NCBI RefSeq assembly: GCF_002160915.1
Contig: NZ_NFLM01000008.1
Coordinates: forward strand, 1 to 64,000
DNA: 64,000 bases
From: Faecalibacterium sp. An121
GTDB taxonomy: Bacteria > Bacillota > Clostridia > Oscillospirales > Ruminococcaceae
Direction of reading: 5' to 3'
In this document: in pieces, positions 1 through 64,000 of the stretch
How positions within the stretch are numbered: position 1 is the first letter of the stretch
How the letters are laid out: each line of letters opens with the position of its first letter
The notes under the pieces: generated by a model
Told to the model about the DNA's origin: nothing
Database searches by the model: none
Seen by the model: only the letters and a program-made list of their open reading frames with translations
Program-made: the position numbers and the translations under genes

Positions 1-132
1 ATTTTAAGTGTTTCCAACACTTTAAAGGTTCCGTTACAAGTATTCGATATTGTTCAATTTTCAAGGTCCTGCGCCGCGCTGTCTTTCGACCGGCGACCTG
101 TTTATTTTACCACATCCGCTTTTGCTTGTCAA
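1..132 (-). promoter_or_regulatory. rRNA operon leader with proximal promoter P2
   Basis: On the minus strand a full-consensus -35 (TTGACA, 127-132) lies 17 bp from a -10 (TAAAAT, 104-109), reading leftward. The transcript then runs into sequence of the type CTTGAAAATTGAAC near 49-63, which I recognise from leaders just ahead of 16S rRNA genes in Firmicutes. No coding frame is present. The rRNA gene itself would lie left of base 1, so the target is inferred. Confidence 0.7.
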
Positions 133-200
133 GCTCTTTTTTTCATTTCTTCTTGACGCAGCCTGGCATCTGTGCGGCGGCATCGTCCGCCGTGGAAACT

Positions 201-229
201 ATTTTATCACAAGTTGCATCAAATTACAA
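201..229 (-). promoter_or_regulatory. Distal rRNA promoter P1
   Basis: The minus strand carries TTGTAA (224-229), a 17-bp spacer and TAAAAT (201-206), about 97 bp upstream of the second promoter at 104-132. Such tandem spacing is typical of bacterial rrn P1/P2 pairs. The 133-256 stretch holds this promoter and nothing that looks coding. Confidence 0.6.
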
Positions 230-256
230 GGGGAATTTACATTTTTTCTCAAAAAA

Positions 257-931
257 TCATCCGTCCAGCAGTTTTTCACGCATCAGCTTCAAAATTTTCC
301 GTTCTCTCCGAGAGATCTGCACCTGGGTGGTGTGCAGGAGTTTTGCGGTATCGCTCTGGGTGCGCCCACCATAAAACCGAAGCCGGATCAGCTGCTGATC
401 TTCTTCCGGCAGAGCCGCCAGCACTTCCTCCAAACTGATCCGGTCCGCCAATTCCTCCTCAGGAGAATCCACCGGGATATCCATTTGCCGGTCCTCCCCG
501 TCATCGTTTTCAGGGGTCAGGCTCATGGCGGGCATGGAGGCCCGGATGGCAAGCGCCACGGCTTCCGGACTTTCGTTCAGTTCCTGGGCCAGCTGCCCCA
601 CCGTCATCTCAGTACCAAACAATTTCATATGGTGCTCCCGGGCGGCATTGATCCGCAGCCCCAGCTCCTTGATGGAACGGCTGACCTTCACCGTCCCCCC
701 ATCCCGGAACAGCTTCTTGATCTCCCCCAGGATCACCGGCACCGCGTATGTGGAAAAGCATACGCCCCGGCTCTCATCAAAGCCGTCGCAGGCCTTGATG
801 AGTCCCATACAGCCGGCGCTGTACAGGTCGTCGTATTCGATCCCGCGCCCCCGGAACCTGCCTGCACAGGAGTGCACCAGTCCTAGATTCTTTTCAATGA
901 ACGCGCTGCGCCGGGTCTTGTCCGATACCAT
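257..931 (-). CDS. sigF: RNA polymerase sporulation sigma factor F
   Basis: This is a sigma-70 family factor of 224 residues, close to the usual SigF length. Region 2 is clear (YDDLYSAGCMGLIKACDGF, then FSTYAVPVILGEIKKLFRD), followed by region 3 and a C-terminal region 4 helix-turn-helix (GRTQSDTAKLL...VQISRRERKILK). In sporulating Firmicutes SigF directs forespore transcription and is held inactive by SpoIIAB until SpoIIAA releases it. It is the last gene of a spoIIAA-spoIIAB-sigF operon in the classical order, 25 bp after spoIIAB, which separates SigF from SigG or SigB paralogues. Its 3' end faces the rRNA promoter region; only a weak A/T hairpin follows the stop. Confidence 0.93.
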   Translation of the reverse strand: MVSDKTRRSAFIEKNLGLVHSCAGRFRGRGIEYDDLYSAGCMGLIKACDGFDESRGVCFSTYAVPVILGEIKKLFRDGGTVKVSRSIKELGLRINAAREHHMKLFGTEMTVGQLAQELNESPEAVALAIRASMPAMSLTPENDDGEDRQMDIPVDSPEEELADRISLEEVLAALPEEDQQLIRLRFYGGRTQSDTAKLLHTTQVQISRRERKILKLMREKLLDG

Positions 932-956
932 ACCATGGCCGCCTCTCTTTTATAGA

Positions 957-1400
957 TTATGTATCCTCCCCTTTGGCGGTCAGACGCTTGGTCATGGTCA
1001 CCCGGGTGCCCCGCGCCGGATGGGAAGCCACCCGCACGCCATCCATAAAGCTCTGCATCACTGCAAAGCCCAGGCCGGACCGTTCCTCGGGGTCGCCGGT
1101 GGTAAAGAGAGGCTCCATGGCCTGGGCGATATCAGGGATGCCCACACCCTTGTCCGCGACCGTGATCCGCACCCTGCGGTCGGGGTAGACCGACACCGTC
1201 AGGACGATCTGTCCCACCCGGTCGGGATAGGCGTGCACGATGCAGTTGGTCACCGCTTCCGATACAGCCGTCTTGATGTCGGCCAGCTGGGGGACGGTAG
1301 GGTCATAGCGGGCCAAAAAGGCCGCCACAGCCCCGCGCGCATATGCTTCGTTGACACTGAGGGAATCGAACTGGATGCGGGTGGTATTCTCCGCTTTCAT
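957..1400 (-). CDS. spoIIAB: Anti-sigma F factor and SpoIIAA kinase
   Basis: A GHKL-type ATPase of 147 residues. The N-box (SEAVTNCIVHAYP), the G1 box (DKGVGIPDI) and the G2 box (RSGLGFAVMQSFMDGV) are all visible. SpoIIAB binds SigF, blocks it, and phosphorylates SpoIIAA on serine. Its ATG overlaps the end of spoIIAA by 4 bp, so the two are probably translationally coupled. The order and the presence of all three partners argue that the sporulation switch is intact, although whether this strain sporulates cannot be told from the window. Confidence 0.94.
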   Translation of the reverse strand: MKAENTTRIQFDSLSVNEAYARGAVAAFLARYDPTVPQLADIKTAVSEAVTNCIVHAYPDRVGQIVLTVSVYPDRRVRITVADKGVGIPDIAQAMEPLFTTGDPEERSGLGFAVMQSFMDGVRVASHPARGTRVTMTKRLTAKGEDT

Positions 1401-1735
1401 GACTGGACGCCTCCTTCTTCCTTTGCATTCTCCTCGGAGCTGGTGCAGGCGATCTGCGCCAGGGAAAGCACCCGCCGCAGCTGGGGCGGCGCGTGCTGGA
1501 CCTGCAGCCTGCCGCCCAGAGCCCTGACTCGCCGCTGCCGGCCCAAAATCAGCCCCACCCCCGAGGAATCCATAAACCCTACCCCCGCAAAATCCATCAC
1601 CAGAACCCGGGGGCTGCGGCAGACCAGGGCGTCATCGATGCGCAGCCGCAGGTACTGGGCCGCGTCGTGGTCGATCTCGCCTGACAGATAGGCATAAAGG
1701 GTATCCCCTGCCGCGCTCAAGCTCACATTCGCCAT
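1397..1735 (-). CDS. spoIIAA: Anti-sigma F factor antagonist (STAS domain)
   Basis: A 112-residue STAS-domain protein. The phosphorylation segment MDSSGVGLILGR is intact, with Ser57-Ser58 matching the serine phosphorylated in the family. Dephosphorylated SpoIIAA captures SpoIIAB and frees SigF. The ATG is preceded by AAGGAG (1747-1752), 11 bp upstream. The ribosome-binding site sits directly after an intrinsic terminator, leaving little room for a dedicated promoter, which is odd for an operon usually driven by its own SigH promoter. Confidence 0.93.
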   Translation of the reverse strand: MANVSLSAAGDTLYAYLSGEIDHDAAQYLRLRIDDALVCRSPRVLVMDFAGVGFMDSSGVGLILGRQRRVRALGGRLQVQHAPPQLRRVLSLAQIACTSSEENAKEEGGVQS

Positions 1736-1755
1736 CGCATTTCACACTCCTTTTC

Positions 1756-1803
1756 AAAAAAGAAAAGATCCCATACACTCTGTTACCAGTGTACGGGATC
1801 TTC
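1756..1803 (-). terminator. Intrinsic terminator between folC-like gene and spoIIA
   Basis: A 13-bp stem with one mismatch (arms near 1768-1780 and 1789-1801) reads, on the minus strand, into TTTTCTTTTTT. It closes the valS/vanZ/folC-like unit and ends only a few bases before the spoIIAA ribosome-binding site. Confidence 0.8.
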
Positions 1804-1835
1804 GGTTCTGTTTTTAGTGAAGTATGTCGATACGC

Positions 1836-3140
1836 TCAGATCCGGCGCTCCGCCCGGGCTTCCAGCAGCTGTTCCGCCTCCAGGGCAAGTTCCTCACTGC
1901 CGCAGACCAGCACGCCGCGGCCTCCTGCGGCCTGGGCCTGTTCCATCGCCTCGGACAGGTCGGGGCACACTTCCACCTCAAAATGAAAGCGCGCCAGATC
2001 GGCTAGTTTTTGGGCCAGGCCGGGGTCGGCCCCGCCGGGCACCGTCACATAGAGCTTGTCGATGGGGCCGCCCTCGGACATGCCGGGCATCTTTGCCTTG
2101 TCCCTGGTCTGTTCGTCGGGCAGCAGGCCGTTTTCCAGAGTGGCAAAAAAGTCCGCTGCGCCTTCCTCTCCCCGCAGCCCGATGACCGCGTTGAGATGCC
2201 GCACCTTAGCCAGCTGCAGCACCCGCACCAGGGCCGCCGCCTGCTGGGGCGTGCGGCAGGCATCCAGGATCATCAAGGGCCGCTGGGCCATGATCCGGAT
2301 GCTGCTGCGGTTGCGCACCCCGGCCAGGCCCGCCAGGATGGCTTCATCCTGGATATCGCAGCCCCTGCGCCAGAGCGCCAAAGCCAGTTCCACCGCGATG
2401 GCTGCGTTGCCTGCGGCGTGCAGGCCCGGGAAGTCCGGGGAGATCTGGTAGCCGCCGTAATCCATTTGGGCGGCAGTCCCCTCCCCGCCCTCGGGAATGG
2501 TGATATCTTCTTCCTCCGGGACCACCAGCTCGCAGTCTGTTTTGCCCGCCGCCACGATGATCTCAGTCAGGGCGGGCTTGGGCTGGCCGGGGGCCGTGAC
2601 ACAGACCGCACCCTTGCGCATGACGGCGGCCGCGTCGTGGGCAAGCCGCTCGATGCTGCGCCCGGTGCCGTCGGGGCCGATGTGAGTCACCGCACAGGCA
2701 GGCACCTGGGGCAGCGCGCCGGCCAGGGCGCCGTCGGCCGCCTCCACCACAGCAAAGGTACAGCCCGCCGCCTCAAAGCAGGCGCAGGCAGCCGCCAGCT
2801 CCGCCGCTCCGCGGGACAGCAGGGTGGTGTCCAGGATGCGGTCCGCCGCCCCGGTGTAGGCATCGGGGCAGACGTCCGCGGCAGGGCGGCCGTCCAGGGT
2901 GATCCGCTGTGAGAGCGGCCGGGCACCCGCCTGGTACAGACCGGTGGCAAAGCCCGCCGCTGTCAGGATACCCGCCGTCAGGCAGGCCACCGCCGTCTTG
3001 CCGGCCGTGCCCGCCACCGGCAGGTACTGCACCCGCCCCGCCTGGGGCAGGGCCGCCCCAAAGTCCTGGGGCGTATCGAATCCTTCGGGCAGGGAGGCAA
3101 AGAAAGCGTCTGCCTCGGGGATGGTGTGGATGGTGGACAT
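1836..3140 (-). CDS. FolC-like Mur-ligase-family protein, degenerate active site
   Basis: The fold and neighbourhood point to folylpolyglutamate/dihydrofolate synthase: it lies downstream of valS, the common valS-folC order. There is a P-loop-like VAGTAGKTAV near residue 43 and a following GLYQ...QRITLDGRP stretch aligning with FolC substrate segments. Several family hallmarks are changed. The P-loop GTNGKGS has become GTAGKTA, the EVGLGGRLD motif reads EAADGALAG, the GLDH motif reads GPDG without histidine, and the EKAG lysine that is normally carbamoylated is missing. The length of 434 residues is normal and the frame is open, so this is a diverged protein rather than an obvious pseudogene. 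It may have lost or changed ligase activity; calling it functional FolC would overstate the evidence. Confidence 0.65.
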   Translation of the reverse strand: MSTIHTIPEADAFFASLPEGFDTPQDFGAALPQAGRVQYLPVAGTAGKTAVACLTAGILTAAGFATGLYQAGARPLSQRITLDGRPAADVCPDAYTGAADRILDTTLLSRGAAELAAACACFEAAGCTFAVVEAADGALAGALPQVPACAVTHIGPDGTGRSIERLAHDAAAVMRKGAVCVTAPGQPKPALTEIIVAAGKTDCELVVPEEEDITIPEGGEGTAAQMDYGGYQISPDFPGLHAAGNAAIAVELALALWRRGCDIQDEAILAGLAGVRNRSSIRIMAQRPLMILDACRTPQQAAALVRVLQLAKVRHLNAVIGLRGEEGAADFFATLENGLLPDEQTRDKAKMPGMSEGGPIDKLYVTVPGGADPGLAQKLADLARFHFEVEVCPDLSEAMEQAQAAGGRGVLVCGSEELALEAEQLLEARAERRI

Positions 3141-3162
3141 GGTGTGTTCCTTTCTGGCCTGT

Positions 3163-3669
3163 TCAGCCGTGGCGGGACGCAGGCCTGCGCCGGCCCAGCA
3201 GCAGCCCGATCAGCCACAGCAGGGCCAGGGCCAGAGCCATGCCGGTCACTACCCCGCCAAAGTCGATCCATATATCGGTCACCTGGCTGCTGCGCCCGCC
3301 CGAAAACAGCTGGATGGTCTCATCCGTCAGAGCCGTCAGCAGGCCGGCCAGCGCGGGCCAGCTGATGAACCGCCAGGCGTGTCCGGTGACCGCCCGGGTG
3401 GTCAGCAGCAGCAGGAATCCTTCCAGGCTGTATTCACAGAAGTGCGCCGCCTTGCGGACGGCGTGTTCGGTCAGACTGGCGGCAGCGCCGGGATGCCCCA
3501 GGCGCCGCAGCAGTTCCTGCAGGGTGCGCAGCACCCGCTGGCTGGAGTTCGATGAGACGCGGGCGGGCTGCATCGAGTTGGAAAAGATGAACCAGATCGT
3601 CCCCGCCAGGGCCAAAAGCAGCAGTCCCCCTATGATCAGCTGCCACAGCTGCTTGCGTTTGATGGTCAT
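3163..3669 (-). CDS. VanZ-like family membrane protein
   Basis: A small membrane protein of 168 residues with an N-terminal hydrophobic helix (about residues 12-30) and three further hydrophobic segments. VanZ-family signatures are present: RKAAHFCEYSLEGFLL near residue 71 and DETIQLFSGGRSSQVTDIWID near residue 115, both with conserved charged residues around membrane helices. VanZ itself gives low-level teicoplanin resistance, but most chromosomal relatives have no proven role. It sits 12 bp after valS and 22 bp before the folC-like gene, so all three are probably co-transcribed from the Val T-box promoter. Confidence 0.8.
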   Translation of the reverse strand: MTIKRKQLWQLIIGGLLLLALAGTIWFIFSNSMQPARVSSNSSQRVLRTLQELLRRLGHPGAAASLTEHAVRKAAHFCEYSLEGFLLLLTTRAVTGHAWRFISWPALAGLLTALTDETIQLFSGGRSSQVTDIWIDFGGVVTGMALALALLWLIGLLLGRRRPASRHG

Positions 3670-3680
3670 AGCCTTGTCCC

Positions 3681-6386
3681 TCAGCCCAGCGCCCGGATGC
3701 TCTGCTGGATGTTGGCCAGCTTATCCTGGCTGCGGGCAGCTTTGGCGCGTGTCTCCTCCACCAGAGCGGCGGGAGCCTTCTCCACAAATTTGGGGTTGGC
3801 CAGCTGCTTTTCAAACATGGCCAGCTCCTTCTCCGCCTTGGCCAGCTCCTTGTTCAGCCGGGCCAGCTCCTTGTCCCGGTCGATCAGCTCCATCATGGGG
3901 ATGAAGCCGCGGGCCGCGTGGGTGGACACCTGCACCATGCCGTCGGTGCTGCCCTCGTATTTGGAAGTGAAGGTAACGTCGGTGGCAAAGGCGAATTTGG
4001 CCAGATACACATTGGCCTGCTGGAAGGGGGCGGGGTCCGCCGTCTCGATCACCATGCTGGTGCGCTTGGCGGGGTGGACGTTCATCTCGGTGCGCATGGT
4101 GCGGACCGCCTTGATGTAGTCCATCACCTTTTCAAAGGCGGCTTCCTCCTCCGGCCAGCTGTGGGCGGGGTCTGCGGTGGGCCAGGCGGCGGTCATGATG
4201 GTCTCGCCGCTGCCGGGCAGGGCCTGGTACAGCTCCTCGGTGATGAAGGGCATGAAGGGGTGCAGCAGTCTGAGAGCCTGGTCCAGCACATACACCAGCA
4301 CCCGCCGGGCGGTGTCGGCCTGGGCCGCATCCCCCGAGTTCAGACGGGGCTTGGCGATCTCGATGAACCAGTCGCAGTAGACGTCCCAGATAAAGCTGTT
4401 GATCTTGGCGGCGGCCAGGCCCAGCTCATAGTGGTCGATGTTGTCGGTCATGGCGCCGGCCACCTGGCTCAGTTTGGTCAGCACCCACTTGTCGCTCATA
4501 TCCAGCATCGCGCGGTCGGGCAGGCCGGGGACAAAGTCCTCGGGCAGATTCATCAGCACAAAGCGGGTGGCGTTCCACAGCTTATTGGCAAAGTTGCGGG
4601 CGGCCTCCACCTTCTTTTCACTGTAGCGCATATCGTTGCCGGGGGTCGAACCGTCCACCAGCATGAAGCGCAGCGCGTCGGCGCCGTACTGGGCGATGAC
4701 TTCCAGCGGGTCGATGCCGTTGCCCAGGCTCTTGGACATCTTGCGGCCCTGGCTGTCCCGGACGATGCCGTGGATGCACACGGTGTGGAAGGGGGCTTCG
4801 CCGGTGTAGGCCAGGCCCGAGAAGATCATCCGGCTGACCCAGAAGCCGATGATGTCATAGCCGGTGACCAGGGTGTCGGTGGGATAGAAATATTTCAGGT
4901 CCTCGGTCTCCTCCGGCCAGCCCAGGGTGCTGAAGGGCCACAGGGCCGAGGAGAACCAGGTGTCCAGGGTATCGGGGTCCCGGGTCAGATGGGTGCTGCC
5001 GCACTTGGGGCACGCCGCCGGGGCCTCCTTGGCCACCACGGTCTCGCCGCATTCGTCGCAGTACCAGGCGGGGATCTGATGGCCCCACCACAGCTGGCGG
5101 CTGATGCACCAGTCCCGGGTGTTCTTCATCCAGTTCATATAGTTCTTGGTGAAGCGCTCGGGCACAAAGCGGATCCTGCCCTTTTCCACCGCCTCGATGG
5201 CAGGCTTGGCCAGGGGCTCCATCTTGACGAACCACTGACGGGATACCATCGGCTCAATGGTGGTGTGGCAGCGGTAGCAGGTGCCCACCTCATGCTTGAG
5301 GGGCTCCACCTCTTTGAGGTAGCCGCCGGCCTCGAGGTCGGCCAGGATGGCCTTGCGGGCTTCCAGGGTGGTCATGCCGGCGTATTTGCCGCAGTCCAGC
5401 ACCCGGGGCTCGTTGACGGTGTTCTTGCCCGCCTCGAACAGAGCGTCCGCAGCGGCTTTGTCGGCGGCGCCGGTCATGTGCCCGTCGTAGGTGAACACCC
5501 GCACGATGGGCAGGTCATGGCGCAGCCCCACTTCAAAGTCGTTGGGGTCGTGGGCCGGGGTGATCTTGACCACGCCGGTACCCTTTGTCATGTCGGCGTG
5601 CTCGTCGCAGACGATGGGGATCTCCTTATTGAGCAGCGGCAGGATGACGTGGCAGCCGTGCAGATGGGCATAGCGGGGGTCATCGGGGTTGATGGCCACA
5701 GCGGTATCGCCCAGCATGGTCTCGGGGCGGGTGGTGGCCAGCTCCAGCATCTCCCCGGTCTCCTTGACCGGATACAGAAGGTGCCAGAAATGGCCGTCCT
5801 GTTCGGTGTACTCCACCTCGGCGTCCGAGATGGAGGTATTGCAGTGGGGGCACCAGTTGACCATCCGGTTGCCGCGGTAGATCAGCCCTTCCTTGTACAG
5901 CCGGACGAACACCTCACGCACTGCGTCCGAGCATCCTTCGTCCATGGTGAAGCGTTCCCGCTGCCAGTCGCAGCTGCTGCCCAGCTTCTTCAGCTGGCTG
6001 ACGATCCGGTTGCCATAGCGGACCTTCCAGTCCCAGGCCCGCTCCAAAAAGCCGTCCCGGCCCACCATCTCTTTGGTCAGGCCCTCTTTGGCCATGGCTT
6101 CCACCACCTTGGCCTCGGTGGCGATGGATGCGTGATCGGTGCCGGGCACCCACAGGGCCGCATACCCCTGCATCCGCTTGGTACGGATCAGGATATCCTG
6201 CATGGTGTTGTCCACCGCGTGGCCCATGTGCAGCTGGCCGGTGACGTTGGGGGGCGGCATCACGATGGTATAAGGCTTTTTGTCGGGGTCAGCCTTGGTG
6301 TGGAAGTAGCCCCCATCCTGCCAGAACTGGTAGATCCGGTCCTCCACCTGGCTGGGGTCGTACTGTTTTGCGAGTTCTTTCATCAA
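3681..6386 (-). CDS. valS: Valyl-tRNA synthetase
   Basis: A class I aminoacyl-tRNA synthetase of 901 residues that charges tRNA-Val. The HIGH box appears as HMGH at residues 53-56 after PPPNVTGQL. KMSKS is intact near residue 548 (GRKMSKSLGNGIDP). The editing CP1 domain lies between, and the last 70 residues form the lysine/glutamate-rich coiled coil typical of ValS (ELARLNKELAKAEKELAMF). Family identity is confirmed by the upstream T-box with a valine specifier. The chosen ATG gives a second Met immediately after it; a GGAGG lies about 10 bp upstream. Confidence 0.97.
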   Translation of the reverse strand: MMKELAKQYDPSQVEDRIYQFWQDGGYFHTKADPDKKPYTIVMPPPNVTGQLHMGHAVDNTMQDILIRTKRMQGYAALWVPGTDHASIATEAKVVEAMAKEGLTKEMVGRDGFLERAWDWKVRYGNRIVSQLKKLGSSCDWQRERFTMDEGCSDAVREVFVRLYKEGLIYRGNRMVNWCPHCNTSISDAEVEYTEQDGHFWHLLYPVKETGEMLELATTRPETMLGDTAVAINPDDPRYAHLHGCHVILPLLNKEIPIVCDEHADMTKGTGVVKITPAHDPNDFEVGLRHDLPIVRVFTYDGHMTGAADKAAADALFEAGKNTVNEPRVLDCGKYAGMTTLEARKAILADLEAGGYLKEVEPLKHEVGTCYRCHTTIEPMVSRQWFVKMEPLAKPAIEAVEKGRIRFVPERFTKNYMNWMKNTRDWCISRQLWWGHQIPAWYCDECGETVVAKEAPAACPKCGSTHLTRDPDTLDTWFSSALWPFSTLGWPEETEDLKYFYPTDTLVTGYDIIGFWVSRMIFSGLAYTGEAPFHTVCIHGIVRDSQGRKMSKSLGNGIDPLEVIAQYGADALRFMLVDGSTPGNDMRYSEKKVEAARNFANKLWNATRFVLMNLPEDFVPGLPDRAMLDMSDKWVLTKLSQVAGAMTDNIDHYELGLAAAKINSFIWDVYCDWFIEIAKPRLNSGDAAQADTARRVLVYVLDQALRLLHPFMPFITEELYQALPGSGETIMTAAWPTADPAHSWPEEEAAFEKVMDYIKAVRTMRTEMNVHPAKRTSMVIETADPAPFQQANVYLAKFAFATDVTFTSKYEGSTDGMVQVSTHAARGFIPMMELIDRDKELARLNKELAKAEKELAMFEKQLANPKFVEKAPAALVEETRAKAARSQDKLANIQQSIRALG

Positions 6387-6431
6387 GCAACCTCCAGAGT
6401 ATCATCAAAAATCCGAGCTTGTGGGGACAAC

Positions 6432-6696
6432 AAAAGCCGCCCCACGGCGAACCATGGGACGGCTGAACCTCGAGCCGCGGTACCACCCAAATTGCGCCCA
6501 TCTCCATGATGGGCCGCCTCTTGATGCCCCGGTAACGTGGGGCAGGCCCGAGGACAGCTGCCGAAGGCCCATAGCCGGCCCGCTCACCGTCCCTGCTCAG
6601 GAGTGACAGCCCGCCCCCCGACCCTGCCGGCTTGCACCTGGCCCGGCTCTCTGAAAGGGCGGATGGGGCGTACACTCTCCCTCAATGCATTTAGAC
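6432..6696 (-). promoter_or_regulatory. T-box riboswitch, valine specifier
   Basis: The minus strand shows the T-box core GGGTGGTACCGCGG (6475-6488) that pairs with the tRNA acceptor end. It is followed by a terminator hairpin (6435-6464, loop CATGGTTCG, then TTTTG). Stem I carries AGAGAGCCGGGCC and the GGTGCAAGCC distal loop. The specifier reads GTC (6605-6607), directly before ACTCCTGAG. GTC is a valine codon, which matches valS downstream. Uncharged tRNA-Val is expected to favour the antiterminator and raise valS expression. Confidence 0.93.
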
Positions 6697-6702
6697 AGAA
6701 TA

Positions 6703-6731
6703 AAGATAGCAGGTTTCGTGCAGTTTGTCAA
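6703..6731 (-). promoter_or_regulatory. valS T-box promoter
   Basis: TTGACA (6726-6731), 17-bp spacer and TATCTT (6703-6708) on the minus strand, placed just upstream of the T-box leader. Confidence 0.8.
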
Positions 6732-6776
6732 TACGCCGCTTCACCGCGCTCTTTTTTAGAAAGGCAGACCGGTCTC

Positions 6777-6995
6777 CTATTTTCCCGCCTTCCGGAAAAA
6801 GCGCGCCAGAAAGATACAGCACAAAATCCCGATCCCAAAGGGGACAGCGCAGATGAACGCCGTGCTGGGCGGCGCGCTGTACCCGGCGTACCGTCCGCCC
6901 CACTGCAAAGCACAATAGTTATATGCGACCACCGCACACAGGATGTCGGAGAGCAGGATCGCGAGGGCCGCAAAAAAGCGGCTTATCTTTTTCAT
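6777..6995 (-). CDS. Small membrane protein of unknown function
   Basis: A 72-residue protein starting MKKISRFFAALAI, with two hydrophobic segments (about residues 6-28 and 42-62) separated by a short tyrosine/glycine-rich loop (WGGRYAGYS), and ending with basic residues. I do not recognise a family. I chose the ATG at 6995 because AGAGGTGG lies about 8 bp upstream; a longer frame from 7052 would overlap the aldehyde dehydrogenase and lacks such a site. It follows that gene closely and may be its operon partner. No function is assigned. Confidence 0.55.
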   Translation of the reverse strand: MKKISRFFAALAILLSDILCAVVAYNYCALQWGGRYAGYSAPPSTAFICAVPFGIGILCCIFLARFFRKAGK

Positions 6996-7048
6996 ATGCC
7001 TTCCACCTCTTTCACAGCAGGTCTGTAAACATCGGTATGCGTTTCGGC

Positions 7049-8425
7049 TCACCGCAGGAAAGCCCGCACCAGCTTGTCCCCCAGCGGGGTATAGGGCTGA
7101 TAGCGGATGGGCAGATCCAGGCTGCCCCGCACCAGCACGCTTTTCTCATGGGTGAAGGTGTCGAAGCTGCGCTTGCCGTGGTAGCTGCCCATCCCGCTCT
7201 GTCCCACTCCGCCAAAGGGCAGGAAGGGGTCGGACAGGTGCATGATGGTGTCGTTGACGCAGCCGCCCCCATAGGGCACGGTGCGCACCACCCGGCTGCG
7301 GACCGCGCGGCTGCGGGTGAACAGGTAGAGGGCCAGGGGCTTGGGCCGGCTGCGCACAAAGTCCAGGGCCTCCTCCAGACGGCGGTAGGACAGCACCGGC
7401 AGCAGCGGGCCGAAGATCTCCTCCTGCATGGCCGGCTCCCGGGGCGACGCGTCCTCCAGCAGCGCCGGCGCGATGCGCCATGCGTCTGCGTCCCGTTCCC
7501 CGCCCCAGACCCGGGACGCTCCGTCCAGCAGCCCGCACAGCCGCCGGAAATGCTTTTGGTTGACAATGCGGCCATAGGCGGGGTTCTGCAGCGGGCGCGG
7601 CCCGTACTGCCGCCGGATCTCCGCCTTGATCCGGGCCGTCAGCTCCTCTTTCACCCGGGCGTCCACCAGCAGGTAGTCGGGCGCCACACAGGTCTGCCCG
7701 CAGTTGAGCAGCTTGCCAAAGACGATCCGCCGGGCGGCCAGGGCCAGGTCTGCGTCGGCCGTGACGATGCAGGGACTTTTGCCTCCCAGTTCCAGGGTGA
7801 CGGGAGTCAGATGGGCGGCGGCCTTTTCCATCACCATCCGGCCCACCGCCACACTGCCGGTGAAAAAGATGGTGTCAAACGCCTGGTCCAGCAGGGCGGT
7901 GTTCTCGGCCCGGCCCCCTTCCACCACCGTCACATGGCCCGGCGGGAAAGATTCCCGGATCATCCTGGCCAGCAGCGCCGAGGAAGCGGGGGCGTAGGCC
8001 GAAGGCTTGACCACCGCGCAGTTGCCCGCCGCCACCGCCCCGATCAGGGGCTCCAGCGTCAGCAGGAAGGGATAGTTCCAGGGGGCCATGATCAGCGCCA
8101 CCCCATAGGGTTCGGGCACCCGGACCGCCAGCCCCGGAAAGTTGGCCGCCCCGGCCAGACGCACCCTGGGCTGCGCCCAGCGGCGCAGATGGGCGCGGTG
8201 GTCCCGCAGCTCGGCCAGGGTCAGGCCGGTCTCGCACATATAGCTTTCCTGGGGGCTTTTGCCCAAGTCGGCCTGCAGCGCCGCCGCAATGTCCTCCTGA
8301 TGGGCCCGGACCGACCGTTCCAGCCGCCCCAGAGCGGCCAGACGGCAGGGCACCAGCAAGGTGCGCCCCTCCGCAAAGTAAGCTTTCTGCCTGCGGACGA
8401 TCCTCGCAATTTCTTTTTCCTGCAT
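7049..8425 (-). CDS. NAD(P)-dependent aldehyde dehydrogenase (ALDH3-like)
   Basis: A 458-residue aldehyde dehydrogenase that oxidises an aldehyde to the acid with NAD(P). Motifs include APWNYPFLLTLEPLIGA, the FFTGS cofactor loop, the general-base segment LELGGKSP and the catalytic cysteine in NCGQTCVAPDY. The short form, without the long N-terminal extension of class 1/2 enzymes, fits the ALDH3/YwdH-type group. It lies next to fucO at the end of the rhamnose cluster, so L-lactaldehyde is a reasonable substrate guess, but a terminator separates it from fucO. AAAGGAG precedes the ATG. Confidence 0.9.
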   Translation of the reverse strand: MQEKEIARIVRRQKAYFAEGRTLLVPCRLAALGRLERSVRAHQEDIAAALQADLGKSPQESYMCETGLTLAELRDHRAHLRRWAQPRVRLAGAANFPGLAVRVPEPYGVALIMAPWNYPFLLTLEPLIGAVAAGNCAVVKPSAYAPASSALLARMIRESFPPGHVTVVEGGRAENTALLDQAFDTIFFTGSVAVGRMVMEKAAAHLTPVTLELGGKSPCIVTADADLALAARRIVFGKLLNCGQTCVAPDYLLVDARVKEELTARIKAEIRRQYGPRPLQNPAYGRIVNQKHFRRLCGLLDGASRVWGGERDADAWRIAPALLEDASPREPAMQEEIFGPLLPVLSYRRLEEALDFVRSRPKPLALYLFTRSRAVRSRVVRTVPYGGGCVNDTIMHLSDPFLPFGGVGQSGMGSYHGKRSFDTFTHEKSVLVRGSLDLPIRYQPYTPLGDKLVRAFLR

Positions 8426-8524
8426 GGTGTGCTCCTTTCCCGATGAACGGCGCGCTGTGCCGTGATGTTCCGGATACTCCTATCATACCCCAAAACGGCC
8501 CCGCAGGCAACCATATGACAAAAG

Positions 8525-8553
8525 AGCGCGCCGCAGATCCCGCGGCGCGCCCC
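8525..8553 (-). terminator. Intrinsic terminator after fucO
   Basis: The arms GCGCGCCGC and GCGGCGCGC form a 9-bp GC-rich stem with a short loop, read on the minus strand into CTCTTTTG. It lies about 45 bp after the fucO stop. Confidence 0.7.
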
Positions 8554-8598
8554 TTCTATGTTTCTGCGCCCGGACGGGCGGCCTTTATTTTGCGGCCA

Positions 8599-9747
8599 TC
8601 ACAGCTGGCTGCGGTACAGCTCCACGATCTCCTCCACGCTGGTATCGCGGGGGTTGCCGGGACGGCAGGCGTCGGCATAGGCGCTCTGGGCCAGGAACTC
8701 GATGTCCTCCTCCTTGAGGATGCCGTGGAGGTTTGTGGGGATGCCCACATCCGCCGACAGCTGCTTGACAGCGGCGATGGTGGCGTCGGCAGCCTGCGCG
8801 TCGTTCATCTTATCGATGTCCATCACGCCCATGGCCTCGCCGATGGCGCGGTAGCGCTCGCCGGCCACCTCCTTGTTGTACTCCAGGCCCACCGGCAGCA
8901 GGATGGCGCAGGCCACGCCGTGGGGGGTGTCATACAGGGCGCTCAGGCCGTGGGCCATGCTGTGGACAATGCCCAGGCCCACATTGGAAAAGCCCATGCC
9001 CGCAATGTACTGGCCCAGAGCCATCCCCTCCCGGCCTTCGGGGGTATTCTGCACGGCGCCCCGCAGGCTGCGGCTGATCAGACGGATGGCCTCCAGATGG
9101 AACATATCCGAGATGACGCAGTGGCCCTTGGTGATGTAACCCTCGATGGCGTGGGTCAGCGCGTCCATACCGGTGGCCGCGGTCAGGCCCTTGGGCATGG
9201 AAGCCATCATATCGGGGTCCACCACAGCGACTTCGGGGATGTCGTTGGTATCCACACAGACGAACTTGCGCTTCTTCTCCACGTCGGTGATGACATAGTT
9301 GATGGTGACCTCGGCGGCGGTGCCGGCGGTGGTGGGCACGGCGATGGTGAACACCGCGTGCTTTTTGGTGGGGGCCACGCCTTCCAGGCTGCGCACATCG
9401 GCAAACTCGGGGTTATTGATGATGATGCCGATGGCCTTGGCGGTATCCATGGCAGAGCCGCCGCCAATGGCCACGATGCAGTCGGTGCCGGCCGCCTGGA
9501 AAGCAGCCACGCCGTCCTGGACGTTCTGGATGGTGGGGTTGGGTTTGATCTCACTGTACACGCTGTAAGGGAAGTTTGCAGCGTCCAGCAGGGCGGTCAC
9601 CTTGCCGGTAACGCCAAACTTGAGCAGGTCAGGGTCGGAGCAGACGAAGGCCTTGGTGCAGCCCCGTGCGGTCAGCTCGGGGACGATGTTCTCGATGGCG
9701 CCGTGGCCATGATAGGAAATGCTGTTCAGAACGATGCGGTCAGCCAT
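8599..9747 (-). CDS. fucO: Lactaldehyde reductase (iron-containing alcohol dehydrogenase)
   Basis: A group III iron-dependent alcohol dehydrogenase of 382 residues, the same length as E. coli FucO. The NAD-binding segment VAIGGGSAMDTAKAIG is present. The metal ligands lie in GMDALTHAIEGY and in VHSMAHGLSALYDTPHG. In rhamnose and fucose breakdown FucO reduces L-lactaldehyde to 1,2-propanediol and so regenerates NAD under anaerobic conditions. It lies downstream of rhaD in the same direction but behind a terminator, suggesting partly separate control. Its ribosome-binding site AAAGGAGAG is well placed. Confidence 0.93.
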   Translation of the reverse strand: MADRIVLNSISYHGHGAIENIVPELTARGCTKAFVCSDPDLLKFGVTGKVTALLDAANFPYSVYSEIKPNPTIQNVQDGVAAFQAAGTDCIVAIGGGSAMDTAKAIGIIINNPEFADVRSLEGVAPTKKHAVFTIAVPTTAGTAAEVTINYVITDVEKKRKFVCVDTNDIPEVAVVDPDMMASMPKGLTAATGMDALTHAIEGYITKGHCVISDMFHLEAIRLISRSLRGAVQNTPEGREGMALGQYIAGMGFSNVGLGIVHSMAHGLSALYDTPHGVACAILLPVGLEYNKEVAGERYRAIGEAMGVMDIDKMNDAQAADATIAAVKQLSADVGIPTNLHGILKEEDIEFLAQSAYADACRPGNPRDTSVEEIVELYRSQL

Positions 9748-9835
9748 GGTAATAACTCTCCTTTGCTCGTTTCGGCGGGCCGGGCCGTCCGGCCCCGCCT
9801 AGTATATTTTTATAGTAACACAACGTTTGCCCCGA

Positions 9836-9881
9836 AAAAAGCGGAGACTGTTTCAGACTGGAACACTCTCCGTTTTTTTCT
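9836..9881 (-). terminator. Bidirectional-looking terminator after rhaD
   Basis: A hairpin with CGGAGA/TCTCCG ends is flanked by A and T tracts on both sides. On the minus strand it ends in GCTTTTTTCG just after the rhaD stop and should close the rhaBAD transcript. The 9748-9835 stretch upstream of fucO has TATAAA and TATACT-like boxes but no convincing -35. Confidence 0.7.
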
Positions 9882-9882
9882 T

Positions 9883-10698
9883 TCACAGGTCCAGGAAGTC
9901 CCTGCGGTAGTTGACGCCGAAGTATTCCGCCAGCTGCTGCATCTCGCTGTCCTTGATGGTGTTCACCCGGGGCAGATGGGCGGTCAGCATATAGATCTGA
10001 GCGGCCTTCTCCACCGTCTCGATGAGGCCGAAGGTCTCATCCAGGGTCTTGCCGGCGCCATAGATGCCGTGCATCCCCCAGATCACCAGCCGGAATTCCT
10101 TCATCTTGGCGGCTGTGGCCTCCCCGATGGAGTTGGTGCCGCAGAGCATCCAGGGCAGCACGCCCACGCCGTCGGGGAACACCACGATGCACTCGGTGCA
10201 CATCTCCCACAGGGTGTGGGTGAATTTCTTTTCGTCCAGCTCGTGGACGTAGTTCATGGCCAGGGTGTAGGTGGGATGGCTGTGCATCACCACACGGTTT
10301 TCGGGGTCCACTTCCAGCCGGGCCATGTGGCTCATCAGATGGGCGGGCAGCTCGCTGGTGAATTTGCCGCCGTCCTTATACCCCCACAGCAGCTCGGCGG
10401 TGGTGCCGTCGGCGGCGATGCGGATGATCCCGAGGTTGGTCTCGGGGTCATTCTGTACATTTTTGAAATACTTGCCGGTGCCGGTGACGATGAAGTATTT
10501 GCCGATCAGGGGCTTTGCGTCAAAGCCGGTGGGGATGGTGCGGATCACCCTGGTGGTGTCCAGGTATTCCGCCACCTCCTCTTCCCGCAGCAGGTAGCTG
10601 ATGTTGCCGCCGTTGCGCTCGTCCCAGCCCAGGCGGTACATATTGGCGGTGGTCTGTTTCATTTCCTCCACAAAGGGGGCAGTCAGGATGTCTTTCAT
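9883..10698 (-). CDS. rhaD: Rhamnulose-1-phosphate aldolase
   Basis: A class II zinc aldolase of 271 residues, close to the 274 of the E. coli enzyme. It cleaves L-rhamnulose 1-phosphate to dihydroxyacetone phosphate and L-lactaldehyde. The zinc histidines are visible in VVMHSHPTY and in IWGMHGIYGAG, and the N-terminal GWDERNGGNISYLL is a family signature. It follows rhaA by 4 bp and is the last gene of the rhaBAD unit; the lactaldehyde product is the substrate of FucO encoded next. Confidence 0.96.
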   Translation of the reverse strand: MKDILTAPFVEEMKQTTANMYRLGWDERNGGNISYLLREEEVAEYLDTTRVIRTIPTGFDAKPLIGKYFIVTGTGKYFKNVQNDPETNLGIIRIAADGTTAELLWGYKDGGKFTSELPAHLMSHMARLEVDPENRVVMHSHPTYTLAMNYVHELDEKKFTHTLWEMCTECIVVFPDGVGVLPWMLCGTNSIGEATAAKMKEFRLVIWGMHGIYGAGKTLDETFGLIETVEKAAQIYMLTAHLPRVNTIKDSEMQQLAEYFGVNYRRDFLDL

Positions 10699-10702
10699 GG
10701 TC

Positions 10703-11968
10703 TCAACCTCTCTTGCTCAGCACATTCTTTTCGTATTCCATCACCTGGGAGAACCATTCCCCGTCCACAGGCTTGCCGCAGCGGCGGCAGTACTCGTCCC
10801 ACACTTCGCCCAGGGGCATGGTCTTGAGCTGCTCCTGTTCCACCATCAGCCGGGTGAAGTCCCCCTCGTCCTGCAGCCGTTTGAGCAGGGAGCCGGGCTG
10901 CAGCAGGGCAAACAGCAGGGCTTTTTGCAGGTTGCGGTAGCCGGTCACCCAGGCCGAGATGCGGTTGATGGAGGCGTCAAAGTAATCCAGGGCGATGTGC
11001 ACCCGTCCGTCCAGGCCGCCGCAGCGCACGATTTCCCGGGCGATCTCCCGGGTCTCGTCGTCGTACAGCACCACATGGTCGGAATCCCAGCGGATGGGCC
11101 GGGTGACATGGAGGGCGATCTCGTCAAAGAAGGTCAGCAGGGCGGGGATCTTGTCGCTGACCACCTCGGTGGGGTGATAGTGGCCGTTGTCCATCAGCGG
11201 AATGCATTTATCCTTGTGCATGGCCGCATACAGCAGGCTGAATTCCCCGCTGCCCGCGGTGTAGGCCTCCACTCCGATGCCAAAGACCTTGCTCTCCACG
11301 CAGGGCTTGACCTTGCTGAAATCATAGGGCTGGGCCAGGATGGCGTCGATGGAGTCGCGGTAGCGCTCCCGGGGGCCCATCCGGTCGCCCGGCACGTCCT
11401 TGAAGCCGTCGCCGGTCCAGATGTTCATGACGCAGACGTCGTTCAGCTGCTCGGCCAGATACTGGCTGATCCGGATGCAGGCGCGGCCGTGCTCGATCCA
11501 GAAGCGGCGGGTCTCCTCGTTGGGGCTGGTGAGGGTCAGGGGGTCGCACTTGTCATGGGAGAAGAAGGTGGGGTTGAAGTCGCAGCCCAGGCCCCGTTCC
11601 TTGCAGAACTGCACCCACTTTTCAAAGTGTTTGGGCTCCAGCTTGTCCCGGTCCGCCCAGCCGCCGTTGTCCTTGTCAAAAATGGCGTAGCTGGCGTGCA
11701 GGTTCATCTTGGGCTTGCCAGGGATCAGCGCCAGCACCTGATCCAGGTCGTCCATCAGCTCCTGGGGGGTGCGGGCCCGTCCGGGATAATTGCCGGTGGT
11801 CTGGATGCCGCCGGTGAGGGGCTTGGAGGGGTCGCCGTCAAAGCCGCGGACGTCGTCCCCCTGCCAGCAGTGCAGGCTGACAGGGACCTGTTTCAGGGTC
11901 TCGATGGCGGCCTCGGTGTCCACGCCCAGGGCCATGTACTTCTCTCGTGCTTCGGAATAATGCATCAA
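10703..11968 (-). CDS. rhaA: L-rhamnose isomerase
   Basis: A TIM-barrel sugar isomerase of 421 residues (E. coli RhaA has 419) that converts L-rhamnose to L-rhamnulose using manganese. Recognisable segments include QVPVSLHCWQGDDVRGF at the N-terminus, NLHASYAI, CDFNPTFFSH, and the metal-site segment PLMDNGHYHPTE. It sits between rhaB and rhaD with short gaps, in the order rhaB-rhaA-rhaD found in many bacteria. Confidence 0.97.
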   Translation of the reverse strand: MMHYSEAREKYMALGVDTEAAIETLKQVPVSLHCWQGDDVRGFDGDPSKPLTGGIQTTGNYPGRARTPQELMDDLDQVLALIPGKPKMNLHASYAIFDKDNGGWADRDKLEPKHFEKWVQFCKERGLGCDFNPTFFSHDKCDPLTLTSPNEETRRFWIEHGRACIRISQYLAEQLNDVCVMNIWTGDGFKDVPGDRMGPRERYRDSIDAILAQPYDFSKVKPCVESKVFGIGVEAYTAGSGEFSLLYAAMHKDKCIPLMDNGHYHPTEVVSDKIPALLTFFDEIALHVTRPIRWDSDHVVLYDDETREIAREIVRCGGLDGRVHIALDYFDASINRISAWVTGYRNLQKALLFALLQPGSLLKRLQDEGDFTRLMVEQEQLKTMPLGEVWDEYCRRCGKPVDGEWFSQVMEYEKNVLSKRG

Positions 11969-11995
11969 GTTTTCCTCCTTTGTACGGGTGTTCTA

Positions 11996-13474
11996 TCACA
12001 CTGCCTGTCCGGGCAGTATCTCATGGATATCAAAGCTCCTGCGGATGCAGCGGCGGGCGTCGGCCAGGTCTGCCAGCTCCCCTGCGCCGATCAGCTGCAC
12101 CGCCAGATTGCCAATGGCAGTTCCCTCCACCGGCCCGGCATAGACCGGCAGGCCCGTGGCCCGGGCGGTCATCCGGTTCAAATACATATCCTGGCAGCCG
12201 CCTCCCACAATGTTGATGCTGGTGTACCGGGTGCCGGTCAGCTCCTCCAGGCTGCGGATGGCCTCTTTGTAGCAGGCCGACAGGCTGCGGTACAGGCACT
12301 GCATCAGCTGGCCCACCGTGCCGGGCCGGGGCTGGCCGCTGGCGGTACAAGCGTCCTGCACCGCCGCGATCATGCTGTCCGGCGCCAGGAAAGCGCTGTC
12401 GTTCACGTCCACCACCGAGGGGAAATCCGCTGCCTCCTCGGCCGCTGCGATCAGGTCGGGGAAGGACCACTGCCGCTGCCCTGCTTCCACATCCAGCTGC
12501 CAGGGCGCGGCGGCCTTGCCCGCCACATAGCCCTCGCCGTTCAGTTCCCGCCGCACCGACTGGATCATCCACAGACCCATGATGTTTTTCAGGTAGCGGT
12601 AGCGGCGCCAGGCCCCGCCCTCGTTGGTGAAGTTGCAGGCCCGGCTGGCTTCGGTGGTGATGGGAGCGGGGTTTTCCACCCCCAGCAGGGACCAGGTGCC
12701 GCTCGAGAGGTAGACCGCCCGGTCATCCCGCGCGGGCACCGCCAGAAAGGCCGAGCCGGTGTCATGGGTGGCCGGCAGCACCACCTGCGATGCAAAGCCC
12801 GCCTGGGCGGCGATATCGGGCGCCAGCGGCCCCACCACCGTTCCCGGCATGGACAGCGGCCCGAACAGCGCCCGGGGCAGCCCCAGACGGTCCAGCAGCT
12901 CTCCGTCCCAGCAGCAGTCCCTGGCGTTGACCAGGCCGGTGCTGGTGGCGTTGGTGTACTCCTGCTTTTTCACCCCGGTGAGCAGGTAGTTGAAATAGTC
13001 GGGGATCATCAGCAGGCTTCCGGCCCGGGCCAGCTGGTCCGGGTGTTCGGCCTGAAGGGCCGCCAGCTGATAGATGGTGTTGAAGCTCTGCTTCTGGATG
13101 CCGGTGTGTGCGTACAGCTCCGCCGCCGGGATCAAGCGCTCCACCACGGCGTCCATCCCCTCGGTACGGCTGTCCCGGTACGCCACCGCGTCCCCCAGCA
13201 GCCGTCCTTCCGGGTCCAGCAGCACAAAGTCCACTGCCCAGGTGTCGATGCCGATGGTGGCAGGGATCTTTCCACGTGCGCGGCAGGCCTTCAGCCCCGC
13301 CAGGATCCCCTGCCACAGCAGCTCCAGATCCCAGCAGTCGTGGCCGTTTCGGCGCACCTGCCGGTTTGCAAACCGGTGTACCTCTTCCAGGACCATTCTG
13401 TCCCCTTCCAGCCAGCCAAGGATGCACCGTCCGCTGGACGCCCCAATGTCGATGGCCAGATGATAATTGCCCAT
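11996..13474 (-). CDS. rhaB: Rhamnulokinase
   Basis: A FGGY-family carbohydrate kinase of 492 residues (E. coli RhaB has 489) that phosphorylates L-rhamnulose. The N-terminal phosphate loop DIGASSGR starts at residue 9; GIDTWAVDF, SSGTWSLLG and NIVGGGCQDMYLN follow in the expected order. I set the start at ATG 13474 because AAGGAGG lies 13 bp upstream and the protein then begins exactly at the kinase fold. The open frame continues upstream, but that part is the divergent promoter region. It is the first gene of the rhaBAD transcript. Confidence 0.95.
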   Translation of the reverse strand: MGNYHLAIDIGASSGRCILGWLEGDRMVLEEVHRFANRQVRRNGHDCWDLELLWQGILAGLKACRARGKIPATIGIDTWAVDFVLLDPEGRLLGDAVAYRDSRTEGMDAVVERLIPAAELYAHTGIQKQSFNTIYQLAALQAEHPDQLARAGSLLMIPDYFNYLLTGVKKQEYTNATSTGLVNARDCCWDGELLDRLGLPRALFGPLSMPGTVVGPLAPDIAAQAGFASQVVLPATHDTGSAFLAVPARDDRAVYLSSGTWSLLGVENPAPITTEASRACNFTNEGGAWRRYRYLKNIMGLWMIQSVRRELNGEGYVAGKAAAPWQLDVEAGQRQWSFPDLIAAAEEAADFPSVVDVNDSAFLAPDSMIAAVQDACTASGQPRPGTVGQLMQCLYRSLSACYKEAIRSLEELTGTRYTSINIVGGGCQDMYLNRMTARATGLPVYAGPVEGTAIGNLAVQLIGAGELADLADARRCIRRSFDIHEILPGQAV

Positions 13475-13631
13475 AAAAAATGAACCGCCTCCTTGCAGCT
13501 TTGTCTCATCTGCTGCAAGTATAGCGGTTCGGAGCATTCTTTGTAAGGACGCCGCCGGGATAAAAACAGGGACCTTTCTTGCAATGTCGGCCGGGCTGTG
13601 GTATGCTTGTAGCCAGAAGGAGGAGACCGCC
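13475..13631. promoter_or_regulatory. Divergent rhaB/AraC-regulator control region
   Basis: Leftward promoter for rhaB: TTACAA (13542-13547), 17 bp, TATACT (13519-13524). Rightward promoter for the regulator: TTGCAA (13579-13584), 17 bp, TATGCT (13602-13607). Each -35 is covered by one arm of an inverted pair of the form CATT-N6-AAGG (13536-13549 on plus, 13573-13586 on minus), centres 37 bp apart. These are candidate binding sites for the AraC-family regulator; the promoters are seen directly, the operator role is inferred. Confidence 0.7.
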
Positions 13632-14600
13632 ATGAACCAGGCTCTTTTGGCCCGGCTGCGCCAGATCACCGATGAGGAACGCGCCATCCTTGCAGGGGAC
13701 GGCACCGTCCAGCGCAGCCTGTACACCACCCGCCACGAGTTCGTGGTGGACAGCGCCCGCCTGCTGGAAAAGGGCAAACTGATCGAGATACGCCCCCACA
13801 CCCGGTTCGTTCATTTTCCGCGCCACCGGCACAACTATGTGGAGCTGATCTATATGTGCAGCGGCTCCACCACCCACATCATCAACGGCACTCAGAAGGT
13901 GGTGCTCCAGACCGGGGACCTGCTCTTTCTCAACCAGGCGGTGTACCATGAGATCCTGCCCGCCGCCCAGGACGATGTCGCAGTCAACTTCATCATCCTG
14001 CCCCAGTTCTTCGACCGCAGCTTTGCTATGCTCCAGCAGGAGAACGTCCTGCGGGACTTTCTGGTATCCACCCTGTCAGGGGAGTCCGCCTTTGCAGGCT
14101 ATCTGCACATCCGCGCCCATGACATCCTGCCGGTGCACAACCTGCTGGAGAACATGATCTGGACGCTGCTGGAGAACAAGCGGGGCGTCAACGACCTGAA
14201 CGAGACCACCATGGGCCTGCTGCTGCTCAACCTGTCCCTGTTTGCACAGGACATCAACCAGGCCGGCCCCGACCGCATGGACGAGAACACCGTCTTTGCG
14301 GTGCTGCAATACATCGAAGCCCACTACCGGGACGGCACCCTGGCCGACGCGGCCGCTCTGGTGCACCGGCCCGCCTACACCGTCAGCCGTCTGCTGACCC
14401 GCCATACCGGCCAGAATTTCCGCCAGCTGCTCCAGCAGCGCAAGCTGCAGCAGGCAGCCTACCTGCTGAGCCATACCCCTCTGCCGGTGGAGACCATCCT
14501 GGAGAACATCGGCTACGAGAACAGCAGCTATTTCTACCGCCGCTTCCGGGCCCGATACGGCTGTTCCCCTGCCGAATACCGGGCAGGCCGGTCAGTCTAA
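13632..14600 (+). CDS. AraC-family regulator of the rhamnose genes
   Basis: A 322-residue regulator. The N-terminal half has a cupin-type sensor fold (residues about 45-160), including FPRHRHNYVELIYMCSG and LQTGDLLFLNQ. The C-terminal 100 residues carry two helix-turn-helix units: ADAAALVHRPAYTVSRLL and ETILENIGYENSSYFYRRF, ending GCSPAEYR. It diverges from rhaB across a shared control region, which makes it the likely rhamnose-responsive activator, equivalent in role to RhaS/RhaR. I set the start at ATG 13632 behind AAGGAGGAG; the open frame upstream is promoter DNA. Its end overlaps the convergent rhaM by 9 bp. Confidence 0.85.
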   Translation: MNQALLARLRQITDEERAILAGDGTVQRSLYTTRHEFVVDSARLLEKGKLIEIRPHTRFVHFPRHRHNYVELIYMCSGSTTHIINGTQKVVLQTGDLLFLNQAVYHEILPAAQDDVAVNFIILPQFFDRSFAMLQQENVLRDFLVSTLSGESAFAGYLHIRAHDILPVHNLLENMIWTLLENKRGVNDLNETTMGLLLLNLSLFAQDINQAGPDRMDENTVFAVLQYIEAHYRDGTLADAAALVHRPAYTVSRLLTRHTGQNFRQLLQQRKLQQAAYLLSHTPLPVETILENIGYENSSYFYRRFRARYGCSPAEYRAGRSV

Positions 14601-14908
14601 GCGGAACACCTGCTCCAGCTTGGGCTGCGCCCCCGTCTCGGGGTCCATCTCAAGCTCGAGGATATCCTTCATGTACTCGTTCCAGCGGGCCACCACCGGG
14701 CTCTCTGCCTGCACCTTTTCGGCGTAGGCCACCCCTTTGGCGCACTCATAATAGCCGAACAGCTCGCCGTTGACATAAAAATGCTGTAGTTGCAGATGCC
14801 GGCCTCTTTCAGCACCTGGACCATTTCGGGCCAGATCGCATCGTGCCGCCGCTGGTATTCCTCTTTGCAGCCGGGCTTGACCCGGCCCTTCCATGCCATG
14901 TGTTCCAT
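14592..14908 (-). pseudogene. rhaM: L-rhamnose mutarotase, single-base frameshift
   Basis: Two overlapping frames together give a complete RhaM of about 105 residues. The first reads MEHMAWKGRVKPGCKEEY... to NYSIF; the second continues YVNGELFGYYE... to LEQVFRLD. The switch falls at a run of five T on the minus strand (plus A-run 14777-14781); one extra T would restore the frame. RhaM interconverts the anomers of L-rhamnose ahead of RhaA. The break could be a real mutation, an assembly error in a homopolymer, or a -1 slip of tRNA-Phe on the U run. AAAGGCGG precedes the ATG, and a weak promoter (GCGCAA/AAGATA read on minus, 14973-15001) lies upstream. Confidence 0.85.
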
Positions 14909-15117
14909 TGTGTCCGCCTTTCTCTCTTTGTTTTGTCTGCTGCGGGAAGGCTCCCGCGCCGTCTTTATCTGAAAGATACCACGTTTGCCGCCGCTGCGCA
15001 AGGTCCCCTGCTTTTTTGGGAGGGCGGCCCCGCCGCGCGAGGCTGTTATCCCACCCGCAGCCGGCCCCGGACTGCAAGCCGCGCCGGGCCGCCCTGCCCT
15101 TTCCAGGAGGTCTTATC

Positions 15118-15870
15118 ATGGCAGCTCTTCCCTACCGCAATTACATCTTTGATCTGTACGGCACCCTTGTAGATATCCACACCGACGAGGAGGACCCCGC
15201 CGCCTGGGCCGCTCTGGCCCGGTTTTACAGCTATTACGGCGCGCGCTATGCACCCGACGCGCTGCGCGAGGCCTACCAGCAGGAGGTAGCCGCCCGTACG
15301 GCGGGCCGGGCCGCCCTGCGTCAGGACAGCCACGAGGCCCATCCCGAGATCCGGCTGGAAGAAGTGTTCCAGGCGCTTTTTCAGGCCAGGGGCGCCCAGG
15401 CCGATCCGGCTCTGGCGGTCCATGCGGGCCAGTTTTTCCGGGCTATGACCACACGATACCTCCGCCTGTACGACGGCGCCCTGGAGATGCTGGAGATGCT
15501 GCGGGCCAAAGGCGGCCATCTCTACCTGCTCTCCAACGCCCAGCGGATCTTCACCGCCTACGAGATGCAGGCTTTGGGCCTGGACCATTCGTTCGAGGCG
15601 GTCTACCTCTCCTCCGACTGGGACTGCAAAAAGCCCGACCGCCGCTTTTTTGACCTGCTGCTGCAGCAGCACCATTTGGACCTCGCCCACAGCATCATGG
15701 TGGGCAACGACGGCCTGTGCGACATCGCCGGGGCCAAACAGGCGGGTCTGGCCACCCTGTATGTTCGCTCCAACCTCTCCCCCGAGGAACCCCTGCCCCC
15801 TGCCGATCTGGTGCTGCCCGCCATGGATATGGCCCGGATGGGGGCCATGCTGGCCGGCGGTCAAGGTTGA
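15118..15870 (+). CDS. HAD-family hydrolase
   Basis: A HAD superfamily phosphatase-like protein of 250 residues. Motif I FDLYGTLVD contains the nucleophile Asp12, motif II is LYLLSNAQ, motif III lysine is in KKPDRRFFD, and motif IV is VGNDGLCDIAGAK. The helical cap between motifs I and II places it in subfamily IA. Substrate is unknown. The start behind AGGAGG (15105-15110) removes a long upstream extension that reads through intergenic DNA. It stands alone; the next gene has its own promoter overlapping this stop codon. Confidence 0.85.
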   Translation: MAALPYRNYIFDLYGTLVDIHTDEEDPAAWAALARFYSYYGARYAPDALREAYQQEVAARTAGRAALRQDSHEAHPEIRLEEVFQALFQARGAQADPALAVHAGQFFRAMTTRYLRLYDGALEMLEMLRAKGGHLYLLSNAQRIFTAYEMQALGLDHSFEAVYLSSDWDCKKPDRRFFDLLLQQHHLDLAHSIMVGNDGLCDIAGAKQAGLATLYVRSNLSPEEPLPPADLVLPAMDMARMGAMLAGGQG

Positions 15871-15895
15871 CAAACACCCCCTGCGGGTATATAAT
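15867..15895 (+). promoter_or_regulatory. Consensus promoter of the EFR1-type gene
   Basis: TTGACA (15867-15872), 17 bp and TATAAT (15890-15895), both perfect matches. The -35 overlaps the stop codon of the HAD gene. Confidence 0.88.
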
Positions 15896-15944
15896 CCATC
15901 TATCCTGAATCATTCCGATCGTCCCAAGACAGGAGGACCGCATC

Positions 15945-16706
15945 ATGCGCATCGTACAAATCGTTTTCAGCCCCACCGGGGGCACCCAGCGGGTGGCCGA
16001 CCTCATCACCGGCGCCTGGGGACTGCCCGTCACCCAGTTCGATCTGTCCGACCCGGCTGCCGGCTGCACCGAGCTGCAGCTTGACTCCCAGAATCTGGTT
16101 TTGATCGCAGTTCCTTCCTTTGGCGGCCGCGTGCCGGCCCTGGCCATCCAGCGCCTGGGCAACATCTCAGGCGGCGGCGCCCGCTGCGCCGTGGTCTGCG
16201 TCTACGGCAACCGCGCCTATGAGGATACCCTCATCGAGCTGTCCGATGCCGCCGCCCGGTGCGGTTTTGAGGTCATCGCCGGGGTGGCCGCCATCGCCGA
16301 GCATTCCATCTTCCACGAGTACGCCACGGGCCGCCCCGATGCCCAGGACACGGCCCGTTTGCAGGACATCGCCCGCCGGATCCTGGACAAAGCCGGCAGG
16401 GGCGGCAGCGGCGCGCCCGCCATCCCCGGCAATCATCCCTATAAGAAAGCCGGCGGGGGCGGCCTGGTCCCCAAAGCCGAGAGCGGCTGCACCGGCTGCG
16501 GCCTGTGCGCCACCAAGTGCCCCGCCGGGGCCATCGACCCGGCAGACCCCCGTCAGACCGATCCCCAAAAATGCATCTCCTGTATGCGGTGCGTCTCCAT
16601 CTGTCCCGATTCGGCCCGCAAGATCAACAGCCTCAAGGCGGGCGCCGTGGCCCTGGCCATCAAAAAGGCCTGCCTTGTGCGCAAAGAGTGCGAACTCTAC
16701 ATCTGA
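15945..16706 (+). CDS. EFR1-family flavodoxin/ferredoxin fusion
   Basis: A 253-residue electron-transfer protein. The N-terminal part is flavodoxin-like, with the FMN phosphate loop FSPTGGTQ near residue 9. The C-terminal part binds two 4Fe-4S clusters through CTGCGLCATKCPAG and CISCMRCVSICPDSA. This architecture is known as EFR1-family ferrodoxin in anaerobic Firmicutes; partners and substrates are not established. It has its own consensus promoter and a terminator, so it is a single-gene unit. Confidence 0.88.
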   Translation: MRIVQIVFSPTGGTQRVADLITGAWGLPVTQFDLSDPAAGCTELQLDSQNLVLIAVPSFGGRVPALAIQRLGNISGGGARCAVVCVYGNRAYEDTLIELSDAAARCGFEVIAGVAAIAEHSIFHEYATGRPDAQDTARLQDIARRILDKAGRGGSGAPAIPGNHPYKKAGGGGLVPKAESGCTGCGLCATKCPAGAIDPADPRQTDPQKCISCMRCVSICPDSARKINSLKAGAVALAIKKACLVRKECELYI

Positions 16707-16739
16707 CCGGGACCTGTTATTATCATAGATCCGATTGGA

Positions 16740-16778
16740 CCGGCAGCTTCCTGTGTGGAGGCTGCCGGTTTTGGTTTT
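16740..16778 (+). terminator. Intrinsic terminator after EFR1-type gene
   Basis: Arms CCGGCAGC (16740-16747) and GCTGCCGG (16761-16768) are followed by TTTTGGTTTT. Confidence 0.88.
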
Positions 16779-16845
16779 GGGGTGGATAGGGGGGCTGCCG
16801 CGTGGTACAATCTCTTTACAGGATCTTTCCGAAGGAGGTTTTCGT

Positions 16846-17370
16846 ATGCGAAATGTCGTTTTGTTCATCGCCATGAGCCTGGACGGTTTCATTGCCGCCC
16901 CGGACGGCGGGGTGGACTGGCTGACCGGCCAGGACAGCGCCGCCGAGACCGCCGACAGCTACGGCGCGTTCGTCCCCACCATCGACACGGTGCTGATGGG
17001 CTGGAATACCTATCATCAGGTGGTCACAGAGCTCTCCCCGGGGCAGTGGCCCTACGAAGGGCTGGACTGCTATGTCTTTACCCACCGACAGGCGTCTCCC
17101 GTGCCGGGGGTCCGCTTTGTTTCCTGCGACCCCTGCGCCCTGGTGGATCAGCTCAAGGCCAGGCCCGGCCGGAACATCTGGATCTGCGGCGGGGCCCAGC
17201 TGATCCGGCAGCTGTCGGACCGCATCGACCGTCTGCAGATCTCGGTCATCCCCACCCTCCTGGGACAGGGGGTGCGGCTGTTCCCCGCCCGGGCCCGGGA
17301 GCAGAAGCTGCGGCTGACCGGCGTCACCCACAGCAACGGCATCGTTGAACTGACCTACCAGCCCCGGTAA
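16846..17370 (+). CDS. Dihydrofolate-reductase-like protein (RibD C-terminal type)
   Basis: A 174-residue protein of the DHFR/RibD-C superfamily, similar to the B. subtilis YyaP/YwjB type. Signs are the opening VVLFIAMSLDGFIA, the VLMGWNTYHQV segment and the nucleotide-binding ICGGAQLIRQL near residue 107. Relatives reduce pteridines or related compounds, but no substrate can be assigned. AAGGAGG (16832-16838) fixes the start. A weak promoter (TGGATA, 17 bp, TACAAT) lies within 60 bp upstream. It converges on the DUF4132 gene with only 9 bp between stops and no clear terminator. Confidence 0.8.
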   Translation: MRNVVLFIAMSLDGFIAAPDGGVDWLTGQDSAAETADSYGAFVPTIDTVLMGWNTYHQVVTELSPGQWPYEGLDCYVFTHRQASPVPGVRFVSCDPCALVDQLKARPGRNIWICGGAQLIRQLSDRIDRLQISVIPTLLGQGVRLFPARAREQKLRLTGVTHSNGIVELTYQPR

Positions 17371-17379
17371 AGGCGCCGG

Positions 17380-20300
17380 TCAGCGGGTGGCCTTCCAGAA
17401 GGGGTCCGTCTCGGTGGAGGAGGCGGTGGCCTTTTCCAGCTGGTACACCACCTCGCTGTAATAGCGGGCGGGCACCTGGTCCAGCGGCAGGATATCCTCT
17501 TTCTTGGGTTCATCGTAGACGTAGCTGCCGTGCTCGACCGTGCCTGCGCGGTAGAACACCGCGTCGTAGACGGTGACCGTCTCGCTCTCGCCGCTCCCCA
17601 CAAAGGCCCCCGAAAAGTTCAGCTGCACCGACAGGCCCACGGCCTGGTCTTCCCGGTAGAAGGAGTAGAATCCGCCCGCATCCTGCACGCTGCCGCGATA
17701 CCATCCCATCCCCAGCAGTTTGCCGGTCAGGGACAGGTCGCTGATCTTTTTGCCGCCGAACCGCTCCAGGGCGGTGTGGCCCGCCTGGTCGGGCTGCAGG
17801 CGGTAGACGGGGCGGTCCAGCTGGTCGATGGCCGGGGTGATCTCATAGTCCTCCAGCTGCTGGCGCCAGGCAGACAGGGCCTCCTGGTCCAGCTCGATGG
17901 GGTGCACCAGACCGATCCGTGCGCCGGCATCCTCCGCAGGCAGGGTGTATTCCTCCTCATCTGCGGTGGTAAAGCTGCCGTCCTCCAGATAGCGGAAGGT
18001 GTCCCCCAGCCTGCCGTCGGTGTATACGCCCCAAATCAGGCTGATGGCGAACTGATGCATGATGGGATTGTTCACAAAGAGGGCCTGCCAGGCTTCCGGG
18101 GTCCAGCAGCGCTGCACCGAGAGGGCCGACTCCAGCCGGCCTTTCTGGGCCGAGACCGTCGTTTTGATCTGCTTTTTCAGGTTTTTGAAGGCGGCGCTGG
18201 CCGCACCGGCCTTTTCGGGGTCGTCAGCTTTGCCGGGGGCAGGCAGGTTTTTCAGCTGCTTGCCCGCGTCGTTGGTGATCTCCAGTTCCAGCGCCGCCGT
18301 CAACCGGACGGTGAACTGCCGAGGCCCGTAGTCGAACACCTGCGTCCCGTCGGGGCCAAAGCCCAGCGTGGGCACGATGCGGTCGGCCAGCTCCTCGGCG
18401 GAGATGCCCAGCTCCCGGGCGGCGTTGGCCAGGGCCTGGCCCGCCGCCGTCTTGACCTGCCGGAACTTGAATTTGCGGCTGATGGCGTCCACCGTCATCA
18501 GCGCCGCCGGGTCGGGGCTGATGGCCAGGGCCTGCACCCCGTCGCAGGCGATGGCGCCGCGGGCGTGCTCGGGCCAGGTCTTGACCGCCTGGGTCAGGCG
18601 CGGCGTCATGGCCTCCCCTCCGCACCGGGCGGCAAAGGCCAGCACCCACTTGGTTTTGCTCTGGGCCCCCGCTTCGATCCAGTGGTCCCACACCTCGCAG
18701 GCGTAGGCCGCCAGTTCTGCGGCGTCCAGCCCCTGGACCAGCTGTTCGGCAGCCGGGCTGCGGCCGATCCGTCCCAGATCCGCATAACACACCAGGATAG
18801 CGGCCATGCGGTCCTCGCCGGCAGGGGCGCGGTCCGGGCCGGTGCAGTGGACCGTGGGCAGGGGCTTGTCCAGCAGCCACTGCACCTTGCGCTTTTTGCC
18901 CCCCTTCAGGATCTGGACCGCCAGTTCTGCGGCGTCCTGGGGCTTTTCCTCTTGTTTACCCTCCCGGGCCGCGCCCAGCGCTGCCAGGGCCTCACGGATG
19001 GCGTCGGCGGCCTTGGCGCTCTTTTCTTTTTCCAGGGCGGCGTTCAGGATGGGCACCGCCTCCGGGCCGCCCACCCCGGCCAGGGCGCGGGCCGCCATGA
19101 TCCGCGCCCCCTGCTTTTTGCCGGCCAGCAGGGCGGCATAGTCTTCCTTCCACTCAGGGTGGCCGCAGTACGCCTCCAGCAGTTCTTTCTGCACCATCTT
19201 GGCCGTCTCATTGGCGCAGTCCAGCAGGACTTCCCTGGCTTTTGGGGCGTCATCCGCACCGGCCGGCACCGCCCCCAGCCCTTTGACGGCTGCGCTGCGG
19301 GCAAAGCTGCAGCCCTCCCGGGCGGCGATGGCCAGCTCCCCGACGCCGCTCCGGGCGCAGACTGTGTCCCCGGCTTTCCGGATGTTCTCCTGCTCTCCCG
19401 GATAGGATCCGGCGTACATGGCGCCCAGCACATCCAGGATCTCATGCGGAGGCATCCCAAAGGTGTTCAGCGCATTGGCAAATTTTTCATACTGGTCCGG
19501 CAGGCCGTTCACGATCCATCCCTGGTTCACCAGGGCCAGCGCGACCATACTGCGGCAGAAAAACCGGTCCCAGCCCATCGATTTGTGGTATGCCTGCAAA
19601 ATACTGCGCGCATCGTACATTCTCATCTGGCGGTCAGCGAAGGGCGCCAGCCGGGCGGCGCTGCCCGCCATCGATCCCTGGTCCGTCAGGTACGCTTCCA
19701 TGGCGTCGCCGTCCGCGCCGGGCGCACCGCCTGTACCCAGTGCGTTCCGGAACTGCCTTATGATCCGGTCCTGCATGGCAGCGGCCCTGTCCTGCTTTTT
19801 CCGCTTCCATTCCAGGTACAGGTCGCTGTCCTCCGGCAGCAGGGAGCAAAGGCCCGCATACTGGTCATCGTTGGCCAGCTTCAGCGCCTGTTCCATCTCG
19901 CCGCTGCACAGCTGCGCCAGCCTGATCGCCTCCTTTTGGCCGGCATAGCCTCTGCCGCCCATGTACAGCAGCAGCACCACACCGCCTCCGGGCACGCATT
20001 GCTTCAGCACGGCCGCCTGCCGGACGATCTCCTCAAAGCCCAGCGCATCTTTCAGCTCATCCAGCACATTGCCGGGGCGCAGTCCGCTGAGCACTTTAAA
20101 AGCGCACCGCAGCCGGGGGTCTGCCGCCTGTCCCTCAAAAGCCGCCAGAGCCAGCCGGGACAGCCGGTCGCTGTCTGCTCCTATGTGCACCTTCAGCACG
20201 TTCTGGGGCTGCACATCCCATCCGGTTCCCACGCTGAGCCGGGGCACCGGGTCTGCGGGGCGGCCGCTTTGGATGTACTGTTCCAGCTGCCGGCAGTCGC

Positions 20301-21033
20301 TGGCAGTGATGCCCGCCCTGCCGTGCTTCAGGTAATCCATCACCCCGCGCAGCAGGATGTCCACCTGGTTTTCGGTCCACCTTACCGGTTCGCTTTTGAC
20401 GCCGAATACCCGGGCCAGCAGGCCGGGCCTTGGGTCCTGGCCGGCCCGGGCGTTCTGCAGCAGGATGCCTGCCAGGAAGGCGGGCATCATGGTCTCCCCT
20501 GCGGGACACAGGGTCTGGGCCTGGACCAGTACGTCCGGCTGGGTCTGCGCCAGCTCCTGCAGCCAGGATGCGATCCGCTTGTTCCCTATGTAGTGATACA
20601 CAACGGCCTGGCCTTCCAGAGCTGCGGCCGCAGGCAGGCCCAGCAGCTCATCCCACACGACGCGGCGGTCGGCTATCTCGTCGGAGTTCCCTTTGCCCCT
20701 GGTGAAAGCCACCTTGTACAGGCAGCGCAGGGCGTTCTCGGCGCTGCTTTGACCCACGGCCCAGAGATACCGGACGGTGCGGCAGGCGCGCTCCCGGTCC
20801 CCTGCCGTCAGCGCGGCAAACAGGGTGGAGATGGGTTCCCTTTCCGGCCAGCTCAGCTGGGGAAGGATCTGGAGCTGCGCCTGCTGCAGCAGCTCGTCGC
20901 CGGCCTCATCGTTCAGCAGATAGTCTTTGGCCAGCTGGACGTTGGCCGAAGTCAGGGACAGCAGCTTGCTCAGCTTGTCCAGCCAGCTGGTCTGATCCTG
21001 GATATGGGGGGCATTGTGTCGGTTCGTGTTCAT
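17380..21033 (-). CDS. DUF4132-domain protein (YehI-like), last gene of MoxR/VWA operon
   Basis: A 1217-residue protein, close in size to E. coli YehI. The C-terminal third carries the DUF4132 core, roughly residues 885-1080: PTLGFGPDGTQVFDYGPRQF, then LPAPGKADDPEKA, then ALFVNNPIMHQFA...LIWGVY, then GLVHPIELD. Residues about 630-700 look like HEAT-type helical repeats (ALAGVGGPEAVPILNAAL). No signal peptide or membrane helix is visible, so it should be cytoplasmic. I set the start at ATG 21033 behind AAGGAAAGG. It closes an operon with a MoxR ATPase, VWA and SWIM proteins, and is a plausible substrate or effector of that module. Function is unknown. Confidence 0.85.
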   Translation of the reverse strand: MNTNRHNAPHIQDQTSWLDKLSKLLSLTSANVQLAKDYLLNDEAGDELLQQAQLQILPQLSWPEREPISTLFAALTAGDRERACRTVRYLWAVGQSSAENALRCLYKVAFTRGKGNSDEIADRRVVWDELLGLPAAAALEGQAVVYHYIGNKRIASWLQELAQTQPDVLVQAQTLCPAGETMMPAFLAGILLQNARAGQDPRPGLLARVFGVKSEPVRWTENQVDILLRGVMDYLKHGRAGITASDCRQLEQYIQSGRPADPVPRLSVGTGWDVQPQNVLKVHIGADSDRLSRLALAAFEGQAADPRLRCAFKVLSGLRPGNVLDELKDALGFEEIVRQAAVLKQCVPGGGVVLLLYMGGRGYAGQKEAIRLAQLCSGEMEQALKLANDDQYAGLCSLLPEDSDLYLEWKRKKQDRAAAMQDRIIRQFRNALGTGGAPGADGDAMEAYLTDQGSMAGSAARLAPFADRQMRMYDARSILQAYHKSMGWDRFFCRSMVALALVNQGWIVNGLPDQYEKFANALNTFGMPPHEILDVLGAMYAGSYPGEQENIRKAGDTVCARSGVGELAIAAREGCSFARSAAVKGLGAVPAGADDAPKAREVLLDCANETAKMVQKELLEAYCGHPEWKEDYAALLAGKKQGARIMAARALAGVGGPEAVPILNAALEKEKSAKAADAIREALAALGAAREGKQEEKPQDAAELAVQILKGGKKRKVQWLLDKPLPTVHCTGPDRAPAGEDRMAAILVCYADLGRIGRSPAAEQLVQGLDAAELAAYACEVWDHWIEAGAQSKTKWVLAFAARCGGEAMTPRLTQAVKTWPEHARGAIACDGVQALAISPDPAALMTVDAISRKFKFRQVKTAAGQALANAARELGISAEELADRIVPTLGFGPDGTQVFDYGPRQFTVRLTAALELEITNDAGKQLKNLPAPGKADDPEKAGAASAAFKNLKKQIKTTVSAQKGRLESALSVQRCWTPEAWQALFVNNPIMHQFAISLIWGVYTDGRLGDTFRYLEDGSFTTADEEEYTLPAEDAGARIGLVHPIELDQEALSAWRQQLEDYEITPAIDQLDRPVYRLQPDQAGHTALERFGGKKISDLSLTGKLLGMGWYRGSVQDAGGFYSFYREDQAVGLSVQLNFSGAFVGSGESETVTVYDAVFYRAGTVEHGSYVYDEPKKEDILPLDQVPARYYSEVVYQLEKATASSTETDPFWKATR

Positions 21034-21089
21034 ACAGAATCGTCCTTTCCTTTTGATCGGATGCCGGGGCCCTGAGGGTCCCGCTTTTT

Positions 21090-21398
21090 CTATGATCGTC
21101 CCTGCCACCGCAGGCGGATGGCCTCCTCCTGCCAGCGCTGGCGGCAGAGGGCCAGATACCGCCCCGCCCTGCAGATCCGGTCCGTCAGGGCCTGATCGTC
21201 CTTCTGCATCCGGTGGGCCCGGGCCTCCAGGTCCGCAGCTACCTCCTCCAGCAGCTGCGCCCCGGTGTGCAGGCCGGCCTGTTCTCCCTGGCGGGCCAGG
21301 GTCCGCAGCCGGCCGGCCGCCTCCGGGCCTGCGCTGGCCAGTCCCGCCTGCAGCAGGTCGGACAGGGCCTGTTCCATCTCATCCAGCAGCTCGTTCAT
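21090..21398 (-). CDS. Small helical protein in the MoxR/VWA operon
   Basis: A 102-residue protein, strongly charged and predicted helical (MNELLDEMEQALSDLLQAG..., ending QEEAIRLRWQGRS). I do not recognise a family. The ATG at 21398 overlaps the stop of the SWIM gene as ATGA, and AGAGGAGG lies about 8 bp upstream, so it is translated with the operon. Its position between the SWIM and DUF4132 genes suggests a small adaptor or complex subunit; that is inference. Confidence 0.65.
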   Translation of the reverse strand: MNELLDEMEQALSDLLQAGLASAGPEAAGRLRTLARQGEQAGLHTGAQLLEEVAADLEARAHRMQKDDQALTDRICRAGRYLALCRQRWQEEAIRLRWQGRS

Positions 21399-23092
21399 GG
21401 GCATTCCTCCTCTGGGGGCGCGGCCTGCCAGCTGTCCGGCCCGAAGTATTCGATGGGATACAGCCGCAGCAGATCCTTGTCCCGGTAGACCGTGCCAAAA
21501 AAGACCGGCATCCGGGCGGTGTCTTTGCGCAGGCCCGCTTCCAGCCGTTCCAGCGCGTCGATGACCGGCTGTTCGGTCTGGTCGTACCGCACCGTGACCC
21601 ACAGATCCCGGCCGGCGTCGTCCAGAAGCCGCATCTGGAACAGCTGCTGCACCCGGTCATAGGGCTGCGGGATGCACTGCGCCGGCCGCACCACCGCCAG
21701 TCGCTCCCGTTCGGGCAGGCCGGCGGCGCTGTGCTTTTGCAGCAGTTGCTCAAAGTCGGTGCAGAGGGCCTCGGGGGGCAGGATCTCCCCCGGCAGGACC
21801 CGCTGGCCCAGGTCGGCATGGCAGCTGCTGGTGCCCGACAATCCCCCTTCCCCGTTGACCCGGGCGCCGTGCAGCCGCAGGACGCAGTTCCAGGCCTGGT
21901 CCAAAGTGCAGGGCATCCCCCAGAGCTGCAGCGGGCTGCGGCGGCGGGGCTTTTCATAAAACGCGGGGCGCAGGTCGCTGTATGTATAAAAGCAGCGCCC
22001 TTCCGTATCCCAGAAATAATAGACGGCCCCCTCATAGCCGCTGTTGTTCCGCCCTGTCACCTGGCGCAGGCCCAGCAGATACAGCTGCATCGGCCCGGCG
22101 GGGCGGTATTCGTCCCGGAAGGTGCCTGCCAGCTGCAGGATGCGGTCCTCCGGGGCGGCCTCGATGGCCTGGGCCAGCCGCCAGGCCTGGCCAAAGCGGG
22201 CCAAGAGGGATGTATCCCGGTAGGTGGCCGACCGGCGGAAGTAGGCCGCGTATTCCTCCTGCAGGCGGCGCAGGGCCCGCTCCAACCGGGGCAGGCGTCC
22301 GGTGTGGCAGAGGGCGGCCAGACGCTCGGTGGTGTCGCACACCGACGGGGGCAGCCGGCTCAGACCGGTGGCCATCTGGGCGGCCAGGGCCTGCCGGACC
22401 CCCTGGCAGACGCCTCTGGCCTGCTCGGGATCCCAGCCGCTGCCCGCCGCCGGGGCGGCTTCCTGCAGAGCGGCGGGGACCAGCCCCTGCTCCAGCTGCC
22501 AGAAGAACAGAGCCTCGGCCTTGTGGACGCAGAAGCTCTTGCTGTGGCAGCTGCAGGTGCTGTGCTCCAGCGGCTCCAGCAGACGGACGGAGGCCGCCGC
22601 CCAGGGCAGCTCCACCGTGACCACCGAGCCGCCGGCGGTGATCTTCGCCCCCTGGCCGCTCTGCCAGCGCACCAGGTCGGCGGCATGGCGCCGGGCCCCC
22701 AGCTGCCGGACCAGCTTTTCGGGCGGATAGGCCCGCAGGGAGGGGAAATCCGGCTCCGCCTCTTGGGGCGGCGGCGCTTCCCGGTCCGGGGCCTGCCCGT
22801 CCGCAGGTCCTTCCAGCTGGCTTTGCAGCCACAAGATCGCGCTGATCCGATGGCGGCAGACCGCGCTGCTGGGGCAGGAGCACCGGCTGTCCCCCAGAGG
22901 GGCCCGGATCAGGCAGGTGACCTGTCCCAGCTGCACCTGCACCCCATCGGGGGTACATTCCGCTTGGGGCGGGGATGCCAGGGCGGCCAGGTCCTTTTTG
23001 GCGCGGTTGTAGGTCCCTTTGTTGCACAGGGCGATGAGGTAGGCCTCGTCGGCGGCGGTCAGAGCCGCGGCAAGGCTTTCAGGCAGTTTCAC
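21395..23092 (-). CDS. SWIM zinc-finger protein (YehQ-like) with two fingers
   Basis: A 565-residue protein with two SWIM motifs of the form CxCx5CxH: Cys71, Cys73, Cys79, His81 (CSCPSSAVCRH) and Cys180, Cys182, Cys188, His190 (CSCHSKSFCVH). SWIM fingers bind zinc and mediate DNA or protein contacts. The remaining 370 residues are a family-specific region without recognised motifs. Upstream is the VWA gene, downstream a small ORF joined by an ATGA overlap. The order MoxR, DUF5682, VWA, SWIM matches yehL-yehM-yehP-yehQ of E. coli as I remember it. Confidence 0.85.
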   Translation of the reverse strand: MKLPESLAAALTAADEAYLIALCNKGTYNRAKKDLAALASPPQAECTPDGVQVQLGQVTCLIRAPLGDSRCSCPSSAVCRHRISAILWLQSQLEGPADGQAPDREAPPPQEAEPDFPSLRAYPPEKLVRQLGARRHAADLVRWQSGQGAKITAGGSVVTVELPWAAASVRLLEPLEHSTCSCHSKSFCVHKAEALFFWQLEQGLVPAALQEAAPAAGSGWDPEQARGVCQGVRQALAAQMATGLSRLPPSVCDTTERLAALCHTGRLPRLERALRRLQEEYAAYFRRSATYRDTSLLARFGQAWRLAQAIEAAPEDRILQLAGTFRDEYRPAGPMQLYLLGLRQVTGRNNSGYEGAVYYFWDTEGRCFYTYSDLRPAFYEKPRRRSPLQLWGMPCTLDQAWNCVLRLHGARVNGEGGLSGTSSCHADLGQRVLPGEILPPEALCTDFEQLLQKHSAAGLPERERLAVVRPAQCIPQPYDRVQQLFQMRLLDDAGRDLWVTVRYDQTEQPVIDALERLEAGLRKDTARMPVFFGTVYRDKDLLRLYPIEYFGPDSWQAAPPEEECP

Positions 23093-23107
23093 AGTGCAGT
23101 CCCCCTT

Positions 23108-24253
23108 CTATCCCCGCATGACCCCGGCCATGAAGTCGGCCAGTTTTTCGGGGGTCATGGCCCCCACATGGGCCCCCAGGTCTGCCAGGGCCTGGGCGGT
23201 GTCCCGGTCGTATTCCGGGGCGGCATTCTCGTTCAGGGCCGTGAGGGCGATCAGCCGGGCGCCGCTCTCGATGATGTCCCGGCAGACGCCGTAAAGGTTC
23301 TGCCGGGGACCGCCCTCGCACAGGTCGCTGACCAGCACCACCATGGTGTGATGCGGCGCGGTGATCAGGCTCTCGCAGTAGCGCAGCGCCCCGGCGATGT
23401 TGGTGCCGCCGCCCAGCTGGACGCTCATCAAGGTCTGCACCGGGTCGTCCACCCGGCCGCTCAGGTCCACTACGGCGGTGTCAAAGATGATCAGACGGGT
23501 GTCCAGCATGGGCATCCCGGCAAAAATGCCCGCCATCACGGCGCTGTGGATGATGCTGGGCAGCATCGAGCCGCTCTCATCCACCGCCAGGATCACCCGC
23601 CAGGGATTGTAGCGCCTGGCCCGTCCGTTGAAGTAGATCTGTTCCAGCACCAGACGCTGCTGATCCCGGTCGTAGTGGGCCAGATTTTTGCGGATGGTGC
23701 GCCGTATATCCAGATTGCGCAGCGAGTGCACGTTGCTGCGGCTGTTGCGGTCCAGCTTGCCCAGCGCCGAGCGCTGTACCTGGCTGCGCATCTTTTTGGT
23801 CAGTTCCTCCACCACCCGGCGCACGATGCGGCGGGCGGCTTCCAGCACGTCCCCCTTCATCATCCCTTTCAGACTGAGGATGGTCTCCAGCAGCGCCTGG
23901 TCCGGTTCCATCTTTTCCAGCACTTCCCGGTCGGTGAGCAGTTCGGTGAGATGGTAGCGGTCCAAAGCGTGGCGCTGGAGGACCTCGGCCGTCTCCTGCG
24001 GGAACAGCTGGCGCACCTCACTGAGCCAGCGGGCCACCGTCAGCTGGCTGGCGCCGCTGCCGCCCTGGCGCTCCCGGGAGATATCGTCCCGCACATCGGG
24101 GCCCGCCTCCCTGCTGTAAAGAAAGTCCAGCGCGTCGTCCATCCGCGCCAGCTTGGGTCCGCCCTCCAGAGGCATCTGGTCCTGGGCGTTTTTGCCCAGC
24201 ACCAGCCTCCACCGGTTGAGGGCGGCGCCGTCGCTCCGCTGCGGTCCGCTCAT
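23108..24253 (-). CDS. VWA-domain protein (YehP-like)
   Basis: A 381-residue protein with an N-terminal helical region and a C-terminal von Willebrand factor A domain (about residues 218-375). The metal-ion-dependent adhesion site is complete: DESGS (Asp225, Ser227, Ser229), Thr284 in GGGTN and Asp310 in LVSDL. In MoxR/VWA pairs the VWA protein is thought to be the partner or target adaptor of the AAA+ ATPase. It overlaps DUF5682 by 4 bp (ATGA), pointing to tight co-translation. Confidence 0.9.
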   Translation of the reverse strand: MSGPQRSDGAALNRWRLVLGKNAQDQMPLEGGPKLARMDDALDFLYSREAGPDVRDDISRERQGGSGASQLTVARWLSEVRQLFPQETAEVLQRHALDRYHLTELLTDREVLEKMEPDQALLETILSLKGMMKGDVLEAARRIVRRVVEELTKKMRSQVQRSALGKLDRNSRSNVHSLRNLDIRRTIRKNLAHYDRDQQRLVLEQIYFNGRARRYNPWRVILAVDESGSMLPSIIHSAVMAGIFAGMPMLDTRLIIFDTAVVDLSGRVDDPVQTLMSVQLGGGTNIAGALRYCESLITAPHHTMVVLVSDLCEGGPRQNLYGVCRDIIESGARLIALTALNENAAPEYDRDTAQALADLGAHVGAMTPEKLADFMAGVMRG

Positions 24254-26679
24254 GGTATCGCCTCCTCTGCCAGCCGGGCCGCCGCCCAGGCATCCACCTG
24301 CTCATTGCGGCTGTATTCCGCCGGGCTGATCCCGGCCTGCCGCAGCGTGCCGGCCGCTCCTCTGTGCAGGGCCGCCGCCTGCCGGGCAATGCGGTCGGTC
24401 TCCATGGGCACAAAGTAGCTGAACGCCAGCCGCAGCTCGGGCAGCAAAGCGTCAAAGTCCTGGTCGGACAGGGCGCACAGCAGCCCGTCCACCTGTTTCA
24501 GAAAGCCCGGGTCCACCAGCAAAAGGTCCTTTGCCGTATAGAACAGGCCCTGCAAAAAGGCCGCCGAAGCCAGCATCATTCCCCGGGTGCCCTGGAGATA
24601 GCCCCGCAGCGCAGTGTCGATCCGGGCCTTCCAGCCGGGGTCCGCGCCATAGAGCAGGCCCAGCGCAGTCCCATGCAGCGCGGGCTGGACCGGATTTTGC
24701 CCGGCCAGCTCCTCCAGGGCGGCCAGCAGCCGGGGCCGCATCCCGGCAAAGGCTTCCCGCTGGGTGATTTGGTACAGCAGCAAACAGCAGCGCTGCACCT
24801 CCGGCGCGCCCCGGTCATCCGCTGCGCCCATGGCGGGCAGCAGCTGCAAAATGCGGTCAAAGCACCGGCCCAGCAGCCCGGCGGCGTCGCAGCGACCCGC
24901 CTCGCCATACTGGACCTGCCATTCCTCCAGACTGGCCAGGGCCCGGCACGCCTGACAGAGGGAGGAAAAATCCCCGTCCCCCAGCAGCAGTTCCTCCAGC
25001 CGGCGGGCAAAACTGCCGGCGTCTTCTCCGATGCCCATTAGAAAGCCCTGCAGCAGCAGGTCCGCCCCTTCCCCGGCCCGGCCTGCCCCGGCCATTCGCT
25101 GGCGCAGTTCCCGGGCGCAGGCCTCCCGCACCGTGGACCCGGCGACCGAGCGCTCCACCAGCGCGGCCTCCACCGAGGCCGTCCAGCGGTACTCCCAGCT
25201 TTCCCGGATCAGGTTCTTGTCCTTGTTCCGGCGCAGGTCGGGGCCTTTGGTGCGGCGGGCAAAGCCGCAGCCCAGAAATTCGGTCTGATAGAGAAAGCGG
25301 CTGGCCCCCCGGTGGGCGGGTTTTGCGAAGATCTCCAGGGTCAGCTCCTGGAGGCTGGTCTTGTCCGAACGGATGCGGTAACGCCGGCACTGGGCCTGGA
25401 AATCCTGTACCAGGGGCGGCACCAGGCTGTTGGGGGCCAGCTGGCCCACCCCGTTGCCGGTGGTCAGCTGCCGCAGCACCCGCAAAGGCTGGCAGCCCGA
25501 GAGGTTCGCCTCCCCTTTGACAAAGCTGCTCAGCACCGCGTCCTGCATCTCATACAGGCCGGGGGCCCTTTTGTCCCGCAGGGCCGCCAGGCCCCGGGCC
25601 TGCTGCATGGCGCACATCTCATCGAAAGCGGACAGCACCTCCCCTTCCCGGCGCAGGCGGCGTCCGCACTTGACCAGAAATCCCAGCACGGTCTCGTCCC
25701 ACAGGGCCGCAGGGTCAAAGGCGTCTGCCGGAGCGGCCTGCGCCGCCTGCCATACTGCGGTGTAAAAGGCCGGGGCGGGCATCCCGCTGGCATAGCCCGA
25801 GAGGGCGTCCGCCGCCTCAAAGGAAAAGCGGACCGGGTATACGGCCTGGCTGTCCGCCGGGACGGCAGGGCGCGTCTGCTCCGGCCGGGGATGCATAAGC
25901 CCCCACAGATGGAAGCCGCCCGCCACCACCAGCACCCTCTGATACCGGGCCGCAGCAGCGGCGATCCGGACGGCCATCCGGGCCTCCCGGGCCAGACAGC
26001 CGTCGGCCTCCATCTCCTCCTGCGGGGTGGCCTGACGGGCCAGCACGCACCAGGCGTTCATCTGCCGCACAAAGGCCTCGTCGCTCATGGCAAAGCCGGC
26101 GGTCTCGTAATATTTCTCCCAGAACTCCTCAAAGCTGCGCATCCCGGTCTTTTCGCATACCCGCTGCCAAAAGGCGTTCTGCCACAGGTAGTGGTCGTTG
26201 AGATAGTTCTCCGGCCGTCCCTCCTGCCGCAAAGCCCGCCCCGCCCGGGTGGCCAGCAGGTTTTCTGCGTAGGGCAGGTCGATGAACTGCGCCGGCACCC
26301 CCAGCGCCGCCGCGGCCCGGATGGCCGCCAGCTCGGGGGACTGGTCCAAAAACGGGTAGTAGCAGGCATAGGTCCCCACCGGGGCCGCAGGGTCGTCGTT
26401 CCCTTCCTCCGGCGTCTCGAGCAGCCGGGCGTCGTCCCGGTAGGAGCAGTAGAGAGCCACCGGAGCCTGGGTCAGCGGGTCTGCCAGCAGGGGCAGCAGA
26501 GGACCGGCGTCCTCCGGTCCTTCGATCAGGATGCATTCCGGACGATAGCGCTGGATGACCCGCTGCAAATGCCAGGCGCAGGCCGGGCTGTGATGGCGCA
26601 CGGGATAATACAGCACCGGGTCTTCCCAGCCAAACGGGATCACTTCAGACGGCTCTTTGCCTCGTAAAATCTGGTCCAT
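24250..26679 (-). CDS. DUF5682-family protein (YehM-like)
   Basis: An 809-residue cytoplasmic protein. The N-terminus has DUF5682 hallmarks: YYPVRHHSPACAWHL (residues 24-38) and ILIEGPEDAGPLLPLL (about 50-65), followed by FIDLPYAEN and LVVAGGFHLWGL, a pattern reminiscent of TraB/ChaN-like folds. No enzymatic activity is established for the family. It overlaps the 3' end of the MoxR gene by 40 bp and the VWA gene by 4 bp, so the three proteins are made from one message in a coupled way. The GGGAGG before the ATG supports the start despite the long overlap. Confidence 0.85.
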   Translation of the reverse strand: MDQILRGKEPSEVIPFGWEDPVLYYPVRHHSPACAWHLQRVIQRYRPECILIEGPEDAGPLLPLLADPLTQAPVALYCSYRDDARLLETPEEGNDDPAAPVGTYACYYPFLDQSPELAAIRAAAALGVPAQFIDLPYAENLLATRAGRALRQEGRPENYLNDHYLWQNAFWQRVCEKTGMRSFEEFWEKYYETAGFAMSDEAFVRQMNAWCVLARQATPQEEMEADGCLAREARMAVRIAAAAARYQRVLVVAGGFHLWGLMHPRPEQTRPAVPADSQAVYPVRFSFEAADALSGYASGMPAPAFYTAVWQAAQAAPADAFDPAALWDETVLGFLVKCGRRLRREGEVLSAFDEMCAMQQARGLAALRDKRAPGLYEMQDAVLSSFVKGEANLSGCQPLRVLRQLTTGNGVGQLAPNSLVPPLVQDFQAQCRRYRIRSDKTSLQELTLEIFAKPAHRGASRFLYQTEFLGCGFARRTKGPDLRRNKDKNLIRESWEYRWTASVEAALVERSVAGSTVREACARELRQRMAGAGRAGEGADLLLQGFLMGIGEDAGSFARRLEELLLGDGDFSSLCQACRALASLEEWQVQYGEAGRCDAAGLLGRCFDRILQLLPAMGAADDRGAPEVQRCCLLLYQITQREAFAGMRPRLLAALEELAGQNPVQPALHGTALGLLYGADPGWKARIDTALRGYLQGTRGMMLASAAFLQGLFYTAKDLLLVDPGFLKQVDGLLCALSDQDFDALLPELRLAFSYFVPMETDRIARQAAALHRGAAGTLRQAGISPAEYSRNEQVDAWAAARLAEEAIP

Positions 26680-27761
26680 GCGCCGCCCTCCCGTCTGGCC
26701 TTCTCTCTCACAACGGTGGAAAAATACCCCGCTATCTTTTTCAGGTCCTCGTCCGATTCCTTGGCCACGGCGCCCACCAGGTTTTCCACCAGGGCGCCCT
26801 CGTCCAGCCGGCCGCTGCCGTCCCCGTAGTACCAGGCGCTCATCATGGTCTGATAGTACACCGAGATGGCTTCGGCGGTGCTCATCACGGCGGCAGGCTT
26901 TTCGATCCGCAGTCCCTCTGCCGAGATCCCTTCCCGCAGCTCGTGGTAGGTGGTGGCCAGCAGGCCGGCGGCGTCCTCGTCCAAGGGCGCGTCGATGCCC
27001 GCGGCGGCGGCCAGGGCGCCCACTTCGTTGAGGATGATCCGCTTTTCCAGGGCCACATCCCGCACCGGCTGCACGGTTTCAAAGTTGAAGCGGCGCTTGA
27101 GGGCGCTGGACATCTCGTTGACCCCCTTGTCACGGGTATTGGCGGTGCCGATGACGTTGAACCCCGCCTGGGCAAACAGCAGCCCCTCCTCCCCCAGCTC
27201 GGGGATGTTCAGCACCTTGTCGCTCAGGACGCTGATCAGACAGTCCTGTACTTCGGCAGGGGTGCGGGTGATCTCCTCAAACCGGGTCAGGATGCCCTTT
27301 TCCATCCCCACATAGAGGGGCGCCGGCACCAGGGCCTCCCGGCTGGGGCCTTTGGCCAGCAGCAGCGCATAGTTCCAGCCATATTTGATCATCTCCTCGG
27401 TGGTGCCCGCCGTGCCCTGCACCGTGTTGGTGCTGCACCCGCTGATGGCCGCACTGAGCAGCTCGGACAGCATGGTCTTGGCGGTGCCCGGCTCCCCCAC
27501 CAGCATCAGGCCGCGGTTGCCCGCCAGGGTGATGATGCACCGTTCCACCAGAGCGTCGTTGCCCAGGTATTTTTTCTGGATGGCGATCTTCTGCCCGCCG
27601 CAGTCGAGCGGGGTGCGGCTGCCTAAAATAAAAAGGCGCACGGCCTTGGGAGACAGCAGCCAGTTTTCCGGCTTGCGGTTGTCTTGGTCCCACAGGCGCA
27701 GTGCGTCCAGTTCCTCTTTATAACGCTGTTCCGCCGTAGGGCGCAGGATCGTCTTGTTCAT
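26640..27761 (-). CDS. MoxR-type AAA+ ATPase (YehL-like)
   Basis: A 373-residue AAA+ ATPase. Walker A is GEPGTAKT (residues 89-96), Walker B is RFEEITR with EE in place of DE, sensor 1 is IGTANTRD and the arginine-finger segment is ALKRRFNFE. MoxR proteins act as chaperone-like remodelers with VWA partners. It is the first gene of the operon, 115 bp downstream of a good promoter. I chose ATG 27761 with GAGGTG 6 bp upstream; a GTG three codons earlier is possible but overlaps that site. Confidence 0.9.
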   Translation of the reverse strand: MNKTILRPTAEQRYKEELDALRLWDQDNRKPENWLLSPKAVRLFILGSRTPLDCGGQKIAIQKKYLGNDALVERCIITLAGNRGLMLVGEPGTAKTMLSELLSAAISGCSTNTVQGTAGTTEEMIKYGWNYALLLAKGPSREALVPAPLYVGMEKGILTRFEEITRTPAEVQDCLISVLSDKVLNIPELGEEGLLFAQAGFNVIGTANTRDKGVNEMSSALKRRFNFETVQPVRDVALEKRIILNEVGALAAAAGIDAPLDEDAAGLLATTYHELREGISAEGLRIEKPAAVMSTAEAISVYYQTMMSAWYYGDGSGRLDEGALVENLVGAVAKESDEDLKKIAGYFSTVVREKARREGGAWTRFYEAKSRLK

Positions 27762-27882
27762 ATCGGTCACCTCAGTTCATCTTGACCGAAGGGCCTGCTG
27801 TACAGCCCTCCGGCAGCTTGCACGGAGCTTGGGGTACGTCAAAATACCGGATACACCCCATGGATCGGTTCTATTTTAGGTT
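27762..27882 (-). other. Leader of the MoxR/VWA operon
   Basis: About 115 nt of untranslated leader between the promoter and the moxR-type gene. It contains short self-complementary stretches (GGGGTG...TACCCC and CTGTACAG) but no terminator or riboswitch that I recognise. Confidence 0.4.
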
Positions 27883-27911
27883 ATCATAACATATTTTTCT
27901 GTCTGTTACAA
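27883..27911 (-). promoter_or_regulatory. Promoter of the MoxR/VWA/DUF4132 operon
   Basis: TTGTAA (27906-27911), 17-bp spacer and TATGAT (27883-27888) on the minus strand. No other strong promoter is seen before the five downstream genes, so the 10-kb operon probably depends on it. Confidence 0.8.
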
Positions 27912-28003
27912 TCCGCTTGCGTTATCTTTCCAAAAGCGCCCCGGCCGCCCGGCCTTGCATCCAAGATCCCGCTTTCCAAGCCGGTCCCAAGCGCCTCTTG
28001 CTG

Positions 28004-28033
28004 TTGACAACCTGCCCCGGTTTTTACTATCAT
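28004..28033 (+). promoter_or_regulatory. Candidate promoter of the NADAR gene
   Basis: TTGACA (28004-28009), 18-bp spacer, TATCAT (28028-28033). It would give a leader of about 185 nt. The rest of the 27912-28225 intergenic stretch has no gene that I can support. Confidence 0.6.
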
Positions 28034-28132
28034 AGGATCATACAGGGCAGCATCTTTTCGAAAGCTGCCGCGATGACGCAGTTTGAGGAAATGTACAACT
28101 TTTGAAAAGCAGCACTGGTCAGCGAGATCGCC

Positions 28133-28166
28133 ATTCCAGACTAAAATGCACGTTGTCTGGAATTTT
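28133..28166 (+). promoter_or_regulatory. Hairpin in the NADAR gene leader
   Basis: A perfect 9-bp stem, ATTCCAGAC and GTCTGGAAT, with a 13-nt loop is followed by TTTTA. It resembles a weak terminator or attenuator placed 60 bp before the start codon. Confidence 0.45.
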
Positions 28167-28225
28167 ACGGAGCTGCAAATGTGAAATCGTCACCAAAACC
28201 ACGAAAAGAAATGAGGATGATCCCT

Positions 28226-29083
28226 ATGGCACTGAAACATAAGAAAATCATGCCTCCCCCCTGGCTGGCCTTCCCTGAGATCGAGCGGTACTCCATTGGC
28301 TGGCGGATGGGCTATGGGGAGGATTACATAGACCGGTTCGGCCATTGGCTGGACACCCTCTCGCCGGAGGAGCAGACGGAATACCGCAGCCTCTTTCCCG
28401 AGCCGGTGACCTGGAAAGGCTGGTGGGACGACGACACGGGCGAGGCACTGGAGCACGGCGGTTTCATCGTCCAGGCGTGGCAGCTGGAGGGCCGACCCAG
28501 GTACACCCGCCAGTGGCTCCAGCAGGAGTTTGCCGCCGGACGGCAGCGGGAATTCTGCCTGTTCTGGGGCCATCAGCCCGCCCCTGATGGGAGGATGACG
28601 CAGAGCTGCCTCAGTCAGTGGTGGATGGAGGACTTCCATGCTATGGCTGACGTCTATCTCTGCATGGAGCAGTATATGATGGCGGGCAAAGCCGAACTCT
28701 TTGGTGATGGCGAGATCCGGGAAAAGATCCTGCAATGCAGCGACCCCAAGCAGATCAAGGCCCTGGGCCGCAAGGTGCGGGGCTTTGACCAGAAAGTGTG
28801 GGACCGGTTCAAATACGCCATTGTATTGAACGGCAACTGGTGTAAATTCAGCCAGAACCGCGGCCTGCGGGAGTTCCTCCTCTCCACCGGGGACAGCGTG
28901 CTGGCGGAGGCCAGTCCCTATGACAGCATTTGGGGCATCCGCCTCGCGGCCAGTTCCCCCGAGGCCCGGGACCCGGCAAAGTGGCGGGGGCAGAACCTGC
29001 TGGGCTTTGCACTGATGGAGGTGCGGGACGAGCTGCGCCGGGTGACACAGAATGAAATGCTATGCGATTGGAGTGCGGTATAG
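28226..29083 (+). CDS. NADAR-domain protein
   Basis: A 285-residue protein whose last 175 residues form a NADAR (YbiA-like) domain. Signatures include EQYMMAGKAELFGD near residue 148, the DPKQIKALGRKVRGF segment, LREFLLSTG and WRGQNLLGFALMEVRDEL at the end. NADAR proteins act on ADP-ribose-type substrates; some reverse ADP-ribosylation of guanine next to DarT-type toxins. Residues 1-105 are rich in Trp and acidic residues and look like a separate, unassigned domain. No DarT-like toxin is seen here. The ATG after AATGAGG was chosen over two upstream ATGs. Confidence 0.8.
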   Translation: MALKHKKIMPPPWLAFPEIERYSIGWRMGYGEDYIDRFGHWLDTLSPEEQTEYRSLFPEPVTWKGWWDDDTGEALEHGGFIVQAWQLEGRPRYTRQWLQQEFAAGRQREFCLFWGHQPAPDGRMTQSCLSQWWMEDFHAMADVYLCMEQYMMAGKAELFGDGEIREKILQCSDPKQIKALGRKVRGFDQKVWDRFKYAIVLNGNWCKFSQNRGLREFLLSTGDSVLAEASPYDSIWGIRLAASSPEARDPAKWRGQNLLGFALMEVRDELRRVTQNEMLCDWSAV

Positions 29084-29088
29084 GAATC

Positions 29089-29538
29089 ATGAGACTCTAT
29101 GAACTGGTCAATTTTTACCACATCGACACCGATTTGACCTGCGCCGAAGCTATGTTCCGAGCCTGCAACGAATACTACGGCCTCCATTTGTCCGAGGAGA
29201 CCCGCAAGATGTTCTCGGTAATGGGCATTGGGATGCAGACGGAACAGTCCTGCTGCGGGGCTTTCACCGTGGCAGTGGGGGTCATCGGCCTGATGACCGC
29301 CCGGGAAGGCCAAACCGACGCGGACAATCTAGAGGGATACCGGCTCATCTCAGAACTGACCCTGTTTATGCTGCGTCAGTATGAGACCCTTCAATGCGCC
29401 GGGCTGCAAAGTCTGGAAATTCCAGGCTATAAACGCCCCTGCCACGCCATTGTCCAGGAGCTGGCCAAAAAGCTGGAGGAATTGCTGCCCTCCCAAAACG
29501 GGGCTCCCCCGTCCCGCCCCAGGCGGATGTGTTCCTGA
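29089..29538 (+). CDS. C_GCAxxG_C_C family protein
   Basis: A 149-residue cysteine-containing protein of the C_GCAxxG_C_C family found in anaerobes. Conserved cysteines lie in CAEAMF, SCCGAFTVAVG, CAGL and KRPC. They are assumed to bind a metal centre or take part in redox reactions, but the role is unproven. It begins 5 bp after the NADAR stop and is probably co-transcribed; its TAGGA ribosome-binding site is weak. It faces the rplL terminator. Confidence 0.7.
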   Translation: MRLYELVNFYHIDTDLTCAEAMFRACNEYYGLHLSEETRKMFSVMGIGMQTEQSCCGAFTVAVGVIGLMTAREGQTDADNLEGYRLISELTLFMLRQYETLQCAGLQSLEIPGYKRPCHAIVQELAKKLEELLPSQNGAPPSRPRRMCS

Positions 29539-29597
29539 GAGAAAGAGACGCTGCATGACGGCTGCCTGTGGCGGGCCGATGCAGGCAGGATCATGCG

Positions 29598-29650
29598 CAG
29601 CAAAAAAGCCAGGGGCCTCCCTTGCGGGAAACCCCTGGCTCTTGTTTTGT
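29598..29650. terminator. Bidirectional terminator
   Basis: Arms AGCCAGGGG (29603-29611) and CCCCTGGCT (29628-29636). Toward minus the stem is followed by six T, closing rplJ-rplL; toward plus it is followed by CTTGTTTTGTTG, closing the NADAR unit. Confidence 0.88.
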
Positions 29651-29665
29651 TGTTGAGGCAGAAAC

Positions 29666-30040
29666 TTACTTGATCTCGACCTTAGCGCCGACCTCTTCCA
29701 GCTTCTTCTTGATGTCCTCGGCGTCAGCCTTGGAAGCCTTCTCCTTGATGGCCTTGGGAGCGCCGTCAACGATAGCCTTGGCCTCCTTCAGGCCCAGACC
29801 GGTGATCTCCTTGACGGTCTTGATGACCTGCATCTTGGTAGCGCCCACGTCGGTCAGGATGACGTCGAACTCGGTCTTCTCCTCCTCAGCGGGAGCAGCA
29901 GCGCCGGCAGCGGCAACAGGAGCAGCAGCAACAGCAGAAACGCCGAACTCCTCGCAGTAAGCGTCGATCAGCTCCTTCAGCTCCAGGACGGACAGGCCCT
30001 TGACGGACTCGATAATGGCAGTAATCTTCTCAGAAGCCAT
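29666..30040 (-). CDS. rplL: 50S ribosomal protein L7/L12
   Basis: A 124-residue stalk protein. The N-terminal dimerisation helices ([20 protein letters not shown]) are joined by an Ala/Pro-rich hinge (about residues 36-52) to the C-terminal factor-binding domain ([20 protein letters not shown]...[15 protein letters not shown]). It recruits elongation and initiation factors to the ribosome. It follows rplJ by 79 bp. Unlike the common bacterial order, a terminator and not rpoB comes next. Confidence 0.98.
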
Positions 30041-30119
30041 GGTAGTAACCCTCCAATTTCAATCAAATTTTGTTGCAGTTGTGTCGAAAAACTGTTTGTG
30101 TCAGGCGGCGGCCCTGCCA

Positions 30120-30635
30120 TTAGGCAGCGGGCTCCTCCTGCTTGTCGGCATAAGCCTGCATGGCAACGGCCAGACCGGACAGGGTGCTGGTGAGCGCGCC
30201 TGCGAACATGGACAGCATGCCTTCGCGGCCGGGCAGCTTGGCGATGACGTTGGTCTCAGCAGCGTCCATCACCTTGCCTTCCAGGAAGCCGCCCTTGACG
30301 ACGAACTTCTTGGAGCGGTCGCCGTCCTGGTACTTGCACAGGATGCGGGCAGCAGCCATGGGATCCTCTTCGTTGCCGAAAGCAACGGCAGTGTCGCCGG
30401 TGAACATAGCGGTCAGGCCCTCAAAAGAGGTATCCTTGACGGCCAGGCGCAGCATGGTGTTCTTGACGACCATATACTCAACGCCGGCCTCGCGCAGCTC
30501 CTTGCGCAGCTTGGTGTCGTTCTCGACATTGATGCCGCCGTAAGCGACCACGCAGCCGGAAACCGCATTCTCAAACTTTGCCTTCAGATCAGCGACATAA
30601 GCCTGCTTTTCAGAAAGAATCTTTGCACTGGGCAT
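30120..30635 (-). CDS. rplJ: 50S ribosomal protein L10
   Basis: A 171-residue L10 that anchors L7/L12 dimers to 23S rRNA. The typical opening SAKILSEKQAYVADLKAKF, the YMVVKNTMLRLAV segment and the C-terminal helix binding L12 are present. I set the start at ATG 30635 behind GAGGTG; the longer open frame runs into the leader hairpin. It has its own promoter and leader, separate from rplA upstream. Confidence 0.97.
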   Translation of the reverse strand: MPSAKILSEKQAYVADLKAKFENAVSGCVVAYGGINVENDTKLRKELREAGVEYMVVKNTMLRLAVKDTSFEGLTAMFTGDTAVAFGNEEDPMAAARILCKYQDGDRSKKFVVKGGFLEGKVMDAAETNVIAKLPGREGMLSMFAGALTSTLSGLAVAMQAYADKQEEPAA

Positions 30636-30800
30636 TTCGGTTTCACCTCGTTTCAAAACTACATCGGAAGCCAGAGCCATAGAAAAAGCCTCTCTCCCGC
30701 GCACACAGGCCGAGAGAGAGGCATAAAACTACGTTACGCGTTTCTCGGCAGGCGGATACACTTTACACTGGACTCCAGCGCCTGCTGTCTTAAAAACAGC
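30636..30800 (-). promoter_or_regulatory. Ribosomal protein L10 leader
   Basis: A leader of about 165 nt upstream of rplJ on the minus strand. It ends in a hairpin with arms CCTCTCTC and GAGAGAGG (about 30688-30722) followed by TTTTT, arranged like the attenuator of Firmicutes L10 leaders. Binding of the L10(L12)4 complex to such leaders lowers rplJ-rplL expression. Position and terminator are seen; the binding is from the family. Confidence 0.7.
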
Positions 30801-30806
30801 ATGAAT

Positions 30807-30835
30807 ATTTTACCGCACGGATGCGGCTTTGTCAA
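30807..30835 (-). promoter_or_regulatory. rplJ-rplL promoter
   Basis: TTGACA (30830-30835), 17 bp, TAAAAT (30807-30812) on the minus strand. It lies 27 bp after the rplA stop. Confidence 0.88.
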
Positions 30836-30861
30836 GCGTTTTTCTGAAATATTTCAGAAAA

Positions 30862-31554
<693 letters not shown>

Positions 31555-31608
31555 TGTTTATCCTCCTATGTGGTCTTGCGGGCGCTGCGCCCTCCCACTG
31601 TTTATGTC

Positions 31609-32034
31609 TCAGCCTTCGACTGTGACGCCCATGCTGCGGCAGGTGCCGCGGATCATGCTGCACGCAGCCTCGAGAGAAGCGGCGTTCAGGTCGGGCATCT
31701 TGGTCTTTGCGATCTCTTCGACCTGGGCGGCGGTCAGGGAACCGACCTTTTCCTTGTTGGGCTTGCCGGAAGCGGTGGTCAGACCTGCAGCCTTCTTGAT
31801 CAGAACAGCAGCCGGGGGAGTCTTGGTGATAAAGCTAAAGGAACGGTCAGCATACACGGTGATGACGACGGGGATGATATAGCCCATCTGGTTCTTGGTA
31901 CGCTCGTTGAACTCCTTGGTGAACGCCATGATGTTGACGCCCTTCTGGCCCAGGGCCGGGCCGACAGGAGGAGCCGGGGTTGCCTTGCCGGCCTCGATTT
32001 GCAGCTTGATGTAGCCAGTTACTTTCTGTGCCAT
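31609..32034 (-). CDS. rplK: 50S ribosomal protein L11
   Basis: A 141-residue L11 of the GTPase-associated centre. It starts [20 protein letters not shown] and contains [14 protein letters not shown] and the terminal SMGVTVEG. The start at ATG 32034 follows GGAGG; an upstream extension reads through the nusG-rplK gap and is not protein-like. It follows nusG in the usual order. Confidence 0.98.
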
Positions 32035-32175
32035 GATAAATGCACCTCCAAAAATCTGTGGTGAGTTGCGGCCCGCTGTCTGCGAACCTCCCACGAGCAC
32101 GCCTTTGTCCGGCGCGCTCTATAAGAACCGCACGCGGTCTTACCTTGATGATGATTTGTCTGCTTTCGCGGCTTG

Positions 32176-32706
32176 TTACAGCCGCTCGACCTGGGCGATA
32201 TCCACCTCTGCGGGGGTCTCCCGGCCGAACATGTTGACCTTGAGCTTCACTTTGAAGGTCTCGGTGTTGATCTCCTCTACAACGCCCATAAAGCCTTCCA
32301 GAGGACCGGACGTGATCTGCACGCTGTCTCCCACGGCGAAATCCACCGTCAGGGGCGCTTTGGCTTCCACGCCCATCTTTTCCACTTCTTCGGCGGTCAG
32401 GGGCACCGGCTTGGATGCGGGCCCGACGAATCCGGTGCAGCCGCGGGTATTGCGCACCACATACCAGGTATCGTCGTTCATGACCATCTTGACCAGAACA
32501 TAGCCGGGGAAGAGCTTGCGCTCCACCATCTTTTCCTTGCCGTCCTTGATCTCGGGCACCATTTCGGTGGGCACCTTGATCTCGCAGATCAGATCCTGCA
32601 GGCGGCGGTTCTCCACCATCTTTGCAAGATCGGTCGCCACTTTGTTCTCATAGCCGGAGTAGGTATGGACCACATACCACAAAGCCTCATTGGACTGATC
32701 TTCCAT
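32176..32706 (-). CDS. nusG: Transcription elongation/termination factor NusG
   Basis: A 176-residue NusG. The NGN domain (WYVVHTYSGYENKVATDL...LFPGYVLVKM) binds RNA polymerase; the C-terminal KOW domain (FAVGDSVQITSGPLEGFMG) contacts partner proteins. It follows secE in the conserved secE-nusG-rplK-rplA order. Confidence 0.97.
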   Translation of the reverse strand: MEDQSNEALWYVVHTYSGYENKVATDLAKMVENRRLQDLICEIKVPTEMVPEIKDGKEKMVERKLFPGYVLVKMVMNDDTWYVVRNTRGCTGFVGPASKPVPLTAEEVEKMGVEAKAPLTVDFAVGDSVQITSGPLEGFMGVVEEINTETFKVKLKVNMFGRETPAEVDIAQVERL

Positions 32707-32740
32707 CTATGGTCAGCCTCCGTTTCCATACAAGATTTGG

Positions 32741-32992
32741 TCAGCCTCCGATGACAAGGCCCAGGATCCCGCCAAAAATGGCGTCCAGGATGAACAGCAC
32801 CGCTGCCGCGATGATCACCACCACCAGCACGACGATGGTATTCTTCCTGGTGTCTTCCTTGCTGGGCCACACGACCTTCTTCAGCTCGCTTTTGGTATCG
32901 CGGAAGAACTTGGCCACGCCTGCGGCAAAATTCTTCACGGCGTTCTTAGCTCTGGCCACAAAGCCCGGCTTCTTATCGGTTTTGTCTGCCAT
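32741..32992 (-). CDS. secE: Preprotein translocase subunit SecE
   Basis: An 83-residue single-span SecE. An amphipathic segment with the conserved KKVVWPSKEDTRKNT (about residues 38-52) precedes one transmembrane helix (VVLVVVIIAAAVLFILDAIFG). It clamps SecY in the translocase. The basic N-terminal 30 residues are a typical extension. It lies 15 bp after rpmG. Confidence 0.96.
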   Translation of the reverse strand: MADKTDKKPGFVARAKNAVKNFAAGVAKFFRDTKSELKKVVWPSKEDTRKNTIVVLVVVIIAAAVLFILDAIFGGILGLVIGG

Positions 32993-33007
32993 TGTGCTCC
33001 GCCTTTC

Positions 33008-33157
33008 TTACTTGGTCTCGCGATGGACCGTGTGCTTCTTGCAGAAGCGGCAGTACTTCTTCATCTCCAGGCGGTCAGGGTTGTTTTTCTTGTTCTTCGT
33101 GGTGTTGTAGTTGCGCTGCTTGCACTCGGTGCAGGCCAGAGTGATTTTCACTGTCAT
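33008..33157 (-). CDS. rpmG: 50S ribosomal protein L33
   Basis: A 49-residue L33 of the zinc-binding (C+) type, with two cysteine pairs, CTEC and CRFC. The start at ATG 33157 behind GGAGGTG gives the standard length; the longer frame is leader. It is the first gene of rpmG-secE-nusG-rplK-rplA. Confidence 0.96.
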
Positions 33158-33260
33158 TTGTTGACACCTCCATATATAACGGTTATCGAACCTCCCTCGT
33201 TCGCCGGGCCGGCCCCCGAAAAAGGGGCGCACTGAATAATCCCGCAAAAGAGGTGCTATC

Positions 33261-33289
33261 ATTCTATCACGCTTTGTCCTGCGCGTCAA
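33261..33289 (-). promoter_or_regulatory. rpmG-secE-nusG-rplKA promoter
   Basis: TTGACG (33284-33289), 17 bp, TAGAAT (33261-33266) on the minus strand, giving a leader of about 100 nt. Confidence 0.82.
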
Positions 33290-33374
33290 GCATCAATTTT
33301 GCTTTCTTTTCGATTTTTTATGTTTCATGGCCGGCATTTTGCCTTTGTGTATGGAAACCGGCGCATTTTTATGG

Positions 33375-33380
33375 TATGAT
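33375..33380 (+). promoter_or_regulatory. Extended -10 promoter of ddl
   Basis: TATGAT preceded by TGG, an extended -10 arrangement; the sequence 17 bp upstream (TGGAAA) is a poor -35. Transcription would enter ddl-murI-DUF1934-argS. Confidence 0.6.
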
Positions 33381-33447
33381 TGTCGTAATTATGATTGAAC
33401 GCCCCCGCCCGGGGGCTTAGATCCAATAGAGGGAGTGGCAATCACAT

Positions 33448-34557
33448 ATGAATCACGATGGAACTTCCGCCCAGCGTCCGCTTTGCGTGGCGCTGCTGTT
33501 CGGCGGCCTGTCCAGCGAACACGAGGTCAGCCGGGTATCCGCCGGCACCTTTGCGGACAACATGGACCCGGAGAAATACGATCTGGTCAAGATCGGCATC
33601 ACCAAGGAGGGCCGATGGCTGTACACCGAGGCCACCACCGCCCAGATGGCGGACGGCAGCTGGGAGGACCTGCCCGGCAATATGCCCTGCGCCATCAGCC
33701 CTGACCGGTCGGACCACGGCGCCATCCTGTTCACCCCGGCCGGCCATGTGGAAAAGCTATATATAGATGTAGTGATCCCCGCCCTGCACGGGCTCTGGGG
33801 CGAGGACGGCACCGTCCAGGGCCTGCTGGAGCTGGCAGGCATCCCCTATGTGGGATGCGGCGTGCTGGCCAGCGCCGTCTGCATGGACAAGGCGGTGGCC
33901 AATGCGCTGTTCCAGTTCTACGGCATCCCCCACTGTTCCTGGGCTTCCTACACCCGGGCCGAGCTGCAGGCCGACCCCGCGGGCATCTACGCCTTGCTGG
34001 CAGAGAAATTGGGCTGGCCCATCTTTGTCAAGCCGGCCAACGCCGGCTCCAGCGTGGGGGTAAGCAAGGCTTCCACCCCGGTGGAGCTGGACCAGGCGGT
34101 GCAGCTGGCCCTGCAGAACGACAGCAAAGTGGTGTTCGAGTCCTTTGTAGATGGCCAGGAGGTGGAGTGCGCGGTGATCGGTTCCGAGCCCGCTGCCGCC
34201 ACCCGTCCCGGCGAGATCCTGGCCGGGGCCGAATTCTACACCTACGACGACAAATACAAGAACGGCATCAGCGAGACCGTCATCCCCGCCCGTCTGTCCG
34301 AGGCCAAACTGGACGAGGTGCGCGACTGGGCCGCCAGGGCCTATACCGCCCTGGGCTGCCAGGGCCTGGCCCGCTGCGATTTCTTTGTGGAGCGCGGCAC
34401 CGGCCGGGTGCTCATCAACGAGATCAACACCCTGCCCGGCTTCACCCCCATCAGCATGTACCCCAAGCTGATGGAGCACGAGGGCACCCCTGTGCCCCAG
34501 CTGATCGACCGACTGATCGCCCTGGCGATGGAAAGGCCGGTGGCCCGCCATGGATAA
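33448..34557 (+). CDS. ddl: D-alanine--D-alanine ligase
   Basis: An ATP-grasp ligase of 369 residues that joins two D-Ala for peptidoglycan. The N-terminal LLFGGLSSEHEVS, the ATP-grasp segment PIFVKPANAGSSVGVSK and the metal-binding INEINTLPGFTPISMYP are intact. It overlaps murI by 8 bp, linking D-Ala-D-Ala and D-Glu supply in one transcript. The variant residues deciding D-Lac or D-Ala preference cannot be judged by eye. Confidence 0.96.
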   Translation: MNHDGTSAQRPLCVALLFGGLSSEHEVSRVSAGTFADNMDPEKYDLVKIGITKEGRWLYTEATTAQMADGSWEDLPGNMPCAISPDRSDHGAILFTPAGHVEKLYIDVVIPALHGLWGEDGTVQGLLELAGIPYVGCGVLASAVCMDKAVANALFQFYGIPHCSWASYTRAELQADPAGIYALLAEKLGWPIFVKPANAGSSVGVSKASTPVELDQAVQLALQNDSKVVFESFVDGQEVECAVIGSEPAAATRPGEILAGAEFYTYDDKYKNGISETVIPARLSEAKLDEVRDWAARAYTALGCQGLARCDFFVERGTGRVLINEINTLPGFTPISMYPKLMEHEGTPVPQLIDRLIALAMERPVARHG

Positions 34558-35374
34558 CCGCCCCATCGGCGTCTTTGACAGCGGCCTGGGCGGCCTGACC
34601 GGGGTGCGGGAGCTGCGCAGGCAGCTGCCCGGGGAGGACATCGTCTACTTTGGGGACACCGGCCGGGTGCCCTACGGCAGCCGCAGCCATGAGACCATCC
34701 TGCAATACGCCCGCCAGGACATCGCTTTTCTGCTGTCCCGGAACGTCAAGTGCATCATGGCCGCCTGCGGCACGGTGTCCAGCACCTATCCCACCGAGGA
34801 GGCCGCCCGGCTGCCGGTGCCCTACATGGGGGTGGTGAACGCGGCGGCCCGGCGGGCGGCCCGCGCCACCCGCAGCCGCAAGATCGGGGTCATCGGCACC
34901 TCCGCCACCATCCGCTCCCACAGCTATGAGCTGACACTGCGCCGGCTGGTGCCGGGGGCCGAGATCACCGCCAAAGCCTGCCCCCTGTTCGTGTCTTTGG
35001 TGGAGAACGGCTATGTGGACGGCGCGCCGCCCCAGATGCAGCAGGTGACCCGGCTGGTGATCGGCCAGTACCTGGAGGAAGTGCGGGCCGCCGGCATCGA
35101 TACCCTGATCCTGGGCTGCACCCACTATCCCCTGCTGGCCGGCATGATCGGCGACTATATGGGCCCCGGCGTCACCCTCATCGACCCGGGCCGGGCCGCC
35201 GCCGACGACCTGGGCCAGCTGCTGAGCAGCAAGGGCCTGCGGGCCAACCGCCAACAGGGACAGACCCACTTTTTCGTCAGCGATGTGCCCGACAGCTTTA
35301 TCCAGACGGCAGACCTGTTCCTGGGGGAATACCGGGGCGGCACCGCCGAGCAGATCTGCATCGACCAATACTGA
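34550..35374 (+). CDS. murI: Glutamate racemase
   Basis: A 274-residue racemase that makes D-glutamate for the wall. It opens FDSGLGGLTGVRELRRQLPG and has YFGDTGRVPYG and the second catalytic cysteine in LILGCTHYP. The first cysteine is kept, but its surrounding ACNTA motif reads ACGTVSS, with Gly for the usual Asn. The rest is standard. It sits between ddl and a DUF1934 gene. Confidence 0.93.
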   Translation: MDNRPIGVFDSGLGGLTGVRELRRQLPGEDIVYFGDTGRVPYGSRSHETILQYARQDIAFLLSRNVKCIMAACGTVSSTYPTEEAARLPVPYMGVVNAAARRAARATRSRKIGVIGTSATIRSHSYELTLRRLVPGAEITAKACPLFVSLVENGYVDGAPPQMQQVTRLVIGQYLEEVRAAGIDTLILGCTHYPLLAGMIGDYMGPGVTLIDPGRAAADDLGQLLSSKGLRANRQQGQTHFFVSDVPDSFIQTADLFLGEYRGGTAEQICIDQY

Positions 35375-35388
35375 GGATATCAAAGACT

Positions 35389-35832
35389 GTGAACAAAACC
35401 TTAAAGGAAAACTATATCATCCGCATCAAAAGCCGCATCGAGCAGGACGGCGAGACCGAACAGGTGGAGCTGATGACCCGCGGCAGCTTTGCGCTGCGGG
35501 GCGGCAGCTACTACATCACCTACCGGGAGACCGAGACCACCGGCTATGAGGGCAACGTGACCACCCTGAAGATCGCCGCCGACTCCAGCCGGGTGGCCAT
35601 GCTGCGGTTCGGCCCGCAGGCCAGCCAGCTGGTCATTGAGAAGGGCCGGCGCAACCTGTGCCACTATGAGACCGGCTATGGTTCGGTAACCCTCGGGGTG
35701 ACCGCCGACGGCATCCAGTGCGACCTCAGCTCCAAAGGAGGCACCGCCCGCTTCAGCTACCTGCTGGACGGGGACGTGTCCACCATCATCAGCAAAAACT
35801 CCCTGGAAGTCACCGTGACCCATGTCAACTGA
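35389..35832 (+). CDS. DUF1934-domain protein
   Basis: A 147-residue beta-rich protein of the DUF1934 (YwiB-like) family, which is found next to argS in Firmicutes. It has the expected strand pattern (YIIRIKSRIEQDGETEQVEL...GSYYITYRETE). Function is unknown; a lipocalin-like fold has been suggested for relatives. I take the GTG at 35389 as start, with GAGG 12 bp upstream. The gap to argS is 38 bp. Confidence 0.75.
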   Translation: MNKTLKENYIIRIKSRIEQDGETEQVELMTRGSFALRGGSYYITYRETETTGYEGNVTTLKIAADSSRVAMLRFGPQASQLVIEKGRRNLCHYETGYGSVTLGVTADGIQCDLSSKGGTARFSYLLDGDVSTIISKNSLEVTVTHVN

Positions 35833-35870
35833 CAGCGGCCCGATGGCAGAGAGAATAGAAAGGAATCAGA

Positions 35871-37685
35871 ATGAGCAACACCAACTATCCCGCATTTGAG
35901 AATTACAACCCCCGGCAGGCCGCCCTGAACGAGGCCCGCGCCCTGCTGGGCCAGGCCGCCCAGGCCGCCATGGACGCCGGGGACCTGCCCGCGGCTCCGC
36001 TGCCCGCCTTCATCGTGGAGGTGCCCGCCGACACCAAAAACGGCGACATCGCCTCCAACATCGCTATGGCCGGTGCGCGCACCTGGCACAAGGCCCCCAA
36101 GATGATCGCCGATGCCATCCTGGCTCACCTGCCCGCCCTGGAGGGCAGCTGCTTTGCCCGGGCCGAGACTGCCGGCCCCGGCTTCATCAACCTGTTCCTC
36201 TCCCCGGCCTACTGGGCCGGCGTGGTGATGGCCGCCTGCGCTTCCAGCCGCTACGGCAAGACCGATCACGGCCAGGGCAAGCGGTACAACGTGGAATTTG
36301 TTTCGGCCAACCCCACCGGCCCCATGCACATGGGCAACGCCCGGGGCGGCGCTCTGGGCGACTGCCTGTCCGCTGTTCTGGAGTGGGCCGGCTATGACGT
36401 CACCCGTGAGTTCTACATCAACGATGCAGGCAACCAGATCCAGAAGTTCGGCAAGAGCCTGGCCATCCGCTATTTGCAGCACTACTACGACGAGAGCACC
36501 TACCCCCTGCCCAAGGAGTGCTACCAGGGCGGGGACATCACCCTGCTGGCGCTGGAGTTTGCCGCCAAAGAGGGCGACCAATATGCAAAGCCCTGCCAGG
36601 GCCTGCAGGAGGACGCCCTGTACGAGAGCGAAGCCTTTGCCGCTTTGAAGGACGCTCTGGTGGCCTATGCCCTGCCCAAGAACATCGCCAACCTCAAGAC
36701 CGACCTGGGCAAATACCGCATCGAGTACGACGTCTGGTTCCCCGAAAGCACCCTGCACGAGTCGGGTGCGGTGCGCCACGTCGTGGATGAGCTGATGGCC
36801 AAGGGGGCCTGCTACAAGGCAGAGGACGGCGCCATCATGTACCGCAGCGCCCAGTACGCCGCCAAGTACGGCGCCGCCAACAAGAAAAAGAGCGAGGACG
36901 GCGCCGAGGAGGACAAGGATGAGGTCCTGGTGCGCGCCAACGGCATCCCCACCTACTTTGCCGCCGATATCGCCTACCATTACAACAAGCTGGCTACCCG
37001 GGGCTTTGACAAGGCCATCGACGTCTGGGGCGCCGACCACCACGGCCATGTGGCCCGCATGAAGGGCGCCATGGACGCCATCGGCCTGGACGGCAGCCGC
37101 CTGGACATCGTGCTGATGCAGATGGTCAACCTGATGCAGAACGGCCAGCCCGTGCGGATGTCCAAGCGCACCGGCAACGCCATCACCCTCACCGACCTGC
37201 TGGAGGAAGTGCCCATCGACAGCGCACGTTTCCTGTTCAATATGCACGAGTCGGGCAGCAGCATCGACTTCGACCTGGACCAGGCCGTCAAGACCGACAA
37301 CGACAATCCCGTCTATTATGTGCAGTATGCGCACGCCCGCATCTGCTCGATCCTGCGCAAGCTGGAGGGCACCGGGGTCCACTTCCTGGGGGTGGAGAAC
37401 ACCGACGCCACCCTGCTGACCGATCCCACCGAGCAGGACCTGATCCGTATGCTGGCCGCCTTCCCCCAGGAGATCGTCCTGGCCGCCGAGAAGTACGATC
37501 CCAGCCGGATCAACCGCTTTGTCATCGACCTGGCCAGCGCCTTCCACCGGTTCTACGGCAGCTGCCGCATCCAGGAGGCGGAGCCTTCCCTGCAGCAGGC
37601 CCGCATCGCCCTGTGCATCGGCGTGCGCAACGTCATCCGCAATGTGCTGACCATGTTCAAGATCACCGTCCCCAACAAGATGTGA
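35871..37685 (+). CDS. argS: Arginyl-tRNA synthetase
   Basis: A class I synthetase of 604 residues that charges tRNA-Arg. The HIGH motif is HMGN within NPTGPMHMGNARGG; the KMSKS equivalent is RMSKRTGN, as often seen in ArgRS. The N-terminal tRNA-recognition domain and the C-terminal anticodon-binding helices (SRINRFVIDLASAFHRFY) are present. It is the last gene of ddl-murI-DUF1934-argS and ends at a strong terminator. Confidence 0.97.
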   Translation: MSNTNYPAFENYNPRQAALNEARALLGQAAQAAMDAGDLPAAPLPAFIVEVPADTKNGDIASNIAMAGARTWHKAPKMIADAILAHLPALEGSCFARAETAGPGFINLFLSPAYWAGVVMAACASSRYGKTDHGQGKRYNVEFVSANPTGPMHMGNARGGALGDCLSAVLEWAGYDVTREFYINDAGNQIQKFGKSLAIRYLQHYYDESTYPLPKECYQGGDITLLALEFAAKEGDQYAKPCQGLQEDALYESEAFAALKDALVAYALPKNIANLKTDLGKYRIEYDVWFPESTLHESGAVRHVVDELMAKGACYKAEDGAIMYRSAQYAAKYGAANKKKSEDGAEEDKDEVLVRANGIPTYFAADIAYHYNKLATRGFDKAIDVWGADHHGHVARMKGAMDAIGLDGSRLDIVLMQMVNLMQNGQPVRMSKRTGNAITLTDLLEEVPIDSARFLFNMHESGSSIDFDLDQAVKTDNDNPVYYVQYAHARICSILRKLEGTGVHFLGVENTDATLLTDPTEQDLIRMLAAFPQEIVLAAEKYDPSRINRFVIDLASAFHRFYGSCRIQEAEPSLQQARIALCIGVRNVIRNVLTMFKITVPNKM

Positions 37686-37691
37686 CCCTCT

Positions 37692-37718
37692 CCCCGGCCT
37701 TGGGCCGGGGAATTTTTT
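37692..37718 (+). terminator. Intrinsic terminator after argS
   Basis: Arms CCCCGGCC and GGCCGGGG with a 3-nt loop, followed by AATTTTTT. Confidence 0.92.
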
Positions 37719-37825
37719 ACCGGCGGGGCCTTTGCCACAGTTCGTTCACATTCGGCACAATAAATCATCACATCTATGCTCAAAACTATACAAAATCACA
37801 AGATAATCGTTGGCGATTCTGCGAA

Positions 37826-37854
37826 TGGACAGCAGACGATTTCTCGTATATAAT
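37826..37854 (+). promoter_or_regulatory. Strong promoter of the large RNA
   Basis: TGGACA (37826-37831), 17-bp spacer, perfect TATAAT (37849-37854). The only sizeable element downstream before the next terminator is the low-GC, non-coding stretch. Confidence 0.85.
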
Positions 37855-37937
37855 AAGGCCAGAAACCAAGAAAGTACAGCAGAGGATCAAAGGAGATCCA
37901 ATCCCGCTGACTTAAAGGGAGAAAGGAGCGAAGACCG

Positions 37938-37988
37938 ATGGTTGATATGACACCCGCACAGTTCGGACAGACTGTCGGGAGTCGCTGA
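37938..37988 (+). CDS. Putative 16-codon leader peptide
   Basis: ATG with GAAAGGAG 9 bp upstream starts MVDMTPAQFGQTVGSR and stops. It is the first well-placed start in the large RNA, about 77 nt after the presumed transcript start. It may be a real peptide, a ribosome-loading site, or chance. Confidence 0.35.
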   Translation: MVDMTPAQFGQTVGSR

Positions 37989-38114
37989 AAGCGAAAAGCC
38001 GCTTAACAGGACGGGATGTTTCCCCCGTATAGATGATCTGAGAGATTTTAAAAGCGTTGTCTTTAGCGATAAATAAGCGATGAACGAGCAGTCTGTCGAG
38101 ATACCCCTCAGGCG

Positions 38115-38213
38115 ATTCAAATAGATCCGCAGGAAGTGATCCTTATGAAAGCTTTGTTACGGATGCAAGTATTTGAATAGCATGGAAGGAGCTACTCCAA
38201 TGATTTAAGTAGT
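38115..38213 (+). repeat. Module copy A in the large RNA
   Basis: Starts ATTCAAATA, then a Shine-Dalgarno-led 11-codon ORF (38145-38180), then a second Shine-Dalgarno sequence (AAGGAG) before ATG-ATT-TAA (38200-38208) and the closing TTAAGTAG. Similarity to copy B extends upstream to about 38078 (GATG..CGAGCA..TGTC). Confidence 0.75.
38145..38180 (+). CDS. Putative 11-residue peptide, copy A
   Basis: MKALLRMQVFE, preceded by AGGAAG 8 bp upstream. Its counterpart in copy B is MKIPVWMQIFE. Codons 8 and 11 and the stop differ only by synonymous or stop-to-stop changes, which hints at selection on the peptide, though A/G changes could also reflect RNA pairing. Confidence 0.35.
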   Translation: MKALLRMQVFE

Positions 38214-38599
38214 CGCGGCCTCACAAGCAGAGGCAGGATCGGATCGGAACTGATGACAGCAGCAGTAAGCTGGACCTGCATTCGATCGGTCAAAAGGGCC
38301 AGATGCCAAGGGCAGATGGCAGATCGTTCTTCTGTAAGATGTCGATTTGGATAAGCCAGAAGCTGTAAAAGGTAATTCTTACGAGAACTGCTGTACGGAT
38401 TTTGCATATATCTGGAAATTGCACACAGAAGAAAGATCCATTGGTTTGAGCGATGGTGATGTACCTCCTCAAATATCGGCGGGACCGAAGTACAATGTAC
38501 CGGAAGCTGAAAGAGCTGCAAAGCACCACTTCCCTAAGATCAGAAGATCCCCAAAGCAAGAGGCAGATGTTCCGAGCACAACTTGTCCGCGCAACGGTC

Positions 38600-38704
38600 A
38601 TTCAAATAAAGAGCAGGCCAGAAAGGATGATCTCCAATGAAAATCCCTGTATGGATGCAGATATTTGAGTAACACGGAGGGAGTACTCCAATGATTTAGG
38701 TAGC
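38600..38704 (+). repeat. Module copy B in the large RNA
   Basis: Same layout as copy A: ATTCAAATA, an 11-codon ORF (38637-38672), a GGAGG-led ATG-ATT-TAG (38691-38699) and a closing TTAGGTAG. Offset to copy A is 492 nt between the two first ATGs. A weaker third version (ATTCAATC, then ATGAAGG) starts near 38719. Confidence 0.75.
38637..38672 (+). CDS. Putative 11-residue peptide, copy B
   Basis: MKIPVWMQIFE, preceded by AAAGGA 9 bp upstream. The shape M-K-x4-M-Q-[VI]-F-E is shared with copy A. Confidence 0.35.
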   Translation: MKIPVWMQIFE

Positions 38705-38858
38705 TTGTCCCCTGGAGTGATTCAATCGAAAGAATGTGTTTCCTATGAAGGTTCTTCGTAAGACGCAATCCAACGATTCGGATGAGGCTTGACACCAATG
38801 TACTAGTTAAATCAGCAAACCACTACCCTACCATTTCCTAAAGGAAAGGCCAAATCTT

Positions 38859-38888
38859 ATGAAAGGCAAGGTCAAGACCGAAAAATAG
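38859..38888 (+). CDS. Putative 9-residue basic peptide
   Basis: MKGKVKTEK, with AAGGAAAGG 9 bp upstream; the ribosome-binding site is the 3' arm of a TTTCC/GGAAA hairpin and could be masked by it. Last Shine-Dalgarno-led mini-ORF before the terminator. Coding is unproven. Confidence 0.25.
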   Translation: MKGKVKTEK

Positions 38889-38931
38889 GTAATGCGAGGT
38901 AATGAGGCAATGACTCCGAAGAAGTAAGCAT

Positions 38932-38978
38932 CCTGGCGGATGAGAGGCTTGCAACCGCTCTCATCCGCCAGGTTTTTT
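38932..38978 (+). terminator. Strong terminator of the large RNA
   Basis: A perfect 15-bp stem (38932-38946 with 38958-38972) and an 11-nt loop are followed by six T. The 38979-39063 gap to the metG promoter shows nothing else. Confidence 0.95.
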
Positions 38979-39063
38979 GTTTGCCGCCGGGTCCTCCTGT
39001 CCTTTTCCGGTTTGGCTCCCGGGCCGGCCCGGACGCTTTGCGGCAAAAACTTTCGCCGGGCGG

Positions 39064-39092
39064 TTGACAAACCGGGTGGCTTCCTCTATAAT
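39064..39092 (+). promoter_or_regulatory. Consensus promoter of metG
   Basis: TTGACA (39064-39069), 17 bp, TATAAT (39087-39092), both perfect. Confidence 0.92.
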
Positions 39093-39098
39093 AGTCAC

Positions 39099-39412
39099 GA
39101 TATCCAAACCGGCTGTGAAGAGAAGAGTAAGCGCCATACGATCCTTGCAGAGAGCCTGCGGTGGTGGAAAGCAGGCAGGCATCGCGGCGCCGAAAATGGT
39201 CTTGGAGCCGCGCAGGCGAAGGGCATCGCACCCCAAGCCTGCGCCGGGTGCGCCCGTTACCGCGTCCGGCTGTATGCAGCGGGTCTCCCCTGCCGCAGCT
39301 TTGAGGCCGTGCCCTGCAAAGGGGCGGCAAACCAAGGTGGTACCACGGAAGTATTCTGCTCCCGTCCTTGCAGGGCCTATGCCCGGGCAAAGACGGGAGC
39401 TTTTGCTTTCTT
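39099..39412 (+). promoter_or_regulatory. T-box riboswitch, methionine specifier
   Basis: The T-box core AAGGTGGTACCACGG (39334-39348) is followed by a terminator with arms GCTCCCGTC (39358-39366) and GACGGGAGC (39392-39400) and TTTTGCTTTC. Stem I has AGAGAGCCTGC and GGTGGAAAGCAGG. The codon ATG (39196-39198), followed by GTCTTGGAG, occupies the same place relative to GAG as the specifiers of the Val and Trp T-boxes in this window, so the specifier is Met. It controls metG. Confidence 0.92.
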
Positions 39413-39452
39413 TACAGTTCTTCATTCGGGAAAAGGGAGGATTTGTTTCAAC

Positions 39453-41438
39453 ATGTCTGAGCGCAAGAAATTTTACATCACCACCCCCATCTACTACCCC
39501 AGCGACAAGCTGCACATCGGCCACAGCTACACCACCGTGGCCTGTGATGCGCTGGCCCGCTTCAAGCGGATGCAGGGCTGCGACGTGATGTTCCTGACCG
39601 GCACCGACGAGCACGGCCAGAAGATCGAGGACAAGGCTGCCGCCGCCGGCGTCCAGCCCAAAGAGTATGTGGACCGCATCGTGGCCACCGTCAAGGACCT
39701 GTGGAAGCTGCTGGATGTCAGCTACGACCGCTTCATCCGCACCACCGACGACTACCACATCCAGTCCTGCCAGAAGATCTTCACCACCCTGTATGAGAAG
39801 GGCGACATCTACAAGGGCGAGTATGTGGGCCATTACTGCAAGCCCTGCGAGAGCTTCTGGACCGACAGCCAGCTGGTGGACGGCAAATGCCCCGACTGCG
39901 GCCGCGAGGTCTATGACGCCCACGAGGAGGCCTATTTCTTCCGTACCAGCAAATACGCCGACCGGCTGCTCAAGCTGTACGAGGAGAACCCCCAGTTCAT
40001 CCAGCCCGAGAGCCGTAAAAATGAGATGATCGCCTTCATCAAGCAGGGCCTGCAGGATACCTGCGTGTCCCGCACCTCGGTCAAGTGGGGCATCCCTGTC
40101 CCCTTTGACCCCAAGCATACCATGTATGTCTGGGTGGACGCCCTGAGCAACTATATCACCGCCCTGGGCTACGGCAACGACACCTACCACGACTACGACA
40201 AATACTGGCCCGCCGACCTGCATATGGTGGGCAAGGAGATCCTGCGGTTCCACACCATCCTGTGGCCCGCCATGCTGATGGCCCTGGATCTGCCCCTGCC
40301 CAAGCGTGTGTTCGGCCACGGCTGGCTGCTGATGAACGGCGGCAAGATGTCCAAATCGGTGGGCAACGTGGTGGATCCCGTCATCCTCTGCGACCGCTAC
40401 GGCGTGGACGCCATCCGCTACTTCCTGCTGCGTGAGATCCCCTTTGGCAACGACGGTATGTTCACCAACGAAGCCCTGATCAACCGCATCAACAGCGACC
40501 TGGCCAACGACCTGGGCAACCTGCTCAGCCGCACAGTGGCCATGTGCGAAAAGTACTTCGGCGGCACGGTGTCCAGAGCCGACGGCACCGAGGCCATCGA
40601 CGCTGAGCTGGAACAGATGCTGTCCGCCCTGCCCGCCAAGGTGGCCGAGGATATGGATAACCTGACCATCCCCCAGGCCCTGACCGAGATCTTTGCGGTG
40701 GTGCAGCGGGCCAACAAGTATATCGACGAGACCGCACCCTGGGCTCTGGCCAAGGATGAGGCCAACAAGGACCGCCTGGCCTGCGTGCTCTACCATCTGT
40801 GCGAGGCGCTGCGGGTCTGCGCCATCCTGCTGAACGCTTACCTGCCCACCACTGCGCCCAAGATGATGGAGCAGCTGGGCCTGGATGCCGGCAGCCTCCA
40901 GTTGGAACTGGCCGCCTACGGCAAGCAGGACAGCTACACCGTCCACAAAGGCGATCCCCTGTTCCCCCGCATCGATGTGGCCAAGGAGATCGCTCACCTG
41001 AAGGCGGAGGACGAAAAGCGCAGGGCCGAAGCTCTGGCCGCCCAGAAAGCCAAGGAGGCTGCCGAGGCACAGCCCCAGCAGCCTGCCGCCGCGATCGAGC
41101 ATGAGGCCGAGATCGACTTTGACGATTTCTGCAAAGTGGAGATGCGGGTCGCTGAGGTGCGCGCCTGCGAGAACCTGAAGGAGAGCAAAAAGCTGCTGCA
41201 CCTCACTGTGTTCGACGGTGAGCGGGAGCGGTGCATCCTCTCCGGCATCGCCAAATGGTACAAGCCCGAGGACCTGATCGGCAAAAAGGTGGGCATCGTG
41301 GCCAACCTGGCCCCCCGTCCCATGATGAAGGGCAAGTACACCAGCGAGGGCATGATCGTGGCAGCGGACACCGCCGACGGCGGCTGTGCCATCGCATTCT
41401 ACCCCGACAGCGTCCCCGCCGGCAGCCGCATCCACTGA
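39453..41438 (+). CDS. metG: Methionyl-tRNA synthetase
   Basis: A 661-residue class I synthetase. HIGH is at residues 21-24 and KMSKS lies near residue 297 (GGKMSKSVGNVVDP). A knuckle with CKPC and CPDC binds zinc. The C-terminal 110 residues form the OB-fold tRNA-binding domain (DFDDFCKVEMRVAEV...NLAPRPMMKG), after a charged linker rich in Ala, Lys and Gln. I set the start at ATG 39453 with AGGGAGG upstream; the longer frame reads through the T-box. Confidence 0.97.
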   Translation: MSERKKFYITTPIYYPSDKLHIGHSYTTVACDALARFKRMQGCDVMFLTGTDEHGQKIEDKAAAAGVQPKEYVDRIVATVKDLWKLLDVSYDRFIRTTDDYHIQSCQKIFTTLYEKGDIYKGEYVGHYCKPCESFWTDSQLVDGKCPDCGREVYDAHEEAYFFRTSKYADRLLKLYEENPQFIQPESRKNEMIAFIKQGLQDTCVSRTSVKWGIPVPFDPKHTMYVWVDALSNYITALGYGNDTYHDYDKYWPADLHMVGKEILRFHTILWPAMLMALDLPLPKRVFGHGWLLMNGGKMSKSVGNVVDPVILCDRYGVDAIRYFLLREIPFGNDGMFTNEALINRINSDLANDLGNLLSRTVAMCEKYFGGTVSRADGTEAIDAELEQMLSALPAKVAEDMDNLTIPQALTEIFAVVQRANKYIDETAPWALAKDEANKDRLACVLYHLCEALRVCAILLNAYLPTTAPKMMEQLGLDAGSLQLELAAYGKQDSYTVHKGDPLFPRIDVAKEIAHLKAEDEKRRAEALAAQKAKEAAEAQPQQPAAAIEHEAEIDFDDFCKVEMRVAEVRACENLKESKKLLHLTVFDGERERCILSGIAKWYKPEDLIGKKVGIVANLAPRPMMKGKYTSEGMIVAADTADGGCAIAFYPDSVPAGSRIH

Positions 41439-41456
41439 GAAAGGGAGGCTAAACCC

Positions 41457-42416
41457 GTGCCGCATCCAAGCAACCCCGCCCCGCGCACGGCCCGGCTGGA
41501 CGCCCTGTTCGGGACGCCCGCCTTTGCAGTGGCTTTTGCGGTCATCTGCAACTGCCTGTGGGGCTCGGCCTTCCCTTTCATCAAGCTGGGGTACAGGCTG
41601 TTCGCCATCGACGCCGCCGACACCGCCTCCATCCTCTGCTTTGCAGGGGTTCGGTTCATGCTGGGGGGCCTGCTGGTGCTGCTGGCCAGCCTCCTGCTGG
41701 AAGGGCGGCTGCCCGCTGTGCCCCGGGGCAAAGTGCTGGCCGAGTGCTGCGCTCTGGGCCTGTGGCAGACCACCACCCAGTACGCTTTTTATTACGCGGC
41801 CGTCGCCCTGCTCACCGGCGCGTTCGGCGGCATCCTGAACAGCACCCAGAGTTTCCTGGGTGTCATTCTGGCCCATTTCCTCTACCGCTCCGACCGGATG
41901 ACCCCCGCCAAGGCCCTGGGCTGCGCCGTCGGGTTCGGCGGGGTGCTGGTGGCCACCATCGGCAACCATGGCAGCGGCAGCGGCTGGGGCATCTTCTGCA
42001 TGATGGCCGCCACCGTCATCTTTACCATTTCCGGGCCGTGGAATAAATCGGTCACCCGCAAGGCAGACAGCTTCATGGTCTGCTGCATCAACCTGGGGCT
42101 GGGCGGTCTGGCGCTGCTGGTCCTGGGGCTGGCCATGGGCGGTTCCCTGGCGCCCCAGAGCCCCATGGGCATCCCGGTGCTGCTGTATCTGGCCTTCGTA
42201 TCGGGGGCCGGGTATGTGCTGTGGGCCCTGCTGATGAAGAACAACCCCGTCAGCCGGATCAGCGTGTTCGGGCTGGTCAACCCGGTGGTCAACGTCCTGT
42301 TGTCCGCCCTGCTGAACGGAGAGCCCCTTTTTGAGTGGCAGTACCTGGCCGCGCTGGCGCTGGTGTGTGTGGGCATCTGGCTGGTCAACCGCAGAGGCAA
42401 GGAGGTCCGCGCATGA
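41457..42416 (+). CDS. EamA/DMT-family transporter
   Basis: A 319-residue membrane protein with about ten hydrophobic helices and two EamA repeats (NCLWGSAFPFIKLGYRLF near residue 33; the second half from about residue 165). DMT proteins export metabolites or take up small solutes; the substrate is unknown. I take the GTG at 41457 as start, 8 bp after AAGGGAGG. It follows metG by 18 bp and overlaps tatD by 4 bp, so metG, this gene and tatD probably share the Met T-box transcript. Confidence 0.85.
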   Translation: MPHPSNPAPRTARLDALFGTPAFAVAFAVICNCLWGSAFPFIKLGYRLFAIDAADTASILCFAGVRFMLGGLLVLLASLLLEGRLPAVPRGKVLAECCALGLWQTTTQYAFYYAAVALLTGAFGGILNSTQSFLGVILAHFLYRSDRMTPAKALGCAVGFGGVLVATIGNHGSGSGWGIFCMMAATVIFTISGPWNKSVTRKADSFMVCCINLGLGGLALLVLGLAMGGSLAPQSPMGIPVLLYLAFVSGAGYVLWALLMKNNPVSRISVFGLVNPVVNVLLSALLNGEPLFEWQYLAALALVCVGIWLVNRRGKEVRA

Positions 42417-43249
42417 GCATCTACCCTTCCCAGGGGCCTATTTTTGACACCCACGCCCACTATTCCTCGGGGGCCTTCAACGCCGACCGGGAGGCCGTGC
42501 TGGATGGCCTTCCCGCCAAAGGAGTGGTGGGGGTCTGTGAACAGGCCACCCATTCGGGGGACGCCCCCCGCTGTCTCGCTCTGGCCCATGCTTATCCCTG
42601 GGTCTGGGCAGCCATCGGCATCCACCCTGAAAGCCTGCTGCCCGCCGACAAGTGCGGCTCGGCGCCCCCCGCCCCCACCATTTCGGTGTATGGCGGCGAC
42701 TGGGCCGCCGAGATGAAAGCCCTGGCCCCCTTCTACGACGATCCCAAGGTGGTGGCCGTGGGGGAATGCGGCCTGGACTATCACTGGCCCGTTCCCAAGG
42801 AGGCCCAGCAGGCCCTGTTTGAGGCGGAGATCCGTCTGGCCCTCGAGCTGGATAAGCCCATCGTGGTCCATGACCGGGAGGCCCACGCCGACGTCTACGC
42901 CCTTTTGAAAAAGTACAAACCCAAGGGTATCCTGCACTGCTATTCGGGCAGTGCCGAGGATGCGGTCTGGCTGGCCCGGCAGGGTATCCTGATCGGGTTT
43001 GGGGGCGCGGCCACCTTCAAGGGGGCCAAGCGGGCCGCCAAGGTCATCGATGCACTCCCCCTGGAGTCCATCCTGCTGGAGACCGACTGCCCTTACATGG
43101 CCCCTGAGCCGGTGCGGGGCACCCGGTGCGACAGTTCCCTGATCGCCTATGTGGGCGAGTATATCGCCCAGCGCAAGGGAGTGCCGGCCGAAACGGTCTT
43201 TGCCCAGACCGCCGCCAACGCCCGCCGGGTCTTCCGTCTGGAACCATAA
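42413..43249 (+). CDS. tatD: TatD-family metal-dependent hydrolase
   Basis: A 278-residue TIM-barrel hydrolase. Metal ligands are visible in FDTHAHY (Asp12, His14, His16), VGECGLDYH, VHDREAHAD, LHCYSGS and ETDCPYMAP. TatD proteins are Mg-dependent DNases or esterases. The common metG-tatD neighbourhood in Firmicutes supports the call. Residues about 83-100 form an insertion (CGSAPPAPTISVYGG) that is longer than usual. Confidence 0.92.
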   Translation: MSIYPSQGPIFDTHAHYSSGAFNADREAVLDGLPAKGVVGVCEQATHSGDAPRCLALAHAYPWVWAAIGIHPESLLPADKCGSAPPAPTISVYGGDWAAEMKALAPFYDDPKVVAVGECGLDYHWPVPKEAQQALFEAEIRLALELDKPIVVHDREAHADVYALLKKYKPKGILHCYSGSAEDAVWLARQGILIGFGGAATFKGAKRAAKVIDALPLESILLETDCPYMAPEPVRGTRCDSSLIAYVGEYIAQRKGVPAETVFAQTAANARRVFRLEP

Positions 43250-43317
43250 CCGCTGACCCGCAGCCCCTATGGGCTGCTGATAGGATTCAGATTGTCAGAA
43301 AAAAGGAGAATGTTTTT

Positions 43318-43551
43318 ATGAAAGCTCGTATTCCGCAGCATCGCGAATTTATCATCAATTTCCCCGAAAGCGTGGATCAGGCCAAGGCCAGCGAGGGCTG
43401 GAACAAGCTGACCCAGATCGTGGAGGACTACAAGAAAGCCCACAACGGCGCTTCGGTCTACTCCCCCACCTTCATCGAGGACTGCGAACCCGCCGTCAAG
43501 AAGCTCCAGGAGGAGTATGGCTTCGAGTATACCATCGAGTATGTGAAGTAA
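43318..43551 (+). CDS. Small conserved-looking protein of unknown function
   Basis: A 77-residue soluble protein with a mixed alpha/beta pattern and many aromatic and charged residues (FIINFPESVDQAKASEGWNKLTQ at its centre spans a helix start). I do not recognise a family. AAAAGGAG lies about 9 bp upstream of the ATG, codon use matches neighbours and a terminator follows, so expression is likely. A separate promoter is not evident in the 68-bp gap after tatD. Confidence 0.65.
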   Translation: MKARIPQHREFIINFPESVDQAKASEGWNKLTQIVEDYKKAHNGASVYSPTFIEDCEPAVKKLQEEYGFEYTIEYVK

Positions 43552-43571
43552 CGTCGTTTTTCGACACGCTA

Positions 43572-43610
43572 AAACCGCCGCCGGCTATGAAAGGCCGACG
43601 GCGGTTTATG
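43572..43610. terminator. Bidirectional terminator
   Basis: Arms AAACCGCCG-CGG and CCG-CGGCGGTTT give a long GC-rich stem with A/T ends. It serves the small gene on plus and the ABC transporter operon on minus. Confidence 0.8.
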
Positions 43611-43629
43611 GTTTGGATATAAGGTCCCT

Positions 43630-44451
43630 TTACGGTTTTTCCACCTTGCTGAGCAGGATGCGGTCGTTGTCCAGCTCCTCGCCGGCCGACTGGCGGAAGC
43701 GCTCCAGCAGGTCGTCTACCGTCATCTTGCTCCGCTCCTCTCCCTGGACGTCAAAGACGATGCGCCCCCCGTTCATCATCAGGGTGCGGTTGCCCAGTTC
43801 CAGGGCCTGGTGCATATTGTGGGTGACCATCAGGCAGGTGATGTGCTGCTCCGCCACGATGTGCCGGGTCAGGTCCAGCACTTTGTCGGCGGTGGCAGGG
43901 TCCAAAGCGGCGGTGTGCTCGTCCAGCAGCAGCAGCTTGGGGGTGACCAGGGTGGCCATCAGCAGGGTCAGCGCCTGGCGCTGGCCGCCCGACAACAGCC
44001 CCACCGGCTGCTTCATCCGGTCCTCCAGGCCCATATCCAGCAGGGCCAGGCGTTCACGGAAAAAGTCCTTGTCCTTGCGGGAAATACGGGAGAAGTAGGC
44101 CCGCTGGGCTGTGCCCGCCCGCAGATAGGCCAGGGCCAGATTTTCCTCGATGGTCATGTTGGGGGCGGTGCCCTTGAGGGGGTCCTGGAACAGGTGGCCG
44201 ATCACCCGGCTGCGGCGGTATTCCGGGGTGAAGGTGATATCCTCGCCCCCCAGCACGATGCAGCCTTCGTCGGCGATAAAACCGCCGGTGATGGCATTGA
44301 ACAGGGTGGATTTGCCCGCCCCGTTGGAGCCGACGATGGTGGCAAAGTCCCCCTCTTGCAGAGCCAGGTCCACCCCGGCCAGGGCCACCTTCTCGTTGAC
44401 GGTGCCCGGGTTGAAGGTCTTGCGGACCCCCTTCATTTCCAGCATCAGCAT
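43630..44451 (-). CDS. ABC transporter ATP-binding protein, probably tryptophan
   Basis: A 273-residue ATPase with Walker A GSNGAGKST, Q-loop LFQDP, signature LSGGQRQ and Walker B LLLLDEHTA. It is the third gene of a substrate-binding protein, permease, ATPase operon of the TrpXYZ type. The operon follows a T-box with specifier TGG, so tryptophan is the likely substrate. Its start overlaps the permease stop by one base; several ATGs are clustered at the start and the first is used. Confidence 0.88.
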   Translation of the reverse strand: MLMLEMKGVRKTFNPGTVNEKVALAGVDLALQEGDFATIVGSNGAGKSTLFNAITGGFIADEGCIVLGGEDITFTPEYRRSRVIGHLFQDPLKGTAPNMTIEENLALAYLRAGTAQRAYFSRISRKDKDFFRERLALLDMGLEDRMKQPVGLLSGGQRQALTLLMATLVTPKLLLLDEHTAALDPATADKVLDLTRHIVAEQHITCLMVTHNMHQALELGNRTLMMNGGRIVFDVQGEERSKMTVDDLLERFRQSAGEELDNDRILLSKVEKP

Positions 44452-45401
44452 CAGACTGCCTCCTTTTTGCCGTGGACCTGGGCGTGACGCATCCGGGCCT
44501 CCTGTTTGCGCTTTTCAAAGGCGATCTTCTGACGGATCGCGGGCATCGAGATGGCCACGGCCACAATGATGGCCGACACCAGTTTCATGGCGGCGGCAGG
44601 CACATCGAACCGCAGGGCCACCGCCACGATGAAGCGGTACAGGCAGCTGCCGAACACCACGCCCAGCACCCGCAGCACCATGGTCCGCTTGCCCAGCAGC
44701 GTCTCGCCGATGATCAGGGAGGCCAGGGCGATGGTCACCATGCCGGTGCCCACATTGATGTCACAGCTCTTCTGATACTGGGCCAGCAGCCCGCCCGACA
44801 GGGCGGTCAGGCTGCCCGAGATGCACAGCCCCACCATGATGGTGAACGCCGGGTTGATGCTGGAAGCCCGCACCATGGCGGCGTTGTCGCCGGTGGCCCG
44901 GATGGACAGGCCCAGCCGGGTGCCGAGGAACCAGACCATCAGCCCGCAGGCCGCCAGGATGATGATGGCCGCCACCACCAGCTGATACCAGCCGCCCGCA
45001 AAGGCCAGGGCATCCTTGGAGAGGGAAAAGACGGTGTCCACCTTGACCAGGCTCATATTGGACGAAAAGCCCATGGCCGCCAGGTTGATGGTGTACAGGC
45101 CGGTGTTGACGATGATGCCGGCCATGATGCTCTCCACCCCCAGCCTGGTCTGCAAAAAGGCGGTGATAAAGCCGGAGGCGACACCCGCTGCCATGGCCGC
45201 AAAGAGGGCCAGCACCGGGTGCCCGGCCACCGCCACCTGGCAGCACACCGCACACCCCAGGGTGAAGCATCCGTCGGTGGACAGGTCTGCGATGTTCAGC
45301 ACCGAGTAGCTGAGGAACAGGGCCAGCGCCACCAGCCCGTAGATACACCCGAGCTCCAGCGCGGTCTGCAACACATTGATGGAAAAGATACTAGCCAGCA
45401 T
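44451..45401 (-). CDS. ABC transporter permease, probably tryptophan
   Basis: A 316-residue permease with eight or nine hydrophobic helices, of the branched-chain/ribose (BPD_transp_2) type that goes with the ABC_sub_bind family of binding proteins. It carries the EAA-like segment SIRATGDNAAMVRASSINP near residue 190. The gene lies between the binding protein and the ATPase. Confidence 0.87.
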   Translation of the reverse strand: MLASIFSINVLQTALELGCIYGLVALALFLSYSVLNIADLSTDGCFTLGCAVCCQVAVAGHPVLALFAAMAAGVASGFITAFLQTRLGVESIMAGIIVNTGLYTINLAAMGFSSNMSLVKVDTVFSLSKDALAFAGGWYQLVVAAIIILAACGLMVWFLGTRLGLSIRATGDNAAMVRASSINPAFTIMVGLCISGSLTALSGGLLAQYQKSCDINVGTGMVTIALASLIIGETLLGKRTMVLRVLGVVFGSCLYRFIVAVALRFDVPAAAMKLVSAIIVAVAISMPAIRQKIAFEKRKQEARMRHAQVHGKKEAV

Positions 45402-45451
45402 AAACCATAACTCCTATTTGTCACTGGGCGGCGGGGCAGCGCCCCGGCCCG

Positions 45452-46549
45452 TTATTCGAATTCCTCGGCGGTGATGATCTCCTCGACGCTGGTGCAGTAG
45501 GGCTGGATGGCGGCCTTCACCGTCTCCAGATCCAGGCCCAGGGCCGCGCAGGTCTCGGTGTTGATGGTGGCGATGCCATTGTCGAAGGTGCGGTAGGGCA
45601 TATCGGCGATGGTCTTGCCGTCGCACAGCAGCTCCACCACCATGTCGGCGGTGGCTTCGCCCAGCTGGACATAGTCCACGCCGTAGCCGATGAAGGCGCC
45701 GTTCAGCGCAAAGCTGTCCGCCCCGGTGAAGTGCTGGATGCCCGACTCGATCATCGTCTCGTAGATGGCCAGCTCGGCGGTCATGATGGTATTGTCGGTG
45801 GGGGTGAACACCACCTTGACCCCGCTGGCGGCCAGGGCTTCCACCGCCATCTGCACCTCGGCGGTGGTGGTGCCGTTCTTCTCCACATAGGAGATGCCGT
45901 TCTCGTCGCAGAACGCCTTGGCATCCGCGATGGCCTGGGTGGAGGAATCCTGGCCCAGATCGTACAGCAGGCCGATCTCGGTGATGCCGGGGTTGACCGC
46001 CAGGATCATGTTCATGATCGCCTCGGTGTTCAAAGCGTCGGATGTGCCGGTCATGTTGGTCAGGGTGTCAAAGCCTGCACCCACCGGATCGGTGACCGCC
46101 GAGTAAATGACCGGGATATCGGTATCCTCCACAGCGGCCAGCATGGTGGATGCGGAGGGGGTGGCCACCGCCACGATCACGTCCACATCGTCGGCCACCA
46201 GGTCGGCGCCGATCTGGTTCAGGTTGGACTGGTCGGCCTGGGCGTTGGAATAATAGTCTGCGTAGTTGAAGGTGACGCCGCGCTCGGCCCCCACCTCGTC
46301 CAGGCGGGCTTCCACCGAGGCCACGATCTGGTTCAGGGATGCGTCGTCCACATAGTTGACGATGCCCACTTTATAGGTGGTGCCTCCCGAGGCTGCGCCG
46401 CTGCCGGCGGCCGCCGAGGAAGCGGTGCCGGAACCGGAGGAGCCGCAGCCGGTCAGGGCCATGGCCGAAAGGGCCGCTGCGGAAAGGGCGGCTGCCTGCA
46501 GGAAATTGCGGCGGGAGATCATGCGCGAGCTGTTCATGGTACGTTTCAT
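45452..46549 (-). CDS. ABC transporter substrate-binding lipoprotein, probably tryptophan
   Basis: A 365-residue binding protein of the ABC_sub_bind (TrpX-like) family. The N-terminus has a twin-arginine-like SRRNFLQ followed by a hydrophobic stretch and lipobox LTGC, so it is exported and lipid-anchored. A Gly/Ser/Ala linker (GSSGSGTASSAAAGSG) precedes the periplasmic-binding-type fold starting TYKVGIVNYVDDASLN. I placed the start at ATG 46549 behind AAAGGGG; the longer frame runs into the T-box terminator. Confidence 0.88.
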   Translation of the reverse strand: MKRTMNSSRMISRRNFLQAAALSAAALSAMALTGCGSSGSGTASSAAAGSGAASGGTTYKVGIVNYVDDASLNQIVASVEARLDEVGAERGVTFNYADYYSNAQADQSNLNQIGADLVADDVDVIVAVATPSASTMLAAVEDTDIPVIYSAVTDPVGAGFDTLTNMTGTSDALNTEAIMNMILAVNPGITEIGLLYDLGQDSSTQAIADAKAFCDENGISYVEKNGTTTAEVQMAVEALAASGVKVVFTPTDNTIMTAELAIYETMIESGIQHFTGADSFALNGAFIGYGVDYVQLGEATADMVVELLCDGKTIADMPYRTFDNGIATINTETCAALGLDLETVKAAIQPYCTSVEEIITAEEFE

Positions 46550-46579
46550 GGTATAACCCCTTTCTTGCGGGCGGGGCAG

Positions 46580-46896
46580 AAGAAAAGGCCCGCCCCGCCT
46601 TGCTTTGCGGAACGGGCCATACAATCAAACGACCCGTCCCTGTGTTTTACCACAAGGACAGGATCGGAAATTCGATTCTGCGGTGCCACCTTGTTTGCCC
46701 TGCTTCTCTGCAGAGCCTCTCACGGGAAGCCAACACTTCCCTGCCCTGTAACGGGAGACACCCGTCCTAAGCTACTGAGGAACCCCCGTTCGCCCGGCCC
46801 TCGGCGACCCATAACTGCTGCGGCACACCGCCCGTTTCCATCGCGCCGGGCTCTCTGAAGGTATGCGGTACAGAGTCTCTTTCGCCTCATCGGTTT
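46580..46896 (-). promoter_or_regulatory. T-box riboswitch, tryptophan specifier, with two terminators
   Basis: The minus strand carries AAGGTGGCACCGCAGAA (about 46675-46692), the T-box core. The specifier reads TGG (46809-46811) ahead of GTCGCCGAG, at the same offset as in the Val and Met T-boxes of this window. An antiterminator pairing ACAAGG/CCTTGT competes with a first hairpin (46633-46662) that has only a weak T-run. A second GC-rich hairpin (GGCCCG...CGGGCC, 46587-46618) is followed by TTTTCTT just before the gene. TGG encodes Trp. Confidence 0.87.
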
Positions 46897-46902
46897 GATT
46901 GC

Positions 46903-46930
46903 ATTATACACTTTAACGCTGTAAAGTCAA
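46903..46930 (-). promoter_or_regulatory. Promoter of the tryptophan ABC operon
   Basis: TTGACT (46925-46930), 16-bp spacer, TATAAT (46903-46908) on the minus strand. Confidence 0.85.
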
Positions 46931-46962
46931 GATACAAATTTTCACCTTTCTGCATCGTGCAT

Positions 46963-47727
46963 TCAATTTTCTTCAAGAATGCGCATTCGGATGCAGCGCG
47001 GTTCGGCGCCGTCCTCACTGGTATCCCCCACCGCAAGCTCTCCGAATTCAACGAATGCACGCCCATCCAGCCGCCAGCCGCGGGTCCCGGCATAGCGTTG
47101 CAGCTGCTCGCGGCGGCTGGCCAGCCAGTCCCAGGGATGGTGGCCCCGGGCCATCTCGTACAGACACAAATAGGCCCCGCCGGGCACCAGGATCGGCCCG
47201 TCCGCCTGTTTCTGGTAGAGGAAGCGGTCCTCCCCTTCCACGCACAGTCCGGTGCCCGGGCCGTCGGTGAGGTAGTTGACGATGACCACATGGCTGCGCT
47301 CCATCTCCTCCCGCCCCATCAGGACGGCGATCCGCTCCGGCTCCCGCAGCAGACGCTGCGGACCCTTGCCGCACCAGTCCAGAAAGGCCCGGTTCTGGCG
47401 CCGCAGGGTCTCCAGCATCTCCCTGCGCCGGACCAGCAGGGCAATGCGGCGGTCCAGCTCCCGACTCTGGCGGGCCAGGATCTCGTCCACCTGGGCCAGG
47501 TCCCCGCAGCAGAGATATGCCCCGATCTCCTTCAGGGGCACCCCCAGATCTTTCAGAGTCACGATGAGGGCCAGCCGGTCCAGCTGTACGGGCGAGTAAA
47601 ACCGATAGCCTTTTTCGTTCACCCTGGCCGGACGGAACAGGCCGATCTCGTCATAGTAGTGCAGGGTCTTTTTGTTCACTCCCGCCAGTTTGGCAAAGGC
47701 CGCTGTGGTCAGATACTGCATTTCCAA
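46963..47727 (-). CDS. MerR-family regulator
   Basis: A 254-residue regulator. The N-terminal winged helix (TTAAFAKLAGVNKKTLHYYDEIGLFRP) is a textbook MerR reading head, followed by a coiled-coil dimer helix (about residues 78-115). A C-terminal domain of about 130 residues (YLTDGPGTGLCVEGEDRFL...) may bind an effector, as in BmrR-type multidrug sensors. It diverges from a MATE exporter across a MerR-type promoter and probably activates it. Start is either TTG 47727, which fits the GGGGG spacing, or ATG 47721. Confidence 0.87.
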   Translation of the reverse strand: MEMQYLTTAAFAKLAGVNKKTLHYYDEIGLFRPARVNEKGYRFYSPVQLDRLALIVTLKDLGVPLKEIGAYLCCGDLAQVDEILARQSRELDRRIALLVRRREMLETLRRQNRAFLDWCGKGPQRLLREPERIAVLMGREEMERSHVVIVNYLTDGPGTGLCVEGEDRFLYQKQADGPILVPGGAYLCLYEMARGHHPWDWLASRREQLQRYAGTRGWRLDGRAFVEFGELAVGDTSEDGAEPRCIRMRILEEN

Positions 47728-47741
47728 CGCAAAATTCCCCC

Positions 47742-47772
47742 TTGACTATCCAGCTGCTGGATACTTTATGAT
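47742..47772 (+). promoter_or_regulatory. MerR-type promoter and operator of the MATE gene
   Basis: TTGACT (47742-47747) and TATGAT (47767-47772) are separated by 19 bp, the over-long spacing that MerR activators correct. Centred in the spacer is the palindrome TATCCAGC-T-GCTGGATA (47747-47763). Confidence 0.9.
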
Positions 47773-47824
47773 AGAGACAGGATACCAAAAAACACTGCGC
47801 TTTGCAACTGGAAGGTGAACCAAG

Positions 47825-49162
47825 ATGCGTCAACCCCCATCCCAAACCCAAAACGCCCTGCTGGCGGGGCCGGTGCGTCCGGCGCTGCTGCGCTTTGCGG
47901 GGCCTGTCATCCTCAGCATGGTGGCCACCCAGCTCTATACGGTGGTGGACACCATGATCATTGGTCTGTGCCTGGACGCCGGGGCGCTGGCGGCCGTGTC
48001 CAACGCCTCCACGGTGCTGCTGGTCTTTCTGTTCGTGTCGGGAGGGATGGAACTTGGGGGCGGGCTGCTGCTGGCCTCCCGACGTCCCACCGCCACCCCG
48101 CAGGAACGGTCGGCCCTGATCTACAACCTGCTGTTCATCGACGCTGCCCTCAGCCTGGCTTTGACGGCGGCGGGCCTTGCCGGGATGGGCGGGCTGCTGC
48201 GCCTGATCCAGACCCCCGCCGAGATCCAGCCCCAGGCCATGGCCTATGCCCGTTTTTATCTGATCGGCCTGCCCTTCCTGATGGTGTACGACCTGTCCAA
48301 GCAGCTGGCCATGGCCTGCGGCGATTCCCGCACCCCTCTGCTGGCGGTCCTGGCCACCTCACTTCTCAACGTCGTGCTGGACCTGGCTTTGGTGGGACCT
48401 TTCGGGGTGGCAGGAGCTGCCACAGCCACCTCCGTTTCCCAGGCGGCGGGCTGCCTGTTCATGCTGGGTTACCTGCGCCGCGGCCTCTTGACCGGGCCTT
48501 TCCGCCTGTCCGAACTCAAGCGGCAGTATGTCTGGGACGTCTTTCGTCTGTCGGCCCCCAACGCCGTGCAGCAGGCCAGCGCCCCGGTCAGCAGCATGGT
48601 CAAGCAGGGGCTGCTGGGCGGCATCGGGGTAACGGCCATTGCAGGCTTTTCCTGCGCCAGCAAGCTGCACAGCCTGCTGCTGATGCCGGTGGCCGGTCTG
48701 GTGCAGGCTCTGGTGTTTTTCGTGGCCCAGAACACCGCCGCCCGGCAGCCCGACCGCGTCCGGGAGGGGGCGTGCCAGGCCAGAAGCATCCTGCTGGCCT
48801 ATGCCCTGCTGGTGACGGCAGGGTGCGTGCTGTTTGCCGGGCCCCTGCTGCGGCTGTTCACTGCTGACGGCGGCGCCATCCGCTATGGCGCCCTGCTGCT
48901 CAGCCGCCAGGCGCTGGTCTTTGCCTTTACCGCCATGCGCCATTTGCAGGAGGCCAGCCTGCGGGGCCGCCAGCGGATGGGACTGTATCTGGCGTCCAAC
49001 ATCGGCTCCACCCTCATCGACCTGACCGCCTGTGTGCTGCTGGTCCCCTGGCTGGGATATGACGGCTTCTATCTGGCCGCCTTTGTCAGCGCACCGGCCG
49101 GACTGGCCCTGGCATACGGCCTGGCCCGCCTGGGCGCCGCCCGGGCAGCCGACCCATCCTAA
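47825..49162 (+). CDS. MATE-family efflux transporter
   Basis: A 445-residue membrane protein with about twelve hydrophobic helices and two similar halves, characteristic of MATE exporters (FAGPVILSMVATQLYTVVDT near residue 24; LSAPNAVQQASAPVSSM in the second half). MATE proteins expel cationic drugs or metabolites using Na or H gradients. Regulation by the divergent MerR protein suggests a drug-inducible pump. Confidence 0.92.
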   Translation: MRQPPSQTQNALLAGPVRPALLRFAGPVILSMVATQLYTVVDTMIIGLCLDAGALAAVSNASTVLLVFLFVSGGMELGGGLLLASRRPTATPQERSALIYNLLFIDAALSLALTAAGLAGMGGLLRLIQTPAEIQPQAMAYARFYLIGLPFLMVYDLSKQLAMACGDSRTPLLAVLATSLLNVVLDLALVGPFGVAGAATATSVSQAAGCLFMLGYLRRGLLTGPFRLSELKRQYVWDVFRLSAPNAVQQASAPVSSMVKQGLLGGIGVTAIAGFSCASKLHSLLLMPVAGLVQALVFFVAQNTAARQPDRVREGACQARSILLAYALLVTAGCVLFAGPLLRLFTADGGAIRYGALLLSRQALVFAFTAMRHLQEASLRGRQRMGLYLASNIGSTLIDLTACVLLVPWLGYDGFYLAAFVSAPAGLALAYGLARLGAARAADPS

Positions 49163-49168
49163 CGCTAA

Positions 49169-49212
49169 AACGGCCGCCCCGGGCGCAGAGCTCGGAGCGG
49201 CCGTTCTATTTT
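49169..49212 (+). terminator. Intrinsic terminator after MATE gene
   Basis: Arms ACGGCCGC and GCGGCCGT with a large loop, then TCTATTTTG. Confidence 0.75.
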
Positions 49213-49233
49213 GTTGTGTCCCGCGGCACAGCC

Positions 49234-51624
49234 TTACCGGCTGCGACGGCGCCAGACAAAGAAGCCGGTATACGCCGCCCATACGACCAGGGCGGCCAGG
49301 GTGACCGTCCTGCTCAGGGACAGGCCCGCCGGGACATAGACGAAGTCGATGGTGCTCTGTCCTTCGGGGCACAGCACCGCCATCAGACCGTTGTCCACCC
49401 GCAGGATCTCGGTCTCCTGCCCATTGACATAGGCGGTGAAGCCGTCGTCATAGGGCACTGAGAAAAAGACCAGGTTGGGCCGTTCCAGCTGGATCTCCGC
49501 GCCAAAGCCGTTGTTGGTCATCTGGAAGCTGCTGCAGGCGCTCTGGCGCCGGAGAGCCACATCCTGGACGTACTGCTCATAGGTGAACTCCTGCTGCATC
49601 TCTTCGGGCAGCGGGGTCAGGTACTGGCCGTAGGCCGCGATATCCTCCTCGGACAGGCCCAGAGCCCGCACCAGCAGAGCGCAGGCGTCCTCGGTGAACA
49701 TACTCTCCACTGTGTCCTCGGGGACGTAATACTCATAGGTAAAGCCCATGGGCAGATAGTTGTCGTTCTCATAAAGGGCAAACCCGCCCACACTGTCGTA
49801 GTAGGTCCATCCGGAGCTCACCGCGGCCTCAAAGTTCTGCCGCTCATCCTCGGGCATAATGGTGAACCGCACGCTGAGCAGCCCCCGCAGGGCGTAATAG
49901 GAGGCGTCGGGGTTGCTGCGCACATCCCGCACAAAACCCAGGGAAGAATAAAAGCTGAGGATGCTGGGGGCTACCGTGCTGTCAAAGAATTGCAGGCAGC
50001 TCTTGTCCATCCACAGTCCCAGATTGTCGTGGGCGTTGTAGGTGTCCACCCGCCAGTCCCCTTCCGGGAAGGCTTCCTGCAGGGCGATGGAGTCCTGGTA
50101 CTGCTCCACCAGGTCGCTGTCGTAGTTCCACTGGCCAAACTTGCCGATGCCGATGTGCACAATGCCAAACACGCAGCTGAAGGCCAGCACCGCCGCCAGC
50201 ATCCGGCGGCAGAACTGCTTTTGCTCCGCCCGGCCCCGGGCCAGCCATTGGTACAGGATCAGCCCGCCCAGGCCAAAAGCCAGCACAGCCAGGTATTGCT
50301 CGGGGTTCTCCATCACGCCCAGGCTCCAGCCGTCCTCCCCTTCGCTCACCGGCACCAGGGCAAACGCCAGGGTGGCGAGCATGGCCCAGGCGATCGCTCC
50401 GGTGGGGCGCTCCAGGTCGGTGTCGGGGTCCTCCCAGGCGTTGACGGTCATGGCCGCCATGATCAGCAGGGGCATATAGTACCACCGGGCATAGTAGCTG
50501 GCATTGAAGGCATAAAAGGCGCTGTTCAGGACCGGCACCAGGGCAAAGACAGCGCACACCGCTACGATCCGCTTGCGGCTGTCCCCCCGCCGGGCCCGCC
50601 AGTAGGCCACCACGCCCGCCAGACTGCACAGGGGCAGATAGGCGGTCATGCTGGTCCACTTGATGGTGCCTTCCGACCAGATCGAGACGATATAGGGGGA
50701 ATCCGGGGGCAGGATCCAGCTGACCAGGATGGCCAGGTATTGCTGCACCGCAGAATAGGTCAAAAAGCCCCACCCGGAGGAAATGTCCGTGGTGCGCGGA
50801 TTTTGCAGCAGGGACAAAAAGGCCGGCCATACCAGCAAGCAGCCCATGGCCACTCCCAGCAGGCTTTCAAAAGCCAGGGTGCCAAACAGGCCCCGGGTCA
50901 GTTTGATCTCCCCGGTGGTCAGTTTGCAGACAAAGTAGATGATGAGGAACACCACCTGCCCCACAAAAAAGAAATAGTTGTTGAGCAGGTTGAGCGCCAC
51001 AAAGAAAGCGAACAGGCCCCGCCGGCCGTTGTAGATGCACTCGTCCAGGGCCCACAGCATCCAGGGGAACAGGGCTACCACGTCAATGAAGTGGTTGAAA
51101 AAGATGTTGTAGATGCCAAACCCCGAAAAGGTGTACAGGCAGGCCGCCAGGACGGCATAGTCCAGGTTTTTCACATAGCGGCGCATATACAGGTAGGCGC
51201 CGCCCCCCGCCACGGCAAACTTGAGCACCAGCAGCGGGCACATCAGATAGGGCAGCCAGCTCTGGGGAAACAGGGTGGACAGCCAGAAAAAGGGCGACCC
51301 GTACAGATAGAACGAATAGGCGTTCATGACGCCGCTGCCCAGGTCGGTGGCCCACGAGAAGGTATTGGAGGGCAGGCTGTGGCCGTTGACGGAGGTCAGC
51401 CCGTCGGGATAGCCCATCCCCTTCACAAAGCCGTTCATATACCGGTAAAAGCCGATCTGCTGGCCGTTGAAATCTCCGGCATAATGGAAAAACCCGCCGT
51501 CGATGATCTGGAACGGCAGAAAGATCAAAGCCGCCGTGAGGGCGCACAGCCCCACCGTCAGCCAAAAGCGATCCCGTTTCCGCCGCAGCTGCGGCCGCCG
51601 GGACAGATTCACTGCATCCATCAT
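49234..51624 (-). CDS. YfhO-family membrane protein
   Basis: A 796-residue polytopic membrane protein of the YfhO family. About twelve helices lie in residues 20-480, followed by a long extracytoplasmic domain and a final helix (VTLAALVVWAAYTGFFVW). Loop 1 has GDFNGQQIGFYRYMNGFVKG. Relatives in Gram-positive bacteria help glycosylate lipoteichoic acid or other wall polymers as GT-C-like enzymes; the substrate here is unknown. An extended -10 (TGG-TATACT, 51713-51718 on minus) lies upstream. Confidence 0.85.
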   Translation of the reverse strand: MMDAVNLSRRPQLRRKRDRFWLTVGLCALTAALIFLPFQIIDGGFFHYAGDFNGQQIGFYRYMNGFVKGMGYPDGLTSVNGHSLPSNTFSWATDLGSGVMNAYSFYLYGSPFFWLSTLFPQSWLPYLMCPLLVLKFAVAGGGAYLYMRRYVKNLDYAVLAACLYTFSGFGIYNIFFNHFIDVVALFPWMLWALDECIYNGRRGLFAFFVALNLLNNYFFFVGQVVFLIIYFVCKLTTGEIKLTRGLFGTLAFESLLGVAMGCLLVWPAFLSLLQNPRTTDISSGWGFLTYSAVQQYLAILVSWILPPDSPYIVSIWSEGTIKWTSMTAYLPLCSLAGVVAYWRARRGDSRKRIVAVCAVFALVPVLNSAFYAFNASYYARWYYMPLLIMAAMTVNAWEDPDTDLERPTGAIAWAMLATLAFALVPVSEGEDGWSLGVMENPEQYLAVLAFGLGGLILYQWLARGRAEQKQFCRRMLAAVLAFSCVFGIVHIGIGKFGQWNYDSDLVEQYQDSIALQEAFPEGDWRVDTYNAHDNLGLWMDKSCLQFFDSTVAPSILSFYSSLGFVRDVRSNPDASYYALRGLLSVRFTIMPEDERQNFEAAVSSGWTYYDSVGGFALYENDNYLPMGFTYEYYVPEDTVESMFTEDACALLVRALGLSEEDIAAYGQYLTPLPEEMQQEFTYEQYVQDVALRRQSACSSFQMTNNGFGAEIQLERPNLVFFSVPYDDGFTAYVNGQETEILRVDNGLMAVLCPEGQSTIDFVYVPAGLSLSRTVTLAALVVWAAYTGFFVWRRRSR

Positions 51625-51771
51625 ATCCTCTTTTCTCCGCCCAATAGGCTGGTCTGTATTCTCGCCGCGCAGGCGCGGCGCCCGGGCGAAACGCCCTTCT
51701 CAGATACACTCTAGTATACCATGCCCGGCCCCACATGGAAAGGGCGAACTTTGCCATCCCGCCGCCCGCCC

Positions 51772-51800
51772 TTGACAACCGGCCCCAAGACGGGTATGTT
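51772..51800 (+). promoter_or_regulatory. Promoter of the YfbR-like gene
   Basis: TTGACA (51772-51777), 17 bp, TATGTT (51795-51800). Confidence 0.75.
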
Positions 51801-51892
51801 GATAGAGTGGATCTGAACATACCCAGGGCCGCTTCATTCTGTCCATACGCCCTGGAAAAACGCCGGCTTTGCCGGTTTGGGAGGTTGTTTCG

Positions 51893-52483
51893 ATGGTCTA
51901 TCCGTTCAATGCACTGCTGGCCCGGATGAAATACATCACCCGCTGGAGCCTGATGCACTCCACCCGGGCCGAGTCCCTCAGCGAGCACACCTGCGACACC
52001 GCGCTGCTGGCCCACACCCTCTGTCTGATCGCCCGGCGGTACACCGGCACCCCCTGCCGCCCCAAGACGGTGGCCGTGGCCGCCCTCTATCACGACGCCC
52101 CCGAGATCGTCACCGGGGATATGCCCACCCCGGTAAAATACCGCAGCGCCACCTTGCGGGACGCCTACAAGGCCATCGAGCGGGAGAGCGCCGCCGCCAT
52201 GGCCTCCATGCTGCCCCCTGAGCTGGAGGAGGAGATCAGCCCCTACATCACCGGGGACCTGCTCACCGACACCGAACGCACCCTGCTCAAGGCCGCCGAC
52301 CGTCTGTCCGCCCTCATCAAGTGCATGGAGGAGGCCCGCAGCGGCAACCATGAGTTTGACGCCGCGCTGGCCCAGCAGCAGGAAGCCCTCCGCCAGATGC
52401 ACTGCCCCGAGGCAGACTGGTTCATCCAGCACTGCCTGCCCTGCTACACCCAGAACCTGGACGAGCTGACCCGGGCAAAGTGA
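51893..52483 (+). CDS. YfbR-like 5'-deoxynucleotidase (HD domain)
   Basis: A 196-residue HD-domain phosphohydrolase (E. coli YfbR has 199). It should remove the phosphate from deoxynucleoside 5'-monophosphates. The metal ligands are in SEHTCDTALLAH, LYHDAPEIVTGD and AADRLSALIKC. I chose ATG 51893 with GGAGG upstream. Confidence 0.9.
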   Translation: MVYPFNALLARMKYITRWSLMHSTRAESLSEHTCDTALLAHTLCLIARRYTGTPCRPKTVAVAALYHDAPEIVTGDMPTPVKYRSATLRDAYKAIERESAAAMASMLPPELEEEISPYITGDLLTDTERTLLKAADRLSALIKCMEEARSGNHEFDAALAQQQEALRQMHCPEADWFIQHCLPCYTQNLDELTRAK

Positions 52484-52493
52484 GGGTGCGCTC

Positions 52494-52522
52494 TTGACAT
52501 CCCTCCCGCAATGTGATATGAT
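52494..52522 (+). promoter_or_regulatory. Promoter of the SPFH gene
   Basis: TTGACA (52494-52499), 17 bp, TATGAT (52517-52522). Confidence 0.88.
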
Positions 52523-52571
52523 TTTGATATCAACAAGATACGGTCCGGAAATCACTGGGAGGTTGATGCAT

Positions 52572-53603
52572 ATGACTGAGACGATCTTGCAAACCAAAAA
52601 GAACGGTATGTTTGTACTGCTGCTGGTCCTGCTGGGCTACATCATCGCAGCGGCCGCGCTGGTGGCGAATATCATGGCCGACGTGCACGGGGTACTGGGC
52701 GGGGCGGTCATGGTGGTGACCATCACATACCTCTGTCTGGGGTGGATCCTGCTGTGCGGCCTGAAGGTCCTCAAGCCCCAGGAAGCTTTGGTGCTGACTC
52801 TGTTCGGCAATTACATCGGCACCCTGAAAGGGGAAGGTTTTTACTGGGTCAACCCCTTCTGCACCGCGGTCAATCCGGCTGCCGGCACCCGTCTGGGCCA
52901 GAGCAACGACGTCCAGATCGGGACAGGGGTATCCTTAAAAGGAGAAAACGGCGCGCAGGTGCAGATCAACGCCGGGGGCGACGGCAGCGGCAAACGGATC
53001 TCCCTCAAGCGGATGACCCTCAACAACGCCCGCCAGAAGATCAACGACTGTCTGGGCAACCCGGTGGAGATCGGCATTGCGGTGATCTGGCGGGTCAAAG
53101 ACACCGCCAAGGCCGTTTTCAATGTGGACAACTATAAGGAATACCTGTCCCTGCAGTGCGACAGCGCGCTGCGGAACGTGGTCCGCATCTACCCCTATGA
53201 CGTAGCCCCCGGCATCGATACCACCGGCGACGGCAAGCCCGACGACGGCAGCCTGCGGGGTTCCAGCGAGGTGGTGGCCCAGCGGATCCGCGCCGAGATC
53301 CAGGAAAAGGTGGAGGACGCCGGACTGGAGATCGTGGACGCCCGGATCACCTACCTGGCCTATGCCCCTGAGATCGCTGCGGTGATGCTGCAGCGGCAGC
53401 AGGCGTCGGCCATCATCGACGCCCGCAAGATGATCGTGGACGGCGCCGTGGGCATGGTGGAAATGGCCCTGGAGCGTCTGAGTGAGAACAACGTAGTGGA
53501 GCTGGACGACGAGCGGAAGGCGGCAATGGTATCGAATCTGCTGGTGGTGCTGTGCGGCAACCATGACGCCCAGCCTGTGGTCAATTCGGGCAGCCTGTAC
53601 TGA
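52572..53603 (+). CDS. SPFH-domain membrane protein
   Basis: A 343-residue protein with two N-terminal membrane helices (about residues 12-34 and 42-63) followed by an SPFH/band-7 domain ([20 protein letters not shown] from about residue 68) and a C-terminal helical region with [20 protein letters not shown]. Such proteins form membrane-bound oligomers that organise lipid domains or proteases. It overlaps the next gene by one base (TGATG), and that gene encodes a ribbon-helix-helix protein, a pairing I have seen in Clostridia but for which I know no established role. Confidence 0.88.
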
Positions 53604-53803
53604 TGGCCGAGCCTAAAAAGCAGGTTCCGCTGCGCCTGTCCGCGAAGCTGTACGACGCCATAGCCGCCTGGGCCGAGGACGACTTCCGGTCGGTGAACGG
53701 ACAGATCGAATATCTGCTGACCGAGTGCGTGCGCCAGCGCAAGAAAAACGGCAAATATGCGCCGGACGAACTGGACGTACCGCCCAAGCTGGATCTGAAG
53801 TAA
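53603..53803 (+). CDS. Arc-type ribbon-helix-helix protein
   Basis: A 66-residue protein with a ribbon-helix-helix core: strand [14 protein letters not shown], helix AAWAEDDF, then [18 protein letters not shown]. Arc-type proteins bind DNA as dimers. Coupled to the SPFH gene, it may regulate that gene or bind it. A terminator follows. Confidence 0.8.
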
Positions 53804-53818
53804 ACGAAGCAAACAAGG

Positions 53819-53862
53819 AAAGCCCCGCCGGACAGTACAGGCTGTCTGACGGGGCTTTCTTG
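53819..53862. terminator. Terminator between RHH and DacF-like genes
   Basis: A stem with AAAGCCCCG and CGGGGCTTT arms plus an inner GGACAG/CTGTC pairing, then CTTGG on plus and CCTTGTTTGC on minus. It can serve both converging genes. Confidence 0.8.
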
Positions 53863-53868
53863 GAACGG

Positions 53869-55218
53869 TCAGCGGCGTTTGATGTGGCTGCTGCCCCAGC
53901 TGCGCTGGGTGCGGATGGCATTCTGGATCCACCACACCCCGTAGAGGGCCAGGGCTATGGCCGACAGGGCCAGCACCACCTTGAGGTAGAGGCTGCCCAG
54001 AAAGGCCTGGAACTGGGCCACCGCGAACAGGACAGGGTTGCGGTTGACATCCTGGCCGGCCACCAGGTTGACCACGCCGATGGTCTCCCCTGCCAGACGG
54101 ATCTCCACCGTGCCGATCACGTCCCCCTGCTTGATGGGGGCGGCGGCCGATTCGGGCAGATGAAAGAATTTCTGGGTCACCGAGCTGTCCGAGGAGGAGG
54201 GCAGAATGGTCATCATCTGGTCGTCGGGATAGAGCAGCAGGGTGTCGGTCTCGGAGGAATACTTCACCGGGATCTCGGCCAGGGCCTGGTCGGGGTCCAG
54301 GGCCGCCTGCACCGAGAAGCTGCTGTACACCCAGTCGATCAGCTGCGTTGTCTCATACAGGGCGGGACGGCGGGTGGAATAGCCGTAGGTGTCCGCCGTA
54401 TCCGGGCTGCCCATCACGCAGAAGATATAGGTCTCGCCGTCCTGGGAGGCCCAGGAGACATAGCTCTGGGTGCCGGTGTCCTTTTGGTAGCCCAGCACGT
54501 CGCACATCCCTCCCTTCATGGCCGAGCGGTAGAACTTTCCTCCGCTGGACTGGTTCAGGGCCACATTCTGGCTGGTGAGCACAAAGGGCTTGGTGTGCTT
54601 TTCCTTGGCGGGCATCTGGAAGGTGGCCGTCCCTGCGATCTCCACAAAGGCATCAAAGCCCATCAGATACCGCAGGATCAAATACATATCCACCGCGGTG
54701 GTGACGTTGCCGCTGTCCAGGCCGCAGGCGTCGGTCCAGGTGCTGTTGGTGGTGCCGATCTGCTGGGACAGGCTGTTCATCTGGCTGACCCAGCCGGCCA
54801 GGTCGTTGCCCGACAGCTGGTAGGCCATGCCCATGGCCGCATCGTTGGCGTTGCGCAGCAGCATGGCGTAAAGGGCTTCCCGCAGGGTGAAGGTCTCCCC
54901 CGAACGCATATCCGCGTTGTCGGTGCCGTAGACATAGTCCGAGATGGCAAAGGGCATCTGGAAGGTGCGGGTATCCAGCTCATCGCCATAGTTGGTCAGC
55001 ACCAGGGCCGCGCACATCAGCTTGGTCAGGCCGCCGGCGGGCACCTGGGCGGTGCTGTCCTTTTCGTACAGGATGATGTTGGTGTCGGTGTTGACGATGT
55101 AGGCACTGGAAGCCTTGACCTCATAGACAGGACTTGGGTCGAACATGGCCCCCGCCGGGGCAGCCAGACAGCATACCAGCAGCGTCAGGGCCAAAAAGAG
55201 CATAAAGAGTCGTTTCAT
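53869..55218 (-). CDS. DacF-like D,D-carboxypeptidase homologue lacking catalytic motifs
   Basis: A 449-residue exported protein with a signal peptide (MKRLFMLFLALTLLVCCLAAPAGA), a penicillin-binding-protein fold and a C-terminal membrane helix (about residues 410-435). By position it is a low-molecular-weight PBP of the DacF/PBP5 group. All three active-site motifs are altered: SxxK reads GLTK in VPAGGLTKLM, SxN reads NAN in LLRNANDAA, and KTG reads KGG in AMKGGMCDV. It probably does not hydrolyse D-Ala-D-Ala and may act as a scaffold or binding protein. The frame is intact, so it is not a simple pseudogene. Confidence 0.85.
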   Translation of the reverse strand: MKRLFMLFLALTLLVCCLAAPAGAMFDPSPVYEVKASSAYIVNTDTNIILYEKDSTAQVPAGGLTKLMCAALVLTNYGDELDTRTFQMPFAISDYVYGTDNADMRSGETFTLREALYAMLLRNANDAAMGMAYQLSGNDLAGWVSQMNSLSQQIGTTNSTWTDACGLDSGNVTTAVDMYLILRYLMGFDAFVEIAGTATFQMPAKEKHTKPFVLTSQNVALNQSSGGKFYRSAMKGGMCDVLGYQKDTGTQSYVSWASQDGETYIFCVMGSPDTADTYGYSTRRPALYETTQLIDWVYSSFSVQAALDPDQALAEIPVKYSSETDTLLLYPDDQMMTILPSSSDSSVTQKFFHLPESAAAPIKQGDVIGTVEIRLAGETIGVVNLVAGQDVNRNPVLFAVAQFQAFLGSLYLKVVLALSAIALALYGVWWIQNAIRTQRSWGSSHIKRR

Positions 55219-55400
55219 GTGGACAATTCCCTCAGAACGCGATACAATAAAAGAACGGATTCGATCTATCAGACCGCAGCGGCTGCGGATCAAGTCAAAC
55301 AAGGCCGGAAGAAAAGGCCGGCCTTTACTTATAATAGCAGGTTTGCGGGTGGGTGACAAGGGTTTCGCACATCACTTTCACAAACCGGAGGGAGACGCGC

Positions 55401-56102
55401 ATGATCTATATCACAGGGGACACCCACGGGGAGCTGGAGCGGTTCAAGGGCAAGGAGCTGCGCCGCCTGGGCAAAAACGATATCCTGCTGGTGCTGGGGG
55501 ACTTCGGCTTTTTGTGGGACGGCAGCAAAGAGGAGAAAAAGAAGCTGGACTGGCTGGCCAAGCGCCCCTATACCATCCTGTTTTTGGACGGCACCCATGA
55601 AAACTACGATCTGCTGGACGCCTACCCCATCCAGGAGCGGTTCGGCGGCAAGGTGCAGCCCATCGCAGGCAACGTCTACCACGTCTGCCGGGGCAGCATC
55701 CTGGAGCTGGAGGGCCAGAGCTACCTCTGCTTTGGGGGCGGCGAGAGCACCGACAAGGAGGAACGGGAGCCGGGGGTCAACTGGTGGGCCCGGGAAATGC
55801 CCTCGGAGGAGGAATACGCCTTCTGCCAGGCCAATGCGGCGGCCCACAACTTCAAAGTAGAGTATGTGCTGACCCACGACGCCCCAAGCAGGTTTTTGGA
55901 TTTCACCATCCTGCCCGCCGGGGAAAACAACCAGCTGCACGCCTTTTTTGACAAGCTGGTCCAGGAGCTGGACTACGACCACTGGCTGTTCGGCTGCTAC
56001 CACCGGGACACCCAGCTTTCGCCCAAAGTGCGCTGCCTGTTCAGCGACGTGGTATCGACAGGCCAGCGCCGCAGTTGGTGGAAAAGGAGGAAAAGGAAAT
56101 GA
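55401..56102 (+). CDS. Metallophosphoesterase
   Basis: A 233-residue calcineurin-like phosphoesterase. Metal-binding motifs are GDTHGE (residues 6-11), GDFGFLWDG, LDGTHENYD, LTHDAP and FGCYHRD. The usual GNHE is GTHE here. The C-terminus is strikingly basic (RRSWWKRRKRK). Substrate is unknown. Its stop overlaps the start of the following gene (ATGA), so the two are translated together although that gene differs in base composition. Confidence 0.88.
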   Translation: MIYITGDTHGELERFKGKELRRLGKNDILLVLGDFGFLWDGSKEEKKKLDWLAKRPYTILFLDGTHENYDLLDAYPIQERFGGKVQPIAGNVYHVCRGSILELEGQSYLCFGGGESTDKEEREPGVNWWAREMPSEEEYAFCQANAAAHNFKVEYVLTHDAPSRFLDFTILPAGENNQLHAFFDKLVQELDYDHWLFGCYHRDTQLSPKVRCLFSDVVSTGQRRSWWKRRKRK

Positions 56103-56956
56103 GAGAGTTTGCATCTGCACATAATTATAGGATAGCTTCGGAGTATAATCACGTGGAAGCCGTTTCCGTGAAGTCTATCCCGTTTGAGCCAAAAGGCTGG
56201 CAAAAAGACTTCCGGGACGCACTGCGGAACGCACTCTGCTCTGAGCTGAAACCGGCAGACGATTCCTGTTTGATCGCTGAATACAGTGGACCGGGAGCCG
56301 GCGTGTCGGATGTAGAAAATCTTCTGTTTTACAATGTAGGCACAGCTTCTTTCTCGCACCTGAAAACCAACGAGCTCCGGATGAAAACTGTCATACCTGC
56401 TCCCATACACCCCGGCGGATTTCAGCATTGGTACAACTACCGTGTGGCAGCAAGGGCGGCTTTAACAGAACCGGAATGGAACCATGACCTTGCTGTACAC
56501 TGGGACGATGTGGAAACAGACGGTTTTCGCGGTGGGAAAAAACCTTTTGCTTTCTGGCTGTCTCTGATCCGTCATCCGGAACGGATTCATTCCATTCATC
56601 CTATTTCGCAAAGCCGCTGCTTTGGCGTTGAGATTTTTCTGACGGTTCCCATCAATGAAAGCCTTCATCTGACCAGCATTATGAAACCTTTGCTGGATGG
56701 CGTCATTTGTGCTTTTCATGGTGCAGATGCTGCCCTTCAAATGCAGGCGGAGGAAATTGCGGAACGATTGAAAATCCCGAAAGAGCTGCTGTACCAAACG
56801 CATTGCATACTGGGAGAAACCTGTTTTGTAAATCTCTATCGCAATGGCGTAAAGTGGAATCCCCAAGACGACCGCTGCACAGCAGCCAGGCTGGTCATCC
56901 GTCATAGCAGCATGCCGGAGTACAAATTTTCAGGGAATATTTATAGGTTGGACTAG
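56099..56956 (+). CDS. Unknown protein coupled to the metallophosphoesterase
   Basis: A 285-residue soluble protein that I do not recognise. Visible features are an N-terminal basic/aromatic region, a HPGGFQHWYNYRVAARAAL segment near residue 105, a WDDVETDGFRGG stretch with several Asp, and IFLTVPINESLHLTSIMKPLLDGVICAFHGAD near residue 185, suggestive of an alpha/beta enzyme or nuclease-like fold. GC content and codon use are clearly lower than in the neighbours, pointing to horizontal transfer. The ATGA overlap and the GGAGGAAAAGG site show it is read with the phosphoesterase. Confidence 0.75.
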   Translation: MREFASAHNYRIASEYNHVEAVSVKSIPFEPKGWQKDFRDALRNALCSELKPADDSCLIAEYSGPGAGVSDVENLLFYNVGTASFSHLKTNELRMKTVIPAPIHPGGFQHWYNYRVAARAALTEPEWNHDLAVHWDDVETDGFRGGKKPFAFWLSLIRHPERIHSIHPISQSRCFGVEIFLTVPINESLHLTSIMKPLLDGVICAFHGADAALQMQAEEIAERLKIPKELLYQTHCILGETCFVNLYRNGVKWNPQDDRCTAARLVIRHSSMPEYKFSGNIYRLD

Positions 56957-57107
56957 GGTGTCTTTTGGGCGAATATCCCATCATTTTCGACTCCTCAGAT
57001 ACACTCTAAAAGGGCAAACGCCGCCGGACTGAGCCGCTCACTGTACGGCGCAGTGTCCGTTCTGCGATGTGACACCGGCGCAGAAGCGCCTGTAAAGAAG
57101 GGACTCC

Positions 57108-57509
57108 ATGAAAAAATTCGACGATCTACTGTCCGTCCTGCTGGGAGTCGGGCTCATCCTGGCGCTGCTGTCGGCCGTTGCGCTGGTGGCCGGGGGCGTC
57201 ATGAAACTGTTCGGCTTCACCTACGATTCCGTCGGCAGCCTGGTGCTCTATTTTATACTCGCTTCCCTGCTGTCCTTTGTGCTGGGGAATCTGTTCAGCT
57301 CCCTGCCCAAGGCCCTGTACCAGATGGGTAAGCTGAACCGGCTGGAAGGCTGCATCCTCTATCTCATCCTGGACACCCTGGTGACCGCCGCCGGGCTTGG
57401 GGTAATGGACCGGTGGATGCCGTCGGTCTCTGCCACCGACAGGGCTATCCTGGCCGTGTCGTTCCTGCTGGCCCTGCCGGGCCTGCGGGACTTCAAAAAA
57501 GAGGGGTGA
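57108..57509 (+). CDS. YrvL-like membrane protein
   Basis: A 133-residue protein with four hydrophobic helices (about residues 9-32, 45-65, 80-98 and 108-125) and the pattern DTLVTAAGLGVMDRWM. Length and helix layout resemble the YrvL family of regulatory membrane proteins in Firmicutes, but I cannot confirm this by motif. AAGGGACTCC before the ATG is a moderate ribosome-binding site. Confidence 0.55.
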   Translation: MKKFDDLLSVLLGVGLILALLSAVALVAGGVMKLFGFTYDSVGSLVLYFILASLLSFVLGNLFSSLPKALYQMGKLNRLEGCILYLILDTLVTAAGLGVMDRWMPSVSATDRAILAVSFLLALPGLRDFKKEG

Positions 57510-57572
57510 GCCCGGCGGCCGCCCCTTTTGCACTGTTTACACTTTATTTACACAGATCGTATCCAAACGGCC

Positions 57573-57601
57573 TTGTATTTGCAGGCAAAATCTGCTAGGA
57601 T
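57573..57601 (+). promoter_or_regulatory. Promoter of the CmpB-like gene
   Basis: TTGTAT (57573-57578), 17 bp, TAGGAT (57596-57601). Confidence 0.6.
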
Positions 57602-57668
57602 AAATCATACTTTTTGGCGTGTTCGCATCTGTATGCGGGGTATGCTGTAAAAACCAAAGGAGGACGTC

Positions 57669-58976
57669 ATGGAATACTCATGGTATGACCTGGTTTTGCT
57701 GTATATGGTCTACTCGTTCCTGGGCTGGGTGGCCGAAACGGTGGTAGCGGCGGCACGGGGCCGGGGCTTTGTCAAGCGGGGCTTTGCCGCAGGCCCCTTC
57801 TGTTATGTCTACGGTTTTGCCGCCGTGGTCATGACCATCGGCCTTGCGGATCTGCGCTCCTCTCTGGGATACCTGTTTTTGGGCTGCGCCCTGATCTCCA
57901 CCCTGGTGGAGTGGCTGGCGGCCAAACTCCTGGAGCGGCTGCACCACCGCACCTGGTGGGATTATTCCAACCACAAGTTCAACATCGACGGCTATGTCTG
58001 TCTGCCCTACTCGCTGCTGTGGGGCGTGCTGGGCTGTCTTGTCCTGCTGTGGGGCAACGACATTCTGGTGTGGGTCTTCCATCTGCTGCCCGACCTGCTG
58101 ATCACCATTCTGGCCTGGGTGCTGGGCATCCTGGCCGTACTGGACCAGCTGGGCAGCGCCGCCATCATGGCCCATCAGCCCACCCGGCTGGCCCGGCTGA
58201 ATCTCCAGCTGGAAAGCCAGTCCCGCACCCTCTACGACCGCATCAGCAACTGGATGGAGCGCCGCATCGAGGGCGCCTATCCTCAGGCTGCCCAGCGCTC
58301 GGCCCGCGCCGAACAGGGTCTGGGGCTGGCAGAAGTGATCTGGCTGTTCACCATCGGCTCACTGGTGGGCGACCTGGTGGAGACCATCTTCTGCTACCTG
58401 ACCATACACGTCTGGATGAGCCGTTCCAGTCTGGTGTGGGGGCCCTTCAGCGTGGTGTGGGGCACCGCCCTGGTGGTGGTATCCCTGCTGCTGCCCCGCA
58501 AAAAGGACGGCAGCCCCCGCACCTCCAGCGAACTGTTTGTACTGGGCACCGTCATGGGCGGCGCCTATGAGTACATTTGCAGCGCCCTGGGCGAACTGGT
58601 CTTTGGTGTGATCTTTTGGGATTACAGCCACATCCCCTTCAACCTGGGGGGACGCATCAACCTGCTGTACTGCTTTTTCTGGGGTTTTGCAGCGGTGGCA
58701 TGGGTCAAGCTGTGCTTCCCCTATGTGCTGCGCGGCATCAACTGGGTGCGCAGACACGCGGGCCGCTGGCTGACCGCCCTGGTGGGGCTGTTCATGCTGG
58801 TGAATATGGTGGTGTCGGGCCTGGCCCTGATCCGCAGCGACGCCCGTTCCAACGACATCCCCCCTGCCAACGCTCTGGACGTCTTTTTGGATGAGCACTT
58901 CCCCGACGAGCGGATGAGCCAGATCTACCCCAGCGCCAAAAAGCCCGAGAACGCCGGTATCCCGGCAGATTTCTGA
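57669..58976 (+). CDS. Putative ABC transporter permease (CmpB family), duplicated
   Basis: A 435-residue membrane protein with two copies of the ABC_trans_CmpB unit. Copy one: FLGWVAETVVAA, then AGPFCYVYG, then WWDYSNHKFNIDGYVCL. Copy two: LVGDLVETIFCY, then WGPFSVVWG, then FWDYSHIPFNLGGRINLL. The WDYS...FN.G pattern is typical of this family of predicted membrane proteins in Firmicutes. Transport function is only predicted. AAGGAGG precedes the ATG; it is followed by the antiporter after 33 bp. Confidence 0.82.
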   Translation: MEYSWYDLVLLYMVYSFLGWVAETVVAAARGRGFVKRGFAAGPFCYVYGFAAVVMTIGLADLRSSLGYLFLGCALISTLVEWLAAKLLERLHHRTWWDYSNHKFNIDGYVCLPYSLLWGVLGCLVLLWGNDILVWVFHLLPDLLITILAWVLGILAVLDQLGSAAIMAHQPTRLARLNLQLESQSRTLYDRISNWMERRIEGAYPQAAQRSARAEQGLGLAEVIWLFTIGSLVGDLVETIFCYLTIHVWMSRSSLVWGPFSVVWGTALVVVSLLLPRKKDGSPRTSSELFVLGTVMGGAYEYICSALGELVFGVIFWDYSHIPFNLGGRINLLYCFFWGFAAVAWVKLCFPYVLRGINWVRRHAGRWLTALVGLFMLVNMVVSGLALIRSDARSNDIPPANALDVFLDEHFPDERMSQIYPSAKKPENAGIPADF

Positions 58977-59009
58977 CCCAACCATATCATGTGCTAGGAG
59001 GAAAAACCT

Positions 59010-59975
59010 ATGCTGGTTCCTATCCTGTTGTTCTGCGTGGGGCTGGTGTGCCTGGTCAAGGGCGGGGATTGGTTTGTAGACGGGGCCGTGGGCATCGCCC
59101 GGCGGTTCCATCTGCCCGACCTGCTCATCGGGGCCACGGTGGTGTCCATCGGCACCACCCTGCCCGAAGTGATGATCTCGGCCTCCTCGGCCCTGGGCGG
59201 CCACGGCGAGATCGCCTACGGCAACGCCATCGGTTCCGTCATCTGCAATGCGGCTCTGGTAGCCGCCATCACCATCGTATTCCGCCCCGGCAAGGCGGAT
59301 GCCGCCGCCCTGCGGCTGCCTGTTTTCTTCTTCTTCGGGGCCGCCGTGTTCTATGCGGCGGTAGCCTATACCACCGGCTCCTTCAGTCGGGTGGTGGGCG
59401 TCATCCTGCTGGGCGTCTTTCTGGCCTATACGGCAGCCCAGGTGGCTGCCGCCCGCAAGACGCCTCAGCCCGACGCCCAGGAGCAGGACCAAGCCCCTGC
59501 GGGCAGCCTGGGGCTGGAGATCCTCAAGCTGGTTCTGGAAGCGGGGCTGATCGCCCTGGGCGCCAACCTGATGGTGGACAACGGCATCCTGATCGCCGCC
59601 GCCCTGGGCGTGCCCGAATCGGTCATCGCCCTGACGGTGGTGGCGCTGGGCACTTCCCTGCCCGAACTGGCCACCGCCATCACTTCTCTGGTCAAAGGGC
59701 ACAGCGCCCTTTCGCTGGGCAATGTCATCGGCGCAAACCTGTTCAATCTGGTGCTGGTGAGCGGCGTCTCGGTGACGCTGGCCCCCTTCGGCATCCCTGA
59801 GAACGCAGTCATCGCCGGGCACAACGCCTCGCTGGTGCTGGACCTGCCCGTGATGTTCCTGGTGATGGTGCTGCTGGTCGCTCCGCCCCTGCTCAAAGGC
59901 AAGCTGTACCGCTGGCAGGGTGTGGCCCTGCTGGCCCTCTATGCCGGCTACTGCGCCATCCAGTTCACCCTGTAA
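59010..59975 (+). CDS. Calcium/sodium antiporter (CaCA family)
   Basis: A 321-residue membrane protein with the two inverted alpha-repeats of the CaCA superfamily: GTTLPEVMISASSALGGHGE and GTSLPELATAITSLVKG, each followed by GNxIGxxxxN. These acidic segments form the ion pathway. Close to the YrbG/YrbK type. AGGAGG lies upstream. Confidence 0.93.
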   Translation: MLVPILLFCVGLVCLVKGGDWFVDGAVGIARRFHLPDLLIGATVVSIGTTLPEVMISASSALGGHGEIAYGNAIGSVICNAALVAAITIVFRPGKADAAALRLPVFFFFGAAVFYAAVAYTTGSFSRVVGVILLGVFLAYTAAQVAAARKTPQPDAQEQDQAPAGSLGLEILKLVLEAGLIALGANLMVDNGILIAAALGVPESVIALTVVALGTSLPELATAITSLVKGHSALSLGNVIGANLFNLVLVSGVSVTLAPFGIPENAVIAGHNASLVLDLPVMFLVMVLLVAPPLLKGKLYRWQGVALLALYAGYCAIQFTL

Positions 59976-59984
59976 GAAACATAG

Positions 59985-60019
59985 ACCCCGCACTGTGCCC
60001 AGCACAGTGCGGGGTTTTT
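59985..60019 (+). terminator. Intrinsic terminator after the antiporter
   Basis: A perfect 13-bp stem (59985-59997 with 60003-60015) and a 5-nt loop, then TTTTT. Confidence 0.93.
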
Positions 60020-60021
60020 CG

Positions 60022-60750
60022 TCAAACCGTCGTTCCGTTCTCTTTTTTGCAGCTGTCCACAAAGGCGGCGAACAGCCTGCGGCTGTCCTCGCTGACCTGG
60101 TAGCTGTTTTCCGGGTGCCACTGCACCGCCCACACGAAAGGCCGGCCGGTCATCCGCACCGCTTCCACCAGGCCCTCCTCCGAGTAAGCCATGGCTTCCA
60201 GCCCGGGGGCCAGCTCCTTGACCGCCTGATGATGGCGGCTGGTGACCTCCGTCTCCTCTTTTCCCAGCAATGCGGCCAGCGGGCTGCCGGGCACAATGGA
60301 TACCCGGTGGCAGGGCCGGTCGTAGGGGGGCTTCTGCTCGTGGGCGGCGGCGTCCATCTGTTTTTGGCTGGCCAGGTCCTGCCAGAGGGAGCCTCCCAGC
60401 GCCACATTGATCAGCTGGATGCCCCGGCAGATCCCAAATACCGGCTTGCCTGCCTCCAGTGCGGTCCGGAACAGCCGCAGCTCCATCTCATCCCGGCGGG
60501 GCACCACCAGCCCGCAGGCGGGCAGCTTCTCCTCTCCATAGAAGGCGGGCGCCACATCCGGCCCTCCGGTGAACAAAACGCCGTCGCACAGAGCTGTCAG
60601 CTGCGCCAGATCGTCCGGATCCCCGGTCAGGGGCAGCATCAGAGGCAGGGCTCCTGCCTGCTCCAGCGCATCGAAATAAGGGGGCATCATCCAATAGCTG
60701 TCCCGCTCCACATCCACCAACGGCACAAGGCCAATGACTGGTTTTTTCAT
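60022..60750 (-). CDS. Gamma-glutamyl-GABA hydrolase family protein (peptidase C26)
   Basis: A 242-residue class I glutamine-amidotransferase-like hydrolase. The nucleophile is in FGICRGIQLINVALGG; the histidine/glutamate pair is in VQWHPEN. Relatives such as PuuD split gamma-glutamyl-GABA. The exact substrate is uncertain. I chose ATG 60750; the longer frame adds seven residues without a better ribosome-binding site. Confidence 0.88.
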   Translation of the reverse strand: MKKPVIGLVPLVDVERDSYWMMPPYFDALEQAGALPLMLPLTGDPDDLAQLTALCDGVLFTGGPDVAPAFYGEEKLPACGLVVPRRDEMELRLFRTALEAGKPVFGICRGIQLINVALGGSLWQDLASQKQMDAAAHEQKPPYDRPCHRVSIVPGSPLAALLGKEETEVTSRHHQAVKELAPGLEAMAYSEEGLVEAVRMTGRPFVWAVQWHPENSYQVSEDSRRLFAAFVDSCKKENGTTV

Positions 60751-60866
60751 ATCCTGTACTTCCCTTCCCAATCATAATAAAAAGACAGCGTGTCCCGTAT
60801 GGACACCGCTGTCCTGCCCAAAGTATACCACCATCCCACCTGCAAGGCAAGAATTTGTTCAAATGC

Positions 60867-60895
60867 TTCTCAAACAGGGAAAAATCTGCTATACT
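60867..60895 (+). promoter_or_regulatory. Promoter of the glycosyltransferase cluster
   Basis: TTCTCA (60867-60872), 17 bp, TATACT (60890-60895). Confidence 0.6.
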
Positions 60896-60954
60896 AATAT
60901 AATTGATGATACAGGCCGGCGTATGCCCGGCCGGATAGGATGGAGAGCGACAAG

Positions 60955-63414
60955 ATGCAGAGTGCAGCAGATTTGACAAAGCAGGAACAGCAGCGCAGGC
61001 AGCGCCAACTGGCCCGTCTGATCCAGCCCGAGTTCAACCCCCAGCGGGTGCTGGTGCTGGGCGACCAGGGCCTGGCCGCCGCGCTGCAGGCTTTGCAGGT
61101 GGAGGCCTGGGGCCTGGCAGAGGGCAAGGGTCCCGCCCTGCCGGACAGCTGGCCCCAAAGCTATGACCTGGTGGTGGTGCAGGGGTCCGATGTCCCTGCG
61201 CCGCCCGCTTTGCCGGGCAGCCGGGTGCTTTTTTTGGCGGCGGAGCCCGAGGAGCCTTCTGCCCTGCCTGCCTGGGCGCCTGCTCTGGCCCAGGGCGGCC
61301 TGCAGCGGGATTTCAGCTGGAAGAGCTGGGGCTTGTTGTCGGGGGCGGCCCTCTACCGCCCCGGCAGTGAGGACGCTGCCGGCCTTGCCCAGGGCTATGA
61401 AGAAGCCATGGAGGCCCTGCGGCTCCGTCTCGACCGGGCCGAACAGAGCTGCCGGGACTACCAGAAGCTGACCGAGCACCAGCGCAGCGAACTGAGCGCC
61501 GCCCACCAGCACGAGCAGCAGCTGGAAGGCGCGCTGAGCAGCGTCACCGGCTCCCACTGCTGGAAGCTGACCTGGCCTGTCCGCTACCTCCTCAGCAAGG
61601 GGCGCGCTTTGTGGCACAGCTTCCCCCTGTTCGTGCTGCTGGCCCAGCTGCGTCAGGAGGGCCTGGCCGGCCTGCGCCAGCGCCGCCAGGACCGCCGCTA
61701 TTACGAGGAGAACTTCCCCGGTCAGACCTTCCGGGCCGCACGGCTGGCTCCGGTGGAACTGCTGGTCCGCCAGTCCAAAACCCAGCCCCAGGGCCCCCTG
61801 ATCAGCATTGTGGTGCCCCTGTACAACACCCCCCTGCCCTTCCTGACCGAGCTGCTGGATTCGGTGGTCAACCAGACCTACCGCAACTGGGAGCTGTGCC
61901 TGGTGGATGCGGGCCAGGACGAAAAGGTGGGGCAGGCTGTGGCCGCCCGCATGGCCCAGGACAGCCGCATCCGCTACCAGAAGCTGGCCAAAAACGACGG
62001 CATCGCGGGCAACACCAACGCAGGCTTTGCTTTGGCCAGGGGCGAGTACATCGCCCTGCTGGACCACGACGATATCCTGCATCCCTGCGCTTTGTGGTAT
62101 GCAGCCCAGGCCATCGTCCAGGAGGGGGCCGATTTCGTCTACACCGACGAGGTGACCTTCGAGGGCAAGGTGGAGAATACCACCCTCTATCATCTCAAGC
62201 CCGACTTCATGCTGGATAACCTGCGGGCCAACAACTATATCTGCCACCTGTCCGTCTTCCAGGCCGCTTTGCTGCAGGCCGCAGGCGGGGGCGAGCGGGG
62301 CGAATACAACGGCAGCCAGGACTACGACCTCTACCTGCGGCTGACCGAGCAGGCGCAGAAGATCGTCCACATCCCCCATGTGCTGTATTACTGGCGCTCC
62401 AGCCCCACCAGCGTGGCCAGCGGCATCGAGGCCAAGACCTACTGCATCGAGGCCGCCATCAAAGCCCTCTATGCCCACTATGCCCGTTTGGGCGTGGCAG
62501 TGGACGAAGTATCCATGATCCCCGACACACCGGGCTTTTATAAAACCGACTACACCATCCAGCGCCCCGGCCTGGTCAGCATCCTGATCCCCAGCTGCGA
62601 CCACGCCAAGGACTTGCGCACCTGCGTGGATTCCATCTACGCCAAGACCACCTATCCCCACTTTGAGATCATCGTCATCGAGAACAACTCGAAGGAGGAG
62701 GAGACCTTCCGCACCTACGAGCGGCTGGAGCGCCAGCATCCCGACAGCTTCCGGGTGGTGCGCTGGGAAGGCACCGGCTTCAATTACAGCGCCCTGAACA
62801 ATTTCGGGGCCAGGTTCGCCCAGGGCGAATACCTGCTGCTGCTCAACAACGACACCGAGGTCATCACCCCCCGCTGGCTGGAGGAGATGGTCATGTTTGC
62901 CCAGCAGGAGCGGATCGGCTGCGTGGGCGCCAAGCTCCTCTACCCCGACGACACCATCCAGCACGCGGGCCTGGGCTTCGGCTACCTGACGCTGGCAGCC
63001 CATATGCACAAGAACTTCCCGGTGGCCAATCCCGGCTACATGGGCCGGCTGATCTACGCCCACGATGTCTACGGGGTCACAGGGGCCTGCCTGATGATCC
63101 GCCGCACCCTCTACGAGGAGGTGGGCGGCCTGGACGAGAGCTTTGCGGTGGCCTTCAACGACGTGGATTTCTGCGTGCGGGTCCACAAGGCAGGGTATCA
63201 GAACCTGTTCACCCCCTTCGCCATGCTGTACCACTACGAGAGCAAGAGCCGCGGCCTGGACGAAAGCCCCGAAAAGCGGGCCCGTTTCGTCTCGGAGGTC
63301 ACCCGGTTCCAGACCCGCTGGAAGGCCGAACTGGCCGCCGGGGACCCCTGCCTGAACCCCAACTTTGACATCGACCGGGACGACTTCCGCATCAAGCTGC
63401 AGCCCCTGGAATGA
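60955..63414 (+). CDS. Two-domain family 2 glycosyltransferase
   Basis: An 819-residue protein. Residues about 30-170 resemble a degenerate nucleotide- or SAM-binding fold (RVLVLGDQGLAAAL, then YDLVVVQGSD), followed by a coiled coil (LRLRLDRAEQSCRDYQKL). Two GT2 domains follow: one from about residue 280 (LISIVVPLYNT, then ALLDHDDILH with the DxD-like site) and one from about 540 (LVSILIPSCDH, LLLLNNDTEV, FNDVDFCVRV). It should transfer sugars from nucleotide donors in making a surface polysaccharide. I chose ATG 60955 with GGAGAG 8 bp upstream; ATG 60940 is possible. The next glycosyltransferase overlaps it by 4 bp. Confidence 0.85.
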   Translation: MQSAADLTKQEQQRRQRQLARLIQPEFNPQRVLVLGDQGLAAALQALQVEAWGLAEGKGPALPDSWPQSYDLVVVQGSDVPAPPALPGSRVLFLAAEPEEPSALPAWAPALAQGGLQRDFSWKSWGLLSGAALYRPGSEDAAGLAQGYEEAMEALRLRLDRAEQSCRDYQKLTEHQRSELSAAHQHEQQLEGALSSVTGSHCWKLTWPVRYLLSKGRALWHSFPLFVLLAQLRQEGLAGLRQRRQDRRYYEENFPGQTFRAARLAPVELLVRQSKTQPQGPLISIVVPLYNTPLPFLTELLDSVVNQTYRNWELCLVDAGQDEKVGQAVAARMAQDSRIRYQKLAKNDGIAGNTNAGFALARGEYIALLDHDDILHPCALWYAAQAIVQEGADFVYTDEVTFEGKVENTTLYHLKPDFMLDNLRANNYICHLSVFQAALLQAAGGGERGEYNGSQDYDLYLRLTEQAQKIVHIPHVLYYWRSSPTSVASGIEAKTYCIEAAIKALYAHYARLGVAVDEVSMIPDTPGFYKTDYTIQRPGLVSILIPSCDHAKDLRTCVDSIYAKTTYPHFEIIVIENNSKEEETFRTYERLERQHPDSFRVVRWEGTGFNYSALNNFGARFAQGEYLLLLNNDTEVITPRWLEEMVMFAQQERIGCVGAKLLYPDDTIQHAGLGFGYLTLAAHMHKNFPVANPGYMGRLIYAHDVYGVTGACLMIRRTLYEEVGGLDESFAVAFNDVDFCVRVHKAGYQNLFTPFAMLYHYESKSRGLDESPEKRARFVSEVTRFQTRWKAELAAGDPCLNPNFDIDRDDFRIKLQPLE

Positions 63415-64000
63415 CCGAAAGAGAGGGCCGTGCATTGAATCTTTCTGCGTGTATCGTCACCTACAACGACCAGACCGAGGCGCTGAAGGCTGCCGCCTCG
63501 GTGCTGGCCCATACCCGGCGCCACCCGCTGGCCCTGTACCTGGTAGACAACGCCAGCCCGGACGGCACCGGCCGCGCCCTCGAACAGGCCGTGGCCAGCG
63601 GCGCGCTGCGGCCGGGACCGGAACAGTCGGTGCAGGTGATCTGCCGCCGGCGCAACGGCGGTTTCGGGGCCGGGCACAACACCGTCCTGGACAGCCTTGC
63701 CAGCGACTATCACTTCATCCTCAACCCCGATATCCTGCTCACGGCCGACACCCTGTCCGACCTGGCCGAGTGGATGGAGGCACGGCCCCAGGTGGTGATG
63801 GCCCGGCCCAGCCTCTGCTTTCCCGACGGGCGGCCCCAGGTGCTGCCCCTGCGCCGGTGCAGCCTGCGGGCCATGGTCTACCGGCAGCTGGGCTTTCTCA
63901 CTTTTTTGAAAAAGTACAACGACGCCTATGTGATGGCGGGCGAAGACCTGACCCGACCCCGGCAGATCGAGTTCTGCACCGGCAGCTTTGCGGCGGTGCG
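63411..64000 (+). CDS. Family 2 glycosyltransferase (partial, runs off the window)
   Basis: The open frame starts at ATG 63411, overlapping the previous stop (ATGA), and is still open at the window edge after 196 codons. It begins MTEREGRALNLSACIVTYND and continues with LVDNASPDGTG, NGGFGAGHN and FILNPDILL, the classical GT2 nucleotide-sugar and metal-binding segments, close to rhamnosyltransferase-type enzymes. A TTG at 63435 is an alternative start. Confidence 0.85.
   Translation, partial: MTEREGRALNLSACIVTYNDQTEALKAAASVLAHTRRHPLALYLVDNASPDGTGRALEQAVASGALRPGPEQSVQVICRRRNGGFGAGHNTVLDSLASDYHFILNPDILLTADTLSDLAEWMEARPQVVMARPSLCFPDGRPQVLPLRRCSLRAMVYRQLGFLTFLKKYNDAYVMAGEDLTRPRQIEFCTGSFAAV

Follow-up and report, generated by a model that had tools for sequence, protein, structure and literature searches.

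The window, that is, the whole 64,000-nucleotide stretch of Faecalibacterium DNA analysed here, contains a separate transcription unit of ~1.1 kb between argS and metG, at positions 37826-38979 of the plus strand. Sequence comparison establishes it as a stand-alone RNA gene with its own promoter and terminator and a conserved, covarying structure. The RNA carries a series of very short ORFs, three of which are two-codon minigenes consisting of an SD, AUG, one sense codon and a stop, and it is best read as a minigene-type regulator with a 5′ switch. We put at roughly 0.4 the probability that it represents a new bacterial RNA class, a chromosomal minigene battery in which a 5′ translation-sensing switch would control a row of AUG-X-stop elements that catch ribosomes and recycle them along the structured RNA; such an RNA would gauge or brake translation, with no peptide as its product.

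The RNA gene and its neighbours

The upstream gene argS ends at 37685 and is followed by a terminator-like site (37691-37711). The near-consensus promoter proposed in an earlier note on this DNA, TGGACA-17-TATAAT, is confirmed at 37826-37854 (+), where it matches 11 of 12 consensus bases; it would place the 5′ end of the RNA at ~37861. Promoter-like matches on this stretch number three, against a mean of 1.7 (sd 1.3) in shuffles, and this count is within chance; the RNA promoter itself is kept in the Faecalibacterium alignment. The intrinsic terminator, also anticipated, spans 38932-38979 (+) and comprises a perfect 15-bp stem (38932-38946 with 38958-38972) and a following T run. The GC content of the RNA stretch is low, as the earlier note had described: it lies at 42.5-49% when read in steps of 200 bases, whereas the flanks mostly have 56-73%, apart from two windows with 52-53% around 39300-39599. 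The module duplication claimed there was likewise recovered, with copies at about 38109-38208 and 38600-38699 that share a 20-nt core of 95% identity at a spacing of 491.

An inverted repeat (GTCTGCGAATAGAC-like) at the -35 box, overlapping it in several species of Faecalibacterium, is a possible operator; the window copy, at about 37818-37831, is less regular. The loop region of the terminator (38947-38957; GGCTTGCAACC-like) is kept across the Faecalibacterium short forms, which is unusual for a plain terminator. Upstream of metG lie a perfect-consensus promoter (39064-39092) and a T-box leader (39106-39372; RF00230, 106.2 bits).

A search of named genomes with a pattern from the 3′ part of the RNA returned 38 loci, 36 of which are named Faecalibacterium, Gemmiger or Subdoligranulum. 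On the same strand as the RNA, argS is found upstream in 17 and metG downstream in 13 of these 38 loci, many of the stretches being too short to tell. In five loci of the F. prausnitzii group (L052, L062, L072, L081 and L086), the stretch examined, which in some is short, contains no argS and no metG. The RNA could be taken for a leader or attenuator of the next gene, given the 13 loci in which metG follows and the position of the last ORF in the window, 4 nt from the terminator stem. We consider this very unlikely, as the neighbours differ between loci and metG of the window has a promoter and T-box of its own. Leader-peptide attenuators possess a short ORF with its 3′ end in two exclusive helices. 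In contrast to these, the RNA described here ends at its own terminator and is followed by no constant gene in the same transcript.

Distribution, size and relation to known families

By blastn, 27 of the 31 genus genomes have the RNA, among them all 22 of good quality; the four without a match are 77-83% complete. Seven sister genomes share 81-84% identity over nearly the whole 1.17 kb, and 19 more match partially. The window's genome has a single copy of the gene. The long form occurs in eight genomes of the genus, the window's included, while the match spans ~0.63-0.71 kb in sixteen, and G019, G020 and G026 are divergent.

Homologues beyond the genus were sought with R1, a covariance model of the region of ORF A (see below), and the R1 loci were chosen by that region only. 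With rough E-values and the model's own members counted, R1 matched 47 of 297 genomes of the family at E up to 0.1. Because ~30 matches would be expected by chance at this level, most of the weak ones are noise. An E-value of 1e-3 was reached by 25 of the 297, with ~0.3 expected. R1 matches were upheld with the sequence in genera g1, g9, g13, g19, g21, g26, g48, g55, g59 and g110, and the 3′ module adds g53. The total is thus 11 genera within the family, two of which (g48 and g53) are represented by partial contigs. The RNA is thus conserved well beyond the strain; confinement to it would, by the earlier note, have counted against an RNA gene. The exact 3′ pattern, which under-reports, was found across the order in the genus only (4/394).

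No secure homologue was found outside the family. The match in G631, from another family (R1 E 0.0019 among 345 genomes), was judged unproven or due to chance; it has an ORF A-like frame and a 6-bp helix H1, its helix H2 is equal to or worse than swapped partners, and the other 23 genomes of its genus that were examined had no match. G288 (R1 E 9.5e-4), with no ORF A in the stretch examined, was not accepted. G827 and G806 (E 0.007 and 0.0096 among 245) were likewise regarded as unproven or chance matches, G827 resembling coding sequence by eye. Tandem copies of the RNA gene, ~0.8 kb apart, are present in two g13 genomes, G042 (L143) and G159 (L111). In L061, on a contig filed as Candidatus Acutalibacter stercorigallinarum, ORF A and the spacing of ORFs and neighbours match those of the Gemmiger contig L056, and its taxon is possibly a matter of naming or binning. 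A phage origin was unsupported by the two exact patterns that we searched in viral contigs: the first gave two matches, both without GAGG 1-4 nt upstream, and the second gave one, inside a predicted 157-aa ORF.

The size of ~1.1 kb given in the earlier note holds for long forms of the window type but not as the typical size, since the interval that opens just ahead of ORF A and closes with the last ORF spans 0.56-0.59 kb in 16 of 26 distinct Faecalibacterium forms. In 57 RNAs, measured up to the last ORF or terminator from a point 60 nt ahead of ORF A (in R1 loci, 15 nt ahead of the model match), sizes ranged from 0.48 to 1.24 kb, and 31 of the 57 fell between 0.48 and 0.69 kb.

A protein gene was ruled out by two comparisons. 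None of six ORFs of the RNA region exceeded the Pfam cut-off (best E 0.084), and no long sense-strand frame kept a constant position among 14 homologues. Both results agree with the initial impression that the stretch has no convincing protein frame, and the homologues, which might have proved to be intact protein genes, are not. An antisense open frame lies opposite ORF A (37887-38120, minus strand) and recurs in Faecalibacterium homologues. Antisense frames near the 5′ end (57-99 aa) appear in the top-four ORF lists of 10 of the 14 homologues, whereas in Gemmiger the longest antisense run without a stop in this place is shorter, at 38-82 aa. The window copy has no Pfam match, and the open frame is probably a by-product of sequence conservation. 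This stretch and the low GC are all that speaks for a decayed protein gene or a chance low-GC island, an explanation that is contradicted by conservation across genera, the absence of a protein family and the covariation reported below, and that we regard as extremely improbable.

The covariance models of Rfam 15, at their gathering thresholds, gave nothing over the window RNA, nor did they match the RNA in 12 further loci (11 with accepted homologues, and L144). The OLE, ROOL, GOLLD and HEARO models belong to Rfam, and they too left the window RNA and the 12 loci unmatched. A known RNA family can therefore be ruled out on the strength of these searches, and the earlier statement that the RNA is not recognisably OLE, GOLLD, ROOL or HEARO stands, the threshold having been reached by none of them. 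An AdoCbl-II riboswitch was observed at L055:2945-3015, on the contig of a homologue and outside the RNA. Like OLE, ROOL and GOLLD, it is a long and structured bacterial RNA of unknown function with a transcript of its own; it differs from them in its lack of an Rfam match and in its mini-ORF modules, which go unmentioned in abstract-level descriptions of those RNAs.

Mini-ORFs and AUG-X-stop modules

The window RNA contains, in this order and all on the plus strand, ORFs A and B, an M-I-stop minigene, an insert, ORF B′, a second M-I-stop, ORF D, an M-Y-stop, and ORFs E and F. ORF A (MVDMTPAQFGQTVGSR-stop, 37938-37988) follows AAGGAG. ORF B (MKALLRMQVFE-stop, 38145-38180) occupies a slot common to other Faecalibacterium, of 10-12 codons, and minigene C1 (ATG ATT TAA, 38200-38208) follows AAGGAG-CT-ACTCCA. 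The insert of the long forms (38209-38636) is weakly conserved, with a mean identity of 0.70-0.75 in the eight genomes. Beyond it lie B′ (MKIPVWMQIFE-stop, 38637-38672), a second copy of B, minigene C2 (ATG ATT TAG, 38691-38699), ORF D (MKVLRKTQSNDSDEA-stop, 38745-38792) and minigene C3 (ATG TAC TAG, 38798-38806). ORF E (MKGKVKTEK-stop, 38859-38888) has a stop that is held through a compensated frame change in relatives, and ORF F (MTPKK-stop, 38910-38927) precedes the terminator. Mean identity among the eight long forms is 0.94-1.00 in the first module with its approach (38181-38208), B′ (0.993), the second and third modules, D (0.957), E, F and the terminator; it is 0.89 in ORF A, 0.90 in ORF B and 0.84-0.97 in the stretches between.

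Twelve SD-ATG frames were counted in the window RNA. ORF D, for which Faecalibacterium shows no clear SD, is for that reason outside this number, and four of the frames (MFPPYR-stop, MPRAD..., MADRS... and MFRAQ...) have no counterpart in the relatives compared. Only 1-3 nt separate the ATG of ORF F from the nearest GAGG. SD-M-X-stop occurs eight times on the two strands of the whole 64-kb window; four of these are on the plus strand, three of them in the RNA.

Homologues usually begin with a first ORF, most often of 16 codons, and continue with modules of an SD-like site, CC[AG], AUG, one codon and a stop. In 57 RNAs (43,396 bases), with 50 first-order Markov randomisations as control, there are 401 SD-ATG sites against a randomised mean of 153 (maximum 179) and 105 SD-M-X-stop sites against 7.2 (maximum 14). 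When the stop is placed in frame +1 or +2 instead, the 105 sites fall to 13 and 12. These counts are not independent because the homologues are related; with each taxon group reduced to a single RNA (11 groups, g55 contributing two), 20 sites in frame still stand against 0 and 5. The suggestion of an RNA that carries many mini-ORFs is thus borne out across the homologues. Between one and four SD-M-X-stop sites are present in 54 of the 57 RNAs and none in three, L145 and L144 among the latter. CC[AG] precedes the ATG in 103 of the 105 sites, a feature that the count did not require.

We also collected 112 distinct CC[AG]ATG sites with any SD or ORF, the starts of ORFs A, B and E included. The third codon is a stop in 66 of them (TAG 33, TAA 21, TGA 12, TGG 0), and in 58 of 94 if an SD is required; an A stands at -6 in 59 of the 66. 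ORF F is the same module with an ATG 9 nt upstream in frame (MTPKK, MTPII, MKPII, MTPIK), modules in Gemmiger are lengthened by whole codons (MNS-stop, MYYG-stop, MNG-stop, MYD-stop), and in ORF E one stop is reached in two frames among relatives. Interchange of stops without TGG, in-frame changes of length and frame-compensated stops are what translation predicts, and it is very probable from these patterns that selection acts on the translation of the mini-ORFs. The conservation of ORF F in the named loci is by construction, because F was part of the pattern with which they were fetched; the blastn query also contained F.

The last ORF in other groups is MY-stop, MKPII-stop, MTPII-stop or MTPIK-stop. 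In g9, g21, g26, g59, g13 and the window, 4-8 nt separate the stop of the last ORF from the stem of the terminator, as they do, by eye, in g110 and L145; the last M-Y-stop of g19 is 39-49 nt before the terminator. Exceptions to the layout include MYQS-stop at one module of L064, longer frames at one module in G014 and L087, the lack of a second module in L075 and the lack of an ORF E start in L056. An apparent ATC start in g110 and g19, which would have spoken against translation, was considered and dropped, as MKPII-stop and MTPIY-stop there have an in-frame upstream ATG (translated by eye).

The second codon of the 66 distinct sites is TAC in 47, ATT in 6, ATC in 3, GCT, TGC, TGG and AAA in 2 each, and AAC and TTC in 1 each. 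Such a preference for TAC might be expected of a minigene-type inhibitor proper, comparable to lambda bar or CreT, whose two-codon ORFs would drain the supply of one tRNA, mostly that for Tyr, by turning it into peptidyl-tRNA. In E. coli, a strong SD is described as marking the most toxic two-codon minigenes (PMC8708949), and the M-I-stop minigenes of the window use ATT, the rarer Ile codon (5 ATT, 83 ATC in five window genes). However, codon 2 may also specify Ile, Phe, Trp, Cys, Lys, Asn or Ala, and TAC is not rare, with 42 TAC against 19 TAT in the 2226 codons of five window genes, which makes tRNA depletion a decidedly improbable function for the RNA.

Lambda bar and other described two-codon minigenes, such as mg2 of axe-txe, have the SD, AUG, single codon and stop in common with the modules found here (PMC8708949, PMC8012679). 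As described, those minigenes belong to leaders of phages or operons, with effects in cis or as single toxic elements, whereas the present RNA, usually with 1-4 sites, is a structured molecule apart, ending at its own terminator and containing a conserved 5′ helix pair. It would resemble CreT as a small RNA that acts through a mini-ORF and not through a peptide (PMC8501985). CreT, however, is reported to have one ORF of 4-6 codons with two rare codons in a row and to be repressed by the CRISPR-linked CreA (PMC8501985), unlike the M-X-stop modules, in which there is one codon, mostly TAC and not rare. We file the RNA under none of its nearest known counterparts, which are the lambda bar minigenes, the CreT RNAs and OLE/ROOL/GOLLD, and our searches of open-access literature returned no description of a structured RNA that stands alone and carries two-codon ORFs in series.

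Of 47 distinct homologues from Faecalibacterium and Gemmiger, 44 have an ORF A. The remaining three are on stretches that start too late, and in one of these (L074/G020) ORF A is nonetheless visible in other data. Examples from the same slot in other genera are MSNTEPVQQWQARGR, MVKEEPKQFGQGGSCR, MVIEEPVQFWQDGTCR and MKIEEPVQFWQVCAD. The distance from SD to AUG is 11-13 nt in several genera, which is longer than usual. Of 58 copies of ORF A, 50 have 16 codons, 57 have 14-17 and a single one has 22, and an E-P-x-Q core recurs in many genera. Both this constancy of length and the core would be accounted for by a peptide operon, in which the RNA would serve as mRNA for small peptides, above all that of ORF A (e.g., an arrest peptide or a signal), with the rest being regulatory. 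Nevertheless, the Gemmiger ORF A has a different sequence (MANFKDPIHHRRAWAC), many frames comprise only two codons, and the amino acids of ORFs B, D and E vary freely. Synonymous change is almost absent from the core codons of ORF A: its proline codon is CCC in 58 of 58 copies and its glutamines are CAG in 87 of 88, which points to the RNA and the frame, and not the peptide, being kept. We hold a peptide operon to be rather unlikely, and rate it at a little under an even chance that the mini-ORFs are kept for ribosome loading, a ribosome-engagement function in which the peptides would matter little.

The 5′ helix pair and a proposed mode of action

Two helices involve ORF A. H1 (37927-37986) pairs 37927-37931 and 37935-37937, in the linker between SD and AUG, with 37982-37986 and 37976-37978, in the 3′ part of ORF A. 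H2 (37966-38097) pairs 37966-37974 with 38089-38097 and 37982-37986 with 38076-38080. The two share 37982-37986 and are therefore mutually exclusive. Across 11 group representatives, the mean duplex energy of H1 is -11.97, compared with -8.40 (sd 0.73) for swapped partners (0/20000 permutations), with weak values in some (-3.3 in L143, g13). The corresponding energies for H2 are -32.1 and -27.2 (sd 1.07; 0/20000 permutations), and both helices thus covary across genera. When the 11 partners are ranked, H2's own comes first in five groups, takes second or third place in three, and is only fifth or sixth in g59, g19 and f13; one part of H2 (alignment positions 145-149 with 248-252) is paired in only 51.6% of cells. 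Further downstream, a hairpin at 38109-38184 has the stop of ORF B at its base and presents the SD and AUG of this ORF in the loop. The SD of the first M-X-stop is able to pair with the CUCC before its AUG, so that initiation there should drop.

Covariation supports a conserved fold. RNAalifold consensus structures had compensated double changes in 17 of 119 pairs for Faecalibacterium (15 sequences) and in 16 of 168 pairs for Gemmiger (10 sequences). Among 59 pairs named by hand, the Faecalibacterium alignment has double changes in 10, five of them supplied by the terminator helix (5 of its 10 pairs), against 3.5 in shuffles. The covariation score of these 59 pairs is 0.137 against 0.070 in shuffles, and further pair types number 20 against 16.4, a value reached by 5 of 500 shuffles. 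The earlier note had offered a large structured RNA and an RNA with many mini-ORFs as alternatives; given the covarying helices, the RNA is structured and rich in mini-ORFs at once. Some of the small hairpins that it mentioned are the start regions of mini-ORFs.

These helices would also suit a structured noncoding RNA, a scaffold or catalyst of the OLE/ROOL/GOLLD kind in which the SD-AUG-stop elements only tune folding, turnover or assembly. The length, the RNA's own promoter and terminator, and the module duplication, as an expansion, fit such a molecule as well. Its weakness lies in the stop codons, which interchange without TGG, move by whole codons and are regained after frame changes, and we deem it unlikely.

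In the ribosome-engagement reading that we favour, ribosomes would load at ORF A, and translation of ORF A would melt H1 and H2 and reset the fold, making the pair a putative switch reset by translation. A ribosome that finishes one mini-ORF might re-initiate at a nearby AUG-X-stop, and ribosomes could travel along the RNA in this way, terminating and re-initiating at the M-X-stop sites. Two-codon minigenes are described as acting by ribosome engagement, peptidyl-tRNA release and re-initiation; those with a strong SD can reportedly re-initiate without dissociation, and a ribosome bound at a strong SD can stabilise the transcript (PMC8708949). The output may be bound, rapidly cycling ribosomes, or dipeptidyl-tRNAs shed by the two-codon minigenes. 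The RNA would then be a ribosome or initiation trap, or a translation brake, that responds to the translational state of the cell. Because no gene stands behind the RNA in its transcript, the effect would be exerted in trans, through an RNA that holds ribosomes, initiation factors or tRNAs.

Faecalibacterium and Gemmiger are common gut commensals. Rfam has no family for the RNA found in both, and gene finders usually set size limits far above the length of its frames. An RNA with two-codon frames blurs the line between noncoding RNA and mRNA. A useful product can hardly come from such frames, and their being kept across genera would make the act of translation itself the function.
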